A stretch of DNA of 64,000 nucleotides from a virus: the IMG/VR virus record IMGVR_UViG_3300032770_000002, positions 1 to 64,000 of that record; one strand, written 5' to 3'. This document shows, one piece after another, positions 1 through 64,000 of the stretch. The notes below the pieces were generated by a model. It was given only the letters and a program-made list of their open reading frames with translations. It made no database searches and was not told where the DNA came from. A program made the translations under genes and the position numbers. Each line of letters begins with the position of its first letter. The stretch's first letter is position 1.

Positions 1-1828
1 CGAGCGCAAGATTGAATGCCCAGGGTGCCAACGGAGCGACTGGAAGTTGAGCGGTGTAAACAGTCACGGTCTGGAGGTCAACCGTGGACAGGGCGTCGCT
101 TTGGTAATTCTTCGTGACCGTGTATGAAAAGTTGTCAGACGGGATGGTGAACAGCTCTGTCGAACTGTTCGTCGTCAGGTCATTGTTTGGCGTGGCCAAG
201 ATGACGGACGCCACGCCGCTCGTTGAACTGATCTGGCTGACGAGGTCAGAGTAGACAATCGAGTCGCCAGGACGCAGGGCGTTGATGAGCCCCTGAAGGA
301 GCAGGTTCAAGCGTTGAATGGTGTCGGTGAGACTTGCACCGCTGGCGACCTTGAACCTGAACGCGATTGGAGCGGCTCGACTCGTCCCATCGGCGATGAC
401 GATGTAGTCCGTGCCCATGGCCCGTGACGTCATCCAGTCCTTCAAGAGGAGCTTCAAGCCAGAGGACAGCGGGACAAGCGAGCCACTCGGGCCCGTTGTC
501 CACGCGTAGAGCGTTATGACGTTGCTCTCAAGGATTGAGTTCGTGGCGTTGGCGAATGCCCTGGCAAAAGCAACGGAGCCATCCGGGAATGCCCGCGCGA
601 CTTCTTGGCAGTCGTCAAGCGTGACGGCTCGGTCGTTGGCCTTAAAAGCCAACGGGATGTGGGTTCTCGCCTCCTCAAGTGTCTCCTCACTTTGGCCGCC
701 CTGCCCGCTTGAAGTTTGGTTGGTGATGGACACCGTTACCGGGTTCTGCGTGTTGGAGACAAACCCGATGACCGACGTGTTGATTGAGCCAGTCGGGACG
801 TTTCCTGCAGGGCCACCGCCGACACGATATGTCGCCACGATCACCGAGTTGGCCGGCACTGCTTGGCCAAGTTGGCCGTCACCAAACTGGATGACGGTAA
901 CTCCGAGAGTCGTTTCCTTCGTGATGAATGACGTGGATGAAGGCCCGAGGTCGATAGCCGACTGAACCTCGGTCCACGTCACCCCGTTGACCGTAACAAC
1001 GACGGACCCGTCAATGACGGGCGTTCGACTCAGCGTGAGAAAGAAGTTGGACGTGTCTTGCGCAGGAGCCGTGGTTTGATCCGTCACGGTCTGGCCTTGA
1101 AGGATCAGGACGCGCTCGTCAACCACTTCGGCCGCTGTCGTTAAAGCGGCACTGCCTTGATAGGCTGAGTCTAGAACGAGGCGGTTGTTGCTGATGGCTC
1201 CTGGCGCGGCGCTTATCGACGTAATCGTGTAGGGCGTCGAACCAGCGGACAATCGAAACGTCTGGCCTACGGTGACATACTGCGTCAAGTCGATTGAGCT
1301 GTCCACCGTGTCAACATTTTCAGAGCCTGGAGTGACGAGCACGAGCGTTGCGAGGACATTGCTCCCAACCTCACTGGGCGAAAACGTGACCACAGGAGTC
1401 ACCGGAGTCGTGTCGCCTGGGAGGATCGTGTAGTCCTGACTGACTTCGAACGGGGTGTCGTCACTGGCCTTGACGACGGTTCCCTTTTGGATGGTGACTG
1501 AGCTGTCCAGCACGCTTTGAATGGAGACCTCACAGAGCACAGAAGCCGGGGTTGGCCCATGCAGGCGATAGCCGCCGAGCGCGCCAATCCGAACTGCGGA
1601 CTCGCGCAGCGTGAACGTTGGAACAAACACTTCACCCGCTTGTCGGTTGATGAGAAAGGCCATCGTGGCCATGTTCCACGACATCAGGTCGACGAGAATT
1701 ACGCCGAAATCACTCGGCAGAAAGTCATTCCAGTTTGTTGGCCAACGCTCTTGGATTCGCGCCAACAGCGCTTGTTGATTCGAGCTGAAGTCGATGTCAA
1801 CGTAGCGCGTTAGATTTGTATTTTCCAC
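1..1828 (-). CDS. 6: Baseplate J / gp6-like baseplate wedge protein (3' end cut by window edge)
   Basis: Open from a GTG codon at 1828 to the window edge, about 609 codons with no stop. A TAA lies two codons upstream, so GTG is the only reasonable start. The product has the Baseplate_J (T4 gp6) pattern: an N-terminal part with FGVILVDLMSWN and LINRQAGEVFVPTFTLRES, a beta-rich middle, then the hallmark YRVGGGPAGNVPTGSI followed by a helix with EETLEEAR and a C-terminal region with DWMTSRAMGTDYIVI. In T4 this subunit dimerises around the hub and starts the outer wedge. It is transcribed away from the glycosyltransferase gene at 1925 and the C-terminus lies outside the window. Family assignment is firm; equivalence to gp6 rather than another J-family wedge protein is inferred. 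Confidence 0.88.
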   Translation of the reverse strand, partial: MENTNLTRYVDIDFSSNQQALLARIQERWPTNWNDFLPSDFGVILVDLMSWNMATMAFLINRQAGEVFVPTFTLRESAVRIGALGGYRLHGPTPASVLCEVSIQSVLDSSVTIQKGTVVKASDDTPFEVSQDYTILPGDTTPVTPVVTFSPSEVGSNVLATLVLVTPGSENVDTVDSSIDLTQYVTVGQTFRLSAGSTPYTITSISAAPGAISNNRLVLDSAYQGSAALTTAAEVVDERVLILQGQTVTDQTTAPAQDTSNFFLTLSRTPVIDGSVVVTVNGVTWTEVQSAIDLGPSSTSFITKETTLGVTVIQFGDGQLGQAVPANSVIVATYRVGGGPAGNVPTGSINTSVIGFVSNTQNPVTVSITNQTSSGQGGQSEETLEEARTHIPLAFKANDRAVTLDDCQEVARAFPDGSVAFARAFANATNSILESNVITLYAWTTGPSGSLVPLSSGLKLLLKDWMTSRAMGTDYIVIADGTSRAAPIAFRFKVASGASLTDTIQRLNLLLQGLINALRPGDSIVYSDLVSQISSTSGVASVILATPNNDLTTNSSTELFTIPSDNFSYTVTKNYQSDALSTVDLQTVTVYTAQLPVAPLAPWAFNLAL

Positions 1829-1924
1829 GTCTTACTTACGTTTTGGACACGCATTCGGGCAGCGCTTTAGAACGTGTGTTCTTGCTTATGACCGCATGAC
1901 CGCTTACATTGTGCATAAGACAGC

Positions 1925-3544
1925 ATGATTTTCTCACTTTGCTACACGTCAGTCCGGCCTGAGTTTATTCCTCAAGTCATTCAACTGTGGCGTAAAAAGG
2001 CCGCGCACCCGGAAAATGTTGAAGTGATTGTCGCCGTGGACGAGGGCGACACGGCGTCTTTTCAAGCTGCAACGGAAGCCAAGGCTGAGTGCGTGCTTGT
2101 CCAGACGGAACGGCCGTTCTCTTGCGTCAAGGGCTGGAACCTGGCCGCTCAGTCCACAAAAGGCTCGGTTCTCATCGCGATCGCTGACGATTTTGTCCCA
2201 CCTGACTCGTGGGATGAGCAGCTTTTGGGCGTGTCAGACAAAGGCTGGATTTTTGAAGATCGCGTCGTGAAAGTCTGGGACGGCTACAACCCAGACCTGT
2301 GCACCCTGTCCATTTTGACACGCGCTCGGTATAACCGGTTCGGCTACATGTTTTACCCTGGCTACCTGAGCATGTTTAACGACACCGAGTTTACGTCGCA
2401 CGCCTACCAGGACAAGGTCGTCATCGAGGCGATGAACTTGCTCTTTGAGCACAAACACCCTGACTGTGGAAAGCGGCCACGTGACAACCATGACCTAAGT
2501 CACGCGTCAAATCTGAGGTGGCAGTTGGGTGAGAGCCTCTTCAAATATCGTCGGGCCCAGAAATTTCCGCTCGACATGGGCCCGCGCAGCGATGCGTATA
2601 CGCGTCCAATTTTTCAACTTGAACTCGATGACTTTGCCGTCTATGTTCAAGCTGTTCGCGACGACTTTTGCCTGTTTGACACGTGCTACCGAATGGCGAC
2701 TTCGGGCATCCGCCACTTTTACCTGTTCGTTCCAAGTCACTACTGGGACGGCAACCCCGTCAAGGAGAGTGACTCAAAGCAGGTTGATCTTGTTGCGAAG
2801 ATGCTGTGCGACCTTGGGTGCAAGGCCAACTCCGTTCACTTGCCAGTGAATTTTGAGGGCCACGCAAATCGTCTCAGTGTCGAGACCGAGTTTCGGAACC
2901 AGTCATTGACCTACATGTGGGACCACGGCGTCAACCACGTGATTGTTGTCGATGGCGACGAGATTTGGTATAGCAAATTTATGGAGGCCGTCGCGCCATG
3001 TGTCAAGGAGCACGCGGCATTGCAGTGTCCGATGATCCCGGTGATTGGACTGCCCGGGTATCCCGTTGACCAGGCGTCTGACAACGCGGTCATTTACGTT
3101 CGAAAGGGAAACCTGTTCAAGGTGTGCCGAACCCCGACTCAGTCCGCCACGACAATTCCAATTCGTGGCGTGATTCACTTTACCGCCACTCGAAAGACCA
3201 CCGAGGAGATCGTCGCAAAGATGCGTGGTGGCGGCCACTACGACGACCCTGACTATGATTTTGAGGGGTGGGTTCAACGCAAACTGCCGAACATTAAGCC
3301 TGGCATGCGTGACGCCCACATGTATAAGCCCTATCAAATCTGGCCACTTGTTCGAGCCTGGACAATGAAGGAGATCGAGGAGATTCCTCCGTCAATTCGG
3401 CCATTTCTTGGACTGCCTACTGAAGCGGTCCAGGCGCCTCGACCGAACATCGTTGAGATGGCCAAGTTTTTGAACCGCCCACCATGCCAAGAACCGACAC
3501 ACAGAAATTACCGAGTTGGTGTCTTCGTCGCCGCTCGCCGTTAA
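1925..3544 (+). CDS. Two-domain glycosyltransferase-like protein
   Basis: 539 residues. The N-terminal ~170 residues look like a GT-A (family 2-like) nucleotide-sugar-binding fold: MIFSLCYTSVRPEFI, VIVAVDEGD, RPFSCVKGWNLAAQSTKG and the DxD-like ADDFVPPDSWDE. A second, independent GT-A-like half starts near residue 225 and contains NQSLTYMWDHG and VVDGDEIW, another DxD-type motif. The phage could use it to glycosylate its DNA, a virion protein or a host surface polymer; the sequence does not say which. It is followed by a small gene and by a GT9-type enzyme, so a two-enzyme sugar cassette is likely. Start is the first ATG of the frame; no strong ribosome binding site is visible. Confidence 0.65.
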   Translation: MIFSLCYTSVRPEFIPQVIQLWRKKAAHPENVEVIVAVDEGDTASFQAATEAKAECVLVQTERPFSCVKGWNLAAQSTKGSVLIAIADDFVPPDSWDEQLLGVSDKGWIFEDRVVKVWDGYNPDLCTLSILTRARYNRFGYMFYPGYLSMFNDTEFTSHAYQDKVVIEAMNLLFEHKHPDCGKRPRDNHDLSHASNLRWQLGESLFKYRRAQKFPLDMGPRSDAYTRPIFQLELDDFAVYVQAVRDDFCLFDTCYRMATSGIRHFYLFVPSHYWDGNPVKESDSKQVDLVAKMLCDLGCKANSVHLPVNFEGHANRLSVETEFRNQSLTYMWDHGVNHVIVVDGDEIWYSKFMEAVAPCVKEHAALQCPMIPVIGLPGYPVDQASDNAVIYVRKGNLFKVCRTPTQSATTIPIRGVIHFTATRKTTEEIVAKMRGGGHYDDPDYDFEGWVQRKLPNIKPGMRDAHMYKPYQIWPLVRAWTMKEIEEIPPSIRPFLGLPTEAVQAPRPNIVEMAKFLNRPPCQEPTHRNYRVGVFVAARR

Positions 3545-3579
3545 AAATTTGCTCGCCTAAAGGCGTCCAGACTGAGTCA

Positions 3580-3906
3580 ATGGTGCGTCAGGAGAAGCTC
3601 ATCATAGACATCTTACTTGACGCTCACCAGCACGGGAAACGCGTCTTATATTGGGACCTCGTTGAGAAGGTCGTCAGACAATACCTCAACCCAGGCGACA
3701 GGCTTAGGGACGGCAGTGTTGAAGTCGTCGCGCTCTTCAACCGGCTTATGCGTGAGCGCAAAGTAACGCGTGACCGGCGCAACTATGAGTGCCACATCAA
3801 GTTAACTGACGTCTATGCCGAACAACTTGGCGTAACGTCGAAACCCACTGGCAAGATTGAGGAAAAGACACCGCGCTCAAGTGCCAGTGGCGGGGTTTAC
3901 CTTTAA
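3580..3906 (+). CDS. Small hypothetical protein between two glycosyltransferases
   Basis: 108 residues if begun at the ATG at 3580 (MVRQEKLIIDILLDA). The frame is open further back into the preceding glycosyltransferase gene, but the residues there (WCLRRRSPL) look like an out-of-frame shadow. The predicted protein is mostly helical and charged with a basic centre (LMRERKVTRDRRNYE), like a compact winged-helix protein, and ends in a Ser/Lys-rich tail. Not recognised. It lies in the same direction as its neighbours with short gaps and is probably co-transcribed. Confidence 0.5.
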   Translation: MVRQEKLIIDILLDAHQHGKRVLYWDLVEKVVRQYLNPGDRLRDGSVEVVALFNRLMRERKVTRDRRNYECHIKLTDVYAEQLGVTSKPTGKIEEKTPRSSASGGVYL

Positions 3907-3918
3907 GTTCTTTCGAAC
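3907..3918 (+). promoter_or_regulatory. Small inverted repeat GTTC-N4-GAAC just before a start codon
   Basis: GTTC at 3907-3910 and GAAC at 3915-3918 form a 4 bp stem with a TTTC loop directly after the upstream stop codon and 2 bases before the ATG at 3921. A related, larger repeat occurs before the gene at 19271. There is no clear Shine-Dalgarno sequence here, so the hairpin may affect translation initiation. It is short enough to be chance. Confidence 0.2.
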
Positions 3919-3920
3919 CT

Positions 3921-5162
3921 ATGGCAGACGACAATGAGCAGATGGTCATTCCATCTGCAGTGATTACCACCTTCAAGCGGCCATTCTGCATGGTGCGAAA
4001 CGACGAGGAGGTTTGGGAGTTTAAACCGCCCTACCGATACCTGTTCATGTCGGACCACCTTGGATACGCGGCTGAATATGTTGACACGGTCTCATCTCTT
4101 GAGTCTTGCTCAACCTATAAGCCTCTGCGTGCCGCGGCCAACCTCGTTGACCGAAAGATTTACGTTGAACGTCACCGTGACCGAGGCATTGGCGACCTGC
4201 TTTTCATGACCGGGGTGATCAACTACATTCAGTCAGTCACGGCCTTTGGGGCGAAGATTTACATTTACGCCTTGTCTGACCGTGGACAGGTCTTGTTTAA
4301 TCACCCGTCCCTTGCTGGTCGCATGCCGTATTATGGGCCGACGATCATCGACTCGCTCCGGTCATTTGACTACCATTGGATCGTTCCAACGGTGACTGAG
4401 CACAATGGCGAAGACGACCAGTTGAACGTCTACGACGCTCTTTTCAGGTCCGTAGGCCTTGACCCAGAACAGATTGACCCGAAGTTCAAACGACCCACGG
4501 TGTGTCTCGATGAAAAAGACGAAGCCAACCTGAACAGCTTGTTTTTCTTCATCTACAACGACAAGAATATTGACTTTCGAAAGATCCCATACTACGTTGT
4601 CGCGCCATTCTGTTACAGCTCGCTTCGAGCTTTTCCATATGGAATGTGGTTGAGCCTGTTGAAGGAACTCGCGGACCAGCGGCCAGTCATCGTTCTTGGC
4701 GAGATGAAGCACAAGCTTCCAGCGCCTGACATGAGTGCGGCCGATTTTGTGGCATCTTTGGGCAACATCAGTTCTAAAAACCCAATCATCAACTTGATCG
4801 GTGACGTTCCACTGCGCCTGTCCATGTCGGTTATCAACCAAGCGAGGTGCGTTTTCTGCCTTGACAGTGGCCCACTTTACATTGCCCAGGCGCTACGCAC
4901 GCCGGCCATTTCATTGTGGAGCAACTTAAACCCGGCCATTCGCATTGGTTACGATGCGCCCTACATGGCGTCGGCTGTTTGGCCGCGCCAGGCTTGTTAC
5001 CACGCGCCCTGTTACGCGTTCAGCGGGTTTCCTACAGACCTGTGCCCAAGGCATGAACATCAGCGTTGTTGTGAAGTGGCCATGGCCGTCGAGCCATCGA
5101 TGGTTCTAGAGAAGCTGGATCGCATTGAAAAAGACAACCCACGAAAAGTGGCCGTCGAATGA
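3921..5162 (+). CDS. Glycosyltransferase family 9 (heptosyltransferase-like)
   Basis: 413 residues. The C-terminal half has the GT9/ADP-heptose transferase signature CLDSGPLYIAQALRTPAISLW, where the family binds the sugar nucleotide. The N-terminal half has the family-type start RHRDRGIGDLLFMTGVINYI, equivalent to the GDLL motif. A Cys/His-rich tail (QACYHAPCYAF, LCPRHEHQRCC) is typical of phage and capsule-associated members and may bind metal. GT-B fold enzymes of this family usually move heptose onto LPS core; in a phage the acceptor could be virion glycan, modified DNA or host LPS. It overlaps the next gene by four bases (ATGA), linking it to the recombination genes downstream. Confidence 0.75.
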   Translation: MADDNEQMVIPSAVITTFKRPFCMVRNDEEVWEFKPPYRYLFMSDHLGYAAEYVDTVSSLESCSTYKPLRAAANLVDRKIYVERHRDRGIGDLLFMTGVINYIQSVTAFGAKIYIYALSDRGQVLFNHPSLAGRMPYYGPTIIDSLRSFDYHWIVPTVTEHNGEDDQLNVYDALFRSVGLDPEQIDPKFKRPTVCLDEKDEANLNSLFFFIYNDKNIDFRKIPYYVVAPFCYSSLRAFPYGMWLSLLKELADQRPVIVLGEMKHKLPAPDMSAADFVASLGNISSKNPIINLIGDVPLRLSMSVINQARCVFCLDSGPLYIAQALRTPAISLWSNLNPAIRIGYDAPYMASAVWPRQACYHAPCYAFSGFPTDLCPRHEHQRCCEVAMAVEPSMVLEKLDRIEKDNPRKVAVE

Positions 5163-5614
5163 GTGATTTTCCAGAGCTTCCAACACTTCGTCACATCACG
5201 TTAGGCGACTACAGCCTCAACGTCAGCCATTACCTGACGAAGGAATACGTTGACATCAGTGAAGCGGCGGCTGAGTTGCCGGCCATCATCGAGTGGATCA
5301 ATGAAAAACTCCAGGAGATGATTGAGTCGCGTGAACTGGCCAAGTGTGAACTGAAGCGACGTGAAGCTGCGGCCTTTTTTGACTTCCGCAAAAATGGCTT
5401 TGATGAAGACGAAGGCCTCTCTGGAAAGCCGACTGACAAGGCCGTTGAGTATGCCATCGAACTTCAAGAGAGTGTCAAAGAAGCCAACGAAAACCTTGCT
5501 GTTCTTGAAGGTTGGGTTTCACGATTAAAAAACCAACTCGAGACCTTCCGGGTCAAGTTCGACTTGATTCGATCAACTGAAGCTACACGACGAAAAGATT
5601 ACGAGACCACATGA
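5159..5614 (+). CDS. uvsY: UvsY-like recombination mediator (putative)
   Basis: 151 residues, highly helical and charged, with the layout of T4 UvsY (137 aa): an N-terminal segment on a helix (EYVDISEAAAELPAIIEWINEKLQEM), an AxFFDFRKNGFDEDEG block followed by KPTDKAVEYAIEL, and a C-terminal helix RLKNQLETFRVKFDLIRSTEATRR. UvsY loads UvsX onto DNA covered by gp32. The call rests mainly on context: the gene is joined by ATGA overlaps to the gp32-like gene, which is followed by UvsX. Sequence similarity alone is weak; a gp59-like loader or a phage-specific coiled coil would be alternatives. Confidence 0.5.
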   Translation: MSDFPELPTLRHITLGDYSLNVSHYLTKEYVDISEAAAELPAIIEWINEKLQEMIESRELAKCELKRREAAAFFDFRKNGFDEDEGLSGKPTDKAVEYAIELQESVKEANENLAVLEGWVSRLKNQLETFRVKFDLIRSTEATRRKDYETT

Positions 5615-7014
5615 ATCCAGACTTCACTCCATCCCCAGAAATGATGGCCATGCTCGACGGCGAGCAGAAGGCAATCCAATCAAAACGACGTGGCTTTCGT
5701 CAGGTGAAAATTGAGGAGAACGACTCGTGGCTGATTCGTTATATTCCTTACACTTTCGGTCCCACGAACAAATTTTACCTCAAGGTCGCCAATCACTGGA
5801 TCTTTCGCAAGCCTTACTTTTGCCCACGTGAGACTGACCCTGAAGCTGGAGGCGACCCGAACTACGACTGTGAACTCTGTGCGACGTGCAATGACATGCG
5901 TGGAAGCCCAACGAGCGCCGTCAAGAACGCAGGGTTTAAGGGCTCAGCCACGCAGCAGTGGTTGATGTATTGCTTTGTCTACGAACGCGAGCTTGCAAAG
6001 CACCGTGGTGAGGTTGAGATTATCGAAGACCCCGAGGAACTGTGGACCCCATGGGAATATTGGCACAGCCAATGGGGGTTCGACGAATTCATCAGCATTT
6101 TTCGAAAGAATTACAACGACCGGCGCCACCCGTCGAATGTGCTTGACTTCATGACCGGGTCGAACTTCTGGGCCCGTGGCACTACGAAGGGCGTCAGTCT
6201 TCAGAAGCATGACTCTGGCCCAATCACCGAGGGCACGCCAGAGCAAATCCAGGAAATCATAAACTTCGCGTGGAGTAAAATTCGAGTTCCGACGCTGACA
6301 CCGCTCAACGATGAACAAACTCAGGCCGCGTTGATCAAGCTCGAGGAACTGGCCCGTGAAGCTCCCAAGCAAGACCCACGAGGTCGGCGCACCACGAATT
6401 TTAGGGAGCGGTCTTCCGATGATGACGCTGGAGACTTGGCGCCGCAACGTCCTCCGGCCGTCGCCAGGGCCCCACAAGTCAGCGCGCCACAGGTTAGCGC
6501 GCCACGTCAAGCACCTCCAGCTGTAACTCAAGCCCAAGTTGCTCCGCCTCGAGTTTCGGCCCCGAGTGCAGCTCCCACCGTTTCAGCTCCGCGAGTTTCT
6601 CCGCCAACTGTTGTCGTTCCAAAGGCGGCCAACATGCCGCCGTCGGTGTCAGCAACTCCACCAGCGCTTCCCACAGTTTCAGCTCCGGCACAAAATCAAC
6701 AGCCGTCACTCGGTGACCGACTGCGGGCGCGTCAGTCTCCAGCGCCAGCAGTTGGCGGCAACCCCAACGCGGCGTCAACCATCGACCCTACTGAGGACAA
6801 CGTCACTGATGAGCACCGTGACCCAGCTCCCCCGAACCCTAACGTTCAAGTCGATGACAACCCGCCTCCGCAAGTCTCGGCTGAGGGCATCGCCAATAAC
6901 GCTCAAGCCGCTCCAGTCGCGTCGCAGCCGCCGGCTGGTGCACCTTTAGTCGGTCGCACTAACCTGAGCTCCAAGCTGCGTGGGGCGATAGCCAACGCTT
7001 CGAACAGAAGGTGA
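5611..7014 (+). CDS. 32: Single-stranded DNA-binding protein, gp32-like, with long Pro/Ala-rich tail
   Basis: 467 residues. Residues ~35-240 match the gp32 core: aromatic OB-fold segments (WLIRYIPYTFG, FYLKVANHWIF) and a zinc site made of C71, C87, C90 and C93. gp32 coats ssDNA during replication, recombination and repair. The residues after ~250 are unlike T4: a disordered stretch with five exact VSAP tetrapeptides between roughly 6478 and 6690, then two similar basic peptides, SLGDRLRAR (from residue 366) and NLSSKLRGA (from residue 451). T4 gp32 has a short acidic tail that recruits replication partners; here the very C-terminus is basic (NASNRR). It lies directly between the UvsY-like and uvsX genes. 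Confidence 0.75.
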   Translation: MNPDFTPSPEMMAMLDGEQKAIQSKRRGFRQVKIEENDSWLIRYIPYTFGPTNKFYLKVANHWIFRKPYFCPRETDPEAGGDPNYDCELCATCNDMRGSPTSAVKNAGFKGSATQQWLMYCFVYERELAKHRGEVEIIEDPEELWTPWEYWHSQWGFDEFISIFRKNYNDRRHPSNVLDFMTGSNFWARGTTKGVSLQKHDSGPITEGTPEQIQEIINFAWSKIRVPTLTPLNDEQTQAALIKLEELAREAPKQDPRGRRTTNFRERSSDDDAGDLAPQRPPAVARAPQVSAPQVSAPRQAPPAVTQAQVAPPRVSAPSAAPTVSAPRVSPPTVVVPKAANMPPSVSATPPALPTVSAPAQNQQPSLGDRLRARQSPAPAVGGNPNAASTIDPTEDNVTDEHRDPAPPNPNVQVDDNPPPQVSAEGIANNAQAAPVASQPPAGAPLVGRTNLSSKLRGAIANASNRR

Positions 7015-7018
7015 TTGA

Positions 7019-8512
7019 ATGGCTCGCCGACGTGCGCAAAGCCCCGGTGCTGCACCCGCAGCTCCAAAGGGAAAGAAACTTGACCTGATTGGGCGTTGCA
7101 TCTCACGCATCCAGCGGTCATCCCCACGCAACTTTGAGAATGGCCAGATCCAGGTGATGCGAATGAATAGTTCACGGATGTTTTCATCCGTGAAACACGT
7201 CATTCGAAGCGGCCTTGACCCATTTGACGACATCGTCGGTCCGATCCCAATAGGCCGCGTCATGGAGGTCTACGGTCCCGAGGCCTCAGGAAAGACGGCC
7301 TTTGTCAAGAAGGTTTGCAAGCAAGCCTTCCTAAAGGACCTGTGGATTTACAACCCTGATGGCTCCCTGTCAAAGATCGAGGACGACACTGAAGTTGTCG
7401 TGTGCTATTTCGATAATGAGCACTCCATCGAGTCGTCAAACAACGAGATCATCATTGACGGCGTCAAGATTGATGGCATCCTGACGGAGTGTGACGTCAT
7501 TGAAGACCTGTGGAAGACCGTCGACAACGTCCTTGACGAGGTGAAGCTGTCGGCCAAGAATGAGGAAGAAAAACGCAAGAAGGCTGAAAAGGACGGCAAG
7601 ACTTACAAGCCAAAGAAATTCCTGACCGTCTTTATCGTTGACACTATTGCGTCAACGTCATCAATTGAGGAATACACCAAGGACTGGGGCGAGGAAGATT
7701 ATCCTCGCATGCCGAAAAAGCTCAAAGAGGGCTTTCGCCGAATGGTTCGCCGCATCGGCAACGAGAACGTCATCTTCATCGCCAGCAACCAGGCCAACGA
7801 GACGTTCGGCAACAAGAGCCGATACATTGCTCCTGACAAAAAGTTCAATTCACCCGGTGGCAAGGCGCTCAAATTCTTCGCCTCAACCCGAGTTCTTTTT
7901 GAACAGCTTCCAGTCAAGTTCGTTCTCGACGAGGAATACCAATTTCAACAGGGGTATGTCATCAGCTTTATCAGCACCAAAAACAGGTTAAAGAAGCCGC
8001 TTCGCGAAGGTCGGCTCATCCTGCTTTTTGACTCGGCCCCGAACATCTACGGTGACATAAGTCCGAGTGGGCTGAACAATGAATACTCGATTCTTGAAAC
8101 CCTGCTTTACCTGAAGTTCGTTCAATTTGAGGATGACAAGTTTCTTCGGTTCCACTTTCGGAAGTTCGAAATTCCGATGACGACGTTCAACGACCTCGAG
8201 GATGATGAGGACCCGCGAATGCCGAGTCGTGCCGATTGGGTGGCGTTCTACGCCGCTCATAAGGCTGACATTGACATGATGTGGAGAGCGGCCATCGACT
8301 ACATTCACAAGGACCGGTGCCTGACTAACGTCAGGGCCATTGAGGACAAGTCCACGGGCGAAGAGGAAGGTGAACAAAATGAAACTGGAAGTGACGGGTC
8401 GCCGGTTCAAAATGACACAGAACCAGCAACCTGTGAGAGTGTAAGTGACGCCCCAGCAATACCGTTGATTCCTCGAACGGGGGCTGTCTTGAGCATTCCA
8501 AATGAACCGTAA
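7019..8512 (+). CDS. uvsX: RecA-like recombinase UvsX
   Basis: 497 residues. The ATPase core has Walker A GPEASGKT at residues 86-93 preceded by PIGRVMEVY, and a Walker B-type strand FLTVFIVDTIAS. Further RecA-fold segments are EGFRRMVRRIGNENVIFIASNQ and SPGGKALKFFASTRVLFE. The enzyme forms filaments on ssDNA and drives strand exchange in recombination-dependent replication. The last ~75 residues are strongly acidic (GEEEGEQNE), as in many RecA/UvsX proteins. A Lys-rich insert (EEEKRKKAEKDGKTYKPKK) makes it longer than T4 UvsX (391 aa). It starts four bases after the gp32-like stop codon. Confidence 0.92.
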   Translation: MARRRAQSPGAAPAAPKGKKLDLIGRCISRIQRSSPRNFENGQIQVMRMNSSRMFSSVKHVIRSGLDPFDDIVGPIPIGRVMEVYGPEASGKTAFVKKVCKQAFLKDLWIYNPDGSLSKIEDDTEVVVCYFDNEHSIESSNNEIIIDGVKIDGILTECDVIEDLWKTVDNVLDEVKLSAKNEEEKRKKAEKDGKTYKPKKFLTVFIVDTIASTSSIEEYTKDWGEEDYPRMPKKLKEGFRRMVRRIGNENVIFIASNQANETFGNKSRYIAPDKKFNSPGGKALKFFASTRVLFEQLPVKFVLDEEYQFQQGYVISFISTKNRLKKPLREGRLILLFDSAPNIYGDISPSGLNNEYSILETLLYLKFVQFEDDKFLRFHFRKFEIPMTTFNDLEDDEDPRMPSRADWVAFYAAHKADIDMMWRAAIDYIHKDRCLTNVRAIEDKSTGEEEGEQNETGSDGSPVQNDTEPATCESVSDAPAIPLIPRTGAVLSIPNEP

Positions 8513-8520
8513 AATTCTTG

Positions 8521-8548
8521 TTTACAACTTCATGAAAACAGGTTAGGG
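8521..8548 (+). promoter_or_regulatory. Possible promoter with TGTTTACA -35 element
   Basis: TTGTTTACAACTT at 8518-8530 carries the same -35 element (TTTACA at 8521-8526) as the stronger promoters at 18938 and 27807. Sixteen bases further the best -10 is TTAGGG, a poor match. It lies in the 83-base gap before the gene at 8596. Supported only by the shared -35 motif. Confidence 0.3.
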
Positions 8549-8595
8549 TTCTGGCAACGATGAAGCCTACGATTGGCTAATCACCTGAAAAACAT

Positions 8596-9132
8596 ATGGA
8601 AGCAACAAAGAAAGACGAGTCCGCAGCGACTCCGACAGCTGCACCCGCCGTTGAGATGCCCAGCGCAGCGCGCGTCAAACGCGTTGAGCAGGTCCTTCGG
8701 TCGGACGCCACACTCAAGGAACGTCTCGGCAAGAAAGACGTCAACATCAAGGGCCGTGGAGGCACAACCGAACGTTTCACCCAAGAGGCCGTGTCGGTGA
8801 CTCAGGCCCTGCTCGAAGCCAAAAAGGAACCCTTCACCGTTCTCAAGAAGGACATCGTTCTTTGCGCCCAGAAGGTCCTCAACATCAACACCGAAGCCGT
8901 CGCCCAGGTTGCCGAACCTCCGCCTCCTCCGAACGACAACAACAAGTCCGAAAAGGGCAGCAAGCCGCAGAAGACCACGGTGGACCAGACCATCTCCATT
9001 GTCAGCCTTCTCCTTTCGGCCATCAACATCGCCAAATACTCTGACTCGCACTCCGGCGCCGACGCTCGACGCAAAAAGCTCGAGGAGATCAAGGAAGAGT
9101 ATGTGGCTGCGGCCAACATCAAGATCAGCTAA
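8596..9132 (+). CDS. Hypothetical protein with central Pro/Asn linker
   Basis: 178 residues. The first ~25 are Ala/Thr/Pro-rich, then a helical domain (RVKRVEQVLRSDATLKERLG, VSVTQALLEAKKEPF), a linker with five consecutive prolines and NDNN, and a C-terminal helical part with a hydrophobic segment (TISIVSLLLSAINIAKY). Not recognised. It stands alone between a possible promoter at 8521 and the rho-independent terminator at 9191, so it may be a separate, strongly expressed unit. Confidence 0.65.
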   Translation: MEATKKDESAATPTAAPAVEMPSAARVKRVEQVLRSDATLKERLGKKDVNIKGRGGTTERFTQEAVSVTQALLEAKKEPFTVLKKDIVLCAQKVLNINTEAVAQVAEPPPPPNDNNKSEKGSKPQKTTVDQTISIVSLLLSAINIAKYSDSHSGADARRKKLEEIKEEYVAAANIKIS

Positions 9133-9190
9133 GAAGTCGAAGTTCTATACACAGCGCACGTAAGTGCGTGCCCAACATCGACTGGGCGGA

Positions 9191-9225
9191 AGGCTCGAAC
9201 CAGAAGTTTAGGTTCGGCCTTTTGT
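9191..9225 (+). terminator. Rho-independent terminator
   Basis: A stem of GGCTCGAACC and GGTTCGGCC (one bulged T) around a nine-base loop is followed by TTTTGTGTTT. It closes the gene ending at 9132 and insulates it from the sigma factor gene at 9264. Confidence 0.75.
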
Positions 9226-9263
9226 GTTTATTAGACCCGTAGACTTCATTACAGTCTTGTGAC

Positions 9264-10355
9264 ATGGCAGCCACAGTAGAAGTTCTTGACGAGAATCAGC
9301 CGGGTGAAGTTGTCCCTGAGGGCCAACACATCTTCCATGCTGCGAAGCTGGAGCCCATGGCGAAGAAGTGGCAAGAGCTCAATGCCGAAGGCCAGGCTGG
9401 AAGCAGCGAAGCCGCGGCCGCCGCGATGCGGCTTCTCGAGCAGATCATCATCCTCTCCACGCCAATGTTTGAGCGGTTGGCGATGCATGAGGAATTTCAC
9501 CTCACAGTTCCACTTTCCCAGCTCACGTCAGCCGCCCAAGAAAAGGTCGTCATCTGGCTCCTACGTTGGGACCCCGAAAAAGGGCGGCTCTTTTCTTGGT
9601 TTTCAAAGTGCGCCAAGAACGCGTTTCGTGCCGAGATAACCAAGGAGATTGGGTTCCGCAACAAGATTCACACGACAGACGAAAGCCTTGAGAAGTGGCT
9701 TGGCAGCGAGGACCACGAAGTCGACAAGCACGACTCGGCCAGCGAAGTTAGGCAGCGACTGCGTCAGATTACGTGCCGATGGGGACACCCACAGGAGATT
9801 GGCACGATTCACTATTTGCTCGAGTGCATCATTGAGGACAATCACGTCAAGGAAGCCGCCATTGAAGGGGCGTCATTCGCGTGGGGACTGTCCGCGGACC
9901 ACGTGCGCTTTTTCTACACGTGGTGCCTTATCGCCTTGCGCAACGTCATGCGGGACAAGATCAGCATCCCGATGACTGAGCAGGACTTGATTTGCTGCAA
10001 ATACTCCTACACCTACCTTCCTGATTTTTTGACCATCATTCCTTGGGAACGGTCATGCCCCCATTGTCGCAGTGGCGGCCTGAAGGACCTCATTGCAATG
10101 TTCCATGGGATGCGAATTAAGTTTCCGACGGCTGAAGAAATTGTGCGGTTGAAGAAGGATTATCAGATCCACGAAGAGATCGGCCAAAGCGACCTCGACC
10201 CGGATTCAGTCAGCGCGATCGTTAAGAAGCACAAGCGGCCTGCCAAAAGCGCTGAACAGCTTTTTCGAGACATGGCGCAACTCCATGACCCGAAAATATC
10301 AGGTGAATACTTCATCTACGACGAACATGACGACGCCTATACTAACCAACAATGA
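9264..10355 (+). CDS. 55: Late transcription sigma factor, gp55-like
   Basis: 363 residues. Residues ~95-130 show sigma-70 region 2 in the gp55 form: QEKVVIWLLRWDPEKG followed by LFSWFSKCAKNAFRAEITK, the segment that binds core polymerase and melts the -10 region. gp55 directs host RNA polymerase to late promoters together with the sliding clamp and gp33. The protein is about twice as long as T4 gp55 (185 aa); the C-terminal half has an isolated CPHC and several aromatic helices of unknown role. It overlaps a second sigma-like gene by 29 bases. No TATAAATA-type late promoter set was evident in the window, so the recognised sequence is unknown. Confidence 0.78.
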   Translation: MAATVEVLDENQPGEVVPEGQHIFHAAKLEPMAKKWQELNAEGQAGSSEAAAAAMRLLEQIIILSTPMFERLAMHEEFHLTVPLSQLTSAAQEKVVIWLLRWDPEKGRLFSWFSKCAKNAFRAEITKEIGFRNKIHTTDESLEKWLGSEDHEVDKHDSASEVRQRLRQITCRWGHPQEIGTIHYLLECIIEDNHVKEAAIEGASFAWGLSADHVRFFYTWCLIALRNVMRDKISIPMTEQDLICCKYSYTYLPDFLTIIPWERSCPHCRSGGLKDLIAMFHGMRIKFPTAEEIVRLKKDYQIHEEIGQSDLDPDSVSAIVKKHKRPAKSAEQLFRDMAQLHDPKISGEYFIYDEHDDAYTNQQ

Positions 10356-11853
10356 ACTAACCCTAGACTCCATCTTAACGCCGCCGATTGACCAGTTGTT
10401 TCGTGTGTCAAGAGGACCGTTAAGTCACTTGCCACAGAAGTTCGAAGACGTCAAAGACGACCTCGAACACCTGATGCAGAAGCTGGCCCACACCTACACG
10501 GACTTGTCCTGTGTTCACCTTCACACCGACGAACTGGTTGGTTCACAGTGGGAAAAATTCAGCGTTCTTTGGGATCGTGGCTATTTTGAAAAGTGCAGAA
10601 CCCGGCTGGACTTCTTTCGCCGGGCCAAGACGTGCCTCAGCAACCACGTCAAGGGTCAAGTGCAGAAATATCGTGGCACGGCCAAGCGCACCGGGATGCG
10701 TCCACCGCCTCGCGGCACTGTTCCCACTAAGCCTGAAGACTTTGTTTCGACCAAGCGCGTGGAGGTCAGTCTGGACGACCCGGAAAGCAACTGTCAACCG
10801 CCTTGTGAAAGCGAGCCCGTGTCAGGCGACGGACCGGACGGCGAGTTCGACGAGTTTCGAAGTTACCTGACCCCAATTGAACAGCTGGTTTACAACACGC
10901 TTCAGCCTCCGGCCGTTGGCAGTCAGCTTGAAAACGAGGCTCGTCAGCGAATGACCACGCTGGCCACGTTGAAGGCCGAACGTGGGGCGGATAAGAATCG
11001 AAAATTCGAGGTCAAGTTGACCAATGAAACTTTGGCTGAAGGCGTCGGCCTTGACCAAGAATGGTTTAAAAAGATCGAGCAGTCTATTCGACGGAAATAC
11101 GAAGACTTTAAGCGTATGGACAACGACCCGGAACTTCACCAGCAGGAGATGGAATATAACCAGGCCTTGGCTTCACTGAGCGAGGCTTTTGGCGTTCAAG
11201 TGCCGCGGTCACTAAGCAAGATCGTTGCACGCCGCGCCATGCTTCTTGCCGCCCGTCGAAACTACGACAAGCTCGAAACCAGCCCAGAGCTGAGAGAGTG
11301 CCTGGTCAAGGTGGGCCTCAAGGTCCCAAGCTACAACGGACTTTCACTTGACTGCTTTGGCGTCCTTCACGACGCCACCGACAAAACCTGTCGCCTCTGC
11401 GGGCAGCGTGAAGCCTGTCGCGTGGAGTCGGCGACTCTTGGGCTTGACGCCGTCGTCCTGCACCCATCGGTGCTGGGTGTGAAGCAGATTCGCATTCCGA
11501 CGCTTATCGTCAACGAGCAGCCGCAGCTTCCTGTGGCGAACGACCGCAATGACGGCATTCTCTCCTACCTCAACGAGACGTTCGCAAGGTCAATCATCAA
11601 CCAGGACACCTATTTTCGTCACCGCGAATCGTTCGGCGCTCAGCGTCCACCACAGATCTTTTGCGTGATGACGAGTCAACCCAGCGAGCACATTCGCCTG
11701 CGTTTTTGCAACCCGTCAGAGGAGCTCAAGTCCTTGTTGGACAAGCGTCGCAACGGGTGGTATCTCCCGGACACGGCGAGTGTTGAGGAAGGGATCGAAT
11801 TGATTGAGCGCCACTCGAGCGAGGTGATTCGAAAGGTCGAAACGGAGGGCTAA
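10327..11853 (+). CDS. Second sigma-region-2-like protein with a four-cysteine cluster
   Basis: About 508 residues from the ATG at 10327 (MTTPILTNNELT); the frame is open 14 codons earlier but that part lies in the preceding gene. Around residues 85-130 it has KFSVLWDRGYFEKCRTRLDF, RRAKTCLSNHVKGQVQKYRG and then a basic RTGMRPPPRG, the same order of aromatic and basic helices as region 2 of the gp55-like protein just upstream. A later C-x10-C-x2-C-x4-C cluster (CFGVLHDATDKTCRLCGQREAC is the span; key residues are its four Cys) suggests a zinc finger. It could be a second sigma factor, a gp33-like coactivator or a DNA-binding partner of gp55. The function is inferred from resemblance and position only. 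Confidence 0.5.
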   Translation: MTTPILTNNELTLDSILTPPIDQLFRVSRGPLSHLPQKFEDVKDDLEHLMQKLAHTYTDLSCVHLHTDELVGSQWEKFSVLWDRGYFEKCRTRLDFFRRAKTCLSNHVKGQVQKYRGTAKRTGMRPPPRGTVPTKPEDFVSTKRVEVSLDDPESNCQPPCESEPVSGDGPDGEFDEFRSYLTPIEQLVYNTLQPPAVGSQLENEARQRMTTLATLKAERGADKNRKFEVKLTNETLAEGVGLDQEWFKKIEQSIRRKYEDFKRMDNDPELHQQEMEYNQALASLSEAFGVQVPRSLSKIVARRAMLLAARRNYDKLETSPELRECLVKVGLKVPSYNGLSLDCFGVLHDATDKTCRLCGQREACRVESATLGLDAVVLHPSVLGVKQIRIPTLIVNEQPQLPVANDRNDGILSYLNETFARSIINQDTYFRHRESFGAQRPPQIFCVMTSQPSEHIRLRFCNPSEELKSLLDKRRNGWYLPDTASVEEGIELIERHSSEVIRKVETEG

Positions 11854-11854
11854 C

Positions 11855-12199
11855 ATGCCACAGCCAGACATGCCAATTGGTGAGCTTTACGCGCTCTTGC
11901 GCAAGCGAGGGTGGATCACGACCATTGACTTCTTGATGGTCTTTATCTTGGTCGGCACCATCATCGGTCAGGTTGTCACAGTCATCTTTACGAACATTGA
12001 CCATCGGTGGGCCATTGCTACAATTGCATTTTTGATCACCATTGTTGAGCTCTTGACGTGGGCCATCATCTTGCTGTTTCGAGTGGCTTACTTTGCCGTC
12101 ATCATCCAAGCGTCGCTTGATGAGATGCCGGCTACGTCTGCCCGGTTGGCCGTTCGATTTCTACGAACAGGCGTTCCTGCGGGCCAAGCGGGTGGATAG
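11855..12199 (+). CDS. Small membrane protein
   Basis: 114 residues with two clear transmembrane segments (TIDFLMVFILVGTIIGQVVTV and AIATIAFLITIVELLTWAII) separated by a short polar turn, and a basic tail. Starts one base after the stop of the previous gene. Not recognised; size and topology would suit a holin-like or host-membrane-modifying protein, but no lysis partner is adjacent. Its end touches the next gene. Confidence 0.6.
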   Translation: MPQPDMPIGELYALLRKRGWITTIDFLMVFILVGTIIGQVVTVIFTNIDHRWAIATIAFLITIVELLTWAIILLFRVAYFAVIIQASLDEMPATSARLAVRFLRTGVPAGQAGG

Positions 12200-12200
12200 C

Positions 12201-12938
12201 ATGGACCCATTTCAAACTAGGTCGCACAGTCTTCTTCTTGACTTATCGCGCCATCAGCCTACGATGACGCGTGACCTTTTCAACGTCTTTGAGGTTCAAG
12301 ACATCGCCAACGACGTGTGGACACAACTTCACCTTGGGCAAATGGCTGTCGTCAATGGAATTTCGAACGCAGAGCAGGCGTCCAAGTTTAAGATCCACAC
12401 GACGAACGCTTTCTGGATGCACTACCTCGCTAACGAGGACTATTCAGGAACGGCCCGTTGTCTAATCAACCCTCCTCCAAGGCTTGCGATTGATGAGTCC
12501 AAGAGCTTGGACATGGTGACAGTCCTGACTGACCAAGGTTACGGTCGATTTGGAACCTGCATTGACTTGCGATCGACGAATGACGGCGCGGCTCGCAAAC
12601 TTACACTTAATTCCATTCGAGGTGAGGAAAAAGGGTTCTTTAATGAGGTCGTAGTCTTTTGTAACGGACTGATTGGTCGACAAGTCTCGGTCCTGACTGA
12701 CTTGCTCTCCAAGCACCTGCTTCCTCAGACTACGGCCTTTATTTTTGAGGTTCCTAATACAAATGCGGGTTTGTGGACGTCGCTCTTTGAGCCACTGCCA
12801 GAATCTGATGTTGGCGCCCTCATTGAATCCATAGGGTCAAAGACAGGCTTCACGTTTAACCAAATTCAGGTTAAGGAGTCTGGTCCTAGGACCACCATCT
12901 TCTTCGGCATTGATGTTTCCGTAGATAAGCCAGCTTGA
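12201..12938 (+). CDS. Hypothetical protein
   Basis: 245 residues from the ATG at 12201 (MDPFQTRSHSLLL), two bases after the membrane protein stop. The frame is open upstream but that stretch is a basic, low-quality shadow of the neighbour. Mixed alpha/beta composition with alternating strands and helices (AFIFEVPNTNAG, RTTIFFGIDVSV) and no catalytic motif I recognise. Part of a co-directional run 9264-13818 that begins with the sigma factor. Confidence 0.6.
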   Translation: MDPFQTRSHSLLLDLSRHQPTMTRDLFNVFEVQDIANDVWTQLHLGQMAVVNGISNAEQASKFKIHTTNAFWMHYLANEDYSGTARCLINPPPRLAIDESKSLDMVTVLTDQGYGRFGTCIDLRSTNDGAARKLTLNSIRGEEKGFFNEVVVFCNGLIGRQVSVLTDLLSKHLLPQTTAFIFEVPNTNAGLWTSLFEPLPESDVGALIESIGSKTGFTFNQIQVKESGPRTTIFFGIDVSVDKPA

Positions 12939-13480
12939 AAGCTCGCTTAATCATCGACCAGCTCCTCTGTGAGATGCCGCGTTACGTTCTTGGAAAAAAG
13001 AGCAAACGGAAGCATGAGTTAGCGATCCAAGACACGCCACCGACACTTTACGTCAGCGACATCCGGGCTTTTGAAAAGGAGATCAAACCGGACTTCAAAT
13101 ACATCTTTCTTGACATCGACCCGATTCAGACGTCAATCAAGGACCTTATTGGCAGGGACCCTGATGACGACATCATGTTCGGCGGCTTGACTCCAGGGCA
13201 GCAACGGGCTCAAGCTCGCGAGATGAACCAGGACTATTATAGTGACTTAAAGCCATATGAGATTGAGCAGATTGACGCCAAGATCGGGGAGGTCACAAGG
13301 CTTTTCTATGAGTTTATCAACCAAGCCGCGGAACCCGGAGACAAACTCTTCAAGGTGACAGAGAGGGACTCCGGTGAAACGATTTTTGTGCTTTGCCAGC
13401 CTGAACGAGCTGATGAACTGCAGCGGGCCGAAACGATGGTTCATCGTAAGGTGGTCTCGAAGCACCTAAAATCCAAGTAA
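12935..13480 (+). CDS. Hypothetical protein
   Basis: 181 residues if translation begins at the TTG at 12935, which overlaps the upstream stop as TTGA; the first ATG is at 12974 (MPRYVLGKKSKRK). Soluble, charged, with YIFLDIDPIQT and a long helix SDLKPYEIEQIDAKIGEVTR. Not recognised. The TTGA junction suggests coupled translation with the gene before it. Confidence 0.55.
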   Translation: MKARLIIDQLLCEMPRYVLGKKSKRKHELAIQDTPPTLYVSDIRAFEKEIKPDFKYIFLDIDPIQTSIKDLIGRDPDDDIMFGGLTPGQQRAQAREMNQDYYSDLKPYEIEQIDAKIGEVTRLFYEFINQAAEPGDKLFKVTERDSGETIFVLCQPERADELQRAETMVHRKVVSKHLKSK

Positions 13481-13488
13481 ATAAGCAT

Positions 13489-13818
13489 ATGCCAGTCACG
13501 ATTCGTAAAACTTCTGGAGGTCGTTACCGTGTCTCAACTCCGCATGGAGTGCACGCCAAGCACACGACGTTGAAGAAGGCCAAGGCCCAAGAGCGGCTTC
13601 TGAATGCTGTCGATCATGGGTGGAACCCGACTGGAAAGCGCAGCCGGCATGAAAGCTTGGACCTGGCCGAACAGATTTGCGACGTCCTTCTTTCCCGTGA
13701 CGGCCAGGTTGAAGAGTGTTCCGGGACGTGTTCAGGCTGCGGTTGTCGATCGGATGACCTGGAACATCGAGGCGACAAACTGCTTTGCCCTGAGTGCTTG
13801 TCTTGTTCTGAGGCCTAG
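13489..13818 (+). CDS. Small basic protein with C-terminal zinc ribbon
   Basis: 109 residues. The N-terminal half (MPVTIRKTSGG, RVSTPHGVHAKHT, KAKAQERLLNA) follows a pattern common in small phage hypothetical proteins: a beta hairpin plus one helix. The C-terminus carries paired cysteines CSGTCSGCGC and CPECLSC, enough for one or two zinc ribbons. Probably nucleic-acid or protein binding. Preceded by TAAATAAGCAT directly before the ATG. Confidence 0.65.
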   Translation: MPVTIRKTSGGRYRVSTPHGVHAKHTTLKKAKAQERLLNAVDHGWNPTGKRSRHESLDLAEQICDVLLSRDGQVEECSGTCSGCGCRSDDLEHRGDKLLCPECLSCSEA

Positions 13819-13841
13819 CGGCCTTTGGGCGCTGCTCCAGT

Positions 13842-13967
13842 ATGTCAATTATTCCAAAGTGGAATAATCAATGCAATGTCACCTACCTTGTCACGGCGTT
13901 GATTCTGTATGTGGTCATCCCGCTAGGGGTAATCACGTTGATTGTCTACAGCTTATGCCGAAAATGA
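13842..13967 (+). CDS. 41-residue membrane peptide
   Basis: ATG at 13842 to TGA at 13965-13967. The peptide has a polar N-terminus (MSIIPKWNNQCNVT), one strong transmembrane helix (VTALILYVVIPLGVITLIVY) and a short basic end (SLCRK), so an N-out/C-in orientation is predicted. It fills the gap between convergent genes and overlaps the end of the minus-strand gene by 15 bases. No clear ribosome binding site is visible. Evidence is the clean amphipathic layout. Confidence 0.45.
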   Translation: MSIIPKWNNQCNVTYLVTALILYVVIPLGVITLIVYSLCRK

Positions 13968-14228
13968 CCTGACGTCCTTTCCAGGGAAGTCAAAGAGGTC
14001 GATCGGAAGGTAGCCAGACTTCTGCGACCCAATGGTCCACACCCCAACGACACTTTGCTGTTGGCCACATTTACCGCACACGAAAGTCAGCTTGTCAGTC
14101 ATCTCTGGGACGACTCGATAGATTTTTCCAACCTTGACCTTGTCAACTACGACATGCTCGCCGCATGGGCAGATTCCTAGCTTTACGAGTTTCGCCTTAA
14201 CTGACTTGTATGGCTTTGGCTTAGTCAT
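13953..14228 (-). CDS. Small zinc-binding protein (hypothetical)
   Basis: 91 residues. CPCGEH at residues ~20-25 and CGKCGQQQ at ~51-58 form a plausible four-ligand zinc ribbon. N-terminus is basic (MTKPKPYKSVKAKLVK). It begins within the last codons of the upstream glycosyltransferase gene, so both are translated from one message. Function unknown. Confidence 0.6.
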   Translation of the reverse strand: MTKPKPYKSVKAKLVKLGICPCGEHVVVDKVKVGKIYRVVPEMTDKLTFVCGKCGQQQSVVGVWTIGSQKSGYLPIDLFDFPGKDVRSFSA

Positions 14229-15162
14229 GTGGAATGATGACTCCCTTGGGCTTGTCTACTCCGAGCATCTTCGCCACCGGAACTCCGCGGTCAAACCCGG
14301 CGTGGCAGTTGACGTATGGCGTGGAGCGAAGTGAGAATGGCTCATGAAAGCGGCCCATCTGATATTCACGGACTTTCTGGGACATCGTGGTCATGCTCTC
14401 ACGGTTCCACTCCTGCCGCGTTAGTCCGCTGACTGTTGGAGTTGCGTCGTGCTGGTGGTCAAGTTGTGGTGGGAAACCTGTCTCAATGTCAATGCACCCT
14501 TGTGGCTTTCCTAACACGTTCATGAAGCCAGTCAGCCTGGCTCGATTCGTGTAATCACAGTGTTCATTTTCCATCTTTGGAAAGCGTGTGTCGAAGTAAC
14601 CGATGCGGTTGAACAAGTTCCTGGTAATCGACATGGCGGCGCCGGTCATGCGCTCAAAGATCTTGACGTTCCACCCACGGATTGGCACCGTGGCCCATCG
14701 ATAGACGTCACCTTGCAGGTTGTTAAAACACAGCAGTCCGATGTCTAACTCATTGTGGGCCTTGGCATAAGTTGACGTGGCGTCACCAAAGAAGAGGAGG
14801 TCATCATTCAAGAGAAAGAGGTGGTCGTTGCCCTTGAGCAGGTCAAACAAGGCGATTGCTCGATTCGAGTTTCCAGCGACGCCAAGGTTGTTGTCGCCAA
14901 GAAAGACGTGGACGTCATGAGCGCCGACGTGTTTTAAGGCGTGTCGACACTCAAGCTTTGTCGCCAGCGCCGTAATCTCTGGCCTGACTCTGTCCAGGCC
15001 TTCTGGCAGTGTGAGCAAGTTAGGCTGGGTATTGTCCTTGGTGCTGCAGTCGTCGAAGATTGCGATGGTGTGCTCAAGCGGGGTGTGGTCAACGAGGCCT
15101 TTGAGGAGGCGGTTAAGAACCTCGAAACGGTTGTATGTTAGGATGCAAATCAGTGATGCCAT
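14221..15162 (-). CDS. Glycosyltransferase family 2
   Basis: 313 residues from the ATG at 15162 (MASLICILTYNRFEVLNRLL), the classic GT2 opening. The nucleotide-sugar site follows as AIFDDCSTKDN, then GDNNLGVAGNSNRAI and the metal-binding LLNDDLLFF. C-terminal acceptor-domain features include FPKMENEHCDYTNRARLTG. Together with the enzymes at 1925 and 3921 this is the third glycosyltransferase in the window. It points away from the gene at 15180 with only 17 bases between starts, so the promoter must lie inside the neighbour or overlap it. An earlier ATG at 15180 would overlap the divergent start and is less likely. Confidence 0.78.
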   Translation of the reverse strand: MASLICILTYNRFEVLNRLLKGLVDHTPLEHTIAIFDDCSTKDNTQPNLLTLPEGLDRVRPEITALATKLECRHALKHVGAHDVHVFLGDNNLGVAGNSNRAIALFDLLKGNDHLFLLNDDLLFFGDATSTYAKAHNELDIGLLCFNNLQGDVYRWATVPIRGWNVKIFERMTGAAMSITRNLFNRIGYFDTRFPKMENEHCDYTNRARLTGFMNVLGKPQGCIDIETGFPPQLDHQHDATPTVSGLTRQEWNRESMTTMSQKVREYQMGRFHEPFSLRSTPYVNCHAGFDRGVPVAKMLGVDKPKGVIIPHD

Positions 15163-15179
15163 AGATAGCATCAAGAACA

Positions 15180-15497
15180 ATGCCTCCGCCGCTAAAAGTC
15201 CTCATCAAGAGGGAGCCGTTTTCAGAGATGTTCGACCTCTACGTCGAGGACCCATACTCGAAACAGCTGTCGTTAACCTCACCAACGCAGTCACTTACAC
15301 CTGATGAGACGCGTGACTGGTTCAGGGCCAGAGGCGGTGACGTCGACAAGCTCGAGGATGTGCTCGACTATTGCTGGAACTTCCCAAAATTCCGAACCGT
15401 TATCATCGCCAACCCAAGACCGGTCAAGAGGTCGCCCGTCGATCCTAAGCTTGAAGCCCTTGACCATGTCCTGACCGAAAGCGATCCTCCGGCGTAA
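15180..15497 (+). CDS. Hypothetical protein upstream of the prohead protease
   Basis: 105 residues, soluble, with EPFSEMFDLYVEDPYS, a helical LTPDETRDWFRARGGDVDKLEDVLD and a basic end NPRPVKRSPVD. Not recognised. It is the first gene of the plus-strand run into the protease-scaffold and capsid genes, so a head-assembly role is possible but unproven. Confidence 0.55.
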   Translation: MPPPLKVLIKREPFSEMFDLYVEDPYSKQLSLTSPTQSLTPDETRDWFRARGGDVDKLEDVLDYCWNFPKFRTVIIANPRPVKRSPVDPKLEALDHVLTESDPPA

Positions 15498-15530
15498 AAT
15501 TACCAGGCAACGGTTTGTTGATCTTCAACG

Positions 15531-15543
15531 CTCCAGGGTGGAG
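15531..15543 (+). promoter_or_regulatory. Hairpin enclosing the ribosome binding site of the protease gene
   Basis: CTCCA at 15531-15535 pairs perfectly with TGGAG at 15539-15543 across a three-base loop. The second arm is the Shine-Dalgarno sequence for the GTG at 15553 (nine-base spacing). It is followed by TTTT, so it could alternatively be a weak terminator. Either way it may restrain expression of the protease. Confidence 0.35.
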
Positions 15544-15552
15544 TTTTAACCT

Positions 15553-17388
15553 GTGCCCGAACCGCTAGTGGCTTTTCTGGACTGTGTAGTCAACGTGGGC
15601 GACAAAAAGCTGTTGCTTGAAGATACAGTCGGCGAATTCGTCGTTTCCAGCGGTCCGCAGCGGATTACTGAGAGCGAAGTCAATGGCCGAAAATTCATTC
15701 ACATTTCCGGGCGTTTATCACTTTGTGACACGCTAAACGGGAACAACCGCATCTACCCGCGAAAGGTATGGGAGCGGCAGTTCCAGCCGGACTCCAAACT
15801 GATGAAGCTGATTGAGCGTAATCGCTCTGTCGGCCTGCTCGAACACCCCAAGGACGGTCAAGTCACCCTCAACTCTCCAATTTCCCACCTTCTCGTCAGT
15901 GCAAAGCTCAATGAGGATGGAACCGTTCAAGGCGAACTGCGTCTCATCAACACGCCCGAAGGCCAAAAGCTAAGGGCCCTCATTGAAGCTGGTTACAACC
16001 CGCTTGTTTCAAGCCGTGGTTACGGTTCCCTCGAAAAGGACACTGAAGGCCACGACGTCGTCCAAGAGGACTACGTCTGTGAGGGTTGGGACGCCGTCTT
16101 CCACCCGTCATTTACGCAATGCGAGCTTGAAGCGGCAGGCGCCGTTGAGAGCACTGGCCAGCTACGTTCTGGTCGACGTCTCGGTGAGTCAACGCCTGGC
16201 GTCAACATGTGGTGCGTCTACCAGGCGTTAAGCGAGCGTGACTATGGGCGAACTTGGATGGCTCTCAGTGAGAGTGAGCGAGACGCCGTCGCCCAAAAGG
16301 CAAACTTACTTCCGCAGGACGAGAAAGTTCGTCTCGAGTCTGAGTTTAACGCGAAGCGGGTGGCCAAGATCACCATGGCCGAAAACAGGGAAAACAGGGT
16401 GATCAAGGAGAATCAAGGAATTTCGGGTCAGGCGACGCCGCCGAAACCCGCGCCTACTGGGGCGGCGCCTCAAGTCCCCTCAACCAACGAAAATCATATG
16501 GACGCGATTCGTCAAAAGTTACTCACAATCGCGGCTTTGAACCCGAAGTCGATGACGCCGACGCAACTCAGCGAAAGCCGAAATCAGCTTCGTGGACTCC
16601 ACAACGACGTGGCCAAGTGGCAAGCTGAAGATCAGACTCGTTCCTACGAGGCTGGCCAGATCCACAAGTCCATCGAGGAAGTTGAGTCGAAGTTCGACGA
16701 AGCCATCACTGGACCGAGGGCTGAAAGCGCGCGGTTATTGACCGAACGCCAGAAAACCCTGTCGGTGCTCAGTGCTACGGTCGATGCCGCGAAGACCATC
16801 AAAAAGCACCTCACCGAAGCCATTAGCAAGAATGGCAAGCTTGCTTCGGTGAACGCCAAGCTGCTCGAAGCCGTTCGTGCCTGGAAACAGGAAGCCGAGC
16901 ATTTTCAAGCCCTCGCAGCCCTTTACGAGGACAAGTATAACCTTTCGTGCGACACCCTCGACGTCATGTCGGATCGGTGGAAGTCAAATACCACTGAGCT
17001 GGGACGGCGCGTTGTTGAGCTCGAATTTGCCGAGGCGGTGAAGAACCCCGAGGTGAAGAAGAAGCTCGACGAAGCGAAACACCCGGATGATGTCGCCGAC
17101 GTGCGCGAATCCCTGTTGCCGAAGAACGGCACGGGCCAGGTCGTTGAAAATCAGGGCCAACCGCAGGGCAAGCCTCAAGGTCAGCCGGCACAAGCCGCTC
17201 CTCAGGGCCAACCCCAGCCGTTGAACGAGGCCCAGCGCTCAACGTCTAACGCGACGGCACAATCGCAGGGCGGACTGAAGCAGCCAACGGTCGTCCAACA
17301 CACGCGGCATCCCGGCACGCTCAAAGAGAGCATTGCCATTGCTCGTCGGTTGTCAGGAAGGCCAGTCGAAGCCGCCGCGGCTGCGTAA
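15553..17388 (+). CDS. 21: Prohead core protease (gp21-like) fused to scaffold domain
   Basis: 611 residues, GTG start with TGGAG ribosome site. The N-terminal ~210 residues are a T4 gp21-type prohead protease: LCDTLNGNNRIYP, SVGLLEHPKDG (H98), SPISHLLVSAKL, then NPLVSSRGYGSL (S153/S154), the His/Ser catalytic pair of the family. Residues ~316-560 are a long charged coiled coil with the composition of a scaffold protein (gp22), and the rest is a Gln/Pro/Gly-rich linker and a basic end. T4 encodes protease (212 aa) and scaffold separately. An in-frame ATG at 16498 (MDAIRQKLL, residue 316) sits exactly at the start of the coiled coil. The gene is directly upstream of the capsid gene. Confidence 0.82.
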   Translation: MPEPLVAFLDCVVNVGDKKLLLEDTVGEFVVSSGPQRITESEVNGRKFIHISGRLSLCDTLNGNNRIYPRKVWERQFQPDSKLMKLIERNRSVGLLEHPKDGQVTLNSPISHLLVSAKLNEDGTVQGELRLINTPEGQKLRALIEAGYNPLVSSRGYGSLEKDTEGHDVVQEDYVCEGWDAVFHPSFTQCELEAAGAVESTGQLRSGRRLGESTPGVNMWCVYQALSERDYGRTWMALSESERDAVAQKANLLPQDEKVRLESEFNAKRVAKITMAENRENRVIKENQGISGQATPPKPAPTGAAPQVPSTNENHMDAIRQKLLTIAALNPKSMTPTQLSESRNQLRGLHNDVAKWQAEDQTRSYEAGQIHKSIEEVESKFDEAITGPRAESARLLTERQKTLSVLSATVDAAKTIKKHLTEAISKNGKLASVNAKLLEAVRAWKQEAEHFQALAALYEDKYNLSCDTLDVMSDRWKSNTTELGRRVVELEFAEAVKNPEVKKKLDEAKHPDDVADVRESLLPKNGTGQVVENQGQPQGKPQGQPAQAAPQGQPQPLNEAQRSTSNATAQSQGGLKQPTVVQHTRHPGTLKESIAIARRLSGRPVEAAAAA

Positions 17389-17421
17389 CCAAACAACAAC
17401 GATCAACTAAGGAAAACACAT

Positions 17422-18873
17422 ATGGTTATCCTGTCAATGGAAGGCCGCCCGGAATTGGTTTCAGACGGGGGCCAAGCATGTAACACGACCGAAATCTATG
17501 AGTGGGGTGCACACCTCGCCAGGACGCCGGTCGGTGTTGAAGAAGGCGACCCGAAAGGGTTGTGGAAGGCGAAAGGTTGGAAAGACCTGGTCGAGCACAT
17601 GGCGCCTGAAAAGCAGGCGTATGCGGCCGTCCTTCTCGAGAACGCGCGACGCAAGTTCGGGCGCCTCGACGAAGTGACCCGCACCCAGAACCTGGGCACG
17701 TTCGACAAGTGGATCTTCCCGATCATCGCGAACATGTCCGAAAACGACGTCATCGACCAGCTCGTCTCGGTTCAACCGATGGCCGGCCCAGTGTCGCAGA
17801 TCGTCTACATGGACATCGTGACTGACCGTCGGAAAGGTCGCATTCCTCAGGGTGCTCCAATGTGGCGCGCCACTCAGGGTGCTTCTGACCGTGACGGTGA
17901 CTCGGACGAACTGATTCAGGACGAGCCGGGCAACATGGCGTCGAACAAGATCACGTGCGACTGGACGCCACTGCGGCCTGGAACGATCGTCGTGACAGTC
18001 GGCTCTGACACCGTTCAGGACGATGGCAACGGTTTGCTTGGCGCGTCCGGGTCTATCGTCAGCGGCTCAGTCGATTACGCGACTGGCGTCATCACTGTGA
18101 CGGGGCCTGGAGCGTCTGACGCTTACACGGTGACCTACCAGTATAACTCGGAAGGCAACCAGAGCGTGATGGGTTACGAGATGAAGCTCACCTCGACCCC
18201 CGTGACCGCGAAGGTCATGAAGCTCAAGGCCGTCTGGTCCGAGGAAGCCGACCAAAACCTGCAGAGCATGTATAACATCGGCGCCGAGCCGACGATCGTG
18301 AACTCCATCACGAATGCGCTGCAATACCAAAAACACCGCCAGGTCATCTTCGACCTTCGCGCGCGAGCCGATGCTGGTTTCGTTGTCTGGGACGCTGTGC
18401 CTCCCTCGAACACGAACTACCAGACCCACAAGTTCAGCTTCAACGACGCTGTGCAGACGGCATCGATGTTCATCTTCGGCGCTACCAACCAGGCGACAGG
18501 CAATTGGCTCCTGCTTGGCTTGCAGCCGACGACGGTCGTTGTCACCCTGCCTCAGTTCGTTGCCCGTGCCAACCGCGTGGAAATGCAGGGCATCACCTAC
18601 ATCGGCGACTTGGCCGACAAGAAGGTGTTCGCCGACCCGCACTATCCGAATAACGAGTGGATGGTGGGATTCCGCGGGCGCCAGTTCGTCCAGACTGGCT
18701 TTGTCCTGGCCGAGTATCAAAAGCTCTACACTACGCCGGACATCATGCTCCCGGACTTCTTGCACCAGCGCGGTTTTGCGACCTCGTTTGCCAAGAAGAT
18801 GGTGAACAGCAAGATGTTCTGCCGCGGTATGGAGATCAACGCTCCGACCAACTTCACTGGCGCAATCGGCTAA
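17422..18873 (+). CDS. 23: Major capsid protein, gp23-like
   Basis: 483 residues with a good Shine-Dalgarno (AAGGAA) before the ATG. The gp23 HK97-fold signature is present: FDKWIFPIIANMSENDVIDQLVSVQPM followed by PVSQIVYM, and the C-terminal HQRGFATSFAKKMVNSKMF. Residues ~182-242 form a beta-rich insert (RPGTIVVTVGS, DDGNGLLG, VDYATGVITVTGPG, YTVTYQY) like the Ig-like add-on domains found on virion proteins. The N-terminus may be trimmed by the protease encoded next door. A very strong terminator follows, fitting the highest-expressed gene of the phage. Confidence 0.93.
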   Translation: MVILSMEGRPELVSDGGQACNTTEIYEWGAHLARTPVGVEEGDPKGLWKAKGWKDLVEHMAPEKQAYAAVLLENARRKFGRLDEVTRTQNLGTFDKWIFPIIANMSENDVIDQLVSVQPMAGPVSQIVYMDIVTDRRKGRIPQGAPMWRATQGASDRDGDSDELIQDEPGNMASNKITCDWTPLRPGTIVVTVGSDTVQDDGNGLLGASGSIVSGSVDYATGVITVTGPGASDAYTVTYQYNSEGNQSVMGYEMKLTSTPVTAKVMKLKAVWSEEADQNLQSMYNIGAEPTIVNSITNALQYQKHRQVIFDLRARADAGFVVWDAVPPSNTNYQTHKFSFNDAVQTASMFIFGATNQATGNWLLLGLQPTTVVVTLPQFVARANRVEMQGITYIGDLADKKVFADPHYPNNEWMVGFRGRQFVQTGFVLAEYQKLYTTPDIMLPDFLHQRGFATSFAKKMVNSKMFCRGMEINAPTNFTGAIG

Positions 18874-18906
18874 CCGAGTTCAGTCGTAGATCACGGTGCC
18901 ATATAT

Positions 18907-18936
18907 CCGGCCGGGCGAAAGCCCGGCCGGTTTTTT
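18907..18936 (+). terminator. Strong rho-independent terminator after the capsid gene
   Basis: Perfect ten-base stem CCGGCCGGGC / GCCCGGCCGG with a GAAA tetraloop (18907-18930), followed by six T. The T-run is shared with the -35 region of the next promoter. Confidence 0.95.
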
Positions 18937-18937
18937 G

Positions 18938-18965
18938 TTTACAAACGACGGATTCGTGGTATGTT
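18938..18965 (+). promoter_or_regulatory. Sigma-70-like promoter, TTTACA-16-TATGTT
   Basis: TTTACA at 18938-18943, sixteen bases, TATGTT at 18960-18965 with a TGG before it (extended -10). It differs at only a few positions from the minus-strand promoter at 27807-27780. The ATG of the next gene is nine bases past the -10, so the message is predicted to have a leader of only a few bases. Confidence 0.8.
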
Positions 18966-18974
18966 CTAATCCGT

Positions 18975-19253
18975 ATGACGCAAACTGAGATGGCAATTAG
19001 AACGGTCCTTGTCAACGAGGAGAAGGAACTACGCCAGCGGATGAATGAACTGGCCGAGAAATACGACTACCGCGGCATCACCTTTTCAAACGAAGATGAC
19101 GATGCGACAGTGGGTGAGTCACTTCAGCGTGGCCTCAATTCGAGGTGGTTAAACATCGTGCGTCTCATTTCGGTGGGCGACTTCTCAATTGGCTGGATCG
19201 CGAGAGAGCTTGACATGGACACCTTGGCCAAGGTTCACAGGGCGATGCCTTAA
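18975..19253 (+). CDS. Small acidic helical protein, leaderless start
   Basis: 92 residues from the ATG at 18975 (MTQTEMAIRTVLVNEEK). It starts about three bases after the predicted transcription start of the promoter at 18938, so no Shine-Dalgarno is possible. The protein is helical (EKELRQRMNELAEKYDYRG) with a C-terminal FSIGWIARELDMDTLAKVHR. Not recognised; first gene of a unit that continues with a LuxR-type regulator and gp46. Confidence 0.65.
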   Translation: MTQTEMAIRTVLVNEEKELRQRMNELAEKYDYRGITFSNEDDDATVGESLQRGLNSRWLNIVRLISVGDFSIGWIARELDMDTLAKVHRAMP

Positions 19254-19270
19254 GTTCTTACATGTGAACT
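19253..19270 (+). promoter_or_regulatory. Inverted repeat before the LuxR-type gene
   Basis: AGTTC (19253-19257) and GAACT (19266-19270) are perfect inverted repeats with an eight-base spacer containing ACATGT, ending directly at the ATG at 19271. It could be an operator or a translation-blocking hairpin. A shorter GTTC/GAAC pair precedes the gene at 3921. Confidence 0.3.
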
Positions 19271-19825
19271 ATGTCCTGGGACCGGGCAACGCGCCACATT
19301 CTTGACAACCACCTAAATGGCAAGCACAACAAGTTTATGCAACTGCCTGCTCCAATTCCATCGCCAGCTCCATTGCCGGCTCCATTACCAGAGTCTAGAG
19401 TGTCGCTCAAAAAACTTAAGCGGGTCGAGTCATTTTCTGAATTGACGTCTCGTCAATTTGACGTCGCCTTGCTAATCGTTCTCGGATTGACGAACAAGCA
19501 CATGTCGTTCTTGCTTGGAATTACGGTTAAGACGATTGAAAAACACCGCACGGACGTCTTTCAACTGCTTGGTTGTCACAACGTGTTTGAACTTCTGCGT
19601 GTGGCGCTCAAGAAGAATCTCCTGACTTTGGAAGAGTGGCTTGAGTGCCCGCACGAGATTGAGGCCTACTCAACCTACGCAAAACAGATTCTTTTAAAGA
19701 AACGTCATGGCAGAATTCAACCTGCGGAAGATAACGATCCGAAACTGGACGACAATTCAGGAAGCGGAGGTGGAATTCCCACCGAAGGGGCTGATCTTTC
19801 TTCTGGGAAACAACTTGGCATCTGA
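19271..19825 (+). CDS. LuxR/GerE-type helix-turn-helix regulator
   Basis: 184 residues. Residues ~57-115 are a GerE-type DNA-binding domain: ELTSRQFDVALLIVLGLTNKHM then SFLLGITVKTIEKHRTDVFQLLG, the standard four-helix arrangement where TVKTIEKHR is the recognition helix. The first 45 residues hold a PAPIPSPAPLPAPLP linker instead of a receiver or autoinducer domain. The last ~40 residues are encoded in the 119-base overlap with gene 46 and look disordered. Likely a transcription regulator of phage or host genes. LuxR-type proteins are unusual in T4-like phages. Confidence 0.75.
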   Translation: MSWDRATRHILDNHLNGKHNKFMQLPAPIPSPAPLPAPLPESRVSLKKLKRVESFSELTSRQFDVALLIVLGLTNKHMSFLLGITVKTIEKHRTDVFQLLGCHNVFELLRVALKKNLLTLEEWLECPHEIEAYSTYAKQILLKKRHGRIQPAEDNDPKLDDNSGSGGGIPTEGADLSSGKQLGI

Positions 19826-21635
19826 AGGCCACCTCGACGGGTCTGGAGCGGGAAAAACGAATTTTGGAACGGCCATCTCACGGGCCGTTCTTGGGGTGCC
19901 GGACAAACTGGCTTCAAAACTCAGCAGGCACAAGCGAGGCAACACGTATGTCAGGGTGGCCGGCGATCTTCGTGGCGAGGACTTTGTCATCGAAACTGGC
20001 TACAAGTGCCAGGAATTGAGCAAAACTGGCGAAGGACTGCGCTTCCAGGTTGGCTCCGGTGAGCCGATCAGCCGTTCACACGTAAGCCTGACAAAAGAAG
20101 AGCTGACCCGGGTCATTGGAGTCGTTCCAGAGCTGGCCCGGTGGGTCACGTTCATCAACGGTGACAAACTCCAGTTTGATGAGCTTTCACAGCGTGACGC
20201 CGTCGAGCTCCTCATGGTCGCGCTTCGCCAGCCGCGGTGGTCGGCTGTCTCGAAGAGAAGCCGCAAAGTCTTGGACGTCATCAGCGAGGAGATGTCATTG
20301 AACGAGACTCGGGTTGCTGACACTCGAAGGGCGATTGCCGCGTGTGAAACGGCCATCGTCTCACTGAGCAGAAGCCGAGTCGACGCCCAAGTCGCTTACG
20401 ACAAGTCGCTCGCTGAACAGGTTGAAAGGTTAAAAAAGGAAAGTGACGACCTGCAAAAGCTGACGGAAGAGCTGGCCAAGATCGAGACGCGTCAAGCGGC
20501 CATCAGTAAGGAAATTGAACGCATCACCAAGGAAAAGGCCGAAAGCTACGCCGCGCTTGAAAACAAGCGCCTTGAGCTGGACGGGCAGTTGAAGATGGCC
20601 AGGGAGCCGATTCGAGGCCTCATTCAAGACTACACGCGAAAACAGGACTCCAAGGCCGCGGCGTGGAAATCGCTCCACAAGCCAGAGACGTGTCCGACGT
20701 GTGGACAACCGTGGACCTTGGACCATGAGCACAAGGCTCGACTAACCGAGTCCCTTGAACGCGCTCAGATGGAAGAGCTTGAGAGCAAGCAAAAGCTTGA
20801 GGCAGCTCAACTTCAGGTGTCGAAGCTTCAAGGTGAATTTGATGCTGTCTGTGAAAGCTTGAGCCAGCTTAACGTCAAAAATTCAACGGTCAAGCTGAGT
20901 GTCGAACACCGGAAACTTGGCGAGCAAGGTGACTCCATCACGAGGGACGTCCGCCAGATTGAGTTGACGATTGAGCGTCTTAGCCGTGGGCCGGACAAGA
21001 GTGGCATTGTCAAGGCGGAGACCGAACTTGCCGCAAAGGAGAACCAACTTCAGGAGTTAGGCTCAACCCTGGTAAAACTTGAAAAAGACCTCACGGACGG
21101 GCGCTCCTCGGTTGGAGTCATCAACTACTGGATCAACGCGTTCGACCCAAAGGGCATCATGAACATGCTCTTGCGTGAGGCGATTGGCCCGCTCAACGCC
21201 GTGACCAAGCGGGTCTCCCAGGTCATGGTTGGCGGCATGATCGAGGTGACATTCGACACGCGGCATGAACTTCAATCGGGTGAAGAGCGCGACGAGTTGG
21301 TCGTCAACGTAAAGGCTGTTGAGGGCGCCGACGAGTTGGACATGACGAGCAAGGGCGAGAGCAGCTTAGCCAACTTGATCATCAGTGAAGCCTTAGCTGA
21401 GATTAGCCAGGTTCATGGCTTGGTCAATTTTGTGTGGTTCGATGAAGTGACTAAGAATTTTCCAGCTCACGTGCGTTCAGTCTTCTACCAATATCTCAAG
21501 GACAAGGCCAACAGGCTTGACCAGCTCATCTTTATCGTTGACCACAGTGACGAGGTGATGAATTACGCTGACTATGTTCTCCTGGCAGAGAAGACTGTCA
21601 CGAAAGGGACCACGTTAAAATGGATCAACCGATAG
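19707..21635 (+). CDS. 46: Recombination nuclease ATPase subunit, gp46 / SbcC-like
   Basis: 642 residues with the SMC/Rad50 plan. N-terminal half-site: FNLRKITIRNWTTIQEAEVEF, then GNNLASEGHLDGSGAGKTN with Walker A GSGAGKT at ~45-51. Long coiled coils run from ~190 to ~500 and are broken by a zinc hook CPTCGQPW (C329, C332). The C-terminal half has SKGESSLANLIISEALAE (signature) and LVNFVWFDEVTKN (Walker B). With gp47 (58885) it resects DNA ends for recombination and host DNA breakdown. The extra eight residues inside the GNN...GSGKT loop are uncommon. In T4 genes 46 and 47 are close together; here they are 37 kb apart. Confidence 0.9.
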   Translation: MAEFNLRKITIRNWTTIQEAEVEFPPKGLIFLLGNNLASEGHLDGSGAGKTNFGTAISRAVLGVPDKLASKLSRHKRGNTYVRVAGDLRGEDFVIETGYKCQELSKTGEGLRFQVGSGEPISRSHVSLTKEELTRVIGVVPELARWVTFINGDKLQFDELSQRDAVELLMVALRQPRWSAVSKRSRKVLDVISEEMSLNETRVADTRRAIAACETAIVSLSRSRVDAQVAYDKSLAEQVERLKKESDDLQKLTEELAKIETRQAAISKEIERITKEKAESYAALENKRLELDGQLKMAREPIRGLIQDYTRKQDSKAAAWKSLHKPETCPTCGQPWTLDHEHKARLTESLERAQMEELESKQKLEAAQLQVSKLQGEFDAVCESLSQLNVKNSTVKLSVEHRKLGEQGDSITRDVRQIELTIERLSRGPDKSGIVKAETELAAKENQLQELGSTLVKLEKDLTDGRSSVGVINYWINAFDPKGIMNMLLREAIGPLNAVTKRVSQVMVGGMIEVTFDTRHELQSGEERDELVVNVKAVEGADELDMTSKGESSLANLIISEALAEISQVHGLVNFVWFDEVTKNFPAHVRSVFYQYLKDKANRLDQLIFIVDHSDEVMNYADYVLLAEKTVTKGTTLKWINR

Positions 21636-22039
21636 AGATTGAGAAGGAAGTTTCAATCGTGCCGTCCGTTCCAATCATGGGAACGATGACGACACTTGAA
21701 GCTATTTTTGGGAATTTCCAAGTTGGTTTTGAGGTTGGAAAGTTTCTCTACTATCGTGGCAGTTTGGCCCAAGTTTCAGGCATCACTGAAGCTGGGACCG
21801 TCGACCTCATTGGGTTTGGAATGGTGAAAGCTAGCGAGTGCAGCGTCCTGAAAAATTCCATCATGGACCACTTTCCAACGAGCATCGAGATACTTCCACC
21901 GCGTGACCGATGCTGGGTGTCACCTGAGGTCATCATCACTGACACTGAGCACAAGATTCGCTGTCCGAAGTGTTTCACCATCGCACGTGGAAAGACTTAC
22001 GCCGAGGCCTATGACAGGTGGTATGAACACTGCAAATGA
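21620..22039 (+). CDS. Hypothetical protein with CPKC motif
   Basis: 139 residues, overlapping the end of gene 46 by 16 bases. Beta-rich centre (VGFEVGKFLYYRGSLAQVSG, TVDLIGFGMVKASEC) resembling a small barrel, then IRCPKCFTIARGKTYAEAYDRWYEHC, a possible zinc knuckle with the terminal Cys. Not recognised. Linked by ATGA overlap to the next gene. Confidence 0.6.
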   Translation: MDQPIEIEKEVSIVPSVPIMGTMTTLEAIFGNFQVGFEVGKFLYYRGSLAQVSGITEAGTVDLIGFGMVKASECSVLKNSIMDHFPTSIEILPPRDRCWVSPEVIITDTEHKIRCPKCFTIARGKTYAEAYDRWYEHCK

Positions 22040-22368
22040 GCATGATTCGAGTCGGAAATAAGCGGGCAAATGCCAGTGACGAGTATAAGCCAGAGGCCGG
22101 CGAGGTCATCGTCAACATCGACCGCCCAAACGTCCTCGGAAACCCATACATTCCAAGCTCGTCAATGACACGCCAGCAGTGCATTGATCGCTTCCAGGAT
22201 GACTTGGACGCCGACTTTGCAGCCCGTGGACTGATGTTTGCTGAGTGCGCACGCATTGCTGGGTTGGTGCGTCAGGGTAAGGACGTGATCCTGATGTGTT
22301 GGTGTGTTCCAAAGCCTTGCCATGGCCACACGATTAAGGCCGCGATCGAAAGGTTGGTGAATGGCTGA
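22036..22368 (+). CDS. DUF4326 domain protein
   Basis: 110 residues. It shows the DUF4326 pattern: VIVNIDRPNVLGNPYIPSS, a helix with RQQCIDRFQDDLDADF, then GKDVILMCWCVPKPCHGHTIK. The CWC...CHG block is the conserved core of the family and may bind a metal. The biochemical function of the family is not known to me; it is frequent in phages near nucleotide metabolism genes, and here thymidylate synthase is two genes downstream. Confidence 0.75.
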   Translation: MSMIRVGNKRANASDEYKPEAGEVIVNIDRPNVLGNPYIPSSSMTRQQCIDRFQDDLDADFAARGLMFAECARIAGLVRQGKDVILMCWCVPKPCHGHTIKAAIERLVNG

Positions 22369-22684
22369 GTTGAAGACAGCAGTTGAAGCGGCGATGGCGC
22401 GGTCTGAAAAGTCCCACCTAATCCCGCCAATGACTCACCCGCTGTCTCAATACTGGGAACAACCCAATCGCTTTGACATTGAGGTCGATGAGACCCACGC
22501 GTTGATGGGTCAAACGACTTTCAACCTGCTCCACGACTACTCAAACTCACAGCCAACCGGAGCATATGAGGGTAAAATGTGGCGGGCTTTTTACAGGCTG
22601 GACGGCTGGTGTCTCCTGTGGTTCGGGCCCAGCGACAAACCTGACATGGTTTCGGTGAACGCTAGAAAAATTCTAATCGCATGA
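22361..22684 (+). CDS. Hypothetical protein
   Basis: 107 residues. N-terminal helix ([14 protein letters not shown]), then a compact alpha/beta part with aromatic strands ([16 protein letters not shown]). Overlaps both neighbours by a few bases, so it is translated as part of the gp46-thyA unit. Not recognised. Confidence 0.6.
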
Positions 22685-23568
22685 AAGAATATCTCGACTT
22701 AATGCACCGCGTGCTTCAAGGGAAGCGACGAAAGGACAGGACTGGAGTAGGGACCGTCGGCGTGTTTGGTGAACAGATTAAGATCGACTTGCAGAAGGGG
22801 TTTCCACTCTTAACGACAAAGAAACTCCACACCAAAAGCATCGTTTACGAGCTGCTTTGGTTCCTCAAAGGGTTGACTAACAACGACTGGCTTAAGGAGC
22901 GTGGCGTCACGATTTGGAATGAGTGGGCCGACGAGCACGGTGACCTTGGTCCGGTCTATGGGGAGCAGTGGGTCAAGTGGCACGGCCTTAAAAAGGACTG
23001 GATAGAGGATGATAACTTGGGCCCGCGTGAACCCATCTACCGTGAGGTGGTCGTGAATCAAATCGACAACCTCATTCGAGACTTAAAGGACAACCCATTC
23101 AGTCGGCGGCACATTGTCAGCGCTTGGAATGTCTCGATGATTCCACAGATGAGGTTGCCACCGTGCCACACACTTTGGCAGTGCTACGTTGAAGAGCCAA
23201 ATCAAGGTGACGACCACATCATCAGTGACTTTGACCGAAATTCGTTGAGCCTTCACCTCTACGCGCGAAGCATCGACCTTTTTCTCGGCTTGCCATTCAA
23301 CATTGCGTCATACGCCCTGCTTACGCACATGCTCGCGGCCGTGACTGGTTTGGCCGTTGGCCGGTTGATCATCTCATTCGGCGATCTGCACATTTACCTC
23401 AACCACATCGACCAGTGTCGTGAGCAACTGAATCGTGAGCCGAGGCCGCTGCCAAGACTGGCTTGGGGAAGACCGGACATCACGAGCATCTACGACTTCC
23501 AGTTTGAGGACTTCGTCTTTTGTGGCTACGATCCACACCCGGCAATCAAGGCTCAAGTTGCCGTATGA
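22681..23568 (+). CDS. thyA: Thymidylate synthase
   Basis: 295 residues, standard folate-dependent enzyme converting dUMP to dTMP. All key parts are present: RKDRTGVGT phosphate-binding loop, [24 protein letters not shown], the active-site Cys in [14 protein letters not shown] (C162), [26 protein letters not shown] with the dUMP-selecting Asn207, and [12 protein letters not shown]. It carries a short insert after WHGLKKDW and another after CYVEEP. A second TS-fold enzyme at 47539 has Asp at the Asn207 position and probably acts on dCMP. Joined by ATGA overlaps on both sides. Confidence 0.95.
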
Positions 23569-23711
23569 AGTGTCCTATTTGCAAGAAGAACCGTGTGACG
23601 GTCGGCCACATTCTTGGCCATGGTGGAAAAGGCGTGCCAAAGACTCTTACGGCTAAGGAGCGGTTGGCCCGTCGTCGACGGATGCTTCACGCGAGGAAGT
23701 TTCGGTGGTAG
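23565..23711 (+). CDS. 48-residue basic zinc-knuckle protein
   Basis: ATG at 23565 overlaps the thyA stop (ATGA). The peptide is MKCPICKKN followed by [11 protein letters not shown] and a highly basic tail [16 protein letters not shown]. One CxxC and two His could bind zinc; the charge suggests nucleic acid binding. Ends three bases before the convergent operon. Confidence 0.6.
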
Positions 23712-23714
23712 CCG

Positions 23715-23924
23715 TCATCGCTTGATCGGATTGACCGCGGGTGGAGGTCGGTTCTGCCATCGCTCCTTAAGTTCCTTCGACAGCTCCTCAACCTCGACAG
23801 TCAAGCTGCCGATGACGTCAGCCGGGTCATCACGCTCCTCGATGACGGCCGTCATGTCAAGGCGGAAGTTTTCAAACTGGCCAAGGCTGACCGTCCGGCC
23901 GATGCTGACTTCAGAGATTTTCAT
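23715..23924 (-). CDS. Small conserved phage protein, last gene of the amidoligase operon
   Basis: 69 residues from the ATG at 23924. MKISEVSIGRTVSLGQFENFRLDMTA is a pattern I recognise from many small phage hypotheticals: a beta-strand pair followed by an acidic helix (VIGSLTVEVEELSKELKERW). Function unknown. ATG lies two bases after the stop of the preceding gene. Confidence 0.65.
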   Translation of the reverse strand: MKISEVSIGRTVSLGQFENFRLDMTAVIEERDDPADVIGSLTVEVEELSKELKERWQNRPPPAVNPIKR

Positions 23925-23926
23925 GG

Positions 23927-24271
23927 TCAAAAGTGGTCGTCGACATACTCTTTCCAGGATGCCAGAACCTCCTTGGCGAGGCTCTTGTCAGAGATTGTTA
24001 ACAACTGAGACTCGTCGCGGCTTCCTTCGCTTGCGCGGACGGCTTCTTCGATGCACCACCAGCGTTCCTGGTCAGTCATTGGCCGCATGGGCCCGTTCAT
24101 TGCCTCATTGTCGGCCGCGTAGGCGCGAAGAACGCGCTCCTGGAGTCCACAAACGCAGCCGTGGATTTGCACCTGTGGGTCGTTAAGCTGCTGGCACTGG
24201 CAGCGAACTGACTGGATGAGGTCGACAAACACCCCTCTGGTTACTTGCTGATCTTTACCCATAATTTCCAT
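23927..24271 (-). CDS. Hypothetical protein of the amidoligase operon
   Basis: 114 residues from the ATG at 24271 (MEIMGKDQQVTRG); the frame is open earlier but overlaps the small membrane protein gene. Helical, with several Cys (RCQCQQL, GCVCGLQERV) and MTDQERWWCIEEAVRASEG. The central part resembles a HEPN-like or four-helix domain only in composition; not recognised. It overlaps the membrane protein gene by 31 bases. Confidence 0.5.
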   Translation of the reverse strand: MEIMGKDQQVTRGVFVDLIQSVRCQCQQLNDPQVQIHGCVCGLQERVLRAYAADNEAMNGPMRPMTDQERWWCIEEAVRASEGSRDESQLLTISDKSLAKEVLASWKEYVDDHF

Positions 24272-24414
24272 AGATAACTTGTGAAAATTGACAGCATGAT
24301 TGAGATGATGCATTGAACGACCAGGCTGAGGCGAAGGTCAAAGGCGTCTTCGATCGAGACCCAGGCCAAATAGGGCAGCAACCACACCGTGAGAAATGTG
24401 AAAAACGCGGTCAT
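24241..24414 (-). CDS. 57-residue two-helix membrane protein
   Basis: ATG at 24414 forms an ATGA overlap with the stop of the upstream gene; TAA at 24241-24243. The product has two transmembrane helices (FFTFLTVWLLPYLAWVSI and LSLVVQCIISIMLSIFTSYLW) linked by a short acidic loop EDAFD and a basic tail KLWVKISK, so a hairpin with cytoplasmic tail is predicted. It sits in the middle of the AAA+/amidoligase operon and could anchor its products at the membrane. The coupling overlap and clean topology support it. Confidence 0.55.
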   Translation of the reverse strand: MTAFFTFLTVWLLPYLAWVSIEDAFDLRLSLVVQCIISIMLSIFTSYLWKLWVKISK

Positions 24415-24743
24415 GTTTCGTAGAAGTTTCTCACGAGCTTGCAGACTTCCTCATGCATTGACTCGGCCTGTTCGATGGATCCGATGCACCGATTTTGGAA
24501 CGCGCTGAGTCGTTCATCGCCAAAGACCATCGTCTCCCAAAGTGGGCCCGGCGTAAACGTGATGTTGATCGGAAGTATAACCGTGCTGACTTCAGCCCGA
24601 TTGATGCGGTCTTTTTTAAGGACCACTCGCTTGGCCCATTCACCCCTTGACGACGAGCTAAAAACCCTGCTGAGCTCCTCAACGTTTGTCGCGCAAGCAG
24701 GTTTTCGGTCGTCGTCGATATACCAATATTCGAGCTCTATCAC
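24411..24743 (-). CDS. Hypothetical protein of the amidoligase operon
   Basis: 110 residues: MIELEYWYIDDDRKP, a basic middle (WAKRVVLKKDRINRAEVST) and a C-terminal helix ESMHEEVCKLVRNFYET. Joined to the AAA+ gene upstream and the membrane protein gene downstream by four-base overlaps. Not recognised. Confidence 0.6.
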   Translation of the reverse strand: MIELEYWYIDDDRKPACATNVEELSRVFSSSSRGEWAKRVVLKKDRINRAEVSTVILPINITFTPGPLWETMVFGDERLSAFQNRCIGSIEQAESMHEEVCKLVRNFYET

Positions 24744-25894
24744 TCTTCTCCTACGGATTCAACCGTGACACGGCCACCTCGCTTGAGAGCTTGGTTGCCG
24801 ATCAGGTTGTCATGTTTGGCTTGATTGACCTTAAGAATCTCGGTTCGGACGTGCGCGGTGGTCACTTTCCACCTGGAGCGTTCGATGCCGATGCACGCCG
24901 CGTCGATGGAGTTGAAGCATACGTTCTGGATGTCACCACCAGACAGGCCACTTGAAGCTTGCGCGGCCTCGATGAGGTCAACTTCAACTCGGCCATTCGC
25001 TGGCGGCAGGTGCAGTGAGAAAATGGCCTTGCGCATGTCAAGGTCCGGCAGGTCAAACTTGACGTAGCGGCTGACACGGCGCATGAACGCCTCGTCAAAA
25101 TGATTCAGCAGGTTCGTTGCCATCAGCACGGGCCCGTCATAGGCGTCAAGTGTTTGGATGAAGACATTCTTGTCGGCGTTAAGCCGTTGGGCCGTGGCTG
25201 ACGGCCAGAATGTCCTGGCGGCGCACAGTGAGTCGGCTTCATCGAGGAAGAGGATGGCGTTGTAGCGCTTGGCCCTGGCGAAAATGGCCTTTCGGCTTTC
25301 AGACCCTTGAACTTGGCCGTAGTCGACTTGGTAGAGGAGTTTGCCGAGTTTTTCGGCGATGGCGTGGATTGTGATGGTCTTGCCAGTTCCAGGCGGCCCG
25401 TAGAAACAGTAGACTGACCTGCGAACTGGGCAAATGGCTGTCAGGTTGAAGGCTTCGTCGATCTCCTTGCGCAACTTGATTGAGGCCACCGTCGCGTCGA
25501 CCTCTCCCTGGGCGCTGGGGTCTAGCACCACCCGCGAAAAGCTATTTTTTGGGCGCACAAGGTCACCAGGCCCGGCGTTGCAGTCCTGAAAAATTTCGGC
25601 GAGTTTCGATTCTGACTCAGAGCTGTTGGCCGCGGCGATGACGCTGTCAATGAGCGTCATGTCAACACACCCGTCATTGTCGTATGGGTAGGTTTCAAAT
25701 TCGACGATGAACCGGTCAATGATCAAGGCCTTGTCGTCAGGGATGGCTGTAAACCTTCGTCGGAAGTTCACAAGTGAAAGCTTGAACCGCGAGCCACCGT
25801 TTCCGACGGCTCGGTAGTGGACGGTGTCGTTGTCACGCTCAAGCACCTCGTAAGGCCTGTGCGAGTTGTTGTGGCTGTAATATCGATTTGGCAT
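24740..25894 (-). CDS. AAA+ ATPase
   Basis: 384 residues with an AAGGAA ribosome site. The first ~150 residues are a unique domain. The AAA module follows: Walker A GPPGTGKT (166-173), Walker B ILFLDEADS (~214-222), sensor 1 VLMATNLLNHFDEAF and the arginine region MRRVSRYVKFDLPD, then a helical lid with GLSGGDIQNVC. The form is closest to the classical AAA clade (proteasomal/FtsH/BCS1-like unfoldases), so it should remodel or unfold a protein. It sits between the amidoligase genes and a small membrane protein gene in one operon. Confidence 0.85.
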   Translation of the reverse strand: MPNRYYSHNNSHRPYEVLERDNDTVHYRAVGNGGSRFKLSLVNFRRRFTAIPDDKALIIDRFIVEFETYPYDNDGCVDMTLIDSVIAAANSSESESKLAEIFQDCNAGPGDLVRPKNSFSRVVLDPSAQGEVDATVASIKLRKEIDEAFNLTAICPVRRSVYCFYGPPGTGKTITIHAIAEKLGKLLYQVDYGQVQGSESRKAIFARAKRYNAILFLDEADSLCAARTFWPSATAQRLNADKNVFIQTLDAYDGPVLMATNLLNHFDEAFMRRVSRYVKFDLPDLDMRKAIFSLHLPPANGRVEVDLIEAAQASSGLSGGDIQNVCFNSIDAACIGIERSRWKVTTAHVRTEILKVNQAKHDNLIGNQALKRGGRVTVESVGEE

Positions 25895-25901
25895 AGGTTC
25901 C

Positions 25902-26192
25902 TTATGGCTTATTGGTGTCTATAAACTTGCGCAATTCAGCGTCTATCAGCGATAGACGGTTCAGGTCATTTTTGGTCTCTTCGACTCCTGGCTCGAGGAC
26001 CGTCATGATGCTGGCAAACAAGTGGTGGGCCCCGAAGAAGAACGCCTTGCGGCATTCTCGCCTTTGAACCTCACTCATTTTGTCCAATCCAGTTAGGATC
26101 TCGTAGGCGCGCCAGCCTCCTTCGACGACGAGGCCCTTGTCGTTCAGTTCCTTGGTTATCTGCTCAACGGCCTTCTTTACGTTCTCGTTCAT
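25902..26192 (-). CDS. Small conserved phage protein
   Basis: 96 residues from the ATG at 26192, which forms ATGA with the amidoligase stop; an ATG at 26201 is possible. Helical, with KGLVVEGGWRAYEILTGL, QRRECRKAFFFGAHHLFASI and ETKNDLNRLSLIDAELRKF. This arrangement is common in small phage proteins of unknown function. Part of the amidoligase operon. Confidence 0.65.
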   Translation of the reverse strand: MNENVKKAVEQITKELNDKGLVVEGGWRAYEILTGLDKMSEVQRRECRKAFFFGAHHLFASIMTVLEPGVEETKNDLNRLSLIDAELRKFIDTNKP

Positions 26193-27217
26193 ACGTTCCA
26201 TGTTCCTGCGCAGATTTTCTCAAACGTCTCCTGGGTGAACGTCTCAGCGCTTTTAAACGTCACCCCAGAAGCCTTCACGCCGTCAACAAATCCGACACAC
26301 ATCCGGATCCACGCGCCGACCTTGCGCATGGCGACGGTCGACTCCATCATGCGAAATTCAACGACCTTTCGACTGAATGTCCTGGTCCAGTTCAGGCCGT
26401 GATAGCGGTCACTGTGGTTGCGCCACCCACCGCAGCCATCAAGGACGCGCTCGATGCTCTGTGACTCGATCATGTCCATGATGCGGTGGGTTGGGTTGCG
26501 TTCGCAGTAGTGGTTGTGCTGGCGGCTTTCGTTGCACTCAGCGTAGAAAAATTCTTGGGCCTTGAGGTAGGCAATGGCGAGCCGCTTCAGGTCCGCTGGA
26601 TTGTGGTCGCTGACGTCGATGGTGACGTGAAGCCCACACTTCGAGTTGACCGCGTTTGGACAGACCTCGCGAATTTTTTCGACGGCGAGCTTGGCGTCAA
26701 AGATGCCGGCTTCGCCTGAGAGGATCGGTGACGCAAACTCGTAACCGCAGGAGCCGTCGCGCTTGACGTCCCACTGCCGGCCATCGGAGTGAAAGTAGTC
26801 GCCCGTTCGAAGGTTGACTTTCAGGCCTCGTTCTTGCATCTTGCCGGCGATTTGAGCTGGGGCCAAGTTTGAGTGGGTTTCAACCTCAACCCCAAAGCGC
26901 CGGCCAACTGAGCTTGGGCGCTCTTCAATGACTTTGACGTTTGGCGTGTCTGTCACGGATCGGCCTGCTTCGGTTCCACTTGACCGGATGACCTGATATG
27001 GGTTGTCTTTGCGCTTGGTCTTTTCTTTAAACTTTTTGTCCCAAGCGGCCTGTCGCACGGCTGGGTCTTCTGACACGACAAGCACCTTCGTTTGGCCCTT
27101 GGCCCCGATGGCTCCCCATGTCGAGATGACCTGGTGTCCGTCATCGTCCAATTGGAAAAACTTGTTGCACTCGCCTCCATCTTGGAGGCCACGATTTTCA
27201 AGGTAGACGAATTTCAT
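26189..27217 (-). CDS. WGR domain fused to amidoligase-family enzyme
   Basis: 342 residues. Residues 1-75 match a WGR domain: NKFFQLDDDGHQVISTWGAIGAKGQTKV then AVRQAAWDKKFKEKTKRK, with the WGR tripeptide present as WGA (34-36). Residues ~105-300 follow the Amidoligase_2 family (COOH-NH2 ligase of the glutamine-synthetase fold): RRFGVEVET (107-113), WDVKRDGSCGYEFASPIL with acidic D150/D154 and E160, NSKCGLHVTIDVSD (192-204), a YLKAQEFFYAEC helix and VVEFRMMEST (285-294). Such enzymes use ATP to make amide bonds between carboxyl and amino groups. WGR domains are best known from PARP-type proteins and bind nucleic acid. The fusion and its operon are the notable feature. Confidence 0.75.
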   Translation of the reverse strand: MKFVYLENRGLQDGGECNKFFQLDDDGHQVISTWGAIGAKGQTKVLVVSEDPAVRQAAWDKKFKEKTKRKDNPYQVIRSSGTEAGRSVTDTPNVKVIEERPSSVGRRFGVEVETHSNLAPAQIAGKMQERGLKVNLRTGDYFHSDGRQWDVKRDGSCGYEFASPILSGEAGIFDAKLAVEKIREVCPNAVNSKCGLHVTIDVSDHNPADLKRLAIAYLKAQEFFYAECNESRQHNHYCERNPTHRIMDMIESQSIERVLDGCGGWRNHSDRYHGLNWTRTFSRKVVEFRMMESTVAMRKVGAWIRMCVGFVDGVKASGVTFKSAETFTQETFEKICAGTWNV

Positions 27218-27504
27218 AATCCCAAAACTTTGCGGTCGTGGTCAGTGAGTTTATCAAGCGCGGCTTTCTTTTCGGCCTTCTCTTTTTCTACTGCAGCTTC
27301 GTGTTGGCGGAAAAATTCAGCCACGTCAAGTTCCGACTGGAGGTGGTAAGCCCGCGGTGACGCATCTTTGTGCATGTTTACGACGGTGCTGCAATGCTCA
27401 AGGTCCGTGACACCGCAGATTTTGCGTTCGGCGTAACCTCCGTCTCGGCTTCCTTGGCTGTAGCCGTCCCAAGTGACAACGTATTTGAACTCTGGATTTT
27501 TCAT
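27214..27504 (-). CDS. Hypothetical protein of the amidoligase operon
   Basis: 96 residues: beta-rich start (KYVVTWDGYSQGSRDGGYAE), AERKICGVTDLEHC, then a charged C-terminal helix (QHEAAVEKEKAEKKAALDKL). Overlaps both neighbours by four bases (ATGA), directly before the WGR-amidoligase gene. Not recognised. Confidence 0.6.
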   Translation of the reverse strand: MKNPEFKYVVTWDGYSQGSRDGGYAERKICGVTDLEHCSTVVNMHKDASPRAYHLQSELDVAEFFRQHEAAVEKEKAEKKAALDKLTDHDRKVLGL

Positions 27505-27770
27505 TGTAGGATCAAGAATCGGGAGGTGTATGTTTCAGTCGTGACGCTGACGCCGTTGCAAGGCACTGACACCCAGCCAGCAATCTCGAGCGTGGTTTCG
27601 TCACGGTTGGTATTGACAAATCGAATATCAGCTTCGAGGAGAGTGATACGTTCCGGGCGATGACGACGCACGTGCTCGACGACGATGCCAGGAGTTCCCT
27701 TTTTATGCAGGTGAACTTTGTCACCGGCTTTAAATTCCGGGGCTGACGAGTGGCGAACGGTTAATTTCAT
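27501..27770 (-). CDS. KOW/SH3-like small protein, first gene of the amidoligase operon
   Basis: 89 residues from the ATG at 27770 (MKLTVRHSSAPEF). EFKAGDKVHLHKKGTPGIVVEHV has the form of a KOW or SH3-like beta barrel, followed by a beta-rich remainder. The start codon lies nine bases after the -10 of the promoter at 27807-27780, so translation is expected from an almost leaderless message. Upstream in-frame codons lie inside the promoter and cannot be transcribed from it. Confidence 0.65.
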   Translation of the reverse strand: MKLTVRHSSAPEFKAGDKVHLHKKGTPGIVVEHVRRHRPERITLLEADIRFVNTNRDETTLEIAGWVSVPCNGVSVTTETYTSRFLILQ

Positions 27771-27779
27771 CTTGGGGTC

Positions 27780-27807
27780 AATATACCACAAATCCGTGGT
27801 TTGTAAA
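27780..27807 (-). promoter_or_regulatory. Promoter of the amidoligase operon, TTTACA-16-TATATT
   Basis: On the minus strand TTTACA (27807-27802), sixteen bases, TATATT (27785-27780) preceded by TGG. The surrounding sequence TTTTTTGTTTACAAAC and CGGATT-GTGGTAT is nearly the same as the promoter at 18938. The ATG follows nine bases after the -10. Confidence 0.82.
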
Positions 27808-27873
27808 CAAAAAAGTGATTGGCCAAAAATCAAGTTCTTTGGCCTGAATGAACGCGCTTCTCAGTCGAAAGGC

Positions 27874-28887
27874 CTAAGACGCGGTCAAGCCTCGGAATGA
27901 CATCGCCGACTTCGTCGTCAACTTGAGCGTGTTGTAGAAGTTGTCACGAACGTCATCCGCGTAAGCGTTGCGGACGGCGACATTGACTGTGGTGTTTTGC
28001 TTGAATGAATTCGTGTATCCAGGATAGTGGACGAACGTGAACTCGGCTTCCAGGACCGACGGCATGTTCATCCCGCTTGCGTTTGGCGGGCGCAACCAAG
28101 GTCCCTTCAACCGGGTCCTGACTGCATTGATGTAGCCAACGCAATTGACACCAAGGCTGACGTTGTCATCACGCCCGTCAGAGATCAAGTTCAGCATTGC
28201 CGGGATCGGTGGATACGTGGAGTCCTCACCGCCGCTGTAGTTGCCGATGCTCGTCTGTTCTTGGACCGTATCTTGCTTATTCGGGTCCTGCTGTGCCCCC
28301 GTTTTGGCATCGACTGTGTTTGGTGTCGTGGCGTCTCCAGTCAGTCCTGTCGTGGCTGACGTTGAGGTTCCAGGTTGTTTTAGCCCTTGAACAGCCCCGG
28401 CATAGTAGCCAGAAATGATGTCCGGGTTCGTGCTGATTGGTAGCACAAAGGCGTGCAACTTGGCCGCGGTCGCAAGAAGCGTCAGCGCCCCGTGAATCGC
28501 ATACTCGTGGTCGTGGATTGAGAGTTGGAACGAGAGCGGAAGCTCCATCGGTTTTGTCGCGATATACCGATGGATGCCGTCAGGAGCCATGTAAATTGGG
28601 GCGACCTGAAAGTCGGCTGACCTGGCAAGTTCAATGACTTGAGGCATCGAAGGAAAGGTGATGACCAACGCGCCTCCGGTCGATGTGAACGGGTTCTGGC
28701 CTGATGACAACCAGGCTAAGGCTCCTGAATCAATGGAGAGACCAATCAGGCGTCCTTGGGCACTTCCTGGACGGCGATAGTCAAGCCGGCTTGCAACGAC
28801 GCTGTTGGTCGACGGACTTTGGTCTGGTGACGCTGGTTGGTCCGTAAAGCTAGAACCGAAACTTCTAAAATCTTCAACAAGTGACAT
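27874..28887 (-). CDS. Tail/baseplate structural protein (putative)
   Basis: 337 residues from the ATG at 28887, two bases after the tape measure stop. The C-terminal third (NVSLGVNCVGYINAVRTRLKG, MPSVLEAEFTFVHYPGYTN) has the beta-strand pattern of tail-tube-related proteins, where a final strand carries the SLEAEFTF-type motif. A Ser/Thr/Gln-rich linker lies near residues 185-235. Its position directly downstream of the tape measure gene supports a role in baseplate-tube attachment (gp48/gp54 position). Exact identity uncertain. Confidence 0.5.
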   Translation of the reverse strand: MSLVEDFRSFGSSFTDQPASPDQSPSTNSVVASRLDYRRPGSAQGRLIGLSIDSGALAWLSSGQNPFTSTGGALVITFPSMPQVIELARSADFQVAPIYMAPDGIHRYIATKPMELPLSFQLSIHDHEYAIHGALTLLATAAKLHAFVLPISTNPDIISGYYAGAVQGLKQPGTSTSATTGLTGDATTPNTVDAKTGAQQDPNKQDTVQEQTSIGNYSGGEDSTYPPIPAMLNLISDGRDDNVSLGVNCVGYINAVRTRLKGPWLRPPNASGMNMPSVLEAEFTFVHYPGYTNSFKQNTTVNVAVRNAYADDVRDNFYNTLKLTTKSAMSFRGLTAS

Positions 28888-28889
28888 AA

Positions 28890-31223
28890 TCAGGGAACTC
28901 CTCGAGGGTCGGTAATTCTGGCCCACCACGGAAGCGGCTTTTCCGGTTCACTCAGAGCTTTATGTTCTCGCTCATTGGCCTGACGATTAAGCTCTTCTCG
29001 GTATTTTCTTGAGTCATCGGTCTCACGAGTGTTTCGTTCTCGTTCGATTTTTAGCTGTTCACGGCTGTTTTCAGCAAGATCGGCCAGGTCTTTGGCCGCT
29101 TTCTCATTTTTGGCGCTTAATATGGCCAAAGCGGCTTGCCTGTCAGTGGCACGTTGAATCTCCTCATTTTCGAGGGTGTGAAGTCGAGCAACGACATCTT
29201 CAGGCCTGCGCAGCCCAGTGAGAAATCGGCCAACCACCTGGTTTCCTTCATAACCACCCCATAGGCGTCGAACACTGTCAGGACCAGCCATTACGGCCGC
29301 CAGTTGTTCCTTGGCAAATTGGCTTCGAATGTCATTGCCGTGTGAAAGCACAAGCTTTAGGTGTCGGGCTGACTCCATCTCCTTGTCAATGGCTTTGCTC
29401 ATGGAGCGGCCAAAAAGATAAATCAAGCCTCCACTAAGAAGACCCGCTACGACAATCGGTATGAGTCCGGCTGTGGTGATGATTCCAACGACGAGTCGAC
29501 CAAGACCGGCTATGCCACTGGCCGAGAATAGCCCCTTGGCCCACCTCAAAATTCCGCCTCCTTTTCCAGCGCCAACGCCAGCGGCTTCGCCTAAATTCAA
29601 CGCCAGTTGTTGCCCAGTAGCAATTTCAGCACTTTTTCCTAAACCAAGTATAGCCGCGGCTAGAGCGCCAATTCTATAACCTGCTTTAATTGCGGTAAGC
29701 GTAAGAAAGATCGTCGCGCCGGTTACCGTGATTTTTGATGCGGTCTCACTACCACCGATTTTTCCAACAACGTCGGCCAACAACGATGAAGTCCAACGAA
29801 TGAATCTCAATGTTGGCGTAAAGCCGCGCATTATCAAGGCTTCAAGTGACCCAGTCAAACGATGAACGGCCGCGTTTGTGTCAGTTAACTGTTTTCGCCA
29901 CCGGTCTTCAATCGTAACTCGAGTCAGTGTCTGGGAGTTGACGTCGCGCATCGACTCGGCAAGCTTCGCAAGAGCTTGCGTGCTCATGGTCCCGCCAGTC
30001 AATTGCTGGCTGATGTTTTCCAAGACTTGGAGCCGCCCAACTCCGGTTTTTCCGGCGGTGTCTTGTTGAACTCTGGCGGCCAGCCGCGTAAGCAAAGTCT
30101 GAACTCCTCCACTGCTTTGAAGCGCCTCGGGAGAAAGCCCGAAGACTTGAGCAAGCATGGCTCCTTGGGCTGTGCCGGCCATTGAACTGACCAATCGTTG
30201 GACGTTGCCGACCTCACCTGTTCGTTTTTTAAGCTCGCCTTCAACACGAGTGATAACTTCGAGTGCCCCGCGTGACGCACCTCCAATAACGATGTATGAC
30301 CGGCCAAGGGCATCGAGCATGCTTTCAGCTTCGGCCGCTGTTAATCGGGTATTGTCAAGAATTGTGGCCATCGTGTCGGCCAGTTGCTTGAATGGTTGGT
30401 TCAGAATCGCGGCCGTTCTGGCCAACTTGGCCGTTTGTTCGGCACTTAATCCTAGGCCTTCGCTGACTTGAATTGAAGTTTTAAGGACGTCCTTGAACTC
30501 GTCCTCAAACTTAAAAGCGTTGTTTGTTAGAGACATCATCATCGAAGCCGTTTCGGTGATTGATGACCCAGTCTTGATTTGTGCGGTTAGACCAACGTCA
30601 AAAAGTCTGCCACGAACTTCCAAGTCTGAATTGGCTTGAATCAACGACCGGTTAAATTCGTTGCTCCACTTGACGGCCTTGGATAGCCCTGTCCCAATTA
30701 CGGCTATTTCAACGGATTGTTCAATGAGGTGAAGGCGCCGAATTTTTTCATATTCAATAAGGGCCTTGTTCTCTTCGACTTGTTTGTGTTGAAGTTTTTC
30801 TAAGTTTTCTTGAAGGGTAATATAGCGATTGGCCATGTCGACTTGGTCACCCACAAGGTCATTTACCGATGCCTGAATTTTGGCGTGACGAAGTCCAGCG
30901 TCTTTTATTGCATGGGCCTGATTAAGCATCTCTGTTGTCACCCTTGGAAGTCCTTGGCCTAAAATCCCAATTTGACGGGTAATGGACGCTATGGCGTTTG
31001 ACGTGGCTTCAATTTCAGGCTTTCCCTTTGTCCAAATGTCATGCCATCTATGAACGTTCTTGATGAGACTTGGCATGATGGTGTGGGCCAAGGCACCAAG
31101 CGGCTCAGACGGTCGAAGTGCGTCCTTGAGAGCGCCGAGGGTTTTGAACGTTCCCTTGTAGACGTCCTCGGTGTGCTTTACTATCTGCTTGACAATCTGT
31201 TCGGTCTCGTGAATGTTAGCCAC
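28890..31223 (-). CDS. Tape measure protein
   Basis: 777 residues, almost entirely helical with long heptad-like stretches (ITLQENLEKLQHKQVEENKAL, LKTSIQVSEGLGLSAEQTAKLARTAA) and hydrophobic segments near residues 500-640 (GLIPIVVAGLLSGGLIYLFG). Helices plus a membrane-active middle is the usual form of phage tape measures, which set tail length and enter the host membrane during injection. If all helical in the tube, 777 residues correspond to roughly 115 nm at 0.15 nm per residue. T4 gp29 has 590 residues. It lies between a membrane protein gene and a tail protein gene. Confidence 0.72.
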   Translation of the reverse strand: MANIHETEQIVKQIVKHTEDVYKGTFKTLGALKDALRPSEPLGALAHTIMPSLIKNVHRWHDIWTKGKPEIEATSNAIASITRQIGILGQGLPRVTTEMLNQAHAIKDAGLRHAKIQASVNDLVGDQVDMANRYITLQENLEKLQHKQVEENKALIEYEKIRRLHLIEQSVEIAVIGTGLSKAVKWSNEFNRSLIQANSDLEVRGRLFDVGLTAQIKTGSSITETASMMMSLTNNAFKFEDEFKDVLKTSIQVSEGLGLSAEQTAKLARTAAILNQPFKQLADTMATILDNTRLTAAEAESMLDALGRSYIVIGGASRGALEVITRVEGELKKRTGEVGNVQRLVSSMAGTAQGAMLAQVFGLSPEALQSSGGVQTLLTRLAARVQQDTAGKTGVGRLQVLENISQQLTGGTMSTQALAKLAESMRDVNSQTLTRVTIEDRWRKQLTDTNAAVHRLTGSLEALIMRGFTPTLRFIRWTSSLLADVVGKIGGSETASKITVTGATIFLTLTAIKAGYRIGALAAAILGLGKSAEIATGQQLALNLGEAAGVGAGKGGGILRWAKGLFSASGIAGLGRLVVGIITTAGLIPIVVAGLLSGGLIYLFGRSMSKAIDKEMESARHLKLVLSHGNDIRSQFAKEQLAAVMAGPDSVRRLWGGYEGNQVVGRFLTGLRRPEDVVARLHTLENEEIQRATDRQAALAILSAKNEKAAKDLADLAENSREQLKIERERNTRETDDSRKYREELNRQANEREHKALSEPEKPLPWWARITDPRGVP

Positions 31224-31230
31224 GCTTTAA

Positions 31231-31776
31231 CTAACGAAGTTTGCGCGGTTGGCCGAGTTTTGTGACGACTGGCTTTTTGCGGGTCCTTGGCGTCCACTCT
31301 GGGTCATTTTCTTTTGTGTCCGGTTCACCATAAAACACTACGCCGGCATAGACTAGTTTTCCAGGACGTGTGTCGCCAGGAAATTGCTTCCATAGGATTA
31401 CGTCATCACGGTCGATGTCAGTTGCATTCTCAATGTCGGTCAAAATTCCCGGTTCGTTGACCCGCTTTCTTCGGCCAAAAAGTTCCCACCGTGCACGATC
31501 GTGGCCTTCGAGTTTTTGAAAGATAGTCACTTCTCCAAGTTTAACCATGCGGATTATGATGCCCACTTTCGTCTCTGGAGACATCTCTTTTTGAATATAC
31601 TGTTTAAGAGCTTCCAAGTCGCTGCTTATGGATGAATAGTGATGCCAAAGATGTGCTTCGCACGCGTCGACAAATGTTTTCCCATCGAGATAGGACGTCG
31701 AGCCCCAACCTGGATTTATGATGACTCCATATCGGATTCCAGACCCAGTTGGGTCGATTGCAGAGTCGATGACCAT
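31231..31776 (-). CDS. Hypothetical protein upstream of the tape measure
   Basis: 181 residues from the ATG at 31776 (MVIDSAIDPTG). Alpha/beta with RYGVIINPGWGSTSYLDG, KVGIIIRMVKLGEVTIF and a basic C-terminus (TPRTRKKPVVTKLGQPRKLR). Not recognised. The start is 14 bases after the stop of the membrane protein gene; earlier in-frame codons overlap that gene. Confidence 0.5.
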   Translation of the reverse strand: MVIDSAIDPTGSGIRYGVIINPGWGSTSYLDGKTFVDACEAHLWHHYSSISSDLEALKQYIQKEMSPETKVGIIIRMVKLGEVTIFQKLEGHDRARWELFGRRKRVNEPGILTDIENATDIDRDDVILWKQFPGDTRPGKLVYAGVVFYGEPDTKENDPEWTPRTRKKPVVTKLGQPRKLR

Positions 31777-31789
31777 TCGAGCGTTCACG

Positions 31790-32368
31790 TCAATAACTAG
31801 GACCCAAAGCGATAAAAACGGTGGCGACGACAAGTGCAATTACGAGAATCGTTACAAATCCAGCCGTGTCAAATGGTTGGTTTTCATGGCCGGAGTGATT
31901 TATGCAGACTTTCTGAAATTCGTCTTTGACCTTTAAAATTTCAGCTTTATGCCCGGAAAGTTCGGCTCTTAGCTGACTTGCGTCTTTCCCTTGGGACTCC
32001 ATTTTAGCGGCCAACTTTTCACCGATTTCTATATTTTCAAGCGTAAGTTGGATTTTTCTTTTGGTTGCTTCAGGATCGAAGCGGGTTTCTTCATTGGCCC
32101 TGGCTATTATGGTCAGCATGATTACAGTTGCGAGTATCGCTGAAAATAGCAGAAGTGTGCCACAGAAGACGTCAGAGTCGTGGCGTGACATGGCGTCGAT
32201 GTCCAGGCCAAAAACAGAGGCGAAACAGCCAAGAGCGATGAAAATAAGGAACGACATTATTGGCACGGTGATTAAAAACGCCACCATGAACGCTTGAAGC
32301 CTTCCCTTTTCGGCGAACGCGAACAGTTTGATGGCGATGTATGTGACGATTAATGATCCAAATATCAT
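31790..32368 (-). CDS. Membrane protein with C-terminal coiled coil, leaderless start
   Basis: 192 residues from the ATG at 32368 (MIFGSLIVTY). Transmembrane segments at ~2-20, 28-50 and 70-88, then a charged coiled coil (RKIQLTLENIEIGEKLAAKM, RAELSGHKAEILKVKDEFQK) and a final transmembrane helix (FVTILVIALVVATVFIAL). The ATG is six bases after the -10 of the promoter at 32402-32375, so the message is predicted to begin at the start codon. Topology would suit a superinfection or host-membrane effector; it is not recognised. Confidence 0.65.
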   Translation of the reverse strand: MIFGSLIVTYIAIKLFAFAEKGRLQAFMVAFLITVPIMSFLIFIALGCFASVFGLDIDAMSRHDSDVFCGTLLLFSAILATVIMLTIIARANEETRFDPEATKRKIQLTLENIEIGEKLAAKMESQGKDASQLRAELSGHKAEILKVKDEFQKVCINHSGHENQPFDTAGFVTILVIALVVATVFIALGPSY

Positions 32369-32374
32369 GGAACC

Positions 32375-32402
32375 AATATACTGCACTTCCTAAATTTGTA
32401 AA
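32375..32402 (-). promoter_or_regulatory. Promoter TTTACA-16-TATATT
   Basis: Minus strand TTTACA (32402-32397), sixteen bases, TATATT (32380-32375). Shares the TTTTTGTTTACAAA block with the promoters at 18938, 27807 and 37845. The start codon is six bases downstream of the -10. Confidence 0.78.
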
Positions 32403-32457
32403 CAAAAATGTGAAACGAGCCGTTTAAATGCCGCACTGGGCGGCGTTTACTTAGCCA

Positions 32458-32700
32458 GTGGAAGCGAAGTGTCTCATCGACGCCGCCGTTCGTCCGCGTG
32501 AGCTGGCGTTCGAGCACGTCTTGGAGAGTGACGTTGGCGCTTCCGTAATTTATGTGACGGCAATTTTTGACTCAATCGGGTCGGTGAAGTCATTGCACTA
32601 CAAAACTTTAGAATCTGCGTCAAGCCCGCAGGCCATTGAACGTTCATTCAACGAGTCTAAGAGAACTCTGGCCAACTTAGCGGCATCTTACCGTGGCTAA
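32458..32700 (+). CDS. Small hypothetical protein
   Basis: 80 residues if begun at the GTG at 32458. SVIYVTAIFDSIGSVKSLHYK and a helical end SPQAIERSFNESKRTLANLAAS. Not recognised; the start is uncertain. It overlaps the next gene by eight bases and opens the plus-strand virion gene run. Confidence 0.45.
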   Translation: MEAKCLIDAAVRPRELAFEHVLESDVGASVIYVTAIFDSIGSVKSLHYKTLESASSPQAIERSFNESKRTLANLAASYRG

Positions 32701-34435
32701 CTCACGCGAAATTCTCGAAGTCTGCTACACGCTTCCAGCCGGCCGTGGATTTCGTGGCGCTAAGGCCATGGCGCCGATCAAAGCCTTTAACATCAGTGTT
32801 AGTGGTGGTAGCTGGTTTGAGTCGAGTGAAGCAGAGGAGTTGATCAAGGACTTTCGTTACATTAGGGCTTGGGACATGAGTGGAAGCCCGATGAAGGTCA
32901 TGGCTGCTTTCGCAAACCTCATGGAGACGGGTGACAGTGTTGTTGAGGTCATCATCAACGACTTTCAATTTTATGTGTTGGCCAATGAACAGGAGATGGT
33001 GAAACTGGCCCGCCTCTCAGTCAACCAGTCTTTAGGTGAATCACAGCGGCTTGACGAGAACATGTCATTCCGCCAGCTGATGAACATGTCGACTCCCGAG
33101 CGCATTGTTCGAAGCTTGACCGTTCACGGCCCACCGCTCAACATTCGCGCGGTTGAGAACGCGATGTATTATCTCTTCAACTTCAAGAGCTCACCGTCAA
33201 CGACCGGACTTCGGCACAAGGGCTACATCAAGTTCATCAAGCCACTGCACCGCCGCCCGCTGATGGACGTTGACTGCATCGTGGACTGCACCTGTCCTGA
33301 CTTCCGATACCGTTGGGCCTGGGCCGATAAACAGCATGGCGCCAGCCGAGTTGGACCGCAGAGCATGAATCAGGCGCTTAACCGAGCTCCAAGGATCACC
33401 AACCCAACCGGGACCCCTGGGCTTTGCAAGCACGTTTTGGCGCTGCGGAACTGGATTGACAACTCGCTCGAAGTGCTAGCCTCTGACCAACCGGACAACG
33501 GTGACGTCTTGAAGCGCCTCATTGGCTACGCTCAGCACCGGCACTCAATTGAGCCTGAAGCCATGCGAGCGGCTAAGGCCCGTGACTACACCACGCTCTT
33601 GGCCAGGCTTCGACGACGGCAGGGTGAACCAAGCGCCATTGACCGGGCGATGGGCAAGACCCCGACGGGTGAACCTGAAGTTCCAGGAGCCATTGAGAAA
33701 ATTCCTCAAGCTGAACCACCGCCACCGCCAACTTTGCCTGAGCCGATTGAACTACCATCACCGACTCAGACCCCTACATTGCCGTCAGGTCCTACAAACC
33801 CGACGGAACTGCCTCCTGAGAAACCAGGTTTACCTCAGCCCGAAAAGAGGATAAAGCGAAAACCACCTCAGAAGGAAGAGTCTGTAGATAAAGCAGCTGA
33901 AAGAAAACTTGACATGAACCTTTTTGAAGCGCAGCAACTCCTGAAGGAGATGACCGACGATACGGCTCAAGTGGCCATGGGCAATGCTATGTCGGGTAAC
34001 CCGGCTGTTGGAAGCCAAGGCGGCACTGTAGCTTCTACGCCCAAGCCGGAAGGCGAGGGTGGTGATGTGACGCCTGAGAGCGAAGCGCTGAATTTGCTTC
34101 GCTCAATCAATGCCGGCATCGCCGAGCTGATCCCGGCGGTCAAGGCCATCAGCAGCGGTGAACAGACGATTGCTGGCCCTGAAGGTGAGGGTGAAGCTGA
34201 ATTTCCTGAACCCGGAGCGGGTGACCTTGAACTTGGCGGTGAAGACCGCTATGGCAGTCGTTTTTCGCCTGAGGAGCTGGGCAGTGAAGGCCGTGAGTTT
34301 GGCAGTGCTAGCCGAGAGTTCGGTGGAAGCCGTGAGTTTGGCGGCAGTGAAGGCCGTGAGTTTGGTGGCAGTTCAAGCCGCGAATTTGAAGGCAGCCGTG
34401 GCCGCGGGTTGAGTGTGCGTGGCCGAGAGGATTAA
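32693..34435 (+). CDS. SWIM zinc-finger protein with Pro-rich and REF-repeat tail
   Basis: 580 residues, GTG start within the previous stop region. A SWIM-type zinc finger is visible: CTCPDF (C199, C201) and GLCKHVLALRNW (C245, H247), the CxC...CxH pattern of DNA- or protein-binding SWIM domains. From ~330 the protein is disordered: a Pro-rich linker, a KRIKRKPPQKEES basic patch, a helical region (NLFEAQQLLKEMTDDTA) and a C-terminal low-complexity part with five REF units (GREFG, SREFG, GREFG, SREFE types, about 34285-34410). Its neighbours are virion-type genes. SWIM domains are unexpected in tail clusters; a head-tail joining or DNA-binding virion role is possible. Confidence 0.7.
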   Translation: MANSREILEVCYTLPAGRGFRGAKAMAPIKAFNISVSGGSWFESSEAEELIKDFRYIRAWDMSGSPMKVMAAFANLMETGDSVVEVIINDFQFYVLANEQEMVKLARLSVNQSLGESQRLDENMSFRQLMNMSTPERIVRSLTVHGPPLNIRAVENAMYYLFNFKSSPSTTGLRHKGYIKFIKPLHRRPLMDVDCIVDCTCPDFRYRWAWADKQHGASRVGPQSMNQALNRAPRITNPTGTPGLCKHVLALRNWIDNSLEVLASDQPDNGDVLKRLIGYAQHRHSIEPEAMRAAKARDYTTLLARLRRRQGEPSAIDRAMGKTPTGEPEVPGAIEKIPQAEPPPPPTLPEPIELPSPTQTPTLPSGPTNPTELPPEKPGLPQPEKRIKRKPPQKEESVDKAAERKLDMNLFEAQQLLKEMTDDTAQVAMGNAMSGNPAVGSQGGTVASTPKPEGEGGDVTPESEALNLLRSINAGIAELIPAVKAISSGEQTIAGPEGEGEAEFPEPGAGDLELGGEDRYGSRFSPEELGSEGREFGSASREFGGSREFGGSEGREFGGSSSREFEGSRGRGLSVRGRED

Positions 34436-34437
34436 CC

Positions 34438-34938
34438 ATGTATCCAGGGCAGTATCCACAACCGCAACAGCGGCGCACTGACTTACAGGCGCCGTTTATT
34501 TCAGGCTACTCGACGGTTCGCCTCTATGCGTCGCTTCTTGCAGCGACGACGATTCCGCCAACGAGGTTGACTGGGGTTTCAGCCGTCATCACGAACCTGC
34601 AGGATAAAACCGTTCAACTTGGGTTCGTGCCACTGGACGACCGAACCACGCCGATTCTTTCAGGGTCTGGGACGCGGTGCGAGCTTTACAGCCCCGCTGG
34701 AGGCGCCGACCTTGGAAAGTCGATCTATGTCTCTGGTGCGGCCGTCGTGGAAGTTAATTTCCAAACGTCGAAGCCATACCTTGAGATGTTCTGTGAAGGT
34801 GGCGGCCCGACGAACTGCCGGATCCAACTTGAGTCGCTCATTCAGTGGGACCAGATGGCCTTCGACAAGAGTGACACCAAGTATCCAGTCAACCAACTGA
34901 CTCAGCCGAAGTGGTCGGCCTTCCCGTGGCCTTCATGA
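34438..34938 (+). CDS. Hypothetical virion-type protein
   Basis: 166 residues starting two bases after the SWIM gene. N-terminal Tyr/Gln/Pro stretch (MYPGQYPQPQQRR), then a beta-sandwich-like domain (STVRLYASLLAATTIPPTRL, IYVSGAAVVEVNFQTS). Not recognised. It sits in a co-directional run leading to the gp27-like hub. Confidence 0.5.
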   Translation: MYPGQYPQPQQRRTDLQAPFISGYSTVRLYASLLAATTIPPTRLTGVSAVITNLQDKTVQLGFVPLDDRTTPILSGSGTRCELYSPAGGADLGKSIYVSGAAVVEVNFQTSKPYLEMFCEGGGPTNCRIQLESLIQWDQMAFDKSDTKYPVNQLTQPKWSAFPWPS

Positions 34939-35249
34939 GACTTCACGAGCGTGACGACATTGGCAGCTTGCCAATCCCATCGATTGGCAAACGCTACGCC
35001 CGCATGACGTCGGCCGACCTTGCTCCTTCAAGCCCAGGTGGGATGTCGAAGAAGCAGTCGATGTGGTATAAGCTCGGCAACCAGCTCTTCAACAAGGGCC
35101 GGACGGTTGGCAAGTTTGACAGCAAAGATGCCGTCGGGACGGTGCAGCACTCGATGCATGGCGCGTCAGTGCATACTCCTAGCATGCCCGAAGGTGGCCG
35201 GCGCAAAATGGCCGAGGCTATTGTTGACCGGTTACTGAGTCGGGATTAA
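34935..35249 (+). CDS. Hypothetical protein
   Basis: 104 residues from the ATG at 34935, which overlaps the upstream stop as ATGA. Basic and Gly/Ser-rich (SSPGGMSKKQSMWYKLGNQLFN, VQHSMHGASVHTPSMPEGG). Not recognised. An upstream GTG in the same frame is less likely given the overlap. Confidence 0.5.
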   Translation: MRLHERDDIGSLPIPSIGKRYARMTSADLAPSSPGGMSKKQSMWYKLGNQLFNKGRTVGKFDSKDAVGTVQHSMHGASVHTPSMPEGGRRKMAEAIVDRLLSRD

Positions 35250-35261
35250 GTTCCTGACTCA

Positions 35262-36356
35262 ATGTCAACACCAAACTCGCAAGTCATCACCCAGTTTGGC
35301 TTTAAGGTCAAACAGGGCTTTCAGCCACTTCCTGGCCTGATCACCGAAAAGGTCGTCATCCACGAAAAGCTCAACTGCCCAGCGGTCTGGACATACTTTA
35401 TCTCGTCGGCCTACATCAAGGTCTTTAACGACACATTTCACGACCTGTTGTTGACGTCCACGCCACGGGTCTTCGTCAGGCTTGGAACCAGTGCGGCTGG
35501 GAAGGTCAGTTGGCAGCCTTGGCAAGAGCACTTGATCCTTGGCCTCTCAGCGTCGCCGAAGCCGAACAGCCATGCGTTTGTCATGCGAACTGCGGACCGC
35601 TTCGCTGAGATGAGGCGGGCTACTCCAAAGACGTCTTGGCAGGGATTGATCAGCTCGATTGTTGGGCAATTTGCGTCGGCCTACCAGTTGACCCCAGTCG
35701 TTGAGCCAACGGCCGGCCAATTTAGCCTCATCCAGACCCAAGCAAGCGACCATGATTTCCTTGTTGGGCGCCTCATGGCCAGGGCAATCACGCCCGCTGG
35801 ACGTGGTGACTTCTGCTCTTACGTCAGGGACCAGGAACTGCACTTCCATACGACGGGGTATAAAAAGACGCCCGTCGCAGTCCGATTTTTCTTTGACTCT
35901 TCAACTGAAATCACCCACATGGACCGGACACAAGAAAACGTGTATGCCGGCGCCGCTGGGCTGAAGAGCTACATCTTTGACCCCTACACTGGGGCAGTGA
36001 GCACGCGGTTGACCAGTCCGTCTGGACTCGTGCTTGGAAAGCACCGGCCTGATTTGAGCGGCATTGTCAATGGGCCAGTCACGACGAGTTGGACCGTCGG
36101 GGTGAATCAGTTCGATGAAGCCATCAAGCTTGCCCAGAGCCGCTTTGACACTGTCCACCTCAGCAATTACGTCATCAAGCTGAAGACAGTGCAGCTCCTG
36201 CTGAGGATTGACGACCTGGTCGACCTGGACCTCACCCAGAGCACCCGTGAATTCAACCCATGGAGTGGGCGATATTCGGTCAGTGAGGTGAGTCACTCCA
36301 TCGCCGTTGGGACTGTGACGTCGCAGGTGACAATGACACGTGGCGACGTCAACTAG
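35262..36356 (+). CDS. 27: Baseplate hub protein, gp27 / late-control-D-like
   Basis: 364 residues. The middle has the hub/VgrG-type signature: WQGLISSIVGQFASAYQL, QTQASDHDFLVGRLMAR and RDQELHFHTTGYKK, as seen in phage late control D proteins and T4 gp27. The hub trimer continues the tail tube and holds the gp5 spike (a gp5-like gene is at 54232). C-terminal beta barrel SRYSVSEVSHSIAVGTVTSQVTMTR-type strands close the fold. It ends 15 bases before a convergent operon. Confidence 0.68.
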   Translation: MSTPNSQVITQFGFKVKQGFQPLPGLITEKVVIHEKLNCPAVWTYFISSAYIKVFNDTFHDLLLTSTPRVFVRLGTSAAGKVSWQPWQEHLILGLSASPKPNSHAFVMRTADRFAEMRRATPKTSWQGLISSIVGQFASAYQLTPVVEPTAGQFSLIQTQASDHDFLVGRLMARAITPAGRGDFCSYVRDQELHFHTTGYKKTPVAVRFFFDSSTEITHMDRTQENVYAGAAGLKSYIFDPYTGAVSTRLTSPSGLVLGKHRPDLSGIVNGPVTTSWTVGVNQFDEAIKLAQSRFDTVHLSNYVIKLKTVQLLLRIDDLVDLDLTQSTREFNPWSGRYSVSEVSHSIAVGTVTSQVTMTRGDVN

Positions 36357-36371
36357 TCTAAACGGAAGCCA

Positions 36372-37472
36372 TTACACGGCGATGTGGTTGACCAGCTTCT
36401 TGACGTCTTCGTTGTTGCACTCGATGTTGCCATCCGCGCCACGAGTAGCCAAAACTCGGTTTGACCAAGCGTCATCCTCCTGGTGAGTCGCGCCATGCAG
36501 CGTGAATTCATCGTCACCGACGACTAGGTCGGAGATGACCTCAAGCACTTGGTCTGGAGTCGTGTTGTAGATGCGAAGGTTGTCATTGAACGGCTCCGAC
36601 ACGATGAGGATGTTGAACCGGTTGGCGATGTCCCTGGCAACCTGCGCGATCTCATCTTGGGAAAGGATCGCCTCATTGACCTCGTCCTCATCGTCAGCTT
36701 CTGGCTCGGCGTCCGATTCGACAAGGTGCCGGCAGGAGATCGGAAGCGCCGCTGGCTTGTATGCAACTGGAGCTTGTGGGATGCAGTTCCACGCCTCAAC
36801 AAGACCAGTCTCAAACACGACGTAGGCAACGTATTCCCGGAGCTGTTCAAACCTTTTGATTTGAAACGTGTGCGGTAATCGGCGGGCAACATTATTGATG
36901 ATCGCTGTTCGAGACGCGATGATCGTGACTGGTCGGCCGTCAACGGTGCAAAGCGCGCACTCCAGGCCCTGGTGGTGTCGATAGACGTAAAGGCCAGCGT
37001 TCGTCCCAGTCTCAACCCAAATCAACCCGGTTGAACCTTGGGCCTTGTTGAGGGCGTGGTGCTTGATCAGTGGACCGGCACACTGGCTATCGACTGGGAT
37101 GTGGCCAAGGCCATACTCACTTGCGATGCTGAGGTAGTTGTGGATGACGCCGTTGTGGGCAAAGATGATGTCGCTGTCCGCTCCATTTGGATACGTGAAT
37201 GGGTGGGCGTTCTGGTCATTGACGCCACCGTGCGTGGCGTAGCGGACGTGACCGTATCCAAGGTTGAACCGAGCTGCACGCTCAATTCGGTGGTTGCAGT
37301 TTCGGAGAAATCGCAGCGGGTCAATGGCCTTCTTGAAGACCTTAAACTTCATCTCGTCCTTGTCGAAGTAGACGAGCCCAACGGAGTGCGGGCCAAACAT
37401 GCGCGCTTCGTGATAAAGGCAGCGCAAGACCGAGTTGGTCATGTGACCGGCAAATCCAATGATGGCACACAT
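36372..37472 (-). CDS. Class II glutamine amidotransferase
   Basis: 366 residues from the ATG at 37472, which puts the catalytic Cys at residue 2 (MCAIIGFAGH), as required for the Ntn-type nucleophile after Met removal. Other family motifs follow: FGPHSVGLVYF, LGYGHVRYATHGG, NAHPFTYPNG and IIFAHNGVIHNY. These domains release ammonia from glutamine for a synthetase. No synthetase domain is fused: the remaining residues after ~210 are an acidic linker and a small alpha/beta end. The partner could be the amidoligase at 26189, which shares the promoter type. An earlier ATG at 37550 would bury the Cys and overlaps the upstream gene. Confidence 0.82.
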   Translation of the reverse strand: MCAIIGFAGHMTNSVLRCLYHEARMFGPHSVGLVYFDKDEMKFKVFKKAIDPLRFLRNCNHRIERAARFNLGYGHVRYATHGGVNDQNAHPFTYPNGADSDIIFAHNGVIHNYLSIASEYGLGHIPVDSQCAGPLIKHHALNKAQGSTGLIWVETGTNAGLYVYRHHQGLECALCTVDGRPVTIIASRTAIINNVARRLPHTFQIKRFEQLREYVAYVVFETGLVEAWNCIPQAPVAYKPAALPISCRHLVESDAEPEADDEDEVNEAILSQDEIAQVARDIANRFNILIVSEPFNDNLRIYNTTPDQVLEVISDLVVGDDEFTLHGATHQEDDAWSNRVLATRGADGNIECNNEDVKKLVNHIAV

Positions 37473-37476
37473 AGCT

Positions 37477-37809
37477 TTAAGCAGAGAACGCGGTTTCTTG
37501 CTGGCCCCTGAACGGAACGATTCGAAACCGTTTTTCAGGTTCGTCATCAAAGACGATGCAGTCTAACTCCGTGCAGATTTTCTTGTCGTTGTCGAAGAGG
37601 AGGCTTCCACGGTCCATAAACCACGCCTGATAGGTGATCGCCGTGTCAAGTTTTACCGTGATTTGCGAGCCGTCACCGCAGACAATTTTGACGTCGTCGC
37701 CTTCGACAGTCAGCGTGCGAACAACTTGATTGTGAACGGCGCAAATGATCTTGCCAGACTTGTGGCCGCCCATCAGGTCTCTGAATGACTCAATATGCAC
37801 TTGTTCCAT
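37477..37809 (-). CDS. Small hypothetical protein, leaderless start, upstream of the amidotransferase
   Basis: 110 residues from the ATG at 37809 (MEQVHIESFRDL). Beta-rich: SGKIICAVHNQVVRTLTVEG, KIVCGDGSQITVKLDT. The start codon is seven bases from the -10 of its promoter, predicting a leaderless message that also carries the amidotransferase gene four bases downstream. Not recognised. Confidence 0.62.
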   Translation of the reverse strand: MEQVHIESFRDLMGGHKSGKIICAVHNQVVRTLTVEGDDVKIVCGDGSQITVKLDTAITYQAWFMDRGSLLFDNDKKICTELDCIVFDDEPEKRFRIVPFRGQQETAFSA

Positions 37810-37816
37810 ACCAGTG

Positions 37817-37845
37817 AATATACCACAAGTGCTCGAGTTTGTAAA
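37817..37845 (-). promoter_or_regulatory. Promoter of the amidotransferase operon, TTTACA-17-TATATT
   Basis: Minus strand TTTACA (37845-37840), seventeen bases, TATATT (37822-37817) with TTGTGG directly before it. Same family as the promoter at 27807-27780. Confidence 0.8.
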
Positions 37846-37866
37846 CAAAAACTTTCAAAAATAATT

Positions 37867-38160
37867 TTAGACCTCCTCGACAAGGTTAAACCGCTCTTCG
37901 AGCTCGAGCCAGGCGTCATCCGGGAGCGTGACGGAATAAAGCTCAATGGACGCCATGTTGGTGTTGCCGATGGCCTCGCAAAAGGATTTGACCGACCCGA
38001 CGGTTGCGAAAAACTTGCAGCAGTCTCGAGCGTCAATTTTGACCGTCTGGCCGTTTTCCGTGGTGACGACGGCTGACGAGTCATCATTGACTTGGACTTC
38101 ACTCGACGGGTCAAGTTCCTCGGCTAGCCTTTTGAGATTTTCAGACAATTCACTTCTCAT
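37867..38160 (-). CDS. Small acidic hypothetical protein
   Basis: 97 residues: a helical start (SELSENLKRLAEELDPSSE), then beta-rich DDSSAVVTTENGQTVKID and an acidic end (LELEERFNLVEEV). Not recognised. Stands divergent to the gene at 38189, with its own start region of 28 bases. Confidence 0.55.
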   Translation of the reverse strand: MRSELSENLKRLAEELDPSSEVQVNDDSSAVVTTENGQTVKIDARDCCKFFATVGSVKSFCEAIGNTNMASIELYSVTLPDDAWLELEERFNLVEEV

Positions 38161-38188
38161 ATGTGATTTAACGTAGTTTCAATAGCTT

Positions 38189-38749
38189 ATGCGTTTTTTA
38201 GAACGTCGCGATTTTACATATGACCCAAACCTGTTCCGGCTTGCTGACACTCAAACGGCTCTTAAGATTTACGCCGAGTGGATCCAGCGCTACACGCCAC
38301 AGCCGCAGCCCGTATTTTTCGAAGTTGATCGCTCAGTCGCTCGCATTGACCCGCTGTGGCACATGCCACTGACTGACCGAACTCAATTTTCTCGAGAGTT
38401 AAAACTTCCAACGGTCAATATCGGCAAGGAGAAAAAGCAGTGGACGCTTGATCCGAAGACGAACGTCTTGACGCCAAAGCAGCGTGACGTCTTTCTCCTC
38501 GCCCACAACCACCTTGAAAAGTTCGACTACTGGCCGCTTAAGGGCGACTTCATCTACTACAACGGCTATCGATTTCTAATCGTTGAAGTCGAGATTCCAC
38601 GCGAGGCTTACTGGCAACAAACCAATGTCTGGATGGGTTTAAACTGCCACAGTGAAATTGCCCTCGAAGGTGACGCAAAGCCCATGGTCAATCCGGGAGT
38701 GGCTGGCTCAGGCGAGCACAGCTCTGGGCCGATCTTATCAGCTGAATGA
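38189..38749 (+). CDS. Hypothetical neck/tail-type protein
   Basis: 186 residues. Aromatic and acidic: RYTPQPQPVFFEVDRSVARIDP, WPLKGDFIYYNGYRFLIVEVEIPREAYWQQTN. The ends of strands resemble head-tail connector proteins, and it opens the run that leads to the tail sheath and tube, where T4 has its neck genes. Identity not established. ATGA overlap with the next gene. Confidence 0.5.
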   Translation: MRFLERRDFTYDPNLFRLADTQTALKIYAEWIQRYTPQPQPVFFEVDRSVARIDPLWHMPLTDRTQFSRELKLPTVNIGKEKKQWTLDPKTNVLTPKQRDVFLLAHNHLEKFDYWPLKGDFIYYNGYRFLIVEVEIPREAYWQQTNVWMGLNCHSEIALEGDAKPMVNPGVAGSGEHSSGPILSAE

Positions 38750-39063
38750 ACGAGGTTGATGAGTTGATGGTTGACTTAAGCAACGGCTTGAATGAGTCCG
38801 TTGACAGAAAGCTCCTGCACAAAAATCTCCTTGACGCCTTTGCCGCCCTGCGAAAGGACATGACGGAGTCTGAGTTGATTCAAAAACGCCTCACGCAGTT
38901 TGAGGGGTTGGCGAAGCGGTTGCGGGTCACGATTGAAGAAGGCCAGTTAAAGGTCGTCTCAGAACCATCGGATTCCCAAGTCATGACCGTCCTTCGCACA
39001 GGGTGTTACTGGCATGAGTCAATGGACATTGACTCGGTCTTTCTGGCGAGTCTGATTAGATAG
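38746..39063 (+). CDS. Hypothetical helical protein
   Basis: 105 residues, mainly amphipathic helices (LMVDLSNGLNESVDRKLLHKNLL, LIQKRLTQFEGLAKRLRVTI). Coupled by ATGA overlap to the preceding gene. Not recognised. Confidence 0.5.
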   Translation: MNEVDELMVDLSNGLNESVDRKLLHKNLLDAFAALRKDMTESELIQKRLTQFEGLAKRLRVTIEEGQLKVVSEPSDSQVMTVLRTGCYWHESMDIDSVFLASLIR

Positions 39064-39087
39064 ATTGCCCGCTGTAATTAGCCACAG

Positions 39088-39366
39088 ATGGGTCAAATAC
39101 GCATGAACATCGAAGCGATCATCTCGAAAGTAGACTTACGGAATAAGGCCAGCATCATGGAGGCGGCGAATCAGCTCATTGGGCTGAACAACGTCTCTGA
39201 AGGCGATGAGGTCACCGTGACGGACAACGACTATTACCCGTTTGAGGGTCAAGTGGGCCGTGTGACGAAAGTCGTGCCTGAACAGGGCGTGGCGCACGTC
39301 AAGTTCCCGAACGTGGCCGAACCCGTCGTAATGATGACCAACCTTCTCATTCCAGTCAACAAGTAA
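39088..39366 (+). CDS. Small SH3/KOW-like protein
   Basis: 92 residues; an alternative ATG lies at 39103 (MNIEAIISK). EGDEVTVTDNDYYPFEGQVGRVTKV and GVAHVKFPNVAEPVVM form a KOW/SH3-type beta barrel after a short helix. Overlaps the next gene by one base. Role unknown. Confidence 0.55.
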   Translation: MGQIRMNIEAIISKVDLRNKASIMEAANQLIGLNNVSEGDEVTVTDNDYYPFEGQVGRVTKVVPEQGVAHVKFPNVAEPVVMMTNLLIPVNK

Positions 39367-40037
39367 TGGACTCAATCCGGCGACTTTTGGGCGAGGATGA
39401 AGTGGCGCCCGTAATGGTGCCGTCGACGACTCTGCTTGATCGACAACGGCGAGCGCGTCCATGGTTCCGCGAGGACCCGCCGGCAAGCAGGGAGTCTGAA
39501 GGCAGCGGCAGCAAGCCGACAAAAGAATCGCTCGTTGACAGTCTTAATGAGGTCTCCAAGTGGATTCGCGAGTCTCAAGCTGGTGACCTGTTCCCAGTGG
39601 CCGACCGCTTGGACAAGCTCGTCGAAGGCATTAACAAGAACGCTTTTGTGGCCTTTGACGCCACGATGTCAGTCACGACAGTGCGCGATCCGAACGTCGT
39701 CACGCAACCCAGGCCGCCTGAGCAGGACCCGGTAATTGCGGCCATTTTAGCCAAGGAGCCACCGCAGTCGAGCACGCAGAGCTCGCTACAAACTCCGAAT
39801 GTTCACGCCCAAAATCCAACTCCGGCGAATATCCAGAAAGCCATGGAAGACGCCGCGTTAGGGAAGGAAGCTCCACCAAAGATCACGCTAGTTGAATCTG
39901 CAGGCGCGGCTACAGCGGCCAGTTTGTTGCAAACCGGCGGTAGTTCCATGAGCGGTGGACCGCTTTTAGGGGCGCCTCCTTCTGGCGACACGACGAAGAC
40001 GTGGAACGCGTTCATGCGCTTTGTAAAAGCGAAGTAG
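39366..40037 (+). CDS. Hypothetical, largely disordered protein before the tail sheath
   Basis: 223 residues. A short helical block (ESLVDSLNEVSKWIRESQAG, DRLDKLVEGINK) sits between disordered Pro/Ser/Thr/Ala stretches. The last residues TWNAFMRFVKAK may be a docking helix. Position directly before the sheath gene suggests a tail assembly role, unproven. Confidence 0.5.
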   Translation: MDSIRRLLGEDEVAPVMVPSTTLLDRQRRARPWFREDPPASRESEGSGSKPTKESLVDSLNEVSKWIRESQAGDLFPVADRLDKLVEGINKNAFVAFDATMSVTTVRDPNVVTQPRPPEQDPVIAAILAKEPPQSSTQSSLQTPNVHAQNPTPANIQKAMEDAALGKEAPPKITLVESAGAATAASLLQTGGSSMSGGPLLGAPPSGDTTKTWNAFMRFVKAK

Positions 40038-40056
40038 TTACGACGGATTTAAGGCT

Positions 40057-42720
40057 ATGAGCCAAGACATCACAATTCAAACGTTTCCCGGGGTCTACGT
40101 CAACGTCCTTGACAACAGCTTTCCGACGAACATCGTTAGCCGATATAGTCTCGGCGTCACGGGCGTGGCATCCAAGGGGCCAATGAACGTCCCGACTCGG
40201 ACGCCATCCGTTACTTCATTCGTCAGCCAGTTTGGAAAGCCAGTTACGTCGAACCCAATGCCTGCCCAAGCCGTTGCGGCTGTGGGTGACTTTTCCGACG
40301 GCACCTGGTTTAACCGGGTCGGCCACGTCTACTCTGCCGTCGCAAGTGACGCGGCGAGTGTCGTTGGCTCAGGGTCGCCAGACCCATACAAGATTTACAC
40401 CTCATCGGCCAAGGACTTTCAACTTGGCGACTACATTCGCATCGTCGAGGCCGGCAAGATTTCGACGGTTAACGCGAGGGTCTCAGACTACATTCCTTCA
40501 GGCAACGTCATCAACCCGACTGGCCTTCAATTGGTGAGCACTGGTCCTGAAGCGGTTGAACTGGCCGACGACTACGTCAGCGCGTTCATTGACCGGAGTG
40601 AAGCCACGGACGCCGCGTCCAACGCCGAGTCATTCCTCAGTTCCATTGTCTACGGCGATAGCAACTATGTTGAAAGCGCCGGCTTCGTGACAGGGAGCAA
40701 GACGTCCTACAGTTTTGACGTCGATGGCTTTGTTGGGCCGCTGCCAATTACCAGCCTTGTCGTTTCCAGCGGCGTGGCCACGCTGACAATGTCCAACATG
40801 CCACGTTACCAAGTCGGCGATTACGTCCACATCGCCAACGCGGCCGTTAGCGGGTGCAATGGTGAGTTCGTCGTTCTCACAAGCGACCTCAGCAGTCAGA
40901 TCACCTTCAACGTGCCTGGCGAACTTGGGCCAGAGCTGCTTACGGGTGAAGCCCCTGTGGGTGGTTATGTGACCATCGACACGACTCCTGGAGCGTCTTA
41001 CGACTACACCAACGGCGTTGGTGAGACCCTCATCAATGGCGCCGCGCAAACTCAGACTACCGGAACGGTGGTTGCTCAGGGAAGCTTTATTCGAGTCTAC
41101 ACGTCGGCGCCGACGGCCACTGGGTCGTTGAAGCTTGTCGAGGGCGTGGCCGATGGAACGATCGCCGTGGCCGATGGTGCGACGGCTATCACCGTGGCCA
41201 TTCTTGCCCCTGGCGACCTCATCAAGATCGTTCAAACCAGTGGAGGTGGCCGGTCGACGACCTATGAGGCGATGGTCCAAGAAATCATTGGTGGGACGCA
41301 CGTCAATCTTTACCCGTCAAATGTGACGAACATCGGTTACCAGGCCGTGTCGCTGCAGGACAACTATTCAGCTGGCAACATCTATAAGGCTCACCGCGAC
41401 GCAAACGGCAACCTTGTCACGACGCTAGCCATTCACATGATTGCCGCCTCTGCCGGCACGTGGGCAAACAGTGACGGCGTTGCAAATGGACTGTGGGTCA
41501 CGGTGTCTCCTGGCGCCAACGCTGGCACGAAGAAGTTGCTCGTCTACGTTGACGGCACACTGGTTGAGACGATCGACAACTTGTCGATGGATTCGAGCTC
41601 AACGGACTACTTCCCAGCTCGCATCAACGGGCTCTCACAAAACATCGCCATCTTGACTGACACCGCTGGCAACCCAATTGGCATGCTTGGCTCTAGTCCG
41701 CCCGCCAACACGATGAACGGCTGGTCTGGCGCTTCGCAGAAGGTCAATTTTGCGGTCTTTGGCGACGAGTCACTCAACTATGGCCAAGGCTTTGACGGCG
41801 AAGTGATGACCACGCAGGACGTCATCGGCACGCTGTCTTCGACTGGAGCTTACACCGGGCTGCGGGCCTTCACACGCCCTGGCTCGAATTACAACTTGAG
41901 CGACCTCATCTGTCCTGGCATCACCGACTTAGCAGTGCACCAGGAAATGATCCTCATTGCCACGAAGATTTTTGCTGAGGCGCTCATTGACTCGCCAAGT
42001 GGGATAAACGGCCGACAGATCGTTGATTGGAGCAATGGCGCTGGAGACTATTCTGGCTCGCGTGCGGCCATTACAGCTTGGCAGGCTTCGCTGCCATGGA
42101 ATTGGATCAGCATCACTGACCCATTTACGGGCAACTCCATCAGTATCCCGCCGACAATCGCCTTGGCTCGCCAACGGGCCTTTACGTTTGACCACTTTAA
42201 GCCGTGGTATGCGGCTTCCGGCGTGAATCGTGGCGTCATCTCGATTGCCAACAGCGTCGAGTTTGCCACGGTCGATGATGACACGCGAAATGGCTTCATG
42301 GCATCAGGGCAGTCCATCACGCCCATCCTGGATGACTTTGGTCAAATCTTGGTCTGGGGCGACAGGACACTTCAGCGGACCAACTCCAAGCTGATCCAGC
42401 TGAGTGTGGCGACGCTGGTCAACTACCTGGCACTGAACATTGGGCAGCTTGGTCGGAAGTATATCTTCGACCCCAACGACCAGGAGCTGATCGTCCTCTT
42501 CACGAACGACCTTCGGTCGCTGTTTGAAGGGGTCAAGTCTGACCGTGGTATTTCGGACTACAATGTGGCCGCGGACAACTCGATCAACACGCCCGAAGTG
42601 CAAAACCAGCACGCAGCCATTGTCAACGTGGACTTCATTCCATTTGGGTCACTGGAGCGGCTCTACGTCAACCTGATTGTCGATCCTTCGGGCGCTACGA
42701 TCACCAACATCACGGGCTAG
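40057..42720 (+). CDS. 18: Tail sheath protein, gp18-like
   Basis: 887 residues. N-terminus is the classic sheath start: QTFPGVYVNVLDNSFPTNI, RYSLGVTGVASKGPMNVPT, SFVSQFGKP. The C-terminal core has DHFKPWYAASGVNRGVIS, VWGDRTLQRTNSKLIQLSVATLVNYL and DVNVAADNSINTPE-type strands ending in EFIPFGSLERLYVNLIV-like sequence. The middle carries large beta-rich inserts, making it longer than T4 gp18 (659 aa); these would project outward on the sheath. The sheath contracts to drive the tube through the host envelope. An antisense endonuclease gene overlaps its last 11 bases. Confidence 0.93.
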   Translation: MSQDITIQTFPGVYVNVLDNSFPTNIVSRYSLGVTGVASKGPMNVPTRTPSVTSFVSQFGKPVTSNPMPAQAVAAVGDFSDGTWFNRVGHVYSAVASDAASVVGSGSPDPYKIYTSSAKDFQLGDYIRIVEAGKISTVNARVSDYIPSGNVINPTGLQLVSTGPEAVELADDYVSAFIDRSEATDAASNAESFLSSIVYGDSNYVESAGFVTGSKTSYSFDVDGFVGPLPITSLVVSSGVATLTMSNMPRYQVGDYVHIANAAVSGCNGEFVVLTSDLSSQITFNVPGELGPELLTGEAPVGGYVTIDTTPGASYDYTNGVGETLINGAAQTQTTGTVVAQGSFIRVYTSAPTATGSLKLVEGVADGTIAVADGATAITVAILAPGDLIKIVQTSGGGRSTTYEAMVQEIIGGTHVNLYPSNVTNIGYQAVSLQDNYSAGNIYKAHRDANGNLVTTLAIHMIAASAGTWANSDGVANGLWVTVSPGANAGTKKLLVYVDGTLVETIDNLSMDSSSTDYFPARINGLSQNIAILTDTAGNPIGMLGSSPPANTMNGWSGASQKVNFAVFGDESLNYGQGFDGEVMTTQDVIGTLSSTGAYTGLRAFTRPGSNYNLSDLICPGITDLAVHQEMILIATKIFAEALIDSPSGINGRQIVDWSNGAGDYSGSRAAITAWQASLPWNWISITDPFTGNSISIPPTIALARQRAFTFDHFKPWYAASGVNRGVISIANSVEFATVDDDTRNGFMASGQSITPILDDFGQILVWGDRTLQRTNSKLIQLSVATLVNYLALNIGQLGRKYIFDPNDQELIVLFTNDLRSLFEGVKSDRGISDYNVAADNSINTPEVQNQHAAIVNVDFIPFGSLERLYVNLIVDPSGATITNITG

Positions 42721-43258
42721 TGGGTCTAATGTCGTTGATTACGGCAAATCGACCGAAGGCTTTTCTGGCCGCTCTATTGTAGGCTTTGGCTGCAGCAAGT
42801 TCACTTCGAAACATTCCAATTAGTCGGCCTTTTTTGTTGACTTGGATTTTAGCCTTCCAAAGGCCAGTCTTGGAATGGAGATGAACACCTTTAAATTTTG
42901 ATGTTAGACCTGATCGTCGGTCTTTTGGCCGATTACCCTGTTGTTGCACTTCTGTGGCCACTCTAAGATTGCAACGACGGTTGTCAAGACGCTCTCTATT
43001 AATGTGATCGGGTTCGCAACCACGCGGCACATTAATGATCCAGTAGGCCATCTGTAAATTTGCATGATTGGCGTAACCGTTATGTCCAAGATGCCATCTA
43101 TGTTTGTTGAGGCGGTCATAGTCGCGATTATTTACTATAGTGAAACCACACGAAGTGAAAACGGTATTACGTCCAGGGCGTCCAGGATGAATGGCTCTAA
43201 CAAGTTGAATGAGTCTTGCGTCAGGATCAAGAAGTGCTTCAAAGAATGCTACCGTCAT
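42710..43258 (-). CDS. HNH homing endonuclease with AP2 DNA-binding domain
   Basis: 182 residues from the ATG at 43258 (MTVAFFEALLDP). HNH module: FTIVNNRDYDRLNKHRWHLG, then GCEPDHINRERLDNRRCNLRVAT with the D-H...N...N catalytic spacing. C-terminal AP2 domain: SKFKGVHLHSKTGLWKAKIQ, GMFRSELAAAKAYNRAARKAFG. Such genes cut intron- or gene-free alleles and spread by repair. It sits antisense in the gap between sheath and tube genes, and its base composition is more AT-rich than these neighbours. A similar gene lies at 45384. Confidence 0.85.
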   Translation of the reverse strand: MTVAFFEALLDPDARLIQLVRAIHPGRPGRNTVFTSCGFTIVNNRDYDRLNKHRWHLGHNGYANHANLQMAYWIINVPRGCEPDHINRERLDNRRCNLRVATEVQQQGNRPKDRRSGLTSKFKGVHLHSKTGLWKAKIQVNKKGRLIGMFRSELAAAKAYNRAARKAFGRFAVINDIRPTSP

Positions 43259-43339
43259 TGATTCCAAGAACTGTAGATAAGCTGTGGAAAAGATGATTTT
43301 TATCGTCAGCGAAAAATTAGTAAATCCATCTAAGCCGTT

Positions 43340-43951
43340 ATGAGCAAAATGCTCTACAAAAATGAATGGGGCAGCCAAGGGTCAAACCTTGACCCACAAC
43401 GCACAGACCTGTTCCGGTTTTGGATCAACCTGCCGGCTGTCATTGGCGGCATGGGAAACTGGCAGGAGAACGTGTCGTTCGCCGTCCAGTCGTTTCCGTT
43501 CCCTGAACGCGCGCAGCAGACCTTTGAGATGAAGTATCTCAACCAGGTCAACCACATCCTCGGGTCTGACACGCCGACAGGGCCGATCGAGGTCCCTGTT
43601 CGCTACGCATTCACCCAGCCGACGGCTCAACTGCTCTATCGCTGGCACTACCTGACGTCGAACCCTCGAACTGGCTCAGTTGTTCGCACGACTCAGATCA
43701 AGACTTACGGGTTTTTCGCGTGGCTCATCCCGAGAAAGTTGACTCCCGACATCATCGACCAAATGGAAGTCGACCCGAACGCGCTTCAAATTGGCATGCA
43801 GTATCAGCTCGAAGGATGCATGCCGATCAACCTCAAGCCGACGGACGCCAACATGCTTGAGGGCAACGTGCCAGTCACGTTGACGTTCCGCCTGCAAATC
43901 GACAGGTTTTACCCGGTGAGTGTCGACGCGTCGAACATGATCTTTGCTTGA
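43340..43951 (+). CDS. 19: Tail tube protein, gp19-like
   Basis: 203 residues. WGSQGSNLDPQRTDLFRFWINLP, SFPFPERAQQTFEMKYLNQVNHI, PVRYAFTQPTAQLLYRWHYLTS and a C-terminal GMPI-type strand (GCMPINLKPTDANMLEGN, VTLTFRLQIDRFYPV) match the gp19 tube fold. It polymerises on the baseplate along the tape measure. A paralogue with the same N-terminal pattern (GSNFEPQRSDLWILDL) is at 55268. A bidirectional terminator follows. Confidence 0.85.
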   Translation: MSKMLYKNEWGSQGSNLDPQRTDLFRFWINLPAVIGGMGNWQENVSFAVQSFPFPERAQQTFEMKYLNQVNHILGSDTPTGPIEVPVRYAFTQPTAQLLYRWHYLTSNPRTGSVVRTTQIKTYGFFAWLIPRKLTPDIIDQMEVDPNALQIGMQYQLEGCMPINLKPTDANMLEGNVPVTLTFRLQIDRFYPVSVDASNMIFA

Positions 43952-43993
43952 AGTTGGAGTTGAGTGACAGACAGATGGGGTTGAACAGGAACG

Positions 43994-44032
43994 AAAAGAC
44001 CCGCAGGGCTTGCCACCTTGCGGGTCTTTTTT
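43994..44032. terminator. Bidirectional rho-independent terminator
   Basis: AAAAGACCCGCA (43994-44005) pairs with TGCGGGTCTTTT (44019-44030), and both flanks supply the T-run in their own direction. It separates the convergent tail tube gene and the gene at 44048. Confidence 0.92.
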
Positions 44033-44047
44033 GACAACTGACGGACG

Positions 44048-44485
44048 CTAACGAATGTTCACTTTGACCAGCCCATGGAAGCGGGCCAGGTCTTCAGCTC
44101 TGACACGACCGGTTAAGTCGTCGACCGTCATCTCGGTCTTGTAGGCCTTGACAGTCACTCGCGTGCCGCGTTTGGCGATGGTGAACAGGGCCTTCGGCCA
44201 GATGTAGACCTTCGTCTCGCCATCCTCGATGACGAGAAGCGTATTATCTCGGTTGGAGTTCCTGGCTTGCATCGAAGGGAGGTGGAGGAGGTTGTAACGT
44301 TCGTTCAACTCCTTCGACAGGCGGTCCAGTCTCGCCTTGGTCATGCACTTCAAGTCGGTCGTAGTCGAGCTTGTGATGACCGTCGCAGTCTCCCTCCCTG
44401 GGTTGATTTTCACAACCTTCAGGTCCTGGGTGTTGATCGACACAAAGGTCTCCCCCTTGGCAATCAGTATGTGCGTTGGTTTCAT
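44048..44485 (-). CDS. Hypothetical protein
   Basis: 145 residues with a good ribosome site (GGAGA, seven bases before the ATG). Beta-rich: THILIAKGETFVSINTQDLKVVKI, DNTLLVIEDGETKVYIWPKAL, GTRVTVKAYKTEMTVDDLTG. Not recognised. The clear Shine-Dalgarno contrasts with the leaderless starts elsewhere and supports its start even though another frame on the same strand runs through it. Confidence 0.65.
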   Translation of the reverse strand: MKPTHILIAKGETFVSINTQDLKVVKINPGRETATVITSSTTTDLKCMTKARLDRLSKELNERYNLLHLPSMQARNSNRDNTLLVIEDGETKVYIWPKALFTIAKRGTRVTVKAYKTEMTVDDLTGRVRAEDLARFHGLVKVNIR

Positions 44486-44906
44486 TGATTTTCTCCGGTT
44501 CTTTGATGTCGGTCACTTCAAGTTCGACCTCAACGTGGGTAACACGCCTAATTGGCCGATACGATTGTTCGACATACTTCTGCTGTTTTTGTAGTGCACC
44601 CGCGTAAAACCGCTTGAGTCGGGCAACAAGTTCAACGAGGACGCATCGGTTGAAGACCAGGTGGCTGAAGAGCATGCCAACGAACCAAACTGCTGGCAAA
44701 ACCCACAGCCACCGATTCTCGCCAATGGCAAGAAGCATGCCGGCTGTGAACGCCGTTGGTCCATAGACGAGCGCGCCAATCCTGTTGAACCGCCGAAGCG
44801 CATTGGTTAAATCGCGAACTCGAGCAGGTTGCAGTTGGAACGTAAGAACGAAGCGTCGACTTCGCCAACTAAGCCTTCGTCCGATCCAATGAAGCGGATG
44901 TCGCAT
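44244..44906 (-). CDS. Possible membrane protein with unclear start and long overlaps
   Basis: The frame contains a convincing membrane protein core: RRFNRIGALVYGPTAFTAGM, WLWVLPAVWFVGMLFSHLVF, then a charged helix (VELVARLKRFYAGALQKQQK) and VEVELEVTDIKEPEKINE. No good start exists at the expected place just after the upstream stop at 44807: the first ATG (44906) lies 100 bases inside the preceding gene and yields a basic shadow-like leader; an internal ATG would lose part of the first helix. The frame also runs 240 bases into the next gene with an unnatural tail. A non-standard start, a frameshift from the upstream gene, or a sequencing error could explain this. Confidence 0.45.
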   Translation of the reverse strand: MRHPLHWIGRRLSWRSRRFVLTFQLQPARVRDLTNALRRFNRIGALVYGPTAFTAGMLLAIGENRWLWVLPAVWFVGMLFSHLVFNRCVLVELVARLKRFYAGALQKQQKYVEQSYRPIRRVTHVEVELEVTDIKEPEKINETNAHTDCQGGDLCVDQHPGPEGCENQPREGDCDGHHKLDYDRLEVHDQGETGPPVEGVERTLQPPPPPFDASQELQPR

Positions 44907-45334
44907 CGGCCGTTCTTCGACTGTAACAAGCTCACTGCCTTGAGGTTCACCACCGTAAAATCGCCCGGGCCTGGTTGAACAGGTGCCACAGCGGTGGTCG
45001 TTGCTGCAGCAGTTACGGGTTCTTGTCGGCCTTCCGGCGCACGTTCAGACGTGGCTGGCGGCGTGATGGATTGACCGAGCATGAGCTTGCGGAACGGGGA
45101 GTCATTTCCAAGCAGGTTTTTAGCGGTCAACGCTGATTGGAATGAAGCCTCAACTCCAGCACTGCCCGGCGAGCACCAGCCTTTGTTCGAAAGGACGCGA
45201 AGGACCGTGGATTTCTTTGCACGGCCAGACGTCTTGACGTCCTCGAGGAGGGCACGTTCGACTTCGGCGAGGGCCGCAGTCAACTCGGCATCAGTTCTTT
45301 GATTGATTCTCATAGTTTCAAGCGCAAATTGCAC
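44807..45334 (-). CDS. Hypothetical protein
   Basis: 175 residues from the GTG at 45334, or 168 from the ATG at 45313 (MRINQRTDAEL). A helical N-terminus (AELTAALAEVERALLEDVK) with AKKSTVLRVLSNKGWCSPG, a Thr/Ala/Pro linker and a beta-rich end (FTVVNLKAVSLLQSKNGRCD). Not recognised. It is the first gene after the promoter at 45373-45346. Confidence 0.6.
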   Translation of the reverse strand: MQFALETMRINQRTDAELTAALAEVERALLEDVKTSGRAKKSTVLRVLSNKGWCSPGSAGVEASFQSALTAKNLLGNDSPFRKLMLGQSITPPATSERAPEGRQEPVTAAATTTAVAPVQPGPGDFTVVNLKAVSLLQSKNGRCDIRFIGSDEGLVGEVDASFLRSNCNLLEFAI

Positions 45335-45345
45335 TCTTGGGCCAT

Positions 45346-45373
45346 ATCATACCACGAAATTGGATTTTGTAAA
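45346..45373 (-). promoter_or_regulatory. Promoter TTTACA-16-TATGAT
   Basis: Minus strand TTTACA (45373-45368), sixteen bases, TATGAT (45351-45346), with CGTGG before the -10 as in the promoter at 18938. The GTG start codon is 11 bases past the -10. Confidence 0.75.
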
Positions 45374-45383
45374 CAGAAAAACG

Positions 45384-45881
45384 TTAAAAATTTAATTTGG
45401 CAAAGGAACCAAAAATTTTTCTGGCTTGACGATCATAAACCACGGCCGCTTCCGCTTCATCGTCAAACTGCCCAATAAAATTGTGTTGAACGCTAACACT
45501 CCATTTTCGATTTTGCTTATTCCAACTAACTCCTTTAAATTGACTTGAACGATTTGGGGTTTTACGTCTATTTGCGGTATTTTGGGCATGGGTCGCTGGT
45601 CGAAGATTTGACCGTGTATTATTCAGACCGTCACCGTTTTCGTGATCAACCTCTGGCAATCCAATTTTTGCAGCTATTTCACGGTGCATGTAAACACTCT
45701 TCTCACCGGCCGACGGGACGCTCTTGGCATACCAGTAAGTTTTATGTTTTGTTTGACTCTTTACCGCATACCATTTTCGTAGACTAAGCCATTCAAAATC
45801 TTCATCATCGACTAAAGCCGATTTATTTTGCGTAAGCGGTATTCTTTTCACTAAAAATTTCCGATGACCAGTGCCGGGCAT
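45384..45881 (-). CDS. HNH homing endonuclease with AP2 domain
   Basis: 165 residues from the ATG at 45881 (MPGTGHRKFLVKRIPLTQ). HNH part: ALVDDEDFEWLSLRKWYAVKS, then MHREIAAKIGLPEVDHENGDGLNN and TRSNLRPATHAQN with the D-H and N residues of the family. AP2 part: SSQFKGVSWNKQNRKWSVSVQ, GQFDDEAEAAVVYDRQARKIFG. AT-rich compared with its neighbours. It begins inside the last 31 bases of the carbamoyltransferase gene, so the intruder sits at the end of the putative DNA-modification operon. Confidence 0.85.
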   Translation of the reverse strand: MPGTGHRKFLVKRIPLTQNKSALVDDEDFEWLSLRKWYAVKSQTKHKTYWYAKSVPSAGEKSVYMHREIAAKIGLPEVDHENGDGLNNTRSNLRPATHAQNTANRRKTPNRSSQFKGVSWNKQNRKWSVSVQHNFIGQFDDEAEAAVVYDRQARKIFGSFAKLNF

Positions 45882-47542
45882 GTCTGCTGGTCTGCCTTTT
45901 TTGCGTTGAACCGCAGGTCGTTTATGGCGTCTTCGACGCTGAAAACAATTGGCACGCCGTGGACGTTGAACGACGTGTTTATCAACGGAGTTCCGCACTC
46001 CTCAAGGATGCGTCGAATTGGAGCGGGTTCTGTCGGGTAAATGATTTGCGGCCTTCCTGACCATGAACTTTGGTCAGGATAAACGTGGGCGACGCCCATA
46101 AAATTATCCACAGGACGGACGTAATTGAGCGTCGTGATCATGTAGCGTTCTGAACCGACAACTCTGTTGAGGTTTGATTCAAAGGCCCACTTCGCCCACC
46201 TGGATGAAACGACCGGGGCAAATGGCATGACCGTATTTCGGCCGTTGATGTAATTGATGGTGTCAACATTTTCACTCGTCGGAACGGCTAGCGTGGACGT
46301 GTTGCAGAGTGCTCGCGGGCCAAACTCCATGTTTCCGTGGATGGTGTTGACAAGTTTGTTGGCCTTCAACAATTGCAAGACCTGCTCAATGTAGTCGTCA
46401 AGCGTGTGGGCAACGCGAACGTCAAGCTCGTCGCCATTGAGCATGATTCGCCTGAACGAAAGGTCACGCCTTCCCCACTTGAGCGACGTGAACGGAAATG
46501 AATATCCCTTGGAGGCGTAGACTCCGATCGCCGCTCCTTGGTCACCAGCAAGTGGAACTGCGCAAAACTGGCCGGAGATGGAGCTGAGAATGGAGTGGTT
46601 TAGCTTGACGTTGTAGTGCACGCCGCCTGTCACGATGACGTGCTTGACTCGGCTCCACGTCAAGATGAACCGGTAGGCTTCTTCGATGACCGTTTGAATG
46701 TAGTGGCCAACCACGACTCGAGTTTCCCACTGGTTAACGGTATTTAGGGCCTTGACGATCTTTCTCAGCCTTGCCCTGATTTTTCGTCTGGCCGACTCCA
46801 TGTCGTTAACTTGGATGAAGTCATCGAGTTTCGACTCCTGAGGGCGGAGAAAATTTGCGCTGCAAATCGAGGCCCACTCTTCGGCGTGGTCTTTTGCCAT
46901 CTGACGAAGCCACTCGATTTCCCGGCTACGGAGGACTTCGTTGACGTGACTCTCATAGCCTAGAAATTTATACTCGTCTTGGTTCATCGTCATCCCGACA
47001 AATTCAGTGGCATACTGGTAAAGCAATCCAAGTGACTTGTCGTAACCGTAGATCCGTGAAAGAAGTTGTGGCGTCCAACGCTCGGTGTCCGGCTGAATGA
47101 CGTAGATGGAAAACACCTCTTGGGCTGTGCCAAAACCGTCACTGACGACGATGTGGACGTCCCCCTCCGGCACTTGGCGCATGTGGCGTCGGTAAAATTC
47201 CACGGCCGCCCAAGCGTGTGAGTCGTGGTGTGTAAATCTGTGGTCTACGGACACGATCTTGCACTTTGGCAGGAACGTGCGAAGCACGTCAGGCTGCCAA
47301 TACTTCTGGAGCCTTGCGTGACGGGCTTTTTCAAGATTTTCACAGTCAAACCAGTGTGAGACGTAAACCGTCACGTCCTTCTTGAGCTTGGTGTGCTTGA
47401 TGACCTCATTGATGGCGTTGATTGGGAAGCGTGAGTCACTTTTCTTGCGAGTAAGCCGCTCTTCTTCGTATCCAATAACGTCAACGCCGTCGGTCCAGAT
47501 GGCCGAGGCATTGTGTCCGAGTGTGAGAAGTAGGTTGTTCAC
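45851..47542 (-). CDS. Carbamoyltransferase (NodU/CmcH/TobZ family)
   Basis: 563 residues with both domains of the family. The N-terminal Kae1-like domain has LLTLGHNASAIWTDG, EEERLTRKKSDSRFP and the metal-binding VDHRFTHHDSHAWAA (H105, H106, H109), then SDGFGT, FLGYESHVNEVL and VVTGGVHYNVKLNHS. The C-terminal YrdC-like domain has HGNMEFGPRALCNTSTLA, INYINGRNTVMPFAPVV and PLINTSFNVHGVPIV. These enzymes use carbamoyl phosphate and ATP to O-carbamoylate a hydroxyl group. The next gene upstream in the operon encodes a dCMP hydroxymethylase-like protein, which would supply a hydroxymethyl acceptor on cytosine. A sugar acceptor is the alternative. Confidence 0.9.
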   Translation of the reverse strand: MNNLLLTLGHNASAIWTDGVDVIGYEEERLTRKKSDSRFPINAINEVIKHTKLKKDVTVYVSHWFDCENLEKARHARLQKYWQPDVLRTFLPKCKIVSVDHRFTHHDSHAWAAVEFYRRHMRQVPEGDVHIVVSDGFGTAQEVFSIYVIQPDTERWTPQLLSRIYGYDKSLGLLYQYATEFVGMTMNQDEYKFLGYESHVNEVLRSREIEWLRQMAKDHAEEWASICSANFLRPQESKLDDFIQVNDMESARRKIRARLRKIVKALNTVNQWETRVVVGHYIQTVIEEAYRFILTWSRVKHVIVTGGVHYNVKLNHSILSSISGQFCAVPLAGDQGAAIGVYASKGYSFPFTSLKWGRRDLSFRRIMLNGDELDVRVAHTLDDYIEQVLQLLKANKLVNTIHGNMEFGPRALCNTSTLAVPTSENVDTINYINGRNTVMPFAPVVSSRWAKWAFESNLNRVVGSERYMITTLNYVRPVDNFMGVAHVYPDQSSWSGRPQIIYPTEPAPIRRILEECGTPLINTSFNVHGVPIVFSVEDAINDLRFNAKKADQQTCPALVIGNF

Positions 47543-48510
47543 TTTCGCTTGTCTATCGCGTTAAATAGCAGGTTCATGACGCACTGGTAGTGGACATATT
47601 TTGAATTGCCACGAGACGTGGTGCAGAACAGCGACCTCATGGCAGGTGAAATTGGAGCTGTCAAGTTTCCTTCAATCGTCAGCAGGTCATGAAGCAACAT
47701 CGAGGCTTCGCCGGGCTCTAGCGGAGGAAATGTCAGAGCCATGCCAGCGGGTTCACCGACTATAAGCGTGTCATCTCGAACGTGGAATGAACCGACATTG
47801 TGGTGGTAATAACCCATCTTAATGCCACTTCGGCCTTTTCCCCAAAGTTCGGCACGGACATAGTCCATCAAAAACGTAAAGAAGGCCACGTCATATCGAA
47901 ATCCATTCCACAGTTCATTGGACCGCATTGTCGCAATGGCGTGAAGCGCACCGTCACGCACTAAAAATTGCAAACTGGTCGTGCAAATGTGGTCTTTTGT
48001 GTCACTGAGATTGACCCTGGGACGGTTAAACAGGACGACGGCTTGCCTTGACATCGGGTCCTTTGCCAACCGCTTGATGGCCAACTCAAGCTGTCCTTCC
48101 TCGAAGACATACTGGCCGTAATTCGAGTTGATGTCGACACGCGTGTCTTCTGGAATGCTGCCGTCACGATGTTTGGCTGCGACGTTGTCCGTGATGCGTT
48201 TCCACATGTCTGGCCGATACTTGTCGATGCCATGAAGACGCTGATCGGCTTTGGCATACCACGCCAATTGGGCACCGACGTAGTCAATGTCGTCTTCAGG
48301 CCTTGAGGTTTGGGTGAAAAAGACCGCCCCTGGGACTTCGACGCTAAAGTGAAAATTCAGCAACTCGAGCCAACGAACGCCCTGGTGGTCTTCGACAACT
48401 GGAGCCTTGCAGAGTTGGTCGATACAGCTTGAAAATTTCAGCCCAAGTTTTTCATCCTTTTGCAATGTAGGCGTCGATGATGCTGTTGATGGTATTGACA
48501 TCGGTTTCAT
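47539..48510 (-). CDS. dCMP hydroxymethylase-like enzyme (thymidylate synthase family)
   Basis: 323 residues from the ATG at 48510; a TTG at 48465 is possible because this gene overlaps the kinase by 59 bases. The TS fold is clear: SNYGQYVFEEGQLELAI, DPMSRQAVVLFNRP (R155), SDTKDHICTTSLQFLVRDG with the catalytic Cys176, then MRSNELWNGFRYDVAFFTFLM and NVGSFHVRDD. Where thymidylate synthases have Asn (N207 in the ThyA at 22681), this protein has Asp207 (RYDVAF). That Asn-to-Asp change is the hallmark of T4 dCMP hydroxymethylase (gp42), which makes 5-hydroxymethyl-dCMP. Substrate is inferred from this residue. It overlaps the carbamoyltransferase gene by four bases. Confidence 0.78.
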   Translation of the reverse strand: MKPMSIPSTASSTPTLQKDEKLGLKFSSCIDQLCKAPVVEDHQGVRWLELLNFHFSVEVPGAVFFTQTSRPEDDIDYVGAQLAWYAKADQRLHGIDKYRPDMWKRITDNVAAKHRDGSIPEDTRVDINSNYGQYVFEEGQLELAIKRLAKDPMSRQAVVLFNRPRVNLSDTKDHICTTSLQFLVRDGALHAIATMRSNELWNGFRYDVAFFTFLMDYVRAELWGKGRSGIKMGYYHHNVGSFHVRDDTLIVGEPAGMALTFPPLEPGEASMLLHDLLTIEGNLTAPISPAMRSLFCTTSRGNSKYVHYQCVMNLLFNAIDKRK

Positions 48511-49063
48511 TGTCAGCGCTGACTTCGGTTATTTGGGACGACTGGTAGAAGCCGTGGATAAGCGTCCGGATAAACAAGAACTCGACATCCTGGAGAAGCC
48601 CCAGTTCGTTTGGGCGCATCGCATCAGACTCCTTTTTAGGCAACGGCCGAAACAGGAAGATGTGGTCGTAGGTTCTTGCGGTGGTCAGCGTTCGAAAGTA
48701 AAGCCACTTGAAGAAGCTCGTGTATTTTTCGAGCTGCAAGCTTGTCAACATTGACTTGTCAACGTAAAAAACGTAGTAGAAAAATGAATCGGCAAGTGAC
48801 CGGTCGGTCAGGATGATGGAATTCGGGTGTTTCTTGAGGGCGGCCTGTTCAGCGTTGAACTTCTCGCTGATGATTTCAATTTGCAGTTCAATGTATCGGA
48901 CTGGGTCCCGTCGAAGGGCGTCAATGTTGTCAATGCTAGCCCGGTCACGAATGCAGTCGCCAAGAACGACGACCCCGTTATAGTTTGTCCTTTCGGCAAT
49001 CTTTCGAATCATCGTGGACTTGCCCGAATGACACGCACCAGAAAAAGCGATCAACTTGCTCAT
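48452..49063 (-). CDS. P-loop kinase, NadR/AAA_28-like (possible nucleotide kinase)
   Basis: 203 residues. Walker A-like FSGACHSGKSTMIRKIAE (residues ~7-24), then ILTDRSLADSFFYYVFYV, the DR-x-x-x-D pattern of deoxynucleoside and NadR-type kinases, and a lid-like IFLFRPLPKKES. It probably phosphorylates a small molecule. As first gene of the operon with the dCMP hydroxymethylase-like enzyme, it could be the nucleotide kinase that takes hydroxymethyl-dCMP towards the triphosphate, the job done in T4 by gp1, though it is not a gp1 homologue by sequence that I can see. Confidence 0.68.
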   Translation of the reverse strand: MSKLIAFSGACHSGKSTMIRKIAERTNYNGVVVLGDCIRDRASIDNIDALRRDPVRYIELQIEIISEKFNAEQAALKKHPNSIILTDRSLADSFFYYVFYVDKSMLTSLQLEKYTSFFKWLYFRTLTTARTYDHIFLFRPLPKKESDAMRPNELGLLQDVEFLFIRTLIHGFYQSSQITEVSADNETDVNTINSIIDAYIAKG

Positions 49064-49093
49064 CGTTGGGTAGAACTGTTCTTTGTGGTTGGC

Positions 49094-49867
49094 ATGGCAA
49101 TCAAGACCAAACTTACAATTGACGTTCCCTCACGTGAACGGTTGAAACAGACCATTACGCTTTTGTCCCAAGGAGCGGCCAACCCAAAGGCATTCCCTGA
49201 CGGCCAGATTACAGTTTACCCATGGGATGTCCAGGTTGACGACTGGCTTGTCAAGTCAGGCCGCAACACGGACAGCAGCGTCTTTGACGTGATCCCTAAA
49301 CTCGCTGAACTTAACGGCTGTGACCTGGACGACCTCTTTGTTGGCGACGCAAGCACCATCCTTCTGGTCTCGCGATCGCTTCGTCACGGCAACAAAATTG
49401 ACTTTTCGCCCGTCTGCACGAACTGCCGCAAGACGAACAACGTGGTGACGCTAGACGTTCCAAGGCAGCTTCGCAAACTGGCTGAGAAACCCAAGGGGTG
49501 GGGCGGGACTGACACCATCGTCCTGCCCAGCATTAAGGACGAGATTGAGATTCGTCCACTGCGGCTTAAGGATGAAAAGGCCATTGAAAACATGACCCCT
49601 GAGGCCGCAGCGATGGTCCCGCCGGTGACGGCTCGCATGTGCCGCGCCATCGTGTCAGTCGGCGGTGGAAAGCCAGACAGTGTTGCGGAGATCGTGTCCT
49701 ATCTTAGGCGCCTTGACCCAGTTGACCAAGACTACTTGAGTGAACAGATTGACGCGCTTCACCCGCGCCTCGACAGCGATGTCACCTTCGTCTGTGACTA
49801 CTGCGGAAAGCAGTTCGTCTACACGATTAGCTTTGACCGCAACTTTTTTCGTAGCCGCGTCGCTTAA
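49094..49867 (+). CDS. 26: Baseplate hub assembly protein, gp26/gp51-like
   Basis: 257 residues from the ATG at 49094 (MAIKTKLTIDVPSRER). The frame is open upstream but that part is antisense to the kinase gene. An N-terminal recognition part, a VCTNCRKTNNVVTLDVP zinc-type segment, IRPLRLKDEKAIENMT, and the C-terminal VTFVCDYCGKQFVYTISFDRNFF, which is the pattern of the T4 hub-assembly proteins and other tail chaperones with a terminal zinc finger. A second reading frame of ~60 codons directly continues from its end (see 49845). Role in hub or tail assembly is inferred from family. Confidence 0.62.
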   Translation: MAIKTKLTIDVPSRERLKQTITLLSQGAANPKAFPDGQITVYPWDVQVDDWLVKSGRNTDSSVFDVIPKLAELNGCDLDDLFVGDASTILLVSRSLRHGNKIDFSPVCTNCRKTNNVVTLDVPRQLRKLAEKPKGWGGTDTIVLPSIKDEIEIRPLRLKDEKAIENMTPEAAAMVPPVTARMCRAIVSVGGGKPDSVAEIVSYLRRLDPVDQDYLSEQIDALHPRLDSDVTFVCDYCGKQFVYTISFDRNFFRSRVA

Positions 49868-50027
49868 AGCACTCAAGGTCCACTGGTCGACCTTGGCGAC
49901 GACGGCATTTTTTGTGCGAGGGGCGGTAATCGACCTAACCCGAGTCCCAGATTACGCCATTGACTGGGTCATTGAGACGTTTTCGGAACTTCAAGAAAAG
50001 ACGAAAAACGTCCCAAGAATGTGGTAA
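49845..50027 (+). CDS. Small ORF in +1 frame at the end of the gp26-like gene (frameshift product or separate gene)
   Basis: From the T-run at 49844-49849 a frame one base later stays open to TAA at 50025-50027 and encodes ASLKALKVHWSTLATTAFFV, then a helix DYAIDWVIETFSELQEKTKN. No ATG is near; a TTG at 49893 is the only candidate start. The residues look like a real protein, not a shadow. The TTTTTTC run could allow a +1 (or -2) slip fusing it to the gp26-like protein, as happens in tail assembly chaperones of several tailed phages. Unproven. Confidence 0.35.
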   Translation, partial: FFVAASLKALKVHWSTLATTAFFVRGAVIDLTRVPDYAIDWVIETFSELQEKTKNVPRMW

Positions 50028-50032
50028 AATAA

Positions 50033-51031
50033 TTGTTTACAGTGAATAAGTGGCTTGAGGTCATCAATGTTGAGTGTCCGGATCACGGGCCGTATCAGGT
50101 TCAACGACAAGCTTTTGACGGGAAATTAAAAGGTTGTCCTGATTGTATTAAAATTTATCGAGTTTCAAAGGTGAATCAAATTCGAAAATTAGTCAAAAAT
50201 CGCCCTGGCCCAAAGAAGTGGTATAAAACTGAAACTGGACGTTTATTCCTTCTCCGACAGGCCGCTGAAAATAGTCGAAGAGCTGAATTGAGAAGACGTA
50301 GAAGGTTTACTCCTCAAGTCAAAAACTTAGTTAGAAAATTTTGTCATGTTGATAAAAGGTGGCTTCAAAGCAACGGATATTCGATTGATGCCGCACTTCG
50401 ATTTTATGCTGATGTCTACGTTGATTTTGATGTCGATTTTGACGTTCTCGACTCAGTTATTACACGAGATGAACGTTTGTCCGGCCATGAGCACGATCGT
50501 CCAACAATCAGGGCATCTACCATCGCCAGGTGTATTCGATGGACTGGCACGGTTGGTCAGGGTAAAATTCAACAGCCAATATTTTTCAAGTCATTCTTGA
50601 AAACTGGAAGTGGCAACTATCCCATTATAGTTGCACGTCGTGCGGCATTTGAATTTTTTCACGGCTTAAGTCTACCAGATGACGTGTATGTTTTACCTAA
50701 CTGTAAACATTGTCTGGATGTCTTATGCATTAATCCATTACACCATTTTTTAGGTGTGGAGAGAAATCGTCAGGACTACGTCAGAAGTATTTCAAATGTT
50801 GGTCGTCCAAAGACTAATGTGAAATCAACCCAATCCTCAGTGCCGCTTTCAATAAGGCCATTGAAGCTATATCCACTTCCAACCGGCTGGACAAGACGAT
50901 ATTTTGGTAAAATCACACGAACTGGCAAAGATGGAGAAACATGGCGCAAAAATTTTTTGAATGTGGCGAAACACGGTGGAAAAACTTTAGTGGAACTAGT
51001 AGTTGATGCCCGTGTTAATGGAGAATCGTGA
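50033..51031 (+). CDS. HNH endonuclease-like protein
   Basis: 332 residues from TTG at 50033, or 329 from GTG at 50042. N-terminal Cys pairs (VECPDHGPYQV, GCPDC) suggest a zinc finger, followed by a very basic part (RRAELRRRRRFTPQ). The HNH_3-type motif is in the second half: RRAAFEFFHGLSLPDDVYVLP, then NCKHCLDVLCINPLHHFLG and NRQD. The usual order H-x-C...C-x-NP-x-H is kept with a one-residue shift at the first His. The gene is clearly more AT-rich than both neighbours, fitting recent arrival of a homing gene next to the tail genes. Confidence 0.72.
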   Translation: MFTVNKWLEVINVECPDHGPYQVQRQAFDGKLKGCPDCIKIYRVSKVNQIRKLVKNRPGPKKWYKTETGRLFLLRQAAENSRRAELRRRRRFTPQVKNLVRKFCHVDKRWLQSNGYSIDAALRFYADVYVDFDVDFDVLDSVITRDERLSGHEHDRPTIRASTIARCIRWTGTVGQGKIQQPIFFKSFLKTGSGNYPIIVARRAAFEFFHGLSLPDDVYVLPNCKHCLDVLCINPLHHFLGVERNRQDYVRSISNVGRPKTNVKSTQSSVPLSIRPLKLYPLPTGWTRRYFGKITRTGKDGETWRKNFLNVAKHGGKTLVELVVDARVNGES

Positions 51032-51206
51032 CACCGTCAAATGCCCGAAGTGCGGCCACGAGTTCCGGTGTGACGTTGGCTGGCAGAAAGCTAGTGTTGC
51101 AGTTGGGTGTCCGAAGTGTTCGGAGATGATTCACCTGAATCTGCGCGGCTCTGGCACCAGCCCTGATGCTCGGCCAATCGTCGGGCCCAGGCCAGAAAAG
51201 CCGTGA
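51018..51206 (+). CDS. Small zinc-ribbon protein
   Basis: 62 residues from the ATG at 51018 (MENRDTVKCPKCGHEF). Two knuckles CPKCGHEFRC and CPKCSEMIHL form one zinc ribbon. The start lies inside the end of the HNH gene, and the last third of the gene is antisense to another HNH gene, so its tail (GTSPDARPIVGPRPEKP) may have been made by insertion of that gene. Confidence 0.6.
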   Translation: MENRDTVKCPKCGHEFRCDVGWQKASVAVGCPKCSEMIHLNLRGSGTSPDARPIVGPRPEKP

Positions 51207-51804
51207 CTGTGAAGGCGTTTTTTGCGATGTTACACTGCTTGCAACACGGGACCACATTGTCATCAATGTAACCTCGCTTGGAGTCAACTCGGTCAATCCC
51301 CATGTAACAGAATCTTGTCGGGTTAAATCTTCCAAGGCCATTTCTATATTCGACTGGGTAAGGTCTGCATCCACAATAGTGACAGTCGCTTTGCATAAGT
51401 CTTTTGGCCAATTCCTTGTCGAGGTTAAATTCAACATTCATTCTGAGAGATCGTTGATATATCGAGTTGAAGACTCGCGTGAATCCGGCTTCAAATGAGT
51501 TAATGCGAGTGACCCTGGTGGCCGCGGCAGTTCTGATCTTTTGGGCGCATTGAGCGCACTGTTTCATGCTATGGTTTTTCCTGCCGAATAAAGACGATGG
51601 TGGAACTAATTTGACGTTTCCGCAGGTGCATTGAAGTTTGAAGCACCACAGCAGTTTTCCACCGTAACGTGAATTTTGGGCCCACTCGTAACCGATGACT
51701 TTGAAACGACCGATTTCAGACCCGATTGGGTGTTCTTGAATGTATTGAGCACGTTTTTCTTTTCGAAGATTTTTACGGTGTTCCTCCGTCATTATGTATT
51801 TCAT
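51091..51804 (-). CDS. HNH homing endonuclease
   Basis: 237 residues. An N-terminal Lys/Arg-rich helix (EEHRKNLRKEKRAQYIQEHP), a zinc-type pair (CTCGN, CAQCAQKI), then a canonical HNH nuclease: CHYCGCRPYPVEY, GIDRVDSKRGYIDDNVVPC and CKQCNIAKNAFT. This form matches stand-alone HNH nucleases seen scattered through large myoviruses. Its last ~38 codons overlap the zinc-ribbon gene on the other strand; it starts 28 bases from the divergent exonuclease gene. Confidence 0.85.
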   Translation of the reverse strand: MKYIMTEEHRKNLRKEKRAQYIQEHPIGSEIGRFKVIGYEWAQNSRYGGKLLWCFKLQCTCGNVKLVPPSSLFGRKNHSMKQCAQCAQKIRTAAATRVTRINSFEAGFTRVFNSIYQRSLRMNVEFNLDKELAKRLMQSDCHYCGCRPYPVEYRNGLGRFNPTRFCYMGIDRVDSKRGYIDDNVVPCCKQCNIAKNAFTVTAFLAWARRLAEHQGWCQSRADSGESSPNTSDTQLQH

Positions 51805-51832
51805 AGGTTATTGATCTAACTCAAATACAGGC

Positions 51833-52696
51833 ATGACTGACCTCATAATTGACGGGAATGGATTTTTCGCTCACGCGTATTATTCGGCGGTTAAGCACGG
51901 GCGTGATCCTGTGAAAGTGGCCATGAAGTCAATCGTCAAGATGATTCGAAATGACGAATCTTACTTTTCACGGCACATTGATAGGCTTCTTTTTTGTTGG
52001 GACGGGGCTCCTAAGACGGCTAAACATCGGCCAACTCCAAAGCCTGAAGATTATCATCCGAAATTGGCTGACTTTTCTACGAGGTTGACGCCATTGACTG
52101 GAAGTGCTCAAGTCATGCTTGATGACCATGAAGCGGACGACGTTGTCGCTTCTGCGTCAGAGCAGACTAAAGCTGATCATGTGGTGGTCGTTAGTTCGGA
52201 CAAGGACCTCTCGCAGCTCCAATGTGACCGAGTCTCGTTTTATGACGTTCACTCGAAGATGCTCTTGACGCGGCGGGTCATCTGTGAGCGATGGCATGTT
52301 CACCACCCAATCCAAGTCGCCATTGCACTGGCCATCATTGGGGATATCGGGGACGGCATCAAGGGCGTGCACAAGTGGGGTGAGGGAAAGGTCAAAAAGC
52401 TATTTTCAACCATCCCACGTGAGACGCCGTTCGACCAGGTCATCGAGATCATCGTCAGTCAGATGAACGATGAACAGCAGGCTCAGTTTCTCGAGTGTTT
52501 GAGCGTGACGCTGTTGGACACGACAATAGAAGGCGTTCCTGAACCTGCGCCAGTAGCGCTGGATGACACTGAGGCGCGCAAGATTGAGCGAGAGATGGCT
52601 ATGCCATGGGCTGCCAGCGACAAGACGTCGCAGAACATCAACGAGTTTGACCGCTGGATGCGCGGTGAGAAAGTTACAGGCTCATCAACGGGATAG
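51833..52696 (+). CDS. 5'-3' exonuclease / flap nuclease (FEN/RNase H-like)
   Basis: 287 residues with the PIN/FEN acidic residues in order: DLIIDGNGFFAHA, FCWDGAPKTAKH, LDDHEADDVVASA, VVVSSDKDLSQL and then ALAIIGDIGDGIKGV with the helix-hairpin-helix KWGEGKVKKLF. The equivalent in T4 is RNase H (rnh), which removes RNA primers from lagging-strand fragments; a DNA polymerase I-type exonuclease is the other close family. Stops inside the end of a convergent gene. Confidence 0.85.
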   Translation: MTDLIIDGNGFFAHAYYSAVKHGRDPVKVAMKSIVKMIRNDESYFSRHIDRLLFCWDGAPKTAKHRPTPKPEDYHPKLADFSTRLTPLTGSAQVMLDDHEADDVVASASEQTKADHVVVVSSDKDLSQLQCDRVSFYDVHSKMLLTRRVICERWHVHHPIQVAIALAIIGDIGDGIKGVHKWGEGKVKKLFSTIPRETPFDQVIEIIVSQMNDEQQAQFLECLSVTLLDTTIEGVPEPAPVALDDTEARKIEREMAMPWAASDKTSQNINEFDRWMRGEKVTGSSTG

Positions 52697-53075
52697 CCCC
52701 GCCGCTTGAACGAGTGTAATTCCTGGTCAGTGTAAAGTCAAGGACCGAGCTCCCTGAGGCGCTGGCATTGAGCCGGAGCTGCGTGAAGGTCCCGGTGACA
52801 ACGATGCTCTTAATTTGACCGGCCACGAGGGTTGAGTTCAACGGACTGTCGTCCGAGATGTTTGCAAGGTCAGACCACGTCCCGTCCCCTTCGAGCTGTT
52901 GAAAGTGATAGTTGATCGTGTTGGCCCCAGTGTTCTCGAGCGTGAAGATGTTGTCATTCAACCCGCCTTGAATGATGGTGAACATGGTGCCGTCAGTCTC
53001 TCCAACGGCGTTGGTGTCTTGGACGAAAGTTTTCAAGATGCAATAAGTATTGAAGGTTAGAAACGAAGGCGCCAC
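52674..53075 (-). CDS. Hypothetical virion protein, beta-rich
   Basis: 133 residues from the GTG at 53075; a TTG at 53036 is possible. Beta-sandwich type sequence (FTLENTGANTINYHFQQLEG, IVVTGTFTQLRLNASASGSS). It is the last of four co-directional genes below the gp5-like spike. Its end overlaps the convergent exonuclease gene by 23 bases. Confidence 0.5.
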   Translation of the reverse strand: MAPSFLTFNTYCILKTFVQDTNAVGETDGTMFTIIQGGLNDNIFTLENTGANTINYHFQQLEGDGTWSDLANISDDSPLNSTLVAGQIKSIVVTGTFTQLRLNASASGSSVLDFTLTRNYTRSSGGAIPLMSL

Positions 53076-53620
53076 AGAAAGTTTCTGGCTGATGTCCCCT
53101 TGTTGATTGGGGCGTCCAAGATGGCTCGATTCAACAGCGTGCCATTGCCAGAAAACAAGCCAGCTTCCGTGATAAGGACGCCCTGGGCCTCGGTGTCGGC
53201 GATGGTGATTGAAACTCTGGCGATGAACGGCTCAGGATAGTCAATCGAGTTGACCGGCTTTAGTTCGCTGTCTGGCACGCTGTCCGCATCGCTGTCATAA
53301 AATGTCAATGGCGCTTCAAGGGCCAAGTCACCCACGGTCTCTGGTGTGGTCCCAGTTCCAATGCCAAACTGTGAGGCGATGTAGTCTGTGACTGGGCTGC
53401 GGCCGCCCCAGCAGTAGATCATGAGCTGACGACCAGCGTCAGTGTGAACGTTCGTTCCAATGGGCAACTCATCCGGCCCAATGGTCGGCCAGTCTTCAGT
53501 CGCCAGGTCAGGCACGTCAAGCAACCCGGCCTTTCGAGCCTCTCGCGCTGACATCACTTGCCCATCTTCAAGGATAATGCTGGCGATCGAGAGGAAGCCA
53601 GATAGTCTCATAGAGCTCAT
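53057..53620 (-). CDS. Tail-associated structural protein
   Basis: 187 residues. The middle, YIASQFGIGTGTTPETVGDLALEAPL, and the end, GVLITEAGLFSGNGTLLNRAI followed by INKGTSARNFLWRLRF, match a recurring pattern of phage tail and fibre-attachment proteins in which a domain ends in EAGLF...K...W-x-L-x-F. Likely baseplate or fibre-linked. Confidence 0.55.
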   Translation of the reverse strand: MSSMRLSGFLSIASIILEDGQVMSAREARKAGLLDVPDLATEDWPTIGPDELPIGTNVHTDAGRQLMIYCWGGRSPVTDYIASQFGIGTGTTPETVGDLALEAPLTFYDSDADSVPDSELKPVNSIDYPEPFIARVSITIADTEAQGVLITEAGLFSGNGTLLNRAILDAPINKGTSARNFLWRLRF

Positions 53621-53635
53621 TCGGCTTAACTATGC

Positions 53636-54232
53636 TCAGATGTTCGGTAAGACGATCGGGCTCTTAACCGGCTGGGGCACCACGTCTGATTCAACGGAGA
53701 CTTCACCCCCGCTGACAATGACTGGGGTTGAGATCGACACTGACGGAACTGGAATTGGGACGTGGATCACCACAGGCGGCGGAATTGGAAACGGAATGGA
53801 AATCGGGAACTCAACGGCAAAATTCGGCAAGGCCAACTGGTAGGTTGGAGTTTGAACTTGAACTGGAGTCTGTTGGGCAACGAGCAAGACGTTGAGAACA
53901 ACGACGTCGCCAACGCGAAACACGATTGAAAACGTGGCCTGCGGGATGGCCTGAATGAGCTTGGTCGCGTCATCAACGATGTTTTGGATGATCTTGGTCC
54001 CGTTGGTCAGGAGAGACTGGATGGCCTCAGGTATTTTCAAGACCGACAGGGCCGCAAGGACGTAGTCAGCCACCAGTGACTTGACGTCCACGCCAATAAT
54101 CGGGAGCGGAACTTGAATGATGACTGCGAAGTTAAAGTTTGGCGAGTTCGAAACGGCCGCACTTGGCTGGCTTGGCGTGACGGTGATGAACCCGCTTCCA
54201 GTTGATGTTGTTGTTGTCGGTGAGATGGCCAT
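53636..54232 (-). CDS. Ile/Val/Pro-rich structural protein
   Basis: 198 residues, start in a TAATG overlap with the spike gene. The composition is extreme: alternating Ile/Val/Pro strands (VIIQVPLPIIGVDVKSLVADYV, FPISIPFPIPPPVVIHVPIPVPS) with hardly any charge except VDDATKLIQAI and the end. It does not look like a globular enzyme; it may line or plug the hub. Not recognised. Confidence 0.5.
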   Translation of the reverse strand: MAISPTTTTSTGSGFITVTPSQPSAAVSNSPNFNFAVIIQVPLPIIGVDVKSLVADYVLAALSVLKIPEAIQSLLTNGTKIIQNIVDDATKLIQAIPQATFSIVFRVGDVVVLNVLLVAQQTPVQVQTPTYQLALPNFAVEFPISIPFPIPPPVVIHVPIPVPSVSISTPVIVSGGEVSVESDVVPQPVKSPIVLPNI

Positions 54233-55248
54233 TAGCTTGCTTGAATGCGAGTTGTAGCTGAATCCTGTGGAAAAAGACCTGCCGTTGGAATGGGTGGGCC
54301 AGTCGGTGACCCGTCATTCCCATTTGGGTGCTGGTGTGTCAACAGATACTGCAGCATAGTGGGCGTCAAGAGCAGGATTGGGTAGCCACTTGCTGAGCCA
54401 ATGGACGCCGCGGCGGTGTTCATGACAAACTGCGGCGCGGTCATTGAAATTTTTCCCTCCTCAACGATGATGCCAGTCGTTCCTTTTCCTGAACCGATCT
54501 GAACTCGGTCTGAGTCAATGCCGATTGTAAAGGCTGTGGATGAGGTGATGGCCACGTTTCCAAGCTCACTGATGGCGATCGTCGCGCCCGTTCCAGTTGT
54601 GATTGTGACTGAGTTGCCCTGGACCGTAATGAGGCAGTTTCCACATGAAAGTGAAAATCGTCCAGTCTTGAGGAGCGTGGACGTTGGCGCGTTGAGAATT
54701 GTCGTCGCCGCGGACACGACCGCGCTGTCAAGGCCTTGGATGACGATGTTTTGGCCAAGGTCGTTAAGTGAGATGCTTTGGCCTTTTGGCGTCTGGATGG
54801 TCGTCTTTCCACCGCTGGCCGCGCCACTCGTTTCAATGACAAGCTGGTGACCTTGCTGCGTGGTTAAGACGACTTGCGTGTCCGAAAATTGGATGCTGTG
54901 GCCATACCGCGTGAGGATGCTTCTGCTTGGCCCACTGTCGTCGTAACTGTGAAGCTTCAATGATTTTCCAACAGGGGCTGTGGCCCACTCCCAGATTGGC
55001 TTTTCTGGTTCACCATCGAGAAACTGAACCCACACGTTGTCTCCAACAGCCGGAAGCCAACTCATTCCACCAGAGCTGTTAGTGTTGCCAAATGGCAGAC
55101 CACGCGGCAAGGCCCACGGCAGGCGGTCTGTCGGGACCTCATTGGCCAACCCATAGACTGCGGGGACCCGGACCTTAAGTCGCCCCATTTGGGTCTGGTC
55201 ACGATTTTCCTCGACCAGACCGCCATAAATTCCATTTAGGTTTGCCAT
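54232..55248 (-). CDS. 5: Baseplate spike protein, gp5/gpV-like
   Basis: 338 residues. N-terminal OB fold: ENRDQTQMGRLKVRVPAVYG, LPWALPRGLPFG, WLPAVGDNVWVQFLDGEPEKPIW, the Phage_base_V signature. Then a repeat-rich triple beta-helix region (GNSVTITTGTGATIAISELG, VEEGKISMTAPQFVMNTA) and a C-terminal HQHPNGNDGSPTGPPIPT, the tip-type motif of VgrG/gp5 spikes. The spike punctures the outer membrane. No lysozyme domain is present, unlike T4 gp5. Divergent from the tube-like gene at 55268. Confidence 0.8.
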   Translation of the reverse strand: MANLNGIYGGLVEENRDQTQMGRLKVRVPAVYGLANEVPTDRLPWALPRGLPFGNTNSSGGMSWLPAVGDNVWVQFLDGEPEKPIWEWATAPVGKSLKLHSYDDSGPSRSILTRYGHSIQFSDTQVVLTTQQGHQLVIETSGAASGGKTTIQTPKGQSISLNDLGQNIVIQGLDSAVVSAATTILNAPTSTLLKTGRFSLSCGNCLITVQGNSVTITTGTGATIAISELGNVAITSSTAFTIGIDSDRVQIGSGKGTTGIIVEEGKISMTAPQFVMNTAAASIGSASGYPILLLTPTMLQYLLTHQHPNGNDGSPTGPPIPTAGLFPQDSATTRIQAS

Positions 55249-55267
55249 TATTTAACTTAGGTATCGT

Positions 55268-56137
55268 ATGATCATTGACGCCGTTAACCCGTGGGGCAAA
55301 GTTGGAAGCAACTTTGAGCCACAACGAAGTGACCTGTGGATTCTCGACTTAACGCCCGTCTACAACGCGATCATCGCTGGAAACTCAGACATCCAGAACC
55401 AGGAAGGACCGCGCTGGTCCGCAAGATTTGGCGTGGCGGCAAGCACGATAGGCGACTTTGCCCGCCAAGTCAACTCACTAGCTGACAAGCGTGACATTCG
55501 TTACTTCGCTCGAGCCGTCTCCATGCCGCAGGTGTCGATAACGCCAGAAGTGGTCTACCGCGACACGCGCCCTTACAACACGCCTGGCTGGGACCAACCG
55601 CCAAGTCCAGGGAGAATGGTCTTCGTTCACGAGGTGCCGACCATCACAAACAATGACGATGACGTGATGCGAAGCAGCATCTACACGCTGCTGTTTCTGT
55701 GGCGCATTTTATCACGGGCCGGTCGTGGTGGAATGTCAACGGAGTTTTCACTTTACCTAGACAAGGATTTCAAGGTGAACTACGGCTTTGACATTCGCAC
55801 GACGTTTCTTTGTGGGCAAGACTTACCACAGGCCGCGGCTGCAACGCCGCAATCGGCGACTGGCACTGACTTCTTTTCAAAGGTTAAAAATTTCGTGTCG
55901 CAACAGGGGTTGGTCAACCCGTTTTCGACGGGCGTTCAACCGTCAAGCCCTGTGCCGACTTCGACAAACATGGACCTTCTGCCAAATGGGCTGAAAGTGT
56001 CCGCCTCCTACGTCTTTAAAAACTGCTGGATTGGCTCGCTCACCGTGGGCCCTGAGCTAAGCTGTGAAGGAGCTCGATTTGTGGAAATTAACGCTGATTT
56101 TTACGCGGACGACGTCCTGCCTGTTCCGTTCTCTTAG
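55268..56137 (+). CDS. Tail-tube-like baseplate protein (paralogue of gp19)
   Basis: 289 residues. NPWGKVGSNFEPQRSDLWILDL repeats the pattern at the start of the tail tube protein (43340), and FARAVSMPQVSITPEVVYRD plus the C-terminal SASYVFKNCWIGSLTVGPEL and ARFVEINADFYADDVLP are typical tube strands. In T4, gp48 and gp54 are tube-like proteins that cap the baseplate and start tube growth; this could be that role. Position beside the spike gene fits. Confidence 0.6.
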   Translation: MIIDAVNPWGKVGSNFEPQRSDLWILDLTPVYNAIIAGNSDIQNQEGPRWSARFGVAASTIGDFARQVNSLADKRDIRYFARAVSMPQVSITPEVVYRDTRPYNTPGWDQPPSPGRMVFVHEVPTITNNDDDVMRSSIYTLLFLWRILSRAGRGGMSTEFSLYLDKDFKVNYGFDIRTTFLCGQDLPQAAAATPQSATGTDFFSKVKNFVSQQGLVNPFSTGVQPSSPVPTSTNMDLLPNGLKVSASYVFKNCWIGSLTVGPELSCEGARFVEINADFYADDVLPVPFS

Positions 56138-56346
56138 GAGTGCAAGATTGACGGGTTGCGTTGCGCAGGCTGCGCAGCTTCGGCTTCCTTCTTCTTGGCT
56201 TCAGCCAGCCGCTTGACCAGCGAGACGCCAAAGTTGACTGGAGCCTTTGGCCCGAGCTCTTTGCCAGCTTCCTCGAGCGTCATCGGCGGCTTCTTCGACT
56301 CAAATTGCTTGCAGTGTCGAATGTGTTCAAACAGTCTTTCGCTCAT
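56134..56346 (-). CDS. Small hypothetical protein
   Basis: 70 residues: MSERLFEHIRHCKQFESKKPPMT, then a charged helix (VSLVKRLAEAKKKEAEAAQPAQ). Tail-to-tail with the tube-like gene (four-base overlap) and divergent from the primase gene. Not recognised. Confidence 0.5.
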   Translation of the reverse strand: MSERLFEHIRHCKQFESKKPPMTLEEAGKELGPKAPVNFGVSLVKRLAEAKKKEAEAAQPAQRNPSILHS

Positions 56347-56362
56347 ATTCTAAATAGCACAT

Positions 56363-57373
56363 ATGGCAACCGACTACAAGACAATCGTCAGGGACCTGTT
56401 CACGATTGTCCCAGACCGCTGTTCCGGTGACGAGCTTGTCTTCCTGTGTCCACAGTGCGATGACGCCACTGGAAACAGGTCGGTGAATGTCAGCAATGGC
56501 TTGACGAACTGCTGGAAGTGTGGAAATATCCCAGGGCATGCGGGCAACTTCATCTGGTGGTGTCGTCGACTGGGGTTTAATGTCGACGACGTTGCCCCAC
56601 CGCCAGACCTGAGTGAAGCTGAGAAACTTCTGGAGTCAATCAACTCCGAGCCATTTATTCCAAGCGTCGTCAACGTGACGCTCCCAAAGGGCTTCAAAAG
56701 CGTAAGAAAGAACATGTCGTCTGGCTATGTCAAGTTGATTGAGCGGATGGCCAATCGCAAGCGTTTGACGTTGGATGACATGGTCAACGCCGACGTTGGG
56801 TTTACGACGGAGGACTCGCTGTGGGAGCCGTATGCGATTTTTCCAGTCCGTGAGTATGGCCGCCTTGTCTATTATCAAGGCCGAACTTACGTGGACGACT
56901 CGAGCGGTAAAACCAAGCGATTTCCAAATCGCAAGCAGTGCCCATACGGGATGCAGAATTGGGTCTACAACATTGACGCCATACGACTGCGCCAACCTAA
57001 GCTAGTCGTGGCTGTGGAGGCCATTTTAAACGTGCTTTCGCTCGAAAAACTTGGGACGGATTTTACGACGGTATGCGTCTTTAAGCACGCCATCAGCTCA
57101 ATTCAGTTGGCCAAGTTAGCCGCCTTCAACTGCATTGAAGAAGTCTGTGTTCTTTATGACTCAGACTCCACGTTAAATGCGTGGGTTGAAGCTGGGTCCA
57201 AGTTGTCGAACAGGCTGCGTGTTTCGATAGCCAAGATGCCACGTGTCGACGGAAAGAAAACTGACCCAAACGACAACGCTCAGCTCGCCGTCGAGTCGGT
57301 TCAAAAACGAAAACCTTATACGTTAGTGTCTGAACTTGAAGTTTTGTTTGATAGTCTAAGTTCTTTCAATTGA
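56363..57373 (+). CDS. 61: DNA primase (DnaG/gp61-like)
   Basis: 336 residues. Zinc-finger from CPQC and CWKCG (C29, C32, C50, C53), which reads the priming site, then the primase core: RLTLDDMVNADVGFTTEDS, IFPVREYGRLVYYQGRTYVD. The TOPRIM part is LVVAVEAILNVLSLEKLG with Glu near residue 220, then VCVLYDSDSTLNAW (the DxD). Primase makes RNA primers with the replicative helicase. The start is preceded by CTAAATAGCACAT, a possible promoter -10. Length is close to T4 gp61 (342 aa). Confidence 0.82.
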   Translation: MATDYKTIVRDLFTIVPDRCSGDELVFLCPQCDDATGNRSVNVSNGLTNCWKCGNIPGHAGNFIWWCRRLGFNVDDVAPPPDLSEAEKLLESINSEPFIPSVVNVTLPKGFKSVRKNMSSGYVKLIERMANRKRLTLDDMVNADVGFTTEDSLWEPYAIFPVREYGRLVYYQGRTYVDDSSGKTKRFPNRKQCPYGMQNWVYNIDAIRLRQPKLVVAVEAILNVLSLEKLGTDFTTVCVFKHAISSIQLAKLAAFNCIEEVCVLYDSDSTLNAWVEAGSKLSNRLRVSIAKMPRVDGKKTDPNDNAQLAVESVQKRKPYTLVSELEVLFDSLSSFN

Positions 57374-57409
57374 AGACGTAGTCTCTAGCACACCGCCGCT
57401 TACCTTTTT

Positions 57410-58132
57410 ATGGATGATCAATTGGACAAGGATGGTCTCCCGAAAAATGCACCACCGCTACCCGTTCCGCTTAACCGGCTGAAACCGTTGGGCCAGCGAG
57501 TCGTCATTAAGCTTGTTGACACTGAGGTCAAGACAAAAAATGGCGTCCTCATTCCGAGCAAGATGGACGAGTCTTTTAACCGACTAGGGCGAGTTCTCGC
57601 TGTCGGTGACGGGATTGTCGGTGGCAAGCCGAACCCAATGTTCGTCAAGCCGGGTGACATTTGCTTTTTCCAACTGGAGCGCCTCCACGCCGTCAACTCG
57701 TCTTACGTGGATTCAGAGCATGGGCTTGTCTTCTTTCTCCACAACTTGGACATGATCGGCATCCTCAGTGAGCCATACTTTGACCTCGAGTATTTCCACG
57801 TTGTTGGGTCGTGGGTCCTAGTCAAGGTTGCGTTGCGCAGCATCTTCGCGGACTCAAAGCTCGTGCTCCCGCAAATTGAAAATACGACTCACGAACTGCA
57901 GACTTATACCGTCGTTCAGAAGGGCACCGGAGTCAAGGCTGACTTCCAAATTGGCGATGAAATTGCCCTGACGAGAAGCCGGTGCAATCCGATTTATCTG
58001 GACAGAGATCTCTACGGGTGGATTGAGGAAAAATTCATCCATGGGAGCATGCAGGCTCCCACAAATATCCAGCTCACCGTGAAAGGTGATGCATTAAAGC
58101 GCGCAGGACGAGTTGTCGAATCCAAGGGATAA
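57410..58132 (+). CDS. 31: Tandem GroES-like co-chaperonin
   Basis: 240 residues with two copies of the chaperonin-10 fold. First copy: LKPLGQRVVIKLVDTEVKTKNG, GRVLAVGDGIVGGK and VKPGDICFFQ. Second copy: FHVVGSWVLVKVALRSIFADSK, TYTVVQKGTGVKADFQIGDEIA. T4 encodes a single-copy co-chaperonin (gp31) that replaces GroES to fold the capsid protein. A duplicated, fused form could cover GroEL with fewer subunits or bind a special cargo. The symbol is by analogy. Confidence 0.7.
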   Translation: MDDQLDKDGLPKNAPPLPVPLNRLKPLGQRVVIKLVDTEVKTKNGVLIPSKMDESFNRLGRVLAVGDGIVGGKPNPMFVKPGDICFFQLERLHAVNSSYVDSEHGLVFFLHNLDMIGILSEPYFDLEYFHVVGSWVLVKVALRSIFADSKLVLPQIENTTHELQTYTVVQKGTGVKADFQIGDEIALTRSRCNPIYLDRDLYGWIEEKFIHGSMQAPTNIQLTVKGDALKRAGRVVESKG

Positions 58133-58324
58133 AAACCTTTGGCGATGGCTTGACTGGCAGAGTCGTGTCGATCGAAACAACGAGAATCGGCCGGCCGCTC
58201 AATTGAAGCTCATACAATTTACTCACAGTCATGCTTAAAGTTAGAACTACGGTTAACTTTTTGTAGTGTTTTAATCGTCTTGGTCGTGATTGAACTTCAA
58301 CAACATTAACACTTAGGCAAAATC
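58133..58324 (+). other. 192-base intergenic region
   Basis: No open frame. AAAGTTA (58237-58243) and TAACTTT (58254-58260) form a seven-base stem followed by TTG, a weak terminator. An AT-rich stretch downstream (58261-58324) should hold the promoter of the NUDIX gene, but no clear -35/-10 pair is visible. Confidence 0.5.
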
Positions 58325-58885
58325 ATGAATATAGAGCCAACTACTACCGCCACGGTAGCTGAACAACCCATAGTTTGGAAGAAGTTTGAAGACGCCAGAC
58401 CGTATACGTCTGTCATTGGTTTTGCGTTTGACGAGCACGGCCGATTTCCAATCTTTTTTAGGTCAAATAAGGTCAGGAGTGCCAAGAACGCGTGGAGCAT
58501 GCCGTCTGGTCTTCACGAGATTGGACTCCCATTCTGGCACCAGTTCAAGGTGGAACTGAAGGAAGAGCTCAACATTGAGATGGACACAGGCCCAATCCAC
58601 AAGATTGGTTTCTACGAAAACATCATCCGCTCAGTTCCTGGCGAGGACAACTGGCACTGGGTGCTGCTGCTTGTCGCCGCCAAGGTGAAGTCGCTTGGGA
58701 CGCTGATGAACATGGAGCCTGAAAAGCACTCTGACATTCGCGTCGTGACTGTCGACGAGCTTTATAGTCAATACATGGACAAGACTTGGTCGAAAAATCT
58801 CAAGGAAGCCTTGCTTGAGTATCAGCCAGTCGTTCGTCGATTGGTCAAGCCTTCAGAGACGTCACCCAAGGCCGTCACCGTTTAA
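58325..58885 (+). CDS. NUDIX hydrolase
   Basis: 186 residues. The fold starts at ARPYTSVIGFAFDEHGRFPIFFRS; the NUDIX box is present as MPSGLHEIGLPFWHQFKVELKEELNIEMD, keeping the E-x2-E-E glutamates and Gly but lacking the usual Arg before the first Glu. Then TGPIHKIGFYENI, WHWVLLLVAAKV. These enzymes cleave nucleoside diphosphates linked to another group; substrates in phages include nucleotide-sugars, dinucleoside polyphosphates and RNA caps. The substrate cannot be told. It overlaps gene 47 by one base. Confidence 0.72.
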   Translation: MNIEPTTTATVAEQPIVWKKFEDARPYTSVIGFAFDEHGRFPIFFRSNKVRSAKNAWSMPSGLHEIGLPFWHQFKVELKEELNIEMDTGPIHKIGFYENIIRSVPGEDNWHWVLLLVAAKVKSLGTLMNMEPEKHSDIRVVTVDELYSQYMDKTWSKNLKEALLEYQPVVRRLVKPSETSPKAVTV

Positions 58886-59958
58886 TGAGATACCTGATCT
58901 ATACGGATTTACAGGCAGGCGAAGGCAGTGAACGGTGTTTCCACGACCCAACTCTGCCGCTCCAACGGTGGCGGGTCAAGCTGTTTTTCGAGGTGCTGTT
59001 GGAGTTATTCGAGGAGGCGTGCTGTGACGGCCTGTGGGACTTAGGTGACACGTTCGACGATCGAAACTCAATCCCTGTTCCGACACTGGACAATTTATTC
59101 GCCTGCCTTGAGTGGTTCAAGGTCACGTGCGACAACAACCTTAAGCTTGTCGGCAACCACGACCAGCATGTAAAATCTGGAAAGGTCCACTCTGGCCGAG
59201 CATTTACCGGAGTGTTTCAGGTCTACGACACGCCTGTTGTCAGGGAAATCTGCGGAGTGCGTGTCCTGCTCTGCCCATATCCTGATGAAGCTTTTGACCT
59301 TGAAACGTGGCTTGATGAGAACCTTCTCAAGGACGGCACGCGCCAACTGGTGCTTGGACACTTTCAAGTGGAAGGGACTCGTGACAGAGATGGTCGCATC
59401 TTGAAAGGTGGCGTGCACGTTGGCATTCTCAAGCGAGCGACGCTGGTCCTGCTTGGCCACGTCCATCACCCACAGTCCATTACGCAGACGATTCACTACA
59501 TTGGGTCGCCATTTCAGCAGGACTTTGGTGAGGCTGGCGAGGACAAGCGCGTGGCTTTGTTGGACCTTCCGGAGCTAACTCTACAGTGGGCGCCGATCTA
59601 CGGATTTCCAGTCTACAAACAAGTCACTATTGACGAATGGCTTAATGTGGTTGATTCAGGGCCTTCTGTGGACATTGGAACTGACGAGGACAGGTATCGC
59701 GTCGTCCTTAACTCACAGGCCGATGTGGAACGCTATTTCAACCATCCCAAGATGCGCCAGGCGAAGCCAATCTATGACGGCATAGCCACACAACTGGCCG
59801 CAAAGTCCGGCGCGACCAAGACTGGCCCAGTGTCATTTGACGCTTCGGACGTCATTCAGCGGTTTTTCAAGCAGCGACCGCCAGCGGAGCTTCATGGCCT
59901 GTCAGCTGATGAATTCCTTCAAGTTGGAGTCGATCTTGTAGCGGATTCGGTTCATTGA
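58885..59958 (+). CDS. 47: Recombination nuclease, gp47 / SbcD / Mre11-like
   Basis: 357 residues with the calcineurin-like metal sites in order: YTDLQAGEG (D8), GLWDLGDTFDDRNS, KLVGNHDQHVKS, ILLGHVHHPQ, with LGHFQVEG between. This is the nuclease subunit that pairs with gp46 (19707). C-terminal ~100 residues carry the coiled-coil docking part. In T4, 47 lies directly before 46; here they are far apart but both on the plus strand. Confidence 0.85.
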   Translation: MRYLIYTDLQAGEGSERCFHDPTLPLQRWRVKLFFEVLLELFEEACCDGLWDLGDTFDDRNSIPVPTLDNLFACLEWFKVTCDNNLKLVGNHDQHVKSGKVHSGRAFTGVFQVYDTPVVREICGVRVLLCPYPDEAFDLETWLDENLLKDGTRQLVLGHFQVEGTRDRDGRILKGGVHVGILKRATLVLLGHVHHPQSITQTIHYIGSPFQQDFGEAGEDKRVALLDLPELTLQWAPIYGFPVYKQVTIDEWLNVVDSGPSVDIGTDEDRYRVVLNSQADVERYFNHPKMRQAKPIYDGIATQLAAKSGATKTGPVSFDASDVIQRFFKQRPPAELHGLSADEFLQVGVDLVADSVH

Positions 59959-60066
59959 TTATGTGCAATGTCGTTGATGTTCAATAGCCGGCGAAGCTGA
60001 ACCAGAATAAAGGTTAGCTAGCCACACGGCCAGGTGGCCTGACACGAACAAACAACGTAAACTCAC

Positions 60067-60633
60067 ATGAACCAAATCAGTGACATTGGCTTCGGCACTG
60101 ACATCAACAAACTGGCCGGTTATGCCACGCGCACAAACGACCGCTTGGGGGTGTTCGAGCTATTAGTCAAGAACATTAGCCCGCCGGTTACCGGCGGACA
60201 AGGTGGTCCTTCAGGTCCTGCCGGCGGAACAACGTCTGGTCCGGTCTTGCGTTTTCAGCTGAAGGAGTATGATGGCATTACCAGCCCATCTGGCTGGAAG
60301 AATGTCGGCAATTACGTGGACATCGTCGCCGGCGGATACAAGACGATCCACGTCAACCTCACGGCCGAAAAGCTGGGCTTCTTCGGTTCTGGATACGATG
60401 GCACCAGCGGCATCGTCTCTGGCGGCGGGGCGACTACTCCCAAAGCGGCTGTGGCAAACGTCAGCGTCGTCATGGACAACAAGTCGGACCTGCGCGGTGC
60501 GCAGATTGACATCGTTGTTGGTGGGCGCAAAGGTTGGGGTTACGACGATGGCTTCGACACTGGCAACCTCATCCCGAAATGGGGCACGGTTGACCAAGCG
60601 AGCGGCAACATTAGCGGGATTAACAGCCCGTAA
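60067..60633 (+). CDS. Highly expressed hypothetical virion protein
   Basis: 188 residues. Gly/Ser/Asn-rich and beta-strand heavy (FELLVKNISPPVTGGQGGPSG, KTIHVNLTAEKLGFFGSG, VANVSVVMDNKSDLRGAQID), with no catalytic motif. The Gly-Gly loops and strong terminator just after suggest an abundant virion protein, perhaps a capsid decoration or head fibre. Unrecognised. Confidence 0.6.
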   Translation: MNQISDIGFGTDINKLAGYATRTNDRLGVFELLVKNISPPVTGGQGGPSGPAGGTTSGPVLRFQLKEYDGITSPSGWKNVGNYVDIVAGGYKTIHVNLTAEKLGFFGSGYDGTSGIVSGGGATTPKAAVANVSVVMDNKSDLRGAQIDIVVGGRKGWGYDDGFDTGNLIPKWGTVDQASGNISGINSP

Positions 60634-60668
60634 ATTCCAGTTCGCCAGTTCTAAGGTGATAAGAGCGA

Positions 60669-60699
60669 GGCGAGGGCCTGTGGCGGCCCTCGCCTTTTT
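60669..60699 (+). terminator. Strong rho-independent terminator
   Basis: GGCGAGGGCC (60669-60678) pairs with GGCCCTCGCC (60685-60694), followed by TTTTT. The stem is perfect over ten bases. It closes the gene ending at 60633. Confidence 0.92.
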
Positions 60700-60713
60700 A
60701 GCGTAGTTAACTT

Positions 60714-61121
60714 GTGAAAGACGACCAGTTCCTCACTTACATCATCGAGGCCGATTTAGGCGAACCGAACGTTCAGGCGTATTTCGACCGCCTGATGATG
60801 CGCCTCTTCGAATCACCGCCACTCTTGGCCTCATTTGTCAATGCAGCCACGTTCGAAGATGGTGACGACGTCGTTATCCAGTTGGAGTTCCACCAAGTTC
60901 CGCGAGAGTTCCACCAGGACTTGGCAAAGATCGCCGGTGCTCGAGACGTCCAAGTTGTTGTCTATGAAAAGGACTCGACAACTTACACTGGAATGCAGGT
61001 GAGGTTGAAGAACAACGACCTAGCTCCGAAGATGAACGTGGAGCCTGAGCACGGAGTCATGCCACTTCAACTTACCGGCGGATCAAACAACTTAGGCGGC
61101 GCCCAGGGCAGGGTCGTTTGA
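60714..61121 (+). CDS. Hypothetical protein
   Basis: 135 residues from a GTG at 60714. Alpha/beta with VQAYFDRLMMRLFESPPLLASF, DDVVIQLEFHQVPREFHQDLAK and a loop-rich end (GGSNNLGGAQGRVV). Not recognised. Lies 20 bases after the terminator, so it needs its own promoter or depends on read-through. Its end overlaps a convergent gene by 30 bases. Confidence 0.5.
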   Translation: MKDDQFLTYIIEADLGEPNVQAYFDRLMMRLFESPPLLASFVNAATFEDGDDVVIQLEFHQVPREFHQDLAKIAGARDVQVVVYEKDSTTYTGMQVRLKNNDLAPKMNVEPEHGVMPLQLTGGSNNLGGAQGRVV

Positions 61122-61334
61122 CTGGTCGGTAGCGTTTAAGTAAAGGCACCGATTTCCGAGAAAGTCTAAAATAACCTTCCGCGCAAATTGATGATGAGAC
61201 CGGATATTGACAACGCGATTCTTGGCCATTCGGTCTTCCAACAGAGCTACTTGGCTCCGTGGAATGCGAAAAGCCACAATCTCAGTGTCTTCGCTCTCGT
61301 CTACTTTGGCTCTACTGTGTCTGCTATTAGCCAT
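61092..61334 (-). CDS. Ribbon-helix-helix (MetJ/Arc-type) regulator
   Basis: 80 residues from the ATG at 61334 (MANSRHSRAKVDES). EDTEIVAFRIPRSQVALLEDRM followed by SHHQFARKVILDFLG has the strand-helix-helix form of Arc-type repressors: the ribbon IVAFRIPRS contacts DNA. The C-terminal ~20 residues are disordered. Three TTTACA elements lie just upstream, between this gene and the portal start, and one is in position to be its -35. Such small dimers often bind tandem sites in their own promoter. Confidence 0.65.
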   Translation of the reverse strand: MANSRHSRAKVDESEDTEIVAFRIPRSQVALLEDRMAKNRVVNIRSHHQFARKVILDFLGNRCLYLNATDQSNDPALGAA

Positions 61335-61363
61335 GGACTACATTTAATACGATCTTTGGTCGT

Positions 61364-61395
61364 TGTAAACTGTTTTTTGTAAACTTTTTTGTAAA
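61364..61395 (-). promoter_or_regulatory. Three tandem TTTACA elements between the RHH and portal genes
   Basis: Minus strand TTTACA at 61369-61364, 61383-61378 and 61395-61390 (14 and 12 bases apart), each inside GTTTACAA. The nearest is sixteen bases from a TTAAAT and fourteen from a TATTAA, so it can serve as the -35 of the RHH gene. The most distant ends three bases before the portal ATG (61398), so no Shine-Dalgarno precedes the portal. Confidence 0.6.
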
Positions 61396-61397
61396 CA

Positions 61398-63329
61398 ATG
61401 AATCTTAAGTCTGTAGGGCTCCAAGTTTTCAGCACGCTCGGGATGATTGGAACGCCCGCTTCGCGTGACATGCTTATTCCACGTGCTGCGACCCCAGACG
61501 CTGAACAAGGACTGACCAAAGAGTTCCTCGAGATGGGGACCGTGGCCAATCCAGACATCTGGGCACGGTATGCCCAAGTGATGAAAGCGCCGGCAAATTA
61601 CCGGCAAATGCTTAACACGTGGGAGGAGATGTCCAGTTGGGACCTGCTTGCCGCGGTCCTCCAGGAACTTTGTGAGGAAGCCATCAATTGGGACCAGTTT
61701 AACCCAGGCCCAATCTGGTATGAGTCAAATGACCGTGAATTTACAGCTGACTTAAACCGCATGGCGAAGCGGGTCGACGTTGAGTCAATCGCATTCAGTC
61801 AAGCTCATGGAATTGCGGCGCTTGGAAATCACTTTGAGCGCATTCACTACGCCCGTGGTGAGGGCGTCCAAGGACTGTCATTCATCCCAGCTCACCAGAT
61901 TCGACGCTACTGGCTTGAACGCAATCGTCGCTGCATCGGCTTTATGTGGGACCAGCACAAGCCAGATAAGGAGAGCGTGTGGGCAGGTCCTGACAACGCG
62001 ACGCCCATTGAGCGCGTTGCGATCAACAAAAACGGCCACCTTGAGGAGCTGTGGTATCCATTCGACATCTTGCACTTTCGCCGCCTCGCCAGAAACCGAG
62101 AGACTGAACATGGTGAGCCCATCTGTGCGGAAGCCGAAGGCATCTATCGAAAGCTGCGAATGGGCCTTGACCAGATGGTCGTTCACCGGTGCCAGGTTCA
62201 GCCCGACCGATACGTCATTAACATTGACACGCAAGAGCAACCGCCGACAGAGCAGATCAAGACGGTCAATGCGTGGCGGCGGTCGATGCGTTCACGCCAG
62301 TCATTCGGCCAGGGCGGCGGGACCAACCTCAGTGACCCAACAGACTTTCGGTCATTCTACAACCCACTCGCGTTGGACACCATTCTGTGGGTGGCGAAGC
62401 CAAAAGGATTTGAGCACTCGATTACCAAACTTGGCGGAACGACACAAGTTCCTGACGTCTATGACCTCGAGCTGCTGACCGACCTATTTTTTTCGATTGT
62501 TGGCGCGCCGAAGATGTGGTTCGGCCTTGGGTCAAAAGATGGCGAGAACCCACCTTCTGGCCGAGCGTTGCTTGCGTCAGACATTCGCTCACTGCGCAAG
62601 GTTCGGTCGATTCGCCGCCCGCTTCTTGCCGGTTACCTGTGGCTTGGCTACTTCCACGCTGTGCTGCGTGGCAAGGACCCAAGGGAGTTGACGATTAACG
62701 TCAAGATGAGCGACATCGGCGGCCTCGAGGACCAGATGAAGCTCGAGCTGTTGAACTCAAAGGCCGAACTTCTCGCCTCGCTCGGCGGTGTGATGGAGCA
62801 ATATAACTTGCCAAAAGACGCTTGGATTGACTTGGTCTTTCGCCGCTACCTTCACCTCCCTGATGAGGTGGTCAACACGTTCTTGACTGCGCTGCCTTCA
62901 CCAATGCAGCCCATGGAGATGGAGTCCATCGCCAGTGGCCAGTTCAAGAACGTTTCGACGCGAGCGTTGCTTGACGCGATCGACATTCAAATTCGCAACA
63001 ACCCCAGGTGCCGCGGTCTAGTTCGTCAGATCAAACAGCTGGTTGAAGGTGAGGAGGACGGCTTGACCCCGCTTCCACGCTACGAGTCAGTCGAAGACGT
63101 CCTGTCAATGGGTCAAACCTTGAACGAGGAAGTCGTCAAGTCACCTGAAGACAGCTATCGCCTCAGCTTGATTGAACGCAACGACAACGCCGCGTCAGAC
63201 GCGAAGCGTAAAATCCACTTCCTCCAAGACTCAAAGATGACAAATGGCAACGGTTCCCAGAAGACGGTCTGGGAGTCAACGAGCTGGCGCAAGTTCATGC
63301 CGAAGCGGACCACGCAACTTCACGGATGA
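61398..63329 (+). CDS. 20: Portal protein, gp20-like
   Basis: 643 residues. The portal pattern is present: an N-terminal helical part (LEMGTVANPDIWARYAQVMK), WDLLAAVLQELCEEAINWDQ, EYSNDREF-like strands, RNRRCIGFMWDQHK, ILHFRRLARNRETEHGEPI and KLRMGLDQMVVHRCQVQPDRY. The C-terminal half has DLFFSIVGAPKMWFGLGSK, SGRALLASDIRSLRKVRSIRR. It forms the twelve-fold ring through which DNA is packed and ejected. It is longer than T4 gp20 (524 aa). Start ATG has no visible ribosome site because the TTTACA repeats lie there. Confidence 0.86.
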   Translation: MNLKSVGLQVFSTLGMIGTPASRDMLIPRAATPDAEQGLTKEFLEMGTVANPDIWARYAQVMKAPANYRQMLNTWEEMSSWDLLAAVLQELCEEAINWDQFNPGPIWYESNDREFTADLNRMAKRVDVESIAFSQAHGIAALGNHFERIHYARGEGVQGLSFIPAHQIRRYWLERNRRCIGFMWDQHKPDKESVWAGPDNATPIERVAINKNGHLEELWYPFDILHFRRLARNRETEHGEPICAEAEGIYRKLRMGLDQMVVHRCQVQPDRYVINIDTQEQPPTEQIKTVNAWRRSMRSRQSFGQGGGTNLSDPTDFRSFYNPLALDTILWVAKPKGFEHSITKLGGTTQVPDVYDLELLTDLFFSIVGAPKMWFGLGSKDGENPPSGRALLASDIRSLRKVRSIRRPLLAGYLWLGYFHAVLRGKDPRELTINVKMSDIGGLEDQMKLELLNSKAELLASLGGVMEQYNLPKDAWIDLVFRRYLHLPDEVVNTFLTALPSPMQPMEMESIASGQFKNVSTRALLDAIDIQIRNNPRCRGLVRQIKQLVEGEEDGLTPLPRYESVEDVLSMGQTLNEEVVKSPEDSYRLSLIERNDNAASDAKRKIHFLQDSKMTNGNGSQKTVWESTSWRKFMPKRTTQLHG

Positions 63330-64000
63330 TCACGATTACCCACAGCGAGACGCTTGTTGGCCGCAAGCTGGCCGTTCAACTGGCCGCGACGGACGACGTT
63401 GTCCTATACACCAATGCCCTGGACGTCAGCATCTCGTGGGGCGACGGAACGGCCGTCCAGGTAATCTCAGGGTTTAGCCCATTTGAGTCGGCCGTTTACC
63501 ACACTTTTCAGGCCGACGGGCTCTACCTCATCCAAGTCACGGCCAAAAATCACCGCGCTCCAACCCCAGATGCCTCAACAGTCAGCATTCCACTGACCAT
63601 TCGAACGCGCCCGCCCATTCAGCTGTCCACGCAGGTTTCAAATGGGTTCATCTTTGGCCCAATCATTCCACTTCAGCGTCGATTTCCAAATCAAGACCAG
63701 TGGTGTTTCAACATTGGCAGTGACTTGCAGGTGCTTGAGTCAAATGTGACGCTCCTGGCCTTGACGTCATACGGTGAGCGCTTGATGAACCCGACATACG
63801 GGACGGGGTTGCGCCAGCTTATTTTTGAAAAGGACCTGCAGTTTGTCGAGACTGTCGGCAAGGAGCAGCTAAGCATTGCCGTCAATCAATTCGAGCCTCG
63901 AGTCAACGTCGAGTCCGTCACGGTCAAGAGCCTCAGCGACACGTCGGCCATGATCACGCTGCAGATTTCCCCGAAGGACAATCTTGGCCAAGCAATCGAG
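63326..64000 (+). CDS. 25: Baseplate wedge protein, gp25-like, with N-terminal extra domain (3' end cut by window edge)
   Basis: ATG at 63326 overlaps the portal stop (ATGA) and the frame is open to the window end (225 codons). The second half is a gp25/GPW-type domain: ESNVTLLALTSYGERLMNPTYGTGLRQLIFE. In T4 gp25 (132 aa) the domain stands alone and anchors the first sheath ring. Here it is preceded by ~110 residues with SISWGDGTAVQ and YHTFQADGLYLIQVTA, which is the strand pattern of a PKD/Ig-like domain. Such domains usually bind carbohydrate or protein. Confidence 0.78.
   Translation, partial: MITITHSETLVGRKLAVQLAATDDVVLYTNALDVSISWGDGTAVQVISGFSPFESAVYHTFQADGLYLIQVTAKNHRAPTPDASTVSIPLTIRTRPPIQLSTQVSNGFIFGPIIPLQRRFPNQDQWCFNIGSDLQVLESNVTLLALTSYGERLMNPTYGTGLRQLIFEKDLQFVETVGKEQLSIAVNQFEPRVNVESVTVKSLSDTSAMITLQISPKDNLGQAIE

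Follow-up and report, generated by a model that had tools for sequence, protein, structure and literature searches.

A hydroxymethylase paralog without the catalytic glutamate in a phage cassette for a candidate 5-carbamoyloxymethylcytosine pathway

The analysis of a 64,000-nucleotide stretch (hereafter the window) from the 230-kb record of a large, T4-like phage revealed a cassette of three complete, translationally coupled minus-strand ORFs encoding a kinase, a thymidylate synthase (TS)-like protein and a carbamoyltransferase. We propose, with a probability of about 0.6, that this cassette represents a variant form of the 5-carbamoyloxymethylcytosine pathway of phages, in which the hydroxymethylase is encoded outside the window and the cassette itself contains a paralog deprived of the equivalent of Glu60 of T4 gp42. 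Although the original prediction knew of no described phage pathway for such a gene set, one was published in 2021. In that work (Yang et al. 2021, eLife e70021, PMC8670742), a purified phage carbamoyltransferase of 5-hydroxymethylcytosine (5hmC) made 5-carbamoyloxymethylcytosine in vitro and acted on 5hmC DNA and 5hmdCTP but not on 5hmdUTP, and such genes were found beside TS-fold genes. What is new here is the TS-like protein of the cassette. The relevant features of the window are the following:

48452..49063, minus strand: kinase, 203 aa; P-loop nucleoside/nucleotide kinase with a thymidylate kinase/deoxynucleoside kinase fold
47539..48510, minus strand: TS-like protein, 323 aa; TS-fold paralog of dCMP hydroxymethylase without the catalytic Glu60 equivalent
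45851..47542, minus strand: carbamoyltransferase, 563 aa, GTG start; O-carbamoyltransferase of the 5-hydroxymethylcytosine type, NodU/TobZ fold
48268..48270, minus strand: Gln81 codon (CAA) of the TS-like gene, at the position of T4 gp42 Glu60 and E. coli TS Glu58
47983..47985, minus strand: Cys176 codon, retained; equivalent of the nucleophile Cys148 of gp42 and Cys146 of TS
47914..47916, minus strand: Glu199 codon, where gp42 has Asp171 (pterin contact)
47890..47892, minus strand: Asp207 codon, retained; cytosine-specifying, at the position of gp42 Asp179 and E. coli TS Asn177
22681..23568, plus strand: canonical ThyA with Glu58, His147 and Asn177; separate from the cassette

The predicted set of a P-loop kinase, a TS-fold enzyme and a NodU/TobZ-type carbamoyltransferase was borne out by complete ORFs and Pfam matches. 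Its gene overlaps needed one correction: the 59 bases between the kinase and TS-like genes stand, while the 4 bases shared by the TS-like and carbamoyltransferase genes read GTGA (the carbamoyltransferase start over the TS-like stop) and not ATGA. Since this coupled trio of genes is found again in other phages, where a search for them had been proposed, the cassette is not a chance arrangement.

The carbamoyltransferase is full length and exhibits both domains of its family (Carbam_trans_N, 5e-14; Carbam_trans_C, 1.7e-24). With 96-99% of its length aligned, it shares 36-38% identity with the enzymes of Xanthomonas phage Xp15, Acinetobacter phages Effie/HHU4 and Bacteroides phage BF503P1, where a TS-fold gene is also found near the carbamoyltransferase gene. 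At TobZ positions 408, 421 and 423, reported as associated with modified DNA (PMC8670742), the window enzyme displays T, C and T and its relatives mostly V/I/L-C-T, a signature that was matched to the published modified set by position and not by its letters. The window enzyme thus departs from the TobZ-type residues, whereas positions 421 and 423 remain G and R in other family members. Sequence, residue signature and genomic context all place it in the 5-hydroxymethylcytosine carbamoyltransferase family, and the cytosines in the DNA of this phage are probably carbamoylated by the products of its genes. Hydroxymethylcytosine, the acceptor initially proposed, is by analogy probably the right one, given the in vitro product of the family (PMC8670742) and the hydroxymethylase-bearing contexts of the relatives. 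It is very improbable that the enzyme acts on a host or phage glycan next to a coincidental TS neighbor, the alternative acceptor considered at the outset. NodU/TobZ relatives do act on sugars and antibiotics, and distant cyanophage Nol-like relatives are located among unrelated genes without a TS neighbor. However, the close relatives lie in phage-like surroundings that include a hydroxymethylase, and not in glycan clusters. In the viral contig scan, for which the single window sequence gave no match and an alignment query did, a TS-fold gene was present on 44 of the 46 related contigs. Besides, the scan of 85,462 genomes returned three matches, all of them short metagenome-assembled contigs with a TS-fold gene, and the residue signature points in the same direction.

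The TS-like protein matches Thymidylat_synt (Pfam, 3.4e-8). Its nearest solved structures are T4 gp42 (3e-18) and MilA, and the top folds retrieved with its AF2 model (pLDDT 81) are MilA and T4 dCH. Compared with gp42 (PDB 1b49, 6a9a), it shares the fold and the equivalents of Cys148, Asp179, Tyr96 and Asp145, and retains the nucleotide-binding residues together with Cys176 and Asp207. The ThyA hallmarks are absent, with Asp207 for Asn177 and Thr177 for His147; alignment to E. coli TS and gp42 confirmed the predicted location of Asp207 at the dUMP-specific Asn position. Among the features of a gp42-type dCMP hydroxymethylase, the cysteine and the cytosine-specifying aspartate are present but Glu60 is missing. 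Gln81 replaces this folate-activating residue, Glu199 replaces the folate-contacting Asp171, and the equivalents of Tyr218 (arginine in the window) and Arg220 are also altered. Glu60 is found in 47/47 related hydroxymethylases versus 0/13 cassette paralogs, and Asp171 in 47/47 versus 2/13 (Fisher 2e-10, kinship ignored), in groups that were set by the Glu itself and with counts inflated by related sequences. Cys148, Tyr96, Asp145, Arg168, Asp179 and His216 are kept in all hydroxymethylases and paralogs compared, and the nucleophilic cysteine is present in every copy of two long paralog families and in 11 aligned short paralogs (on iteration, the short-paralog profile spread to TS proteins at large and was used for homology only). 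The loss of Glu60 is in itself no proof of a lost hydroxymethylase activity, and a literature search for a TS E58Q mutant yielded nothing relevant. This residue pattern suggests a paralog, with its attacking cysteine in place, that can probably still bind a cytosine nucleotide but has probably lost methylene-folate activation.

A second Asp-type TS-fold gene is located at genome positions 187967-188797, about 140 kb away, where it adjoins a class II ribonucleotide reductase. Its product displays all the equivalents of Cys148, Asp179, Glu60, Asp171, Tyr218 and Asp145 and groups with other hydroxymethylases in the tree (support 99/93). On sequence grounds, it is a better hydroxymethylase candidate than the cassette protein, whose designation for that role was probably the wrong choice. 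Neither Gln81 in place of the catalytic Glu nor this second enzyme of the 230-kb genome figured in the original prediction. The normal ThyA announced at 22681 is well supported (E 5e-105), and its presence implies that dTMP can be made without the cassette enzyme. In a search for an enzyme that would remove dCTP, profiles of PRA-PH, MazG, dCMP deaminase and dUTPase gave no match in the 230-kb record, which we count against the preferred explanation.

The kinase matches AAA_28 (1.1e-11) and dNK (3.8e-6). For want of a related sequence in the PDB, the kinase was assessed on Pfam and fold: the top Foldseek matches of its AF2 model (pLDDT 89) are thymidylate kinases and deoxycytidine kinase, and both the P-loop and the TMK/dNK fold of the deoxynucleoside/thymidylate kinase superfamily are present. 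A 5-substituted dCMP is its probable substrate. Among named phages, this kinase was detected only in six phages of Bacteroides that share the cassette.

These Bacteroides fragilis phages (BF503P1, BF503P2, BF503P4, BF486P2, BF486P3 and BF494P1) all combine the carbamoyltransferase with the kinase (6/6), and BF503P1, the one examined of the six, has a Glu60-less TS paralog and a separate intact hydroxymethylase, as in the window genome. The same split, with the paralog coupled to the kinase, recurs in other contigs, and the intact second enzyme is present in 7/7 Bacteroides-type loci not cut by a contig end. The kinase gene overlaps that of the paralog by 4-59 bases in 15/15 readable loci as well as in the window, and all the Glu60-less paralogs found are on carbamoyltransferase contigs. 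The Bacteroides cassettes differ from the window by their order (carbamoyltransferase-kinase-TS), by an intact enzyme only 2 kb away, and by a paralog in which Glu60 is replaced by Leu and Trp80 by Tyr. Two separate losses of Glu60 seemed to be supported by the tree branches; a single origin was not rejected by the AU test (p 0.258), however, and convergence is not claimed. In Xp15 (gp35-gp39), the carbamoyltransferase (36% identical) similarly has in its vicinity a kinase-like gene and a TS-fold gene that encodes the cytosine Asp; in contrast to the window, this phage has only one hydroxymethylase, which is intact and bears Glu60, its kinase belongs to another family, and PRA-PH and deaminase genes are present. 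Its gp40, just upstream of the carbamoyltransferase, was considered as a hidden TS paralog and rejected, as its 21-locus family gathered no TS protein on iteration. Relative to the pathway of Yang et al. 2021, the window shares the carbamoyltransferase family, the residue positions and the pairing with a cytosine-type TS-fold gene. It differs by the absence of Glu60 from the cassette TS-fold gene, a coupled kinase of another group, the lack of PRA-PH or dCMP deaminase neighbors, and a hydroxymethylase candidate encoded elsewhere.

What the paralog does can be read in several ways. It could be a working dCMP hydroxymethylase in which another residue or water network stands in for Glu60, the 188-kb enzyme being a redundant copy. 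The conserved Cys, Tyr, Asp145, Asp179 and phosphate arginine would fit, as would its best matches, which are hydroxymethylases, and its position beside the carbamoyltransferase as in single-enzyme phages; moreover, no intact hydroxymethylase was seen on other contigs with a window-type paralog, all of them fragments (longest, 93.6 kb). We nevertheless hold this unlikely, since a conserved, catalytic Glu60 is described for all TS/CH/dCH members, the Asp171, Tyr218 and Arg220 equivalents have changed too, and the window genome and the uncut Bacteroides-type loci also have an intact enzyme. Slightly less doubtful is a non-catalytic partner, either a regulatory or substrate-delivery subunit of the kinase, in line with translational coupling in nearly all long-type loci, or a heterodimer partner of the intact hydroxymethylase, in line with the dimeric T4 dCH, where the opposite protomer contributes arginines to the site (PMC6400193). 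Yet a purely structural partner would not need the nucleophilic cysteine, which the long families and the aligned short copies have kept.

Alternatively, the paralog might be folate-independent, with carbamate (or phosphate) leaving 5-carbamoyloxymethyl-dCMP to give an exocyclic methylene to which another nucleophile is added, the final base being a further hypermodified cytosine. The retention of the C6-adduct and cytosine-binding residues, the loss of the folate-specific ones and the detection of the paralogs only with the carbamoyltransferase are consistent with such a route; however, a search for a further gene common to the cassettes and able to supply the nucleophile found none, and we consider this specific chemistry quite improbable. 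The broader proposal that carbamoyltransferase phages evolved, perhaps more than once, a folate-independent, kinase-coupled TS-fold enzyme that subjects 5-hydroxymethyl- or 5-carbamoyloxymethyl-dCMP to new chemistry, in which case the DNA base would not simply be 5-carbamoyloxymethylcytosine, is put forward as speculative.

In the variant pathway that we prefer, the dCMP hydroxymethylase encoded at 187967-188797 would make 5-hydroxymethyl-dCMP, and the cassette kinase would raise the 5-substituted dCMP towards the triphosphate. With carbamoyl phosphate and ATP, the carbamoyltransferase would modify the hydroxymethyl group, either on the nucleotide or in single-strand DNA. Instead of producing the hydroxymethylated or carbamoylated nucleotide, the paralog may act on it together with the kinase. 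We infer the substrates in this phage and the role of the paralog, the carbamoylation chemistry having been demonstrated for another family member.

To conclude, a single purified enzyme is the source of what is known of the carbamoylated base, and the papers searched describe no phage isolate that carries it. Bacteroides BF503P1 and its kin, Acinetobacter Effie (of the type with an intact hydroxymethylase only) and Xanthomonas Xp15 are cultured phages where its presence could be probed directly. If the Glu60-less paralog has a reaction of its own, it would be a TS-fold enzyme that dropped folate, and this reaction would explain why the gene pair recurs in distant phages and was found here only with the carbamoyltransferase.

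The carbamoyltransferase of the cassette is a member of the published family of 5hmC carbamoyltransferases, and the original prediction, which knew of no described phage pathway matching this gene set, had been preceded by Yang et al. 2021 (PMC8670742). In that study of environmental phage DNA, carbamoyltransferases were associated with modified cytosine, their co-occurrence with thymidylate synthase (TS) was reported in modified contigs only, and the positions that differed most were W408, G421 and R423 (TobZ numbering) in the carbamoyltransferase and 147 and 177 in TS. With ATP and carbamoyl phosphate, one purified enzyme converted 5hmC in DNA into 5-carbamoyloxymethylcytosine, as detected by LC-MS, and it also converted 5hmdCTP, 5hmdUTP being no substrate (PMC8670742). 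Among the papers searched, no other one names the base.

The gene content and positions expected for the cassette were borne out, and a third TS-fold gene was found beyond the window:

48452-49063, minus strand, P-loop kinase (cassette)
47539-48510, minus strand, TS-fold protein with Asp207 (cassette)
45851-47542, minus strand, full-length carbamoyltransferase (cassette)
genome 187967-188797 (L012:7967-8797), beyond the window, third TS-fold gene, complete in its dCMP hydroxymethylase residues

The predicted 59-base overlap of the kinase and TS-like genes stands, but the ATGA junction does not, the TS stop and the carbamoyltransferase start sharing GTGA. Alignment places Asp207 on Asp179 of T4 gp42, and the separate canonical ThyA at 22681 was confirmed. 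The parent viral record (230,253 bases) encodes a T4-like major capsid protein, portal, prohead protease, tail sheath and UvsX-like recombinase. Despite its own ThyA and ribonucleotide reductase, no dUTPase, MazG, PRA-PH or dCMP deaminase was recognised in the whole record, nor was a dCTP-removing enzyme anywhere in the genome. Two minus-strand ORFs of the window (42710-43378 and 45384-45998) resemble related HNH-type homing endonucleases; the latter, with an HNH_3 match slightly under the cut-off, overlaps the 3' end of the carbamoyltransferase gene. An Amidoligase-family protein (26189-27217, minus strand; phrog_2443, 1.4e-29) adjoins an AAA-type ATPase (24740-25894).

The best annotated phage relatives of the carbamoyltransferase are found in Xanthomonas Xp15, Acinetobacter Effie, HHU4 and MD-2021a, and Bacteroides BF503P1 and its kin. 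Scanning IMG/VR with an alignment of such relatives gave 63 loci, and a TS-fold gene was present on 44 of the 46 records searched. At the equivalents of TobZ 408/421/423 the window enzyme has T/C/T and its relatives mostly V/I/L-C-T; outgroup enzymes retain Gly and Arg at 421 and 423. Across 85,462 prokaryotic genomes the search gave only three loci, each on a short metagenome-assembled contig that also carries a TS-fold gene. Together, TS-fold pairing, residue signature and scarcity in prokaryotes speak against this subfamily working on sugars or capsule, and against the sugar or host glycan acceptor originally offered as the alternative.

The TS-like protein of the cassette differs from T4 gp42 at Glu60 (Gln81; ungapped alignment of YVGAQLAW with YIQRELEW), at the pterin contact Asp171 (Glu199) and at Tyr218 (Arg245), and retains the equivalents of Cys148, Tyr96, Asp145, Arg168, Asp179 and His216. 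A study of the T4 enzyme describes Glu60 (Glu58 in E. coli TS) as a catalytic residue shared by every TS/CH/dCH member. MilA and T4 dCMP hydroxymethylase are the best matches of an AlphaFold model (pLDDT 81), which indicates that the fold and the likely ligand class of this paralog are unchanged. The enzyme at 188 kb, whose gene comes after that of a class II ribonucleotide reductase (184575-187388), has all the equivalents of Glu60, Asp171, Tyr218, Cys148 and Asp179 and clusters with hydroxymethylases from other carbamoyltransferase contigs (99/93 support). It is a better hydroxymethylase candidate than the cassette protein.

This split between hydroxymethylase and paralog recurs, and four arrangements were distinguished. 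In the Xp15 type, a single hydroxymethylase, intact, is accompanied by PRA-PH, dCMP deaminase and a kinase-like gene other than the cassette kinase. In the window type (loci L015 and L017-L020; L016 is cut) the order runs kinase, Glu60-less TS, carbamoyltransferase, with Gln at position 60, Glu at position 171 and, in L018, the same 59-base overlap. No intact hydroxymethylase was seen on these records, an absence that says little since all are fragments (longest 93.6 kb). In the Bacteroides type (L003, L032, L036, L038, L041, L043, L049, L050) the genes present are carbamoyltransferase, kinase and paralog; position 60 of the paralog is Leu, Met or Ile, and a second, intact enzyme lies nearby in all seven loci uncut by a contig end. 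In the fourth, short paralogs (190-270 aa) have a carbamoyltransferase or kinase gene on one side and, at most loci, an intact hydroxymethylase gene on the other; they retain the Cys, Arg and Asp equivalents and lack the Glu-x-x-Trp motif. The intact enzyme stands alone in L030, L059, L061, L064, L065, L069 and L071. TS-fold proteins that are short and very divergent (about 190-270 aa; L021, L022, L023, L025-L029, L031, L033, L035, L051, L124, L173) keep the Cys, RASD and the cytosine Asp and have lost the sugar-site histidine; the Pfam TS model did not report them in record searches.

Glu60 is present in 47/47 related hydroxymethylases versus 0/13 long paralogs, a contrast that itself defines the two groups. 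Asp171, which is not group-defining, is kept in 47/47 versus 2/13 (Fisher 2e-10, shared ancestry ignored). Long paralogs form two clades in the tree, where well-supported branches force at least two changes; since a single clade also withstands the AU test (p 0.258), we regard independent loss of Glu60 as possible only. Paralogs were found on carbamoyltransferase contigs only (5 window-type, 9 Bacteroides-type and 16 short-type loci), within the reach of pattern-based scans that can miss distant copies. With the window-type paralog as query, 26 further loci (L133-L158) were obtained, whose TS-fold genes keep Glu-x-x-Trp, L140 being ambiguous. Kinase and paralog genes overlap by 4 to 59 bases in 15/15 readable long-type loci, as well as in the window. 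Beyond the carbamoyltransferase, the TS family and the kinase, neighbour comparison revealed no gene common to all paralog types.

Because several rival explanations concern the role of the middle gene only, their confidences overlap that of the best explanation. T4 requires its own kinase for hmdCMP. In the most likely scheme, hmdCMP would be made by the enzyme at 188 kb, and the cassette kinase, of thymidylate/deoxynucleoside kinase fold, would phosphorylate a 5-substituted dCMP, a step modelled on this requirement of T4. By analogy with its characterised relative, the carbamoyltransferase would take the nucleotide or single-stranded DNA as substrate. The paralog would bind a cytosine nucleotide beside the kinase and may perform its own reaction, deliver substrate or hydroxymethylate slowly.
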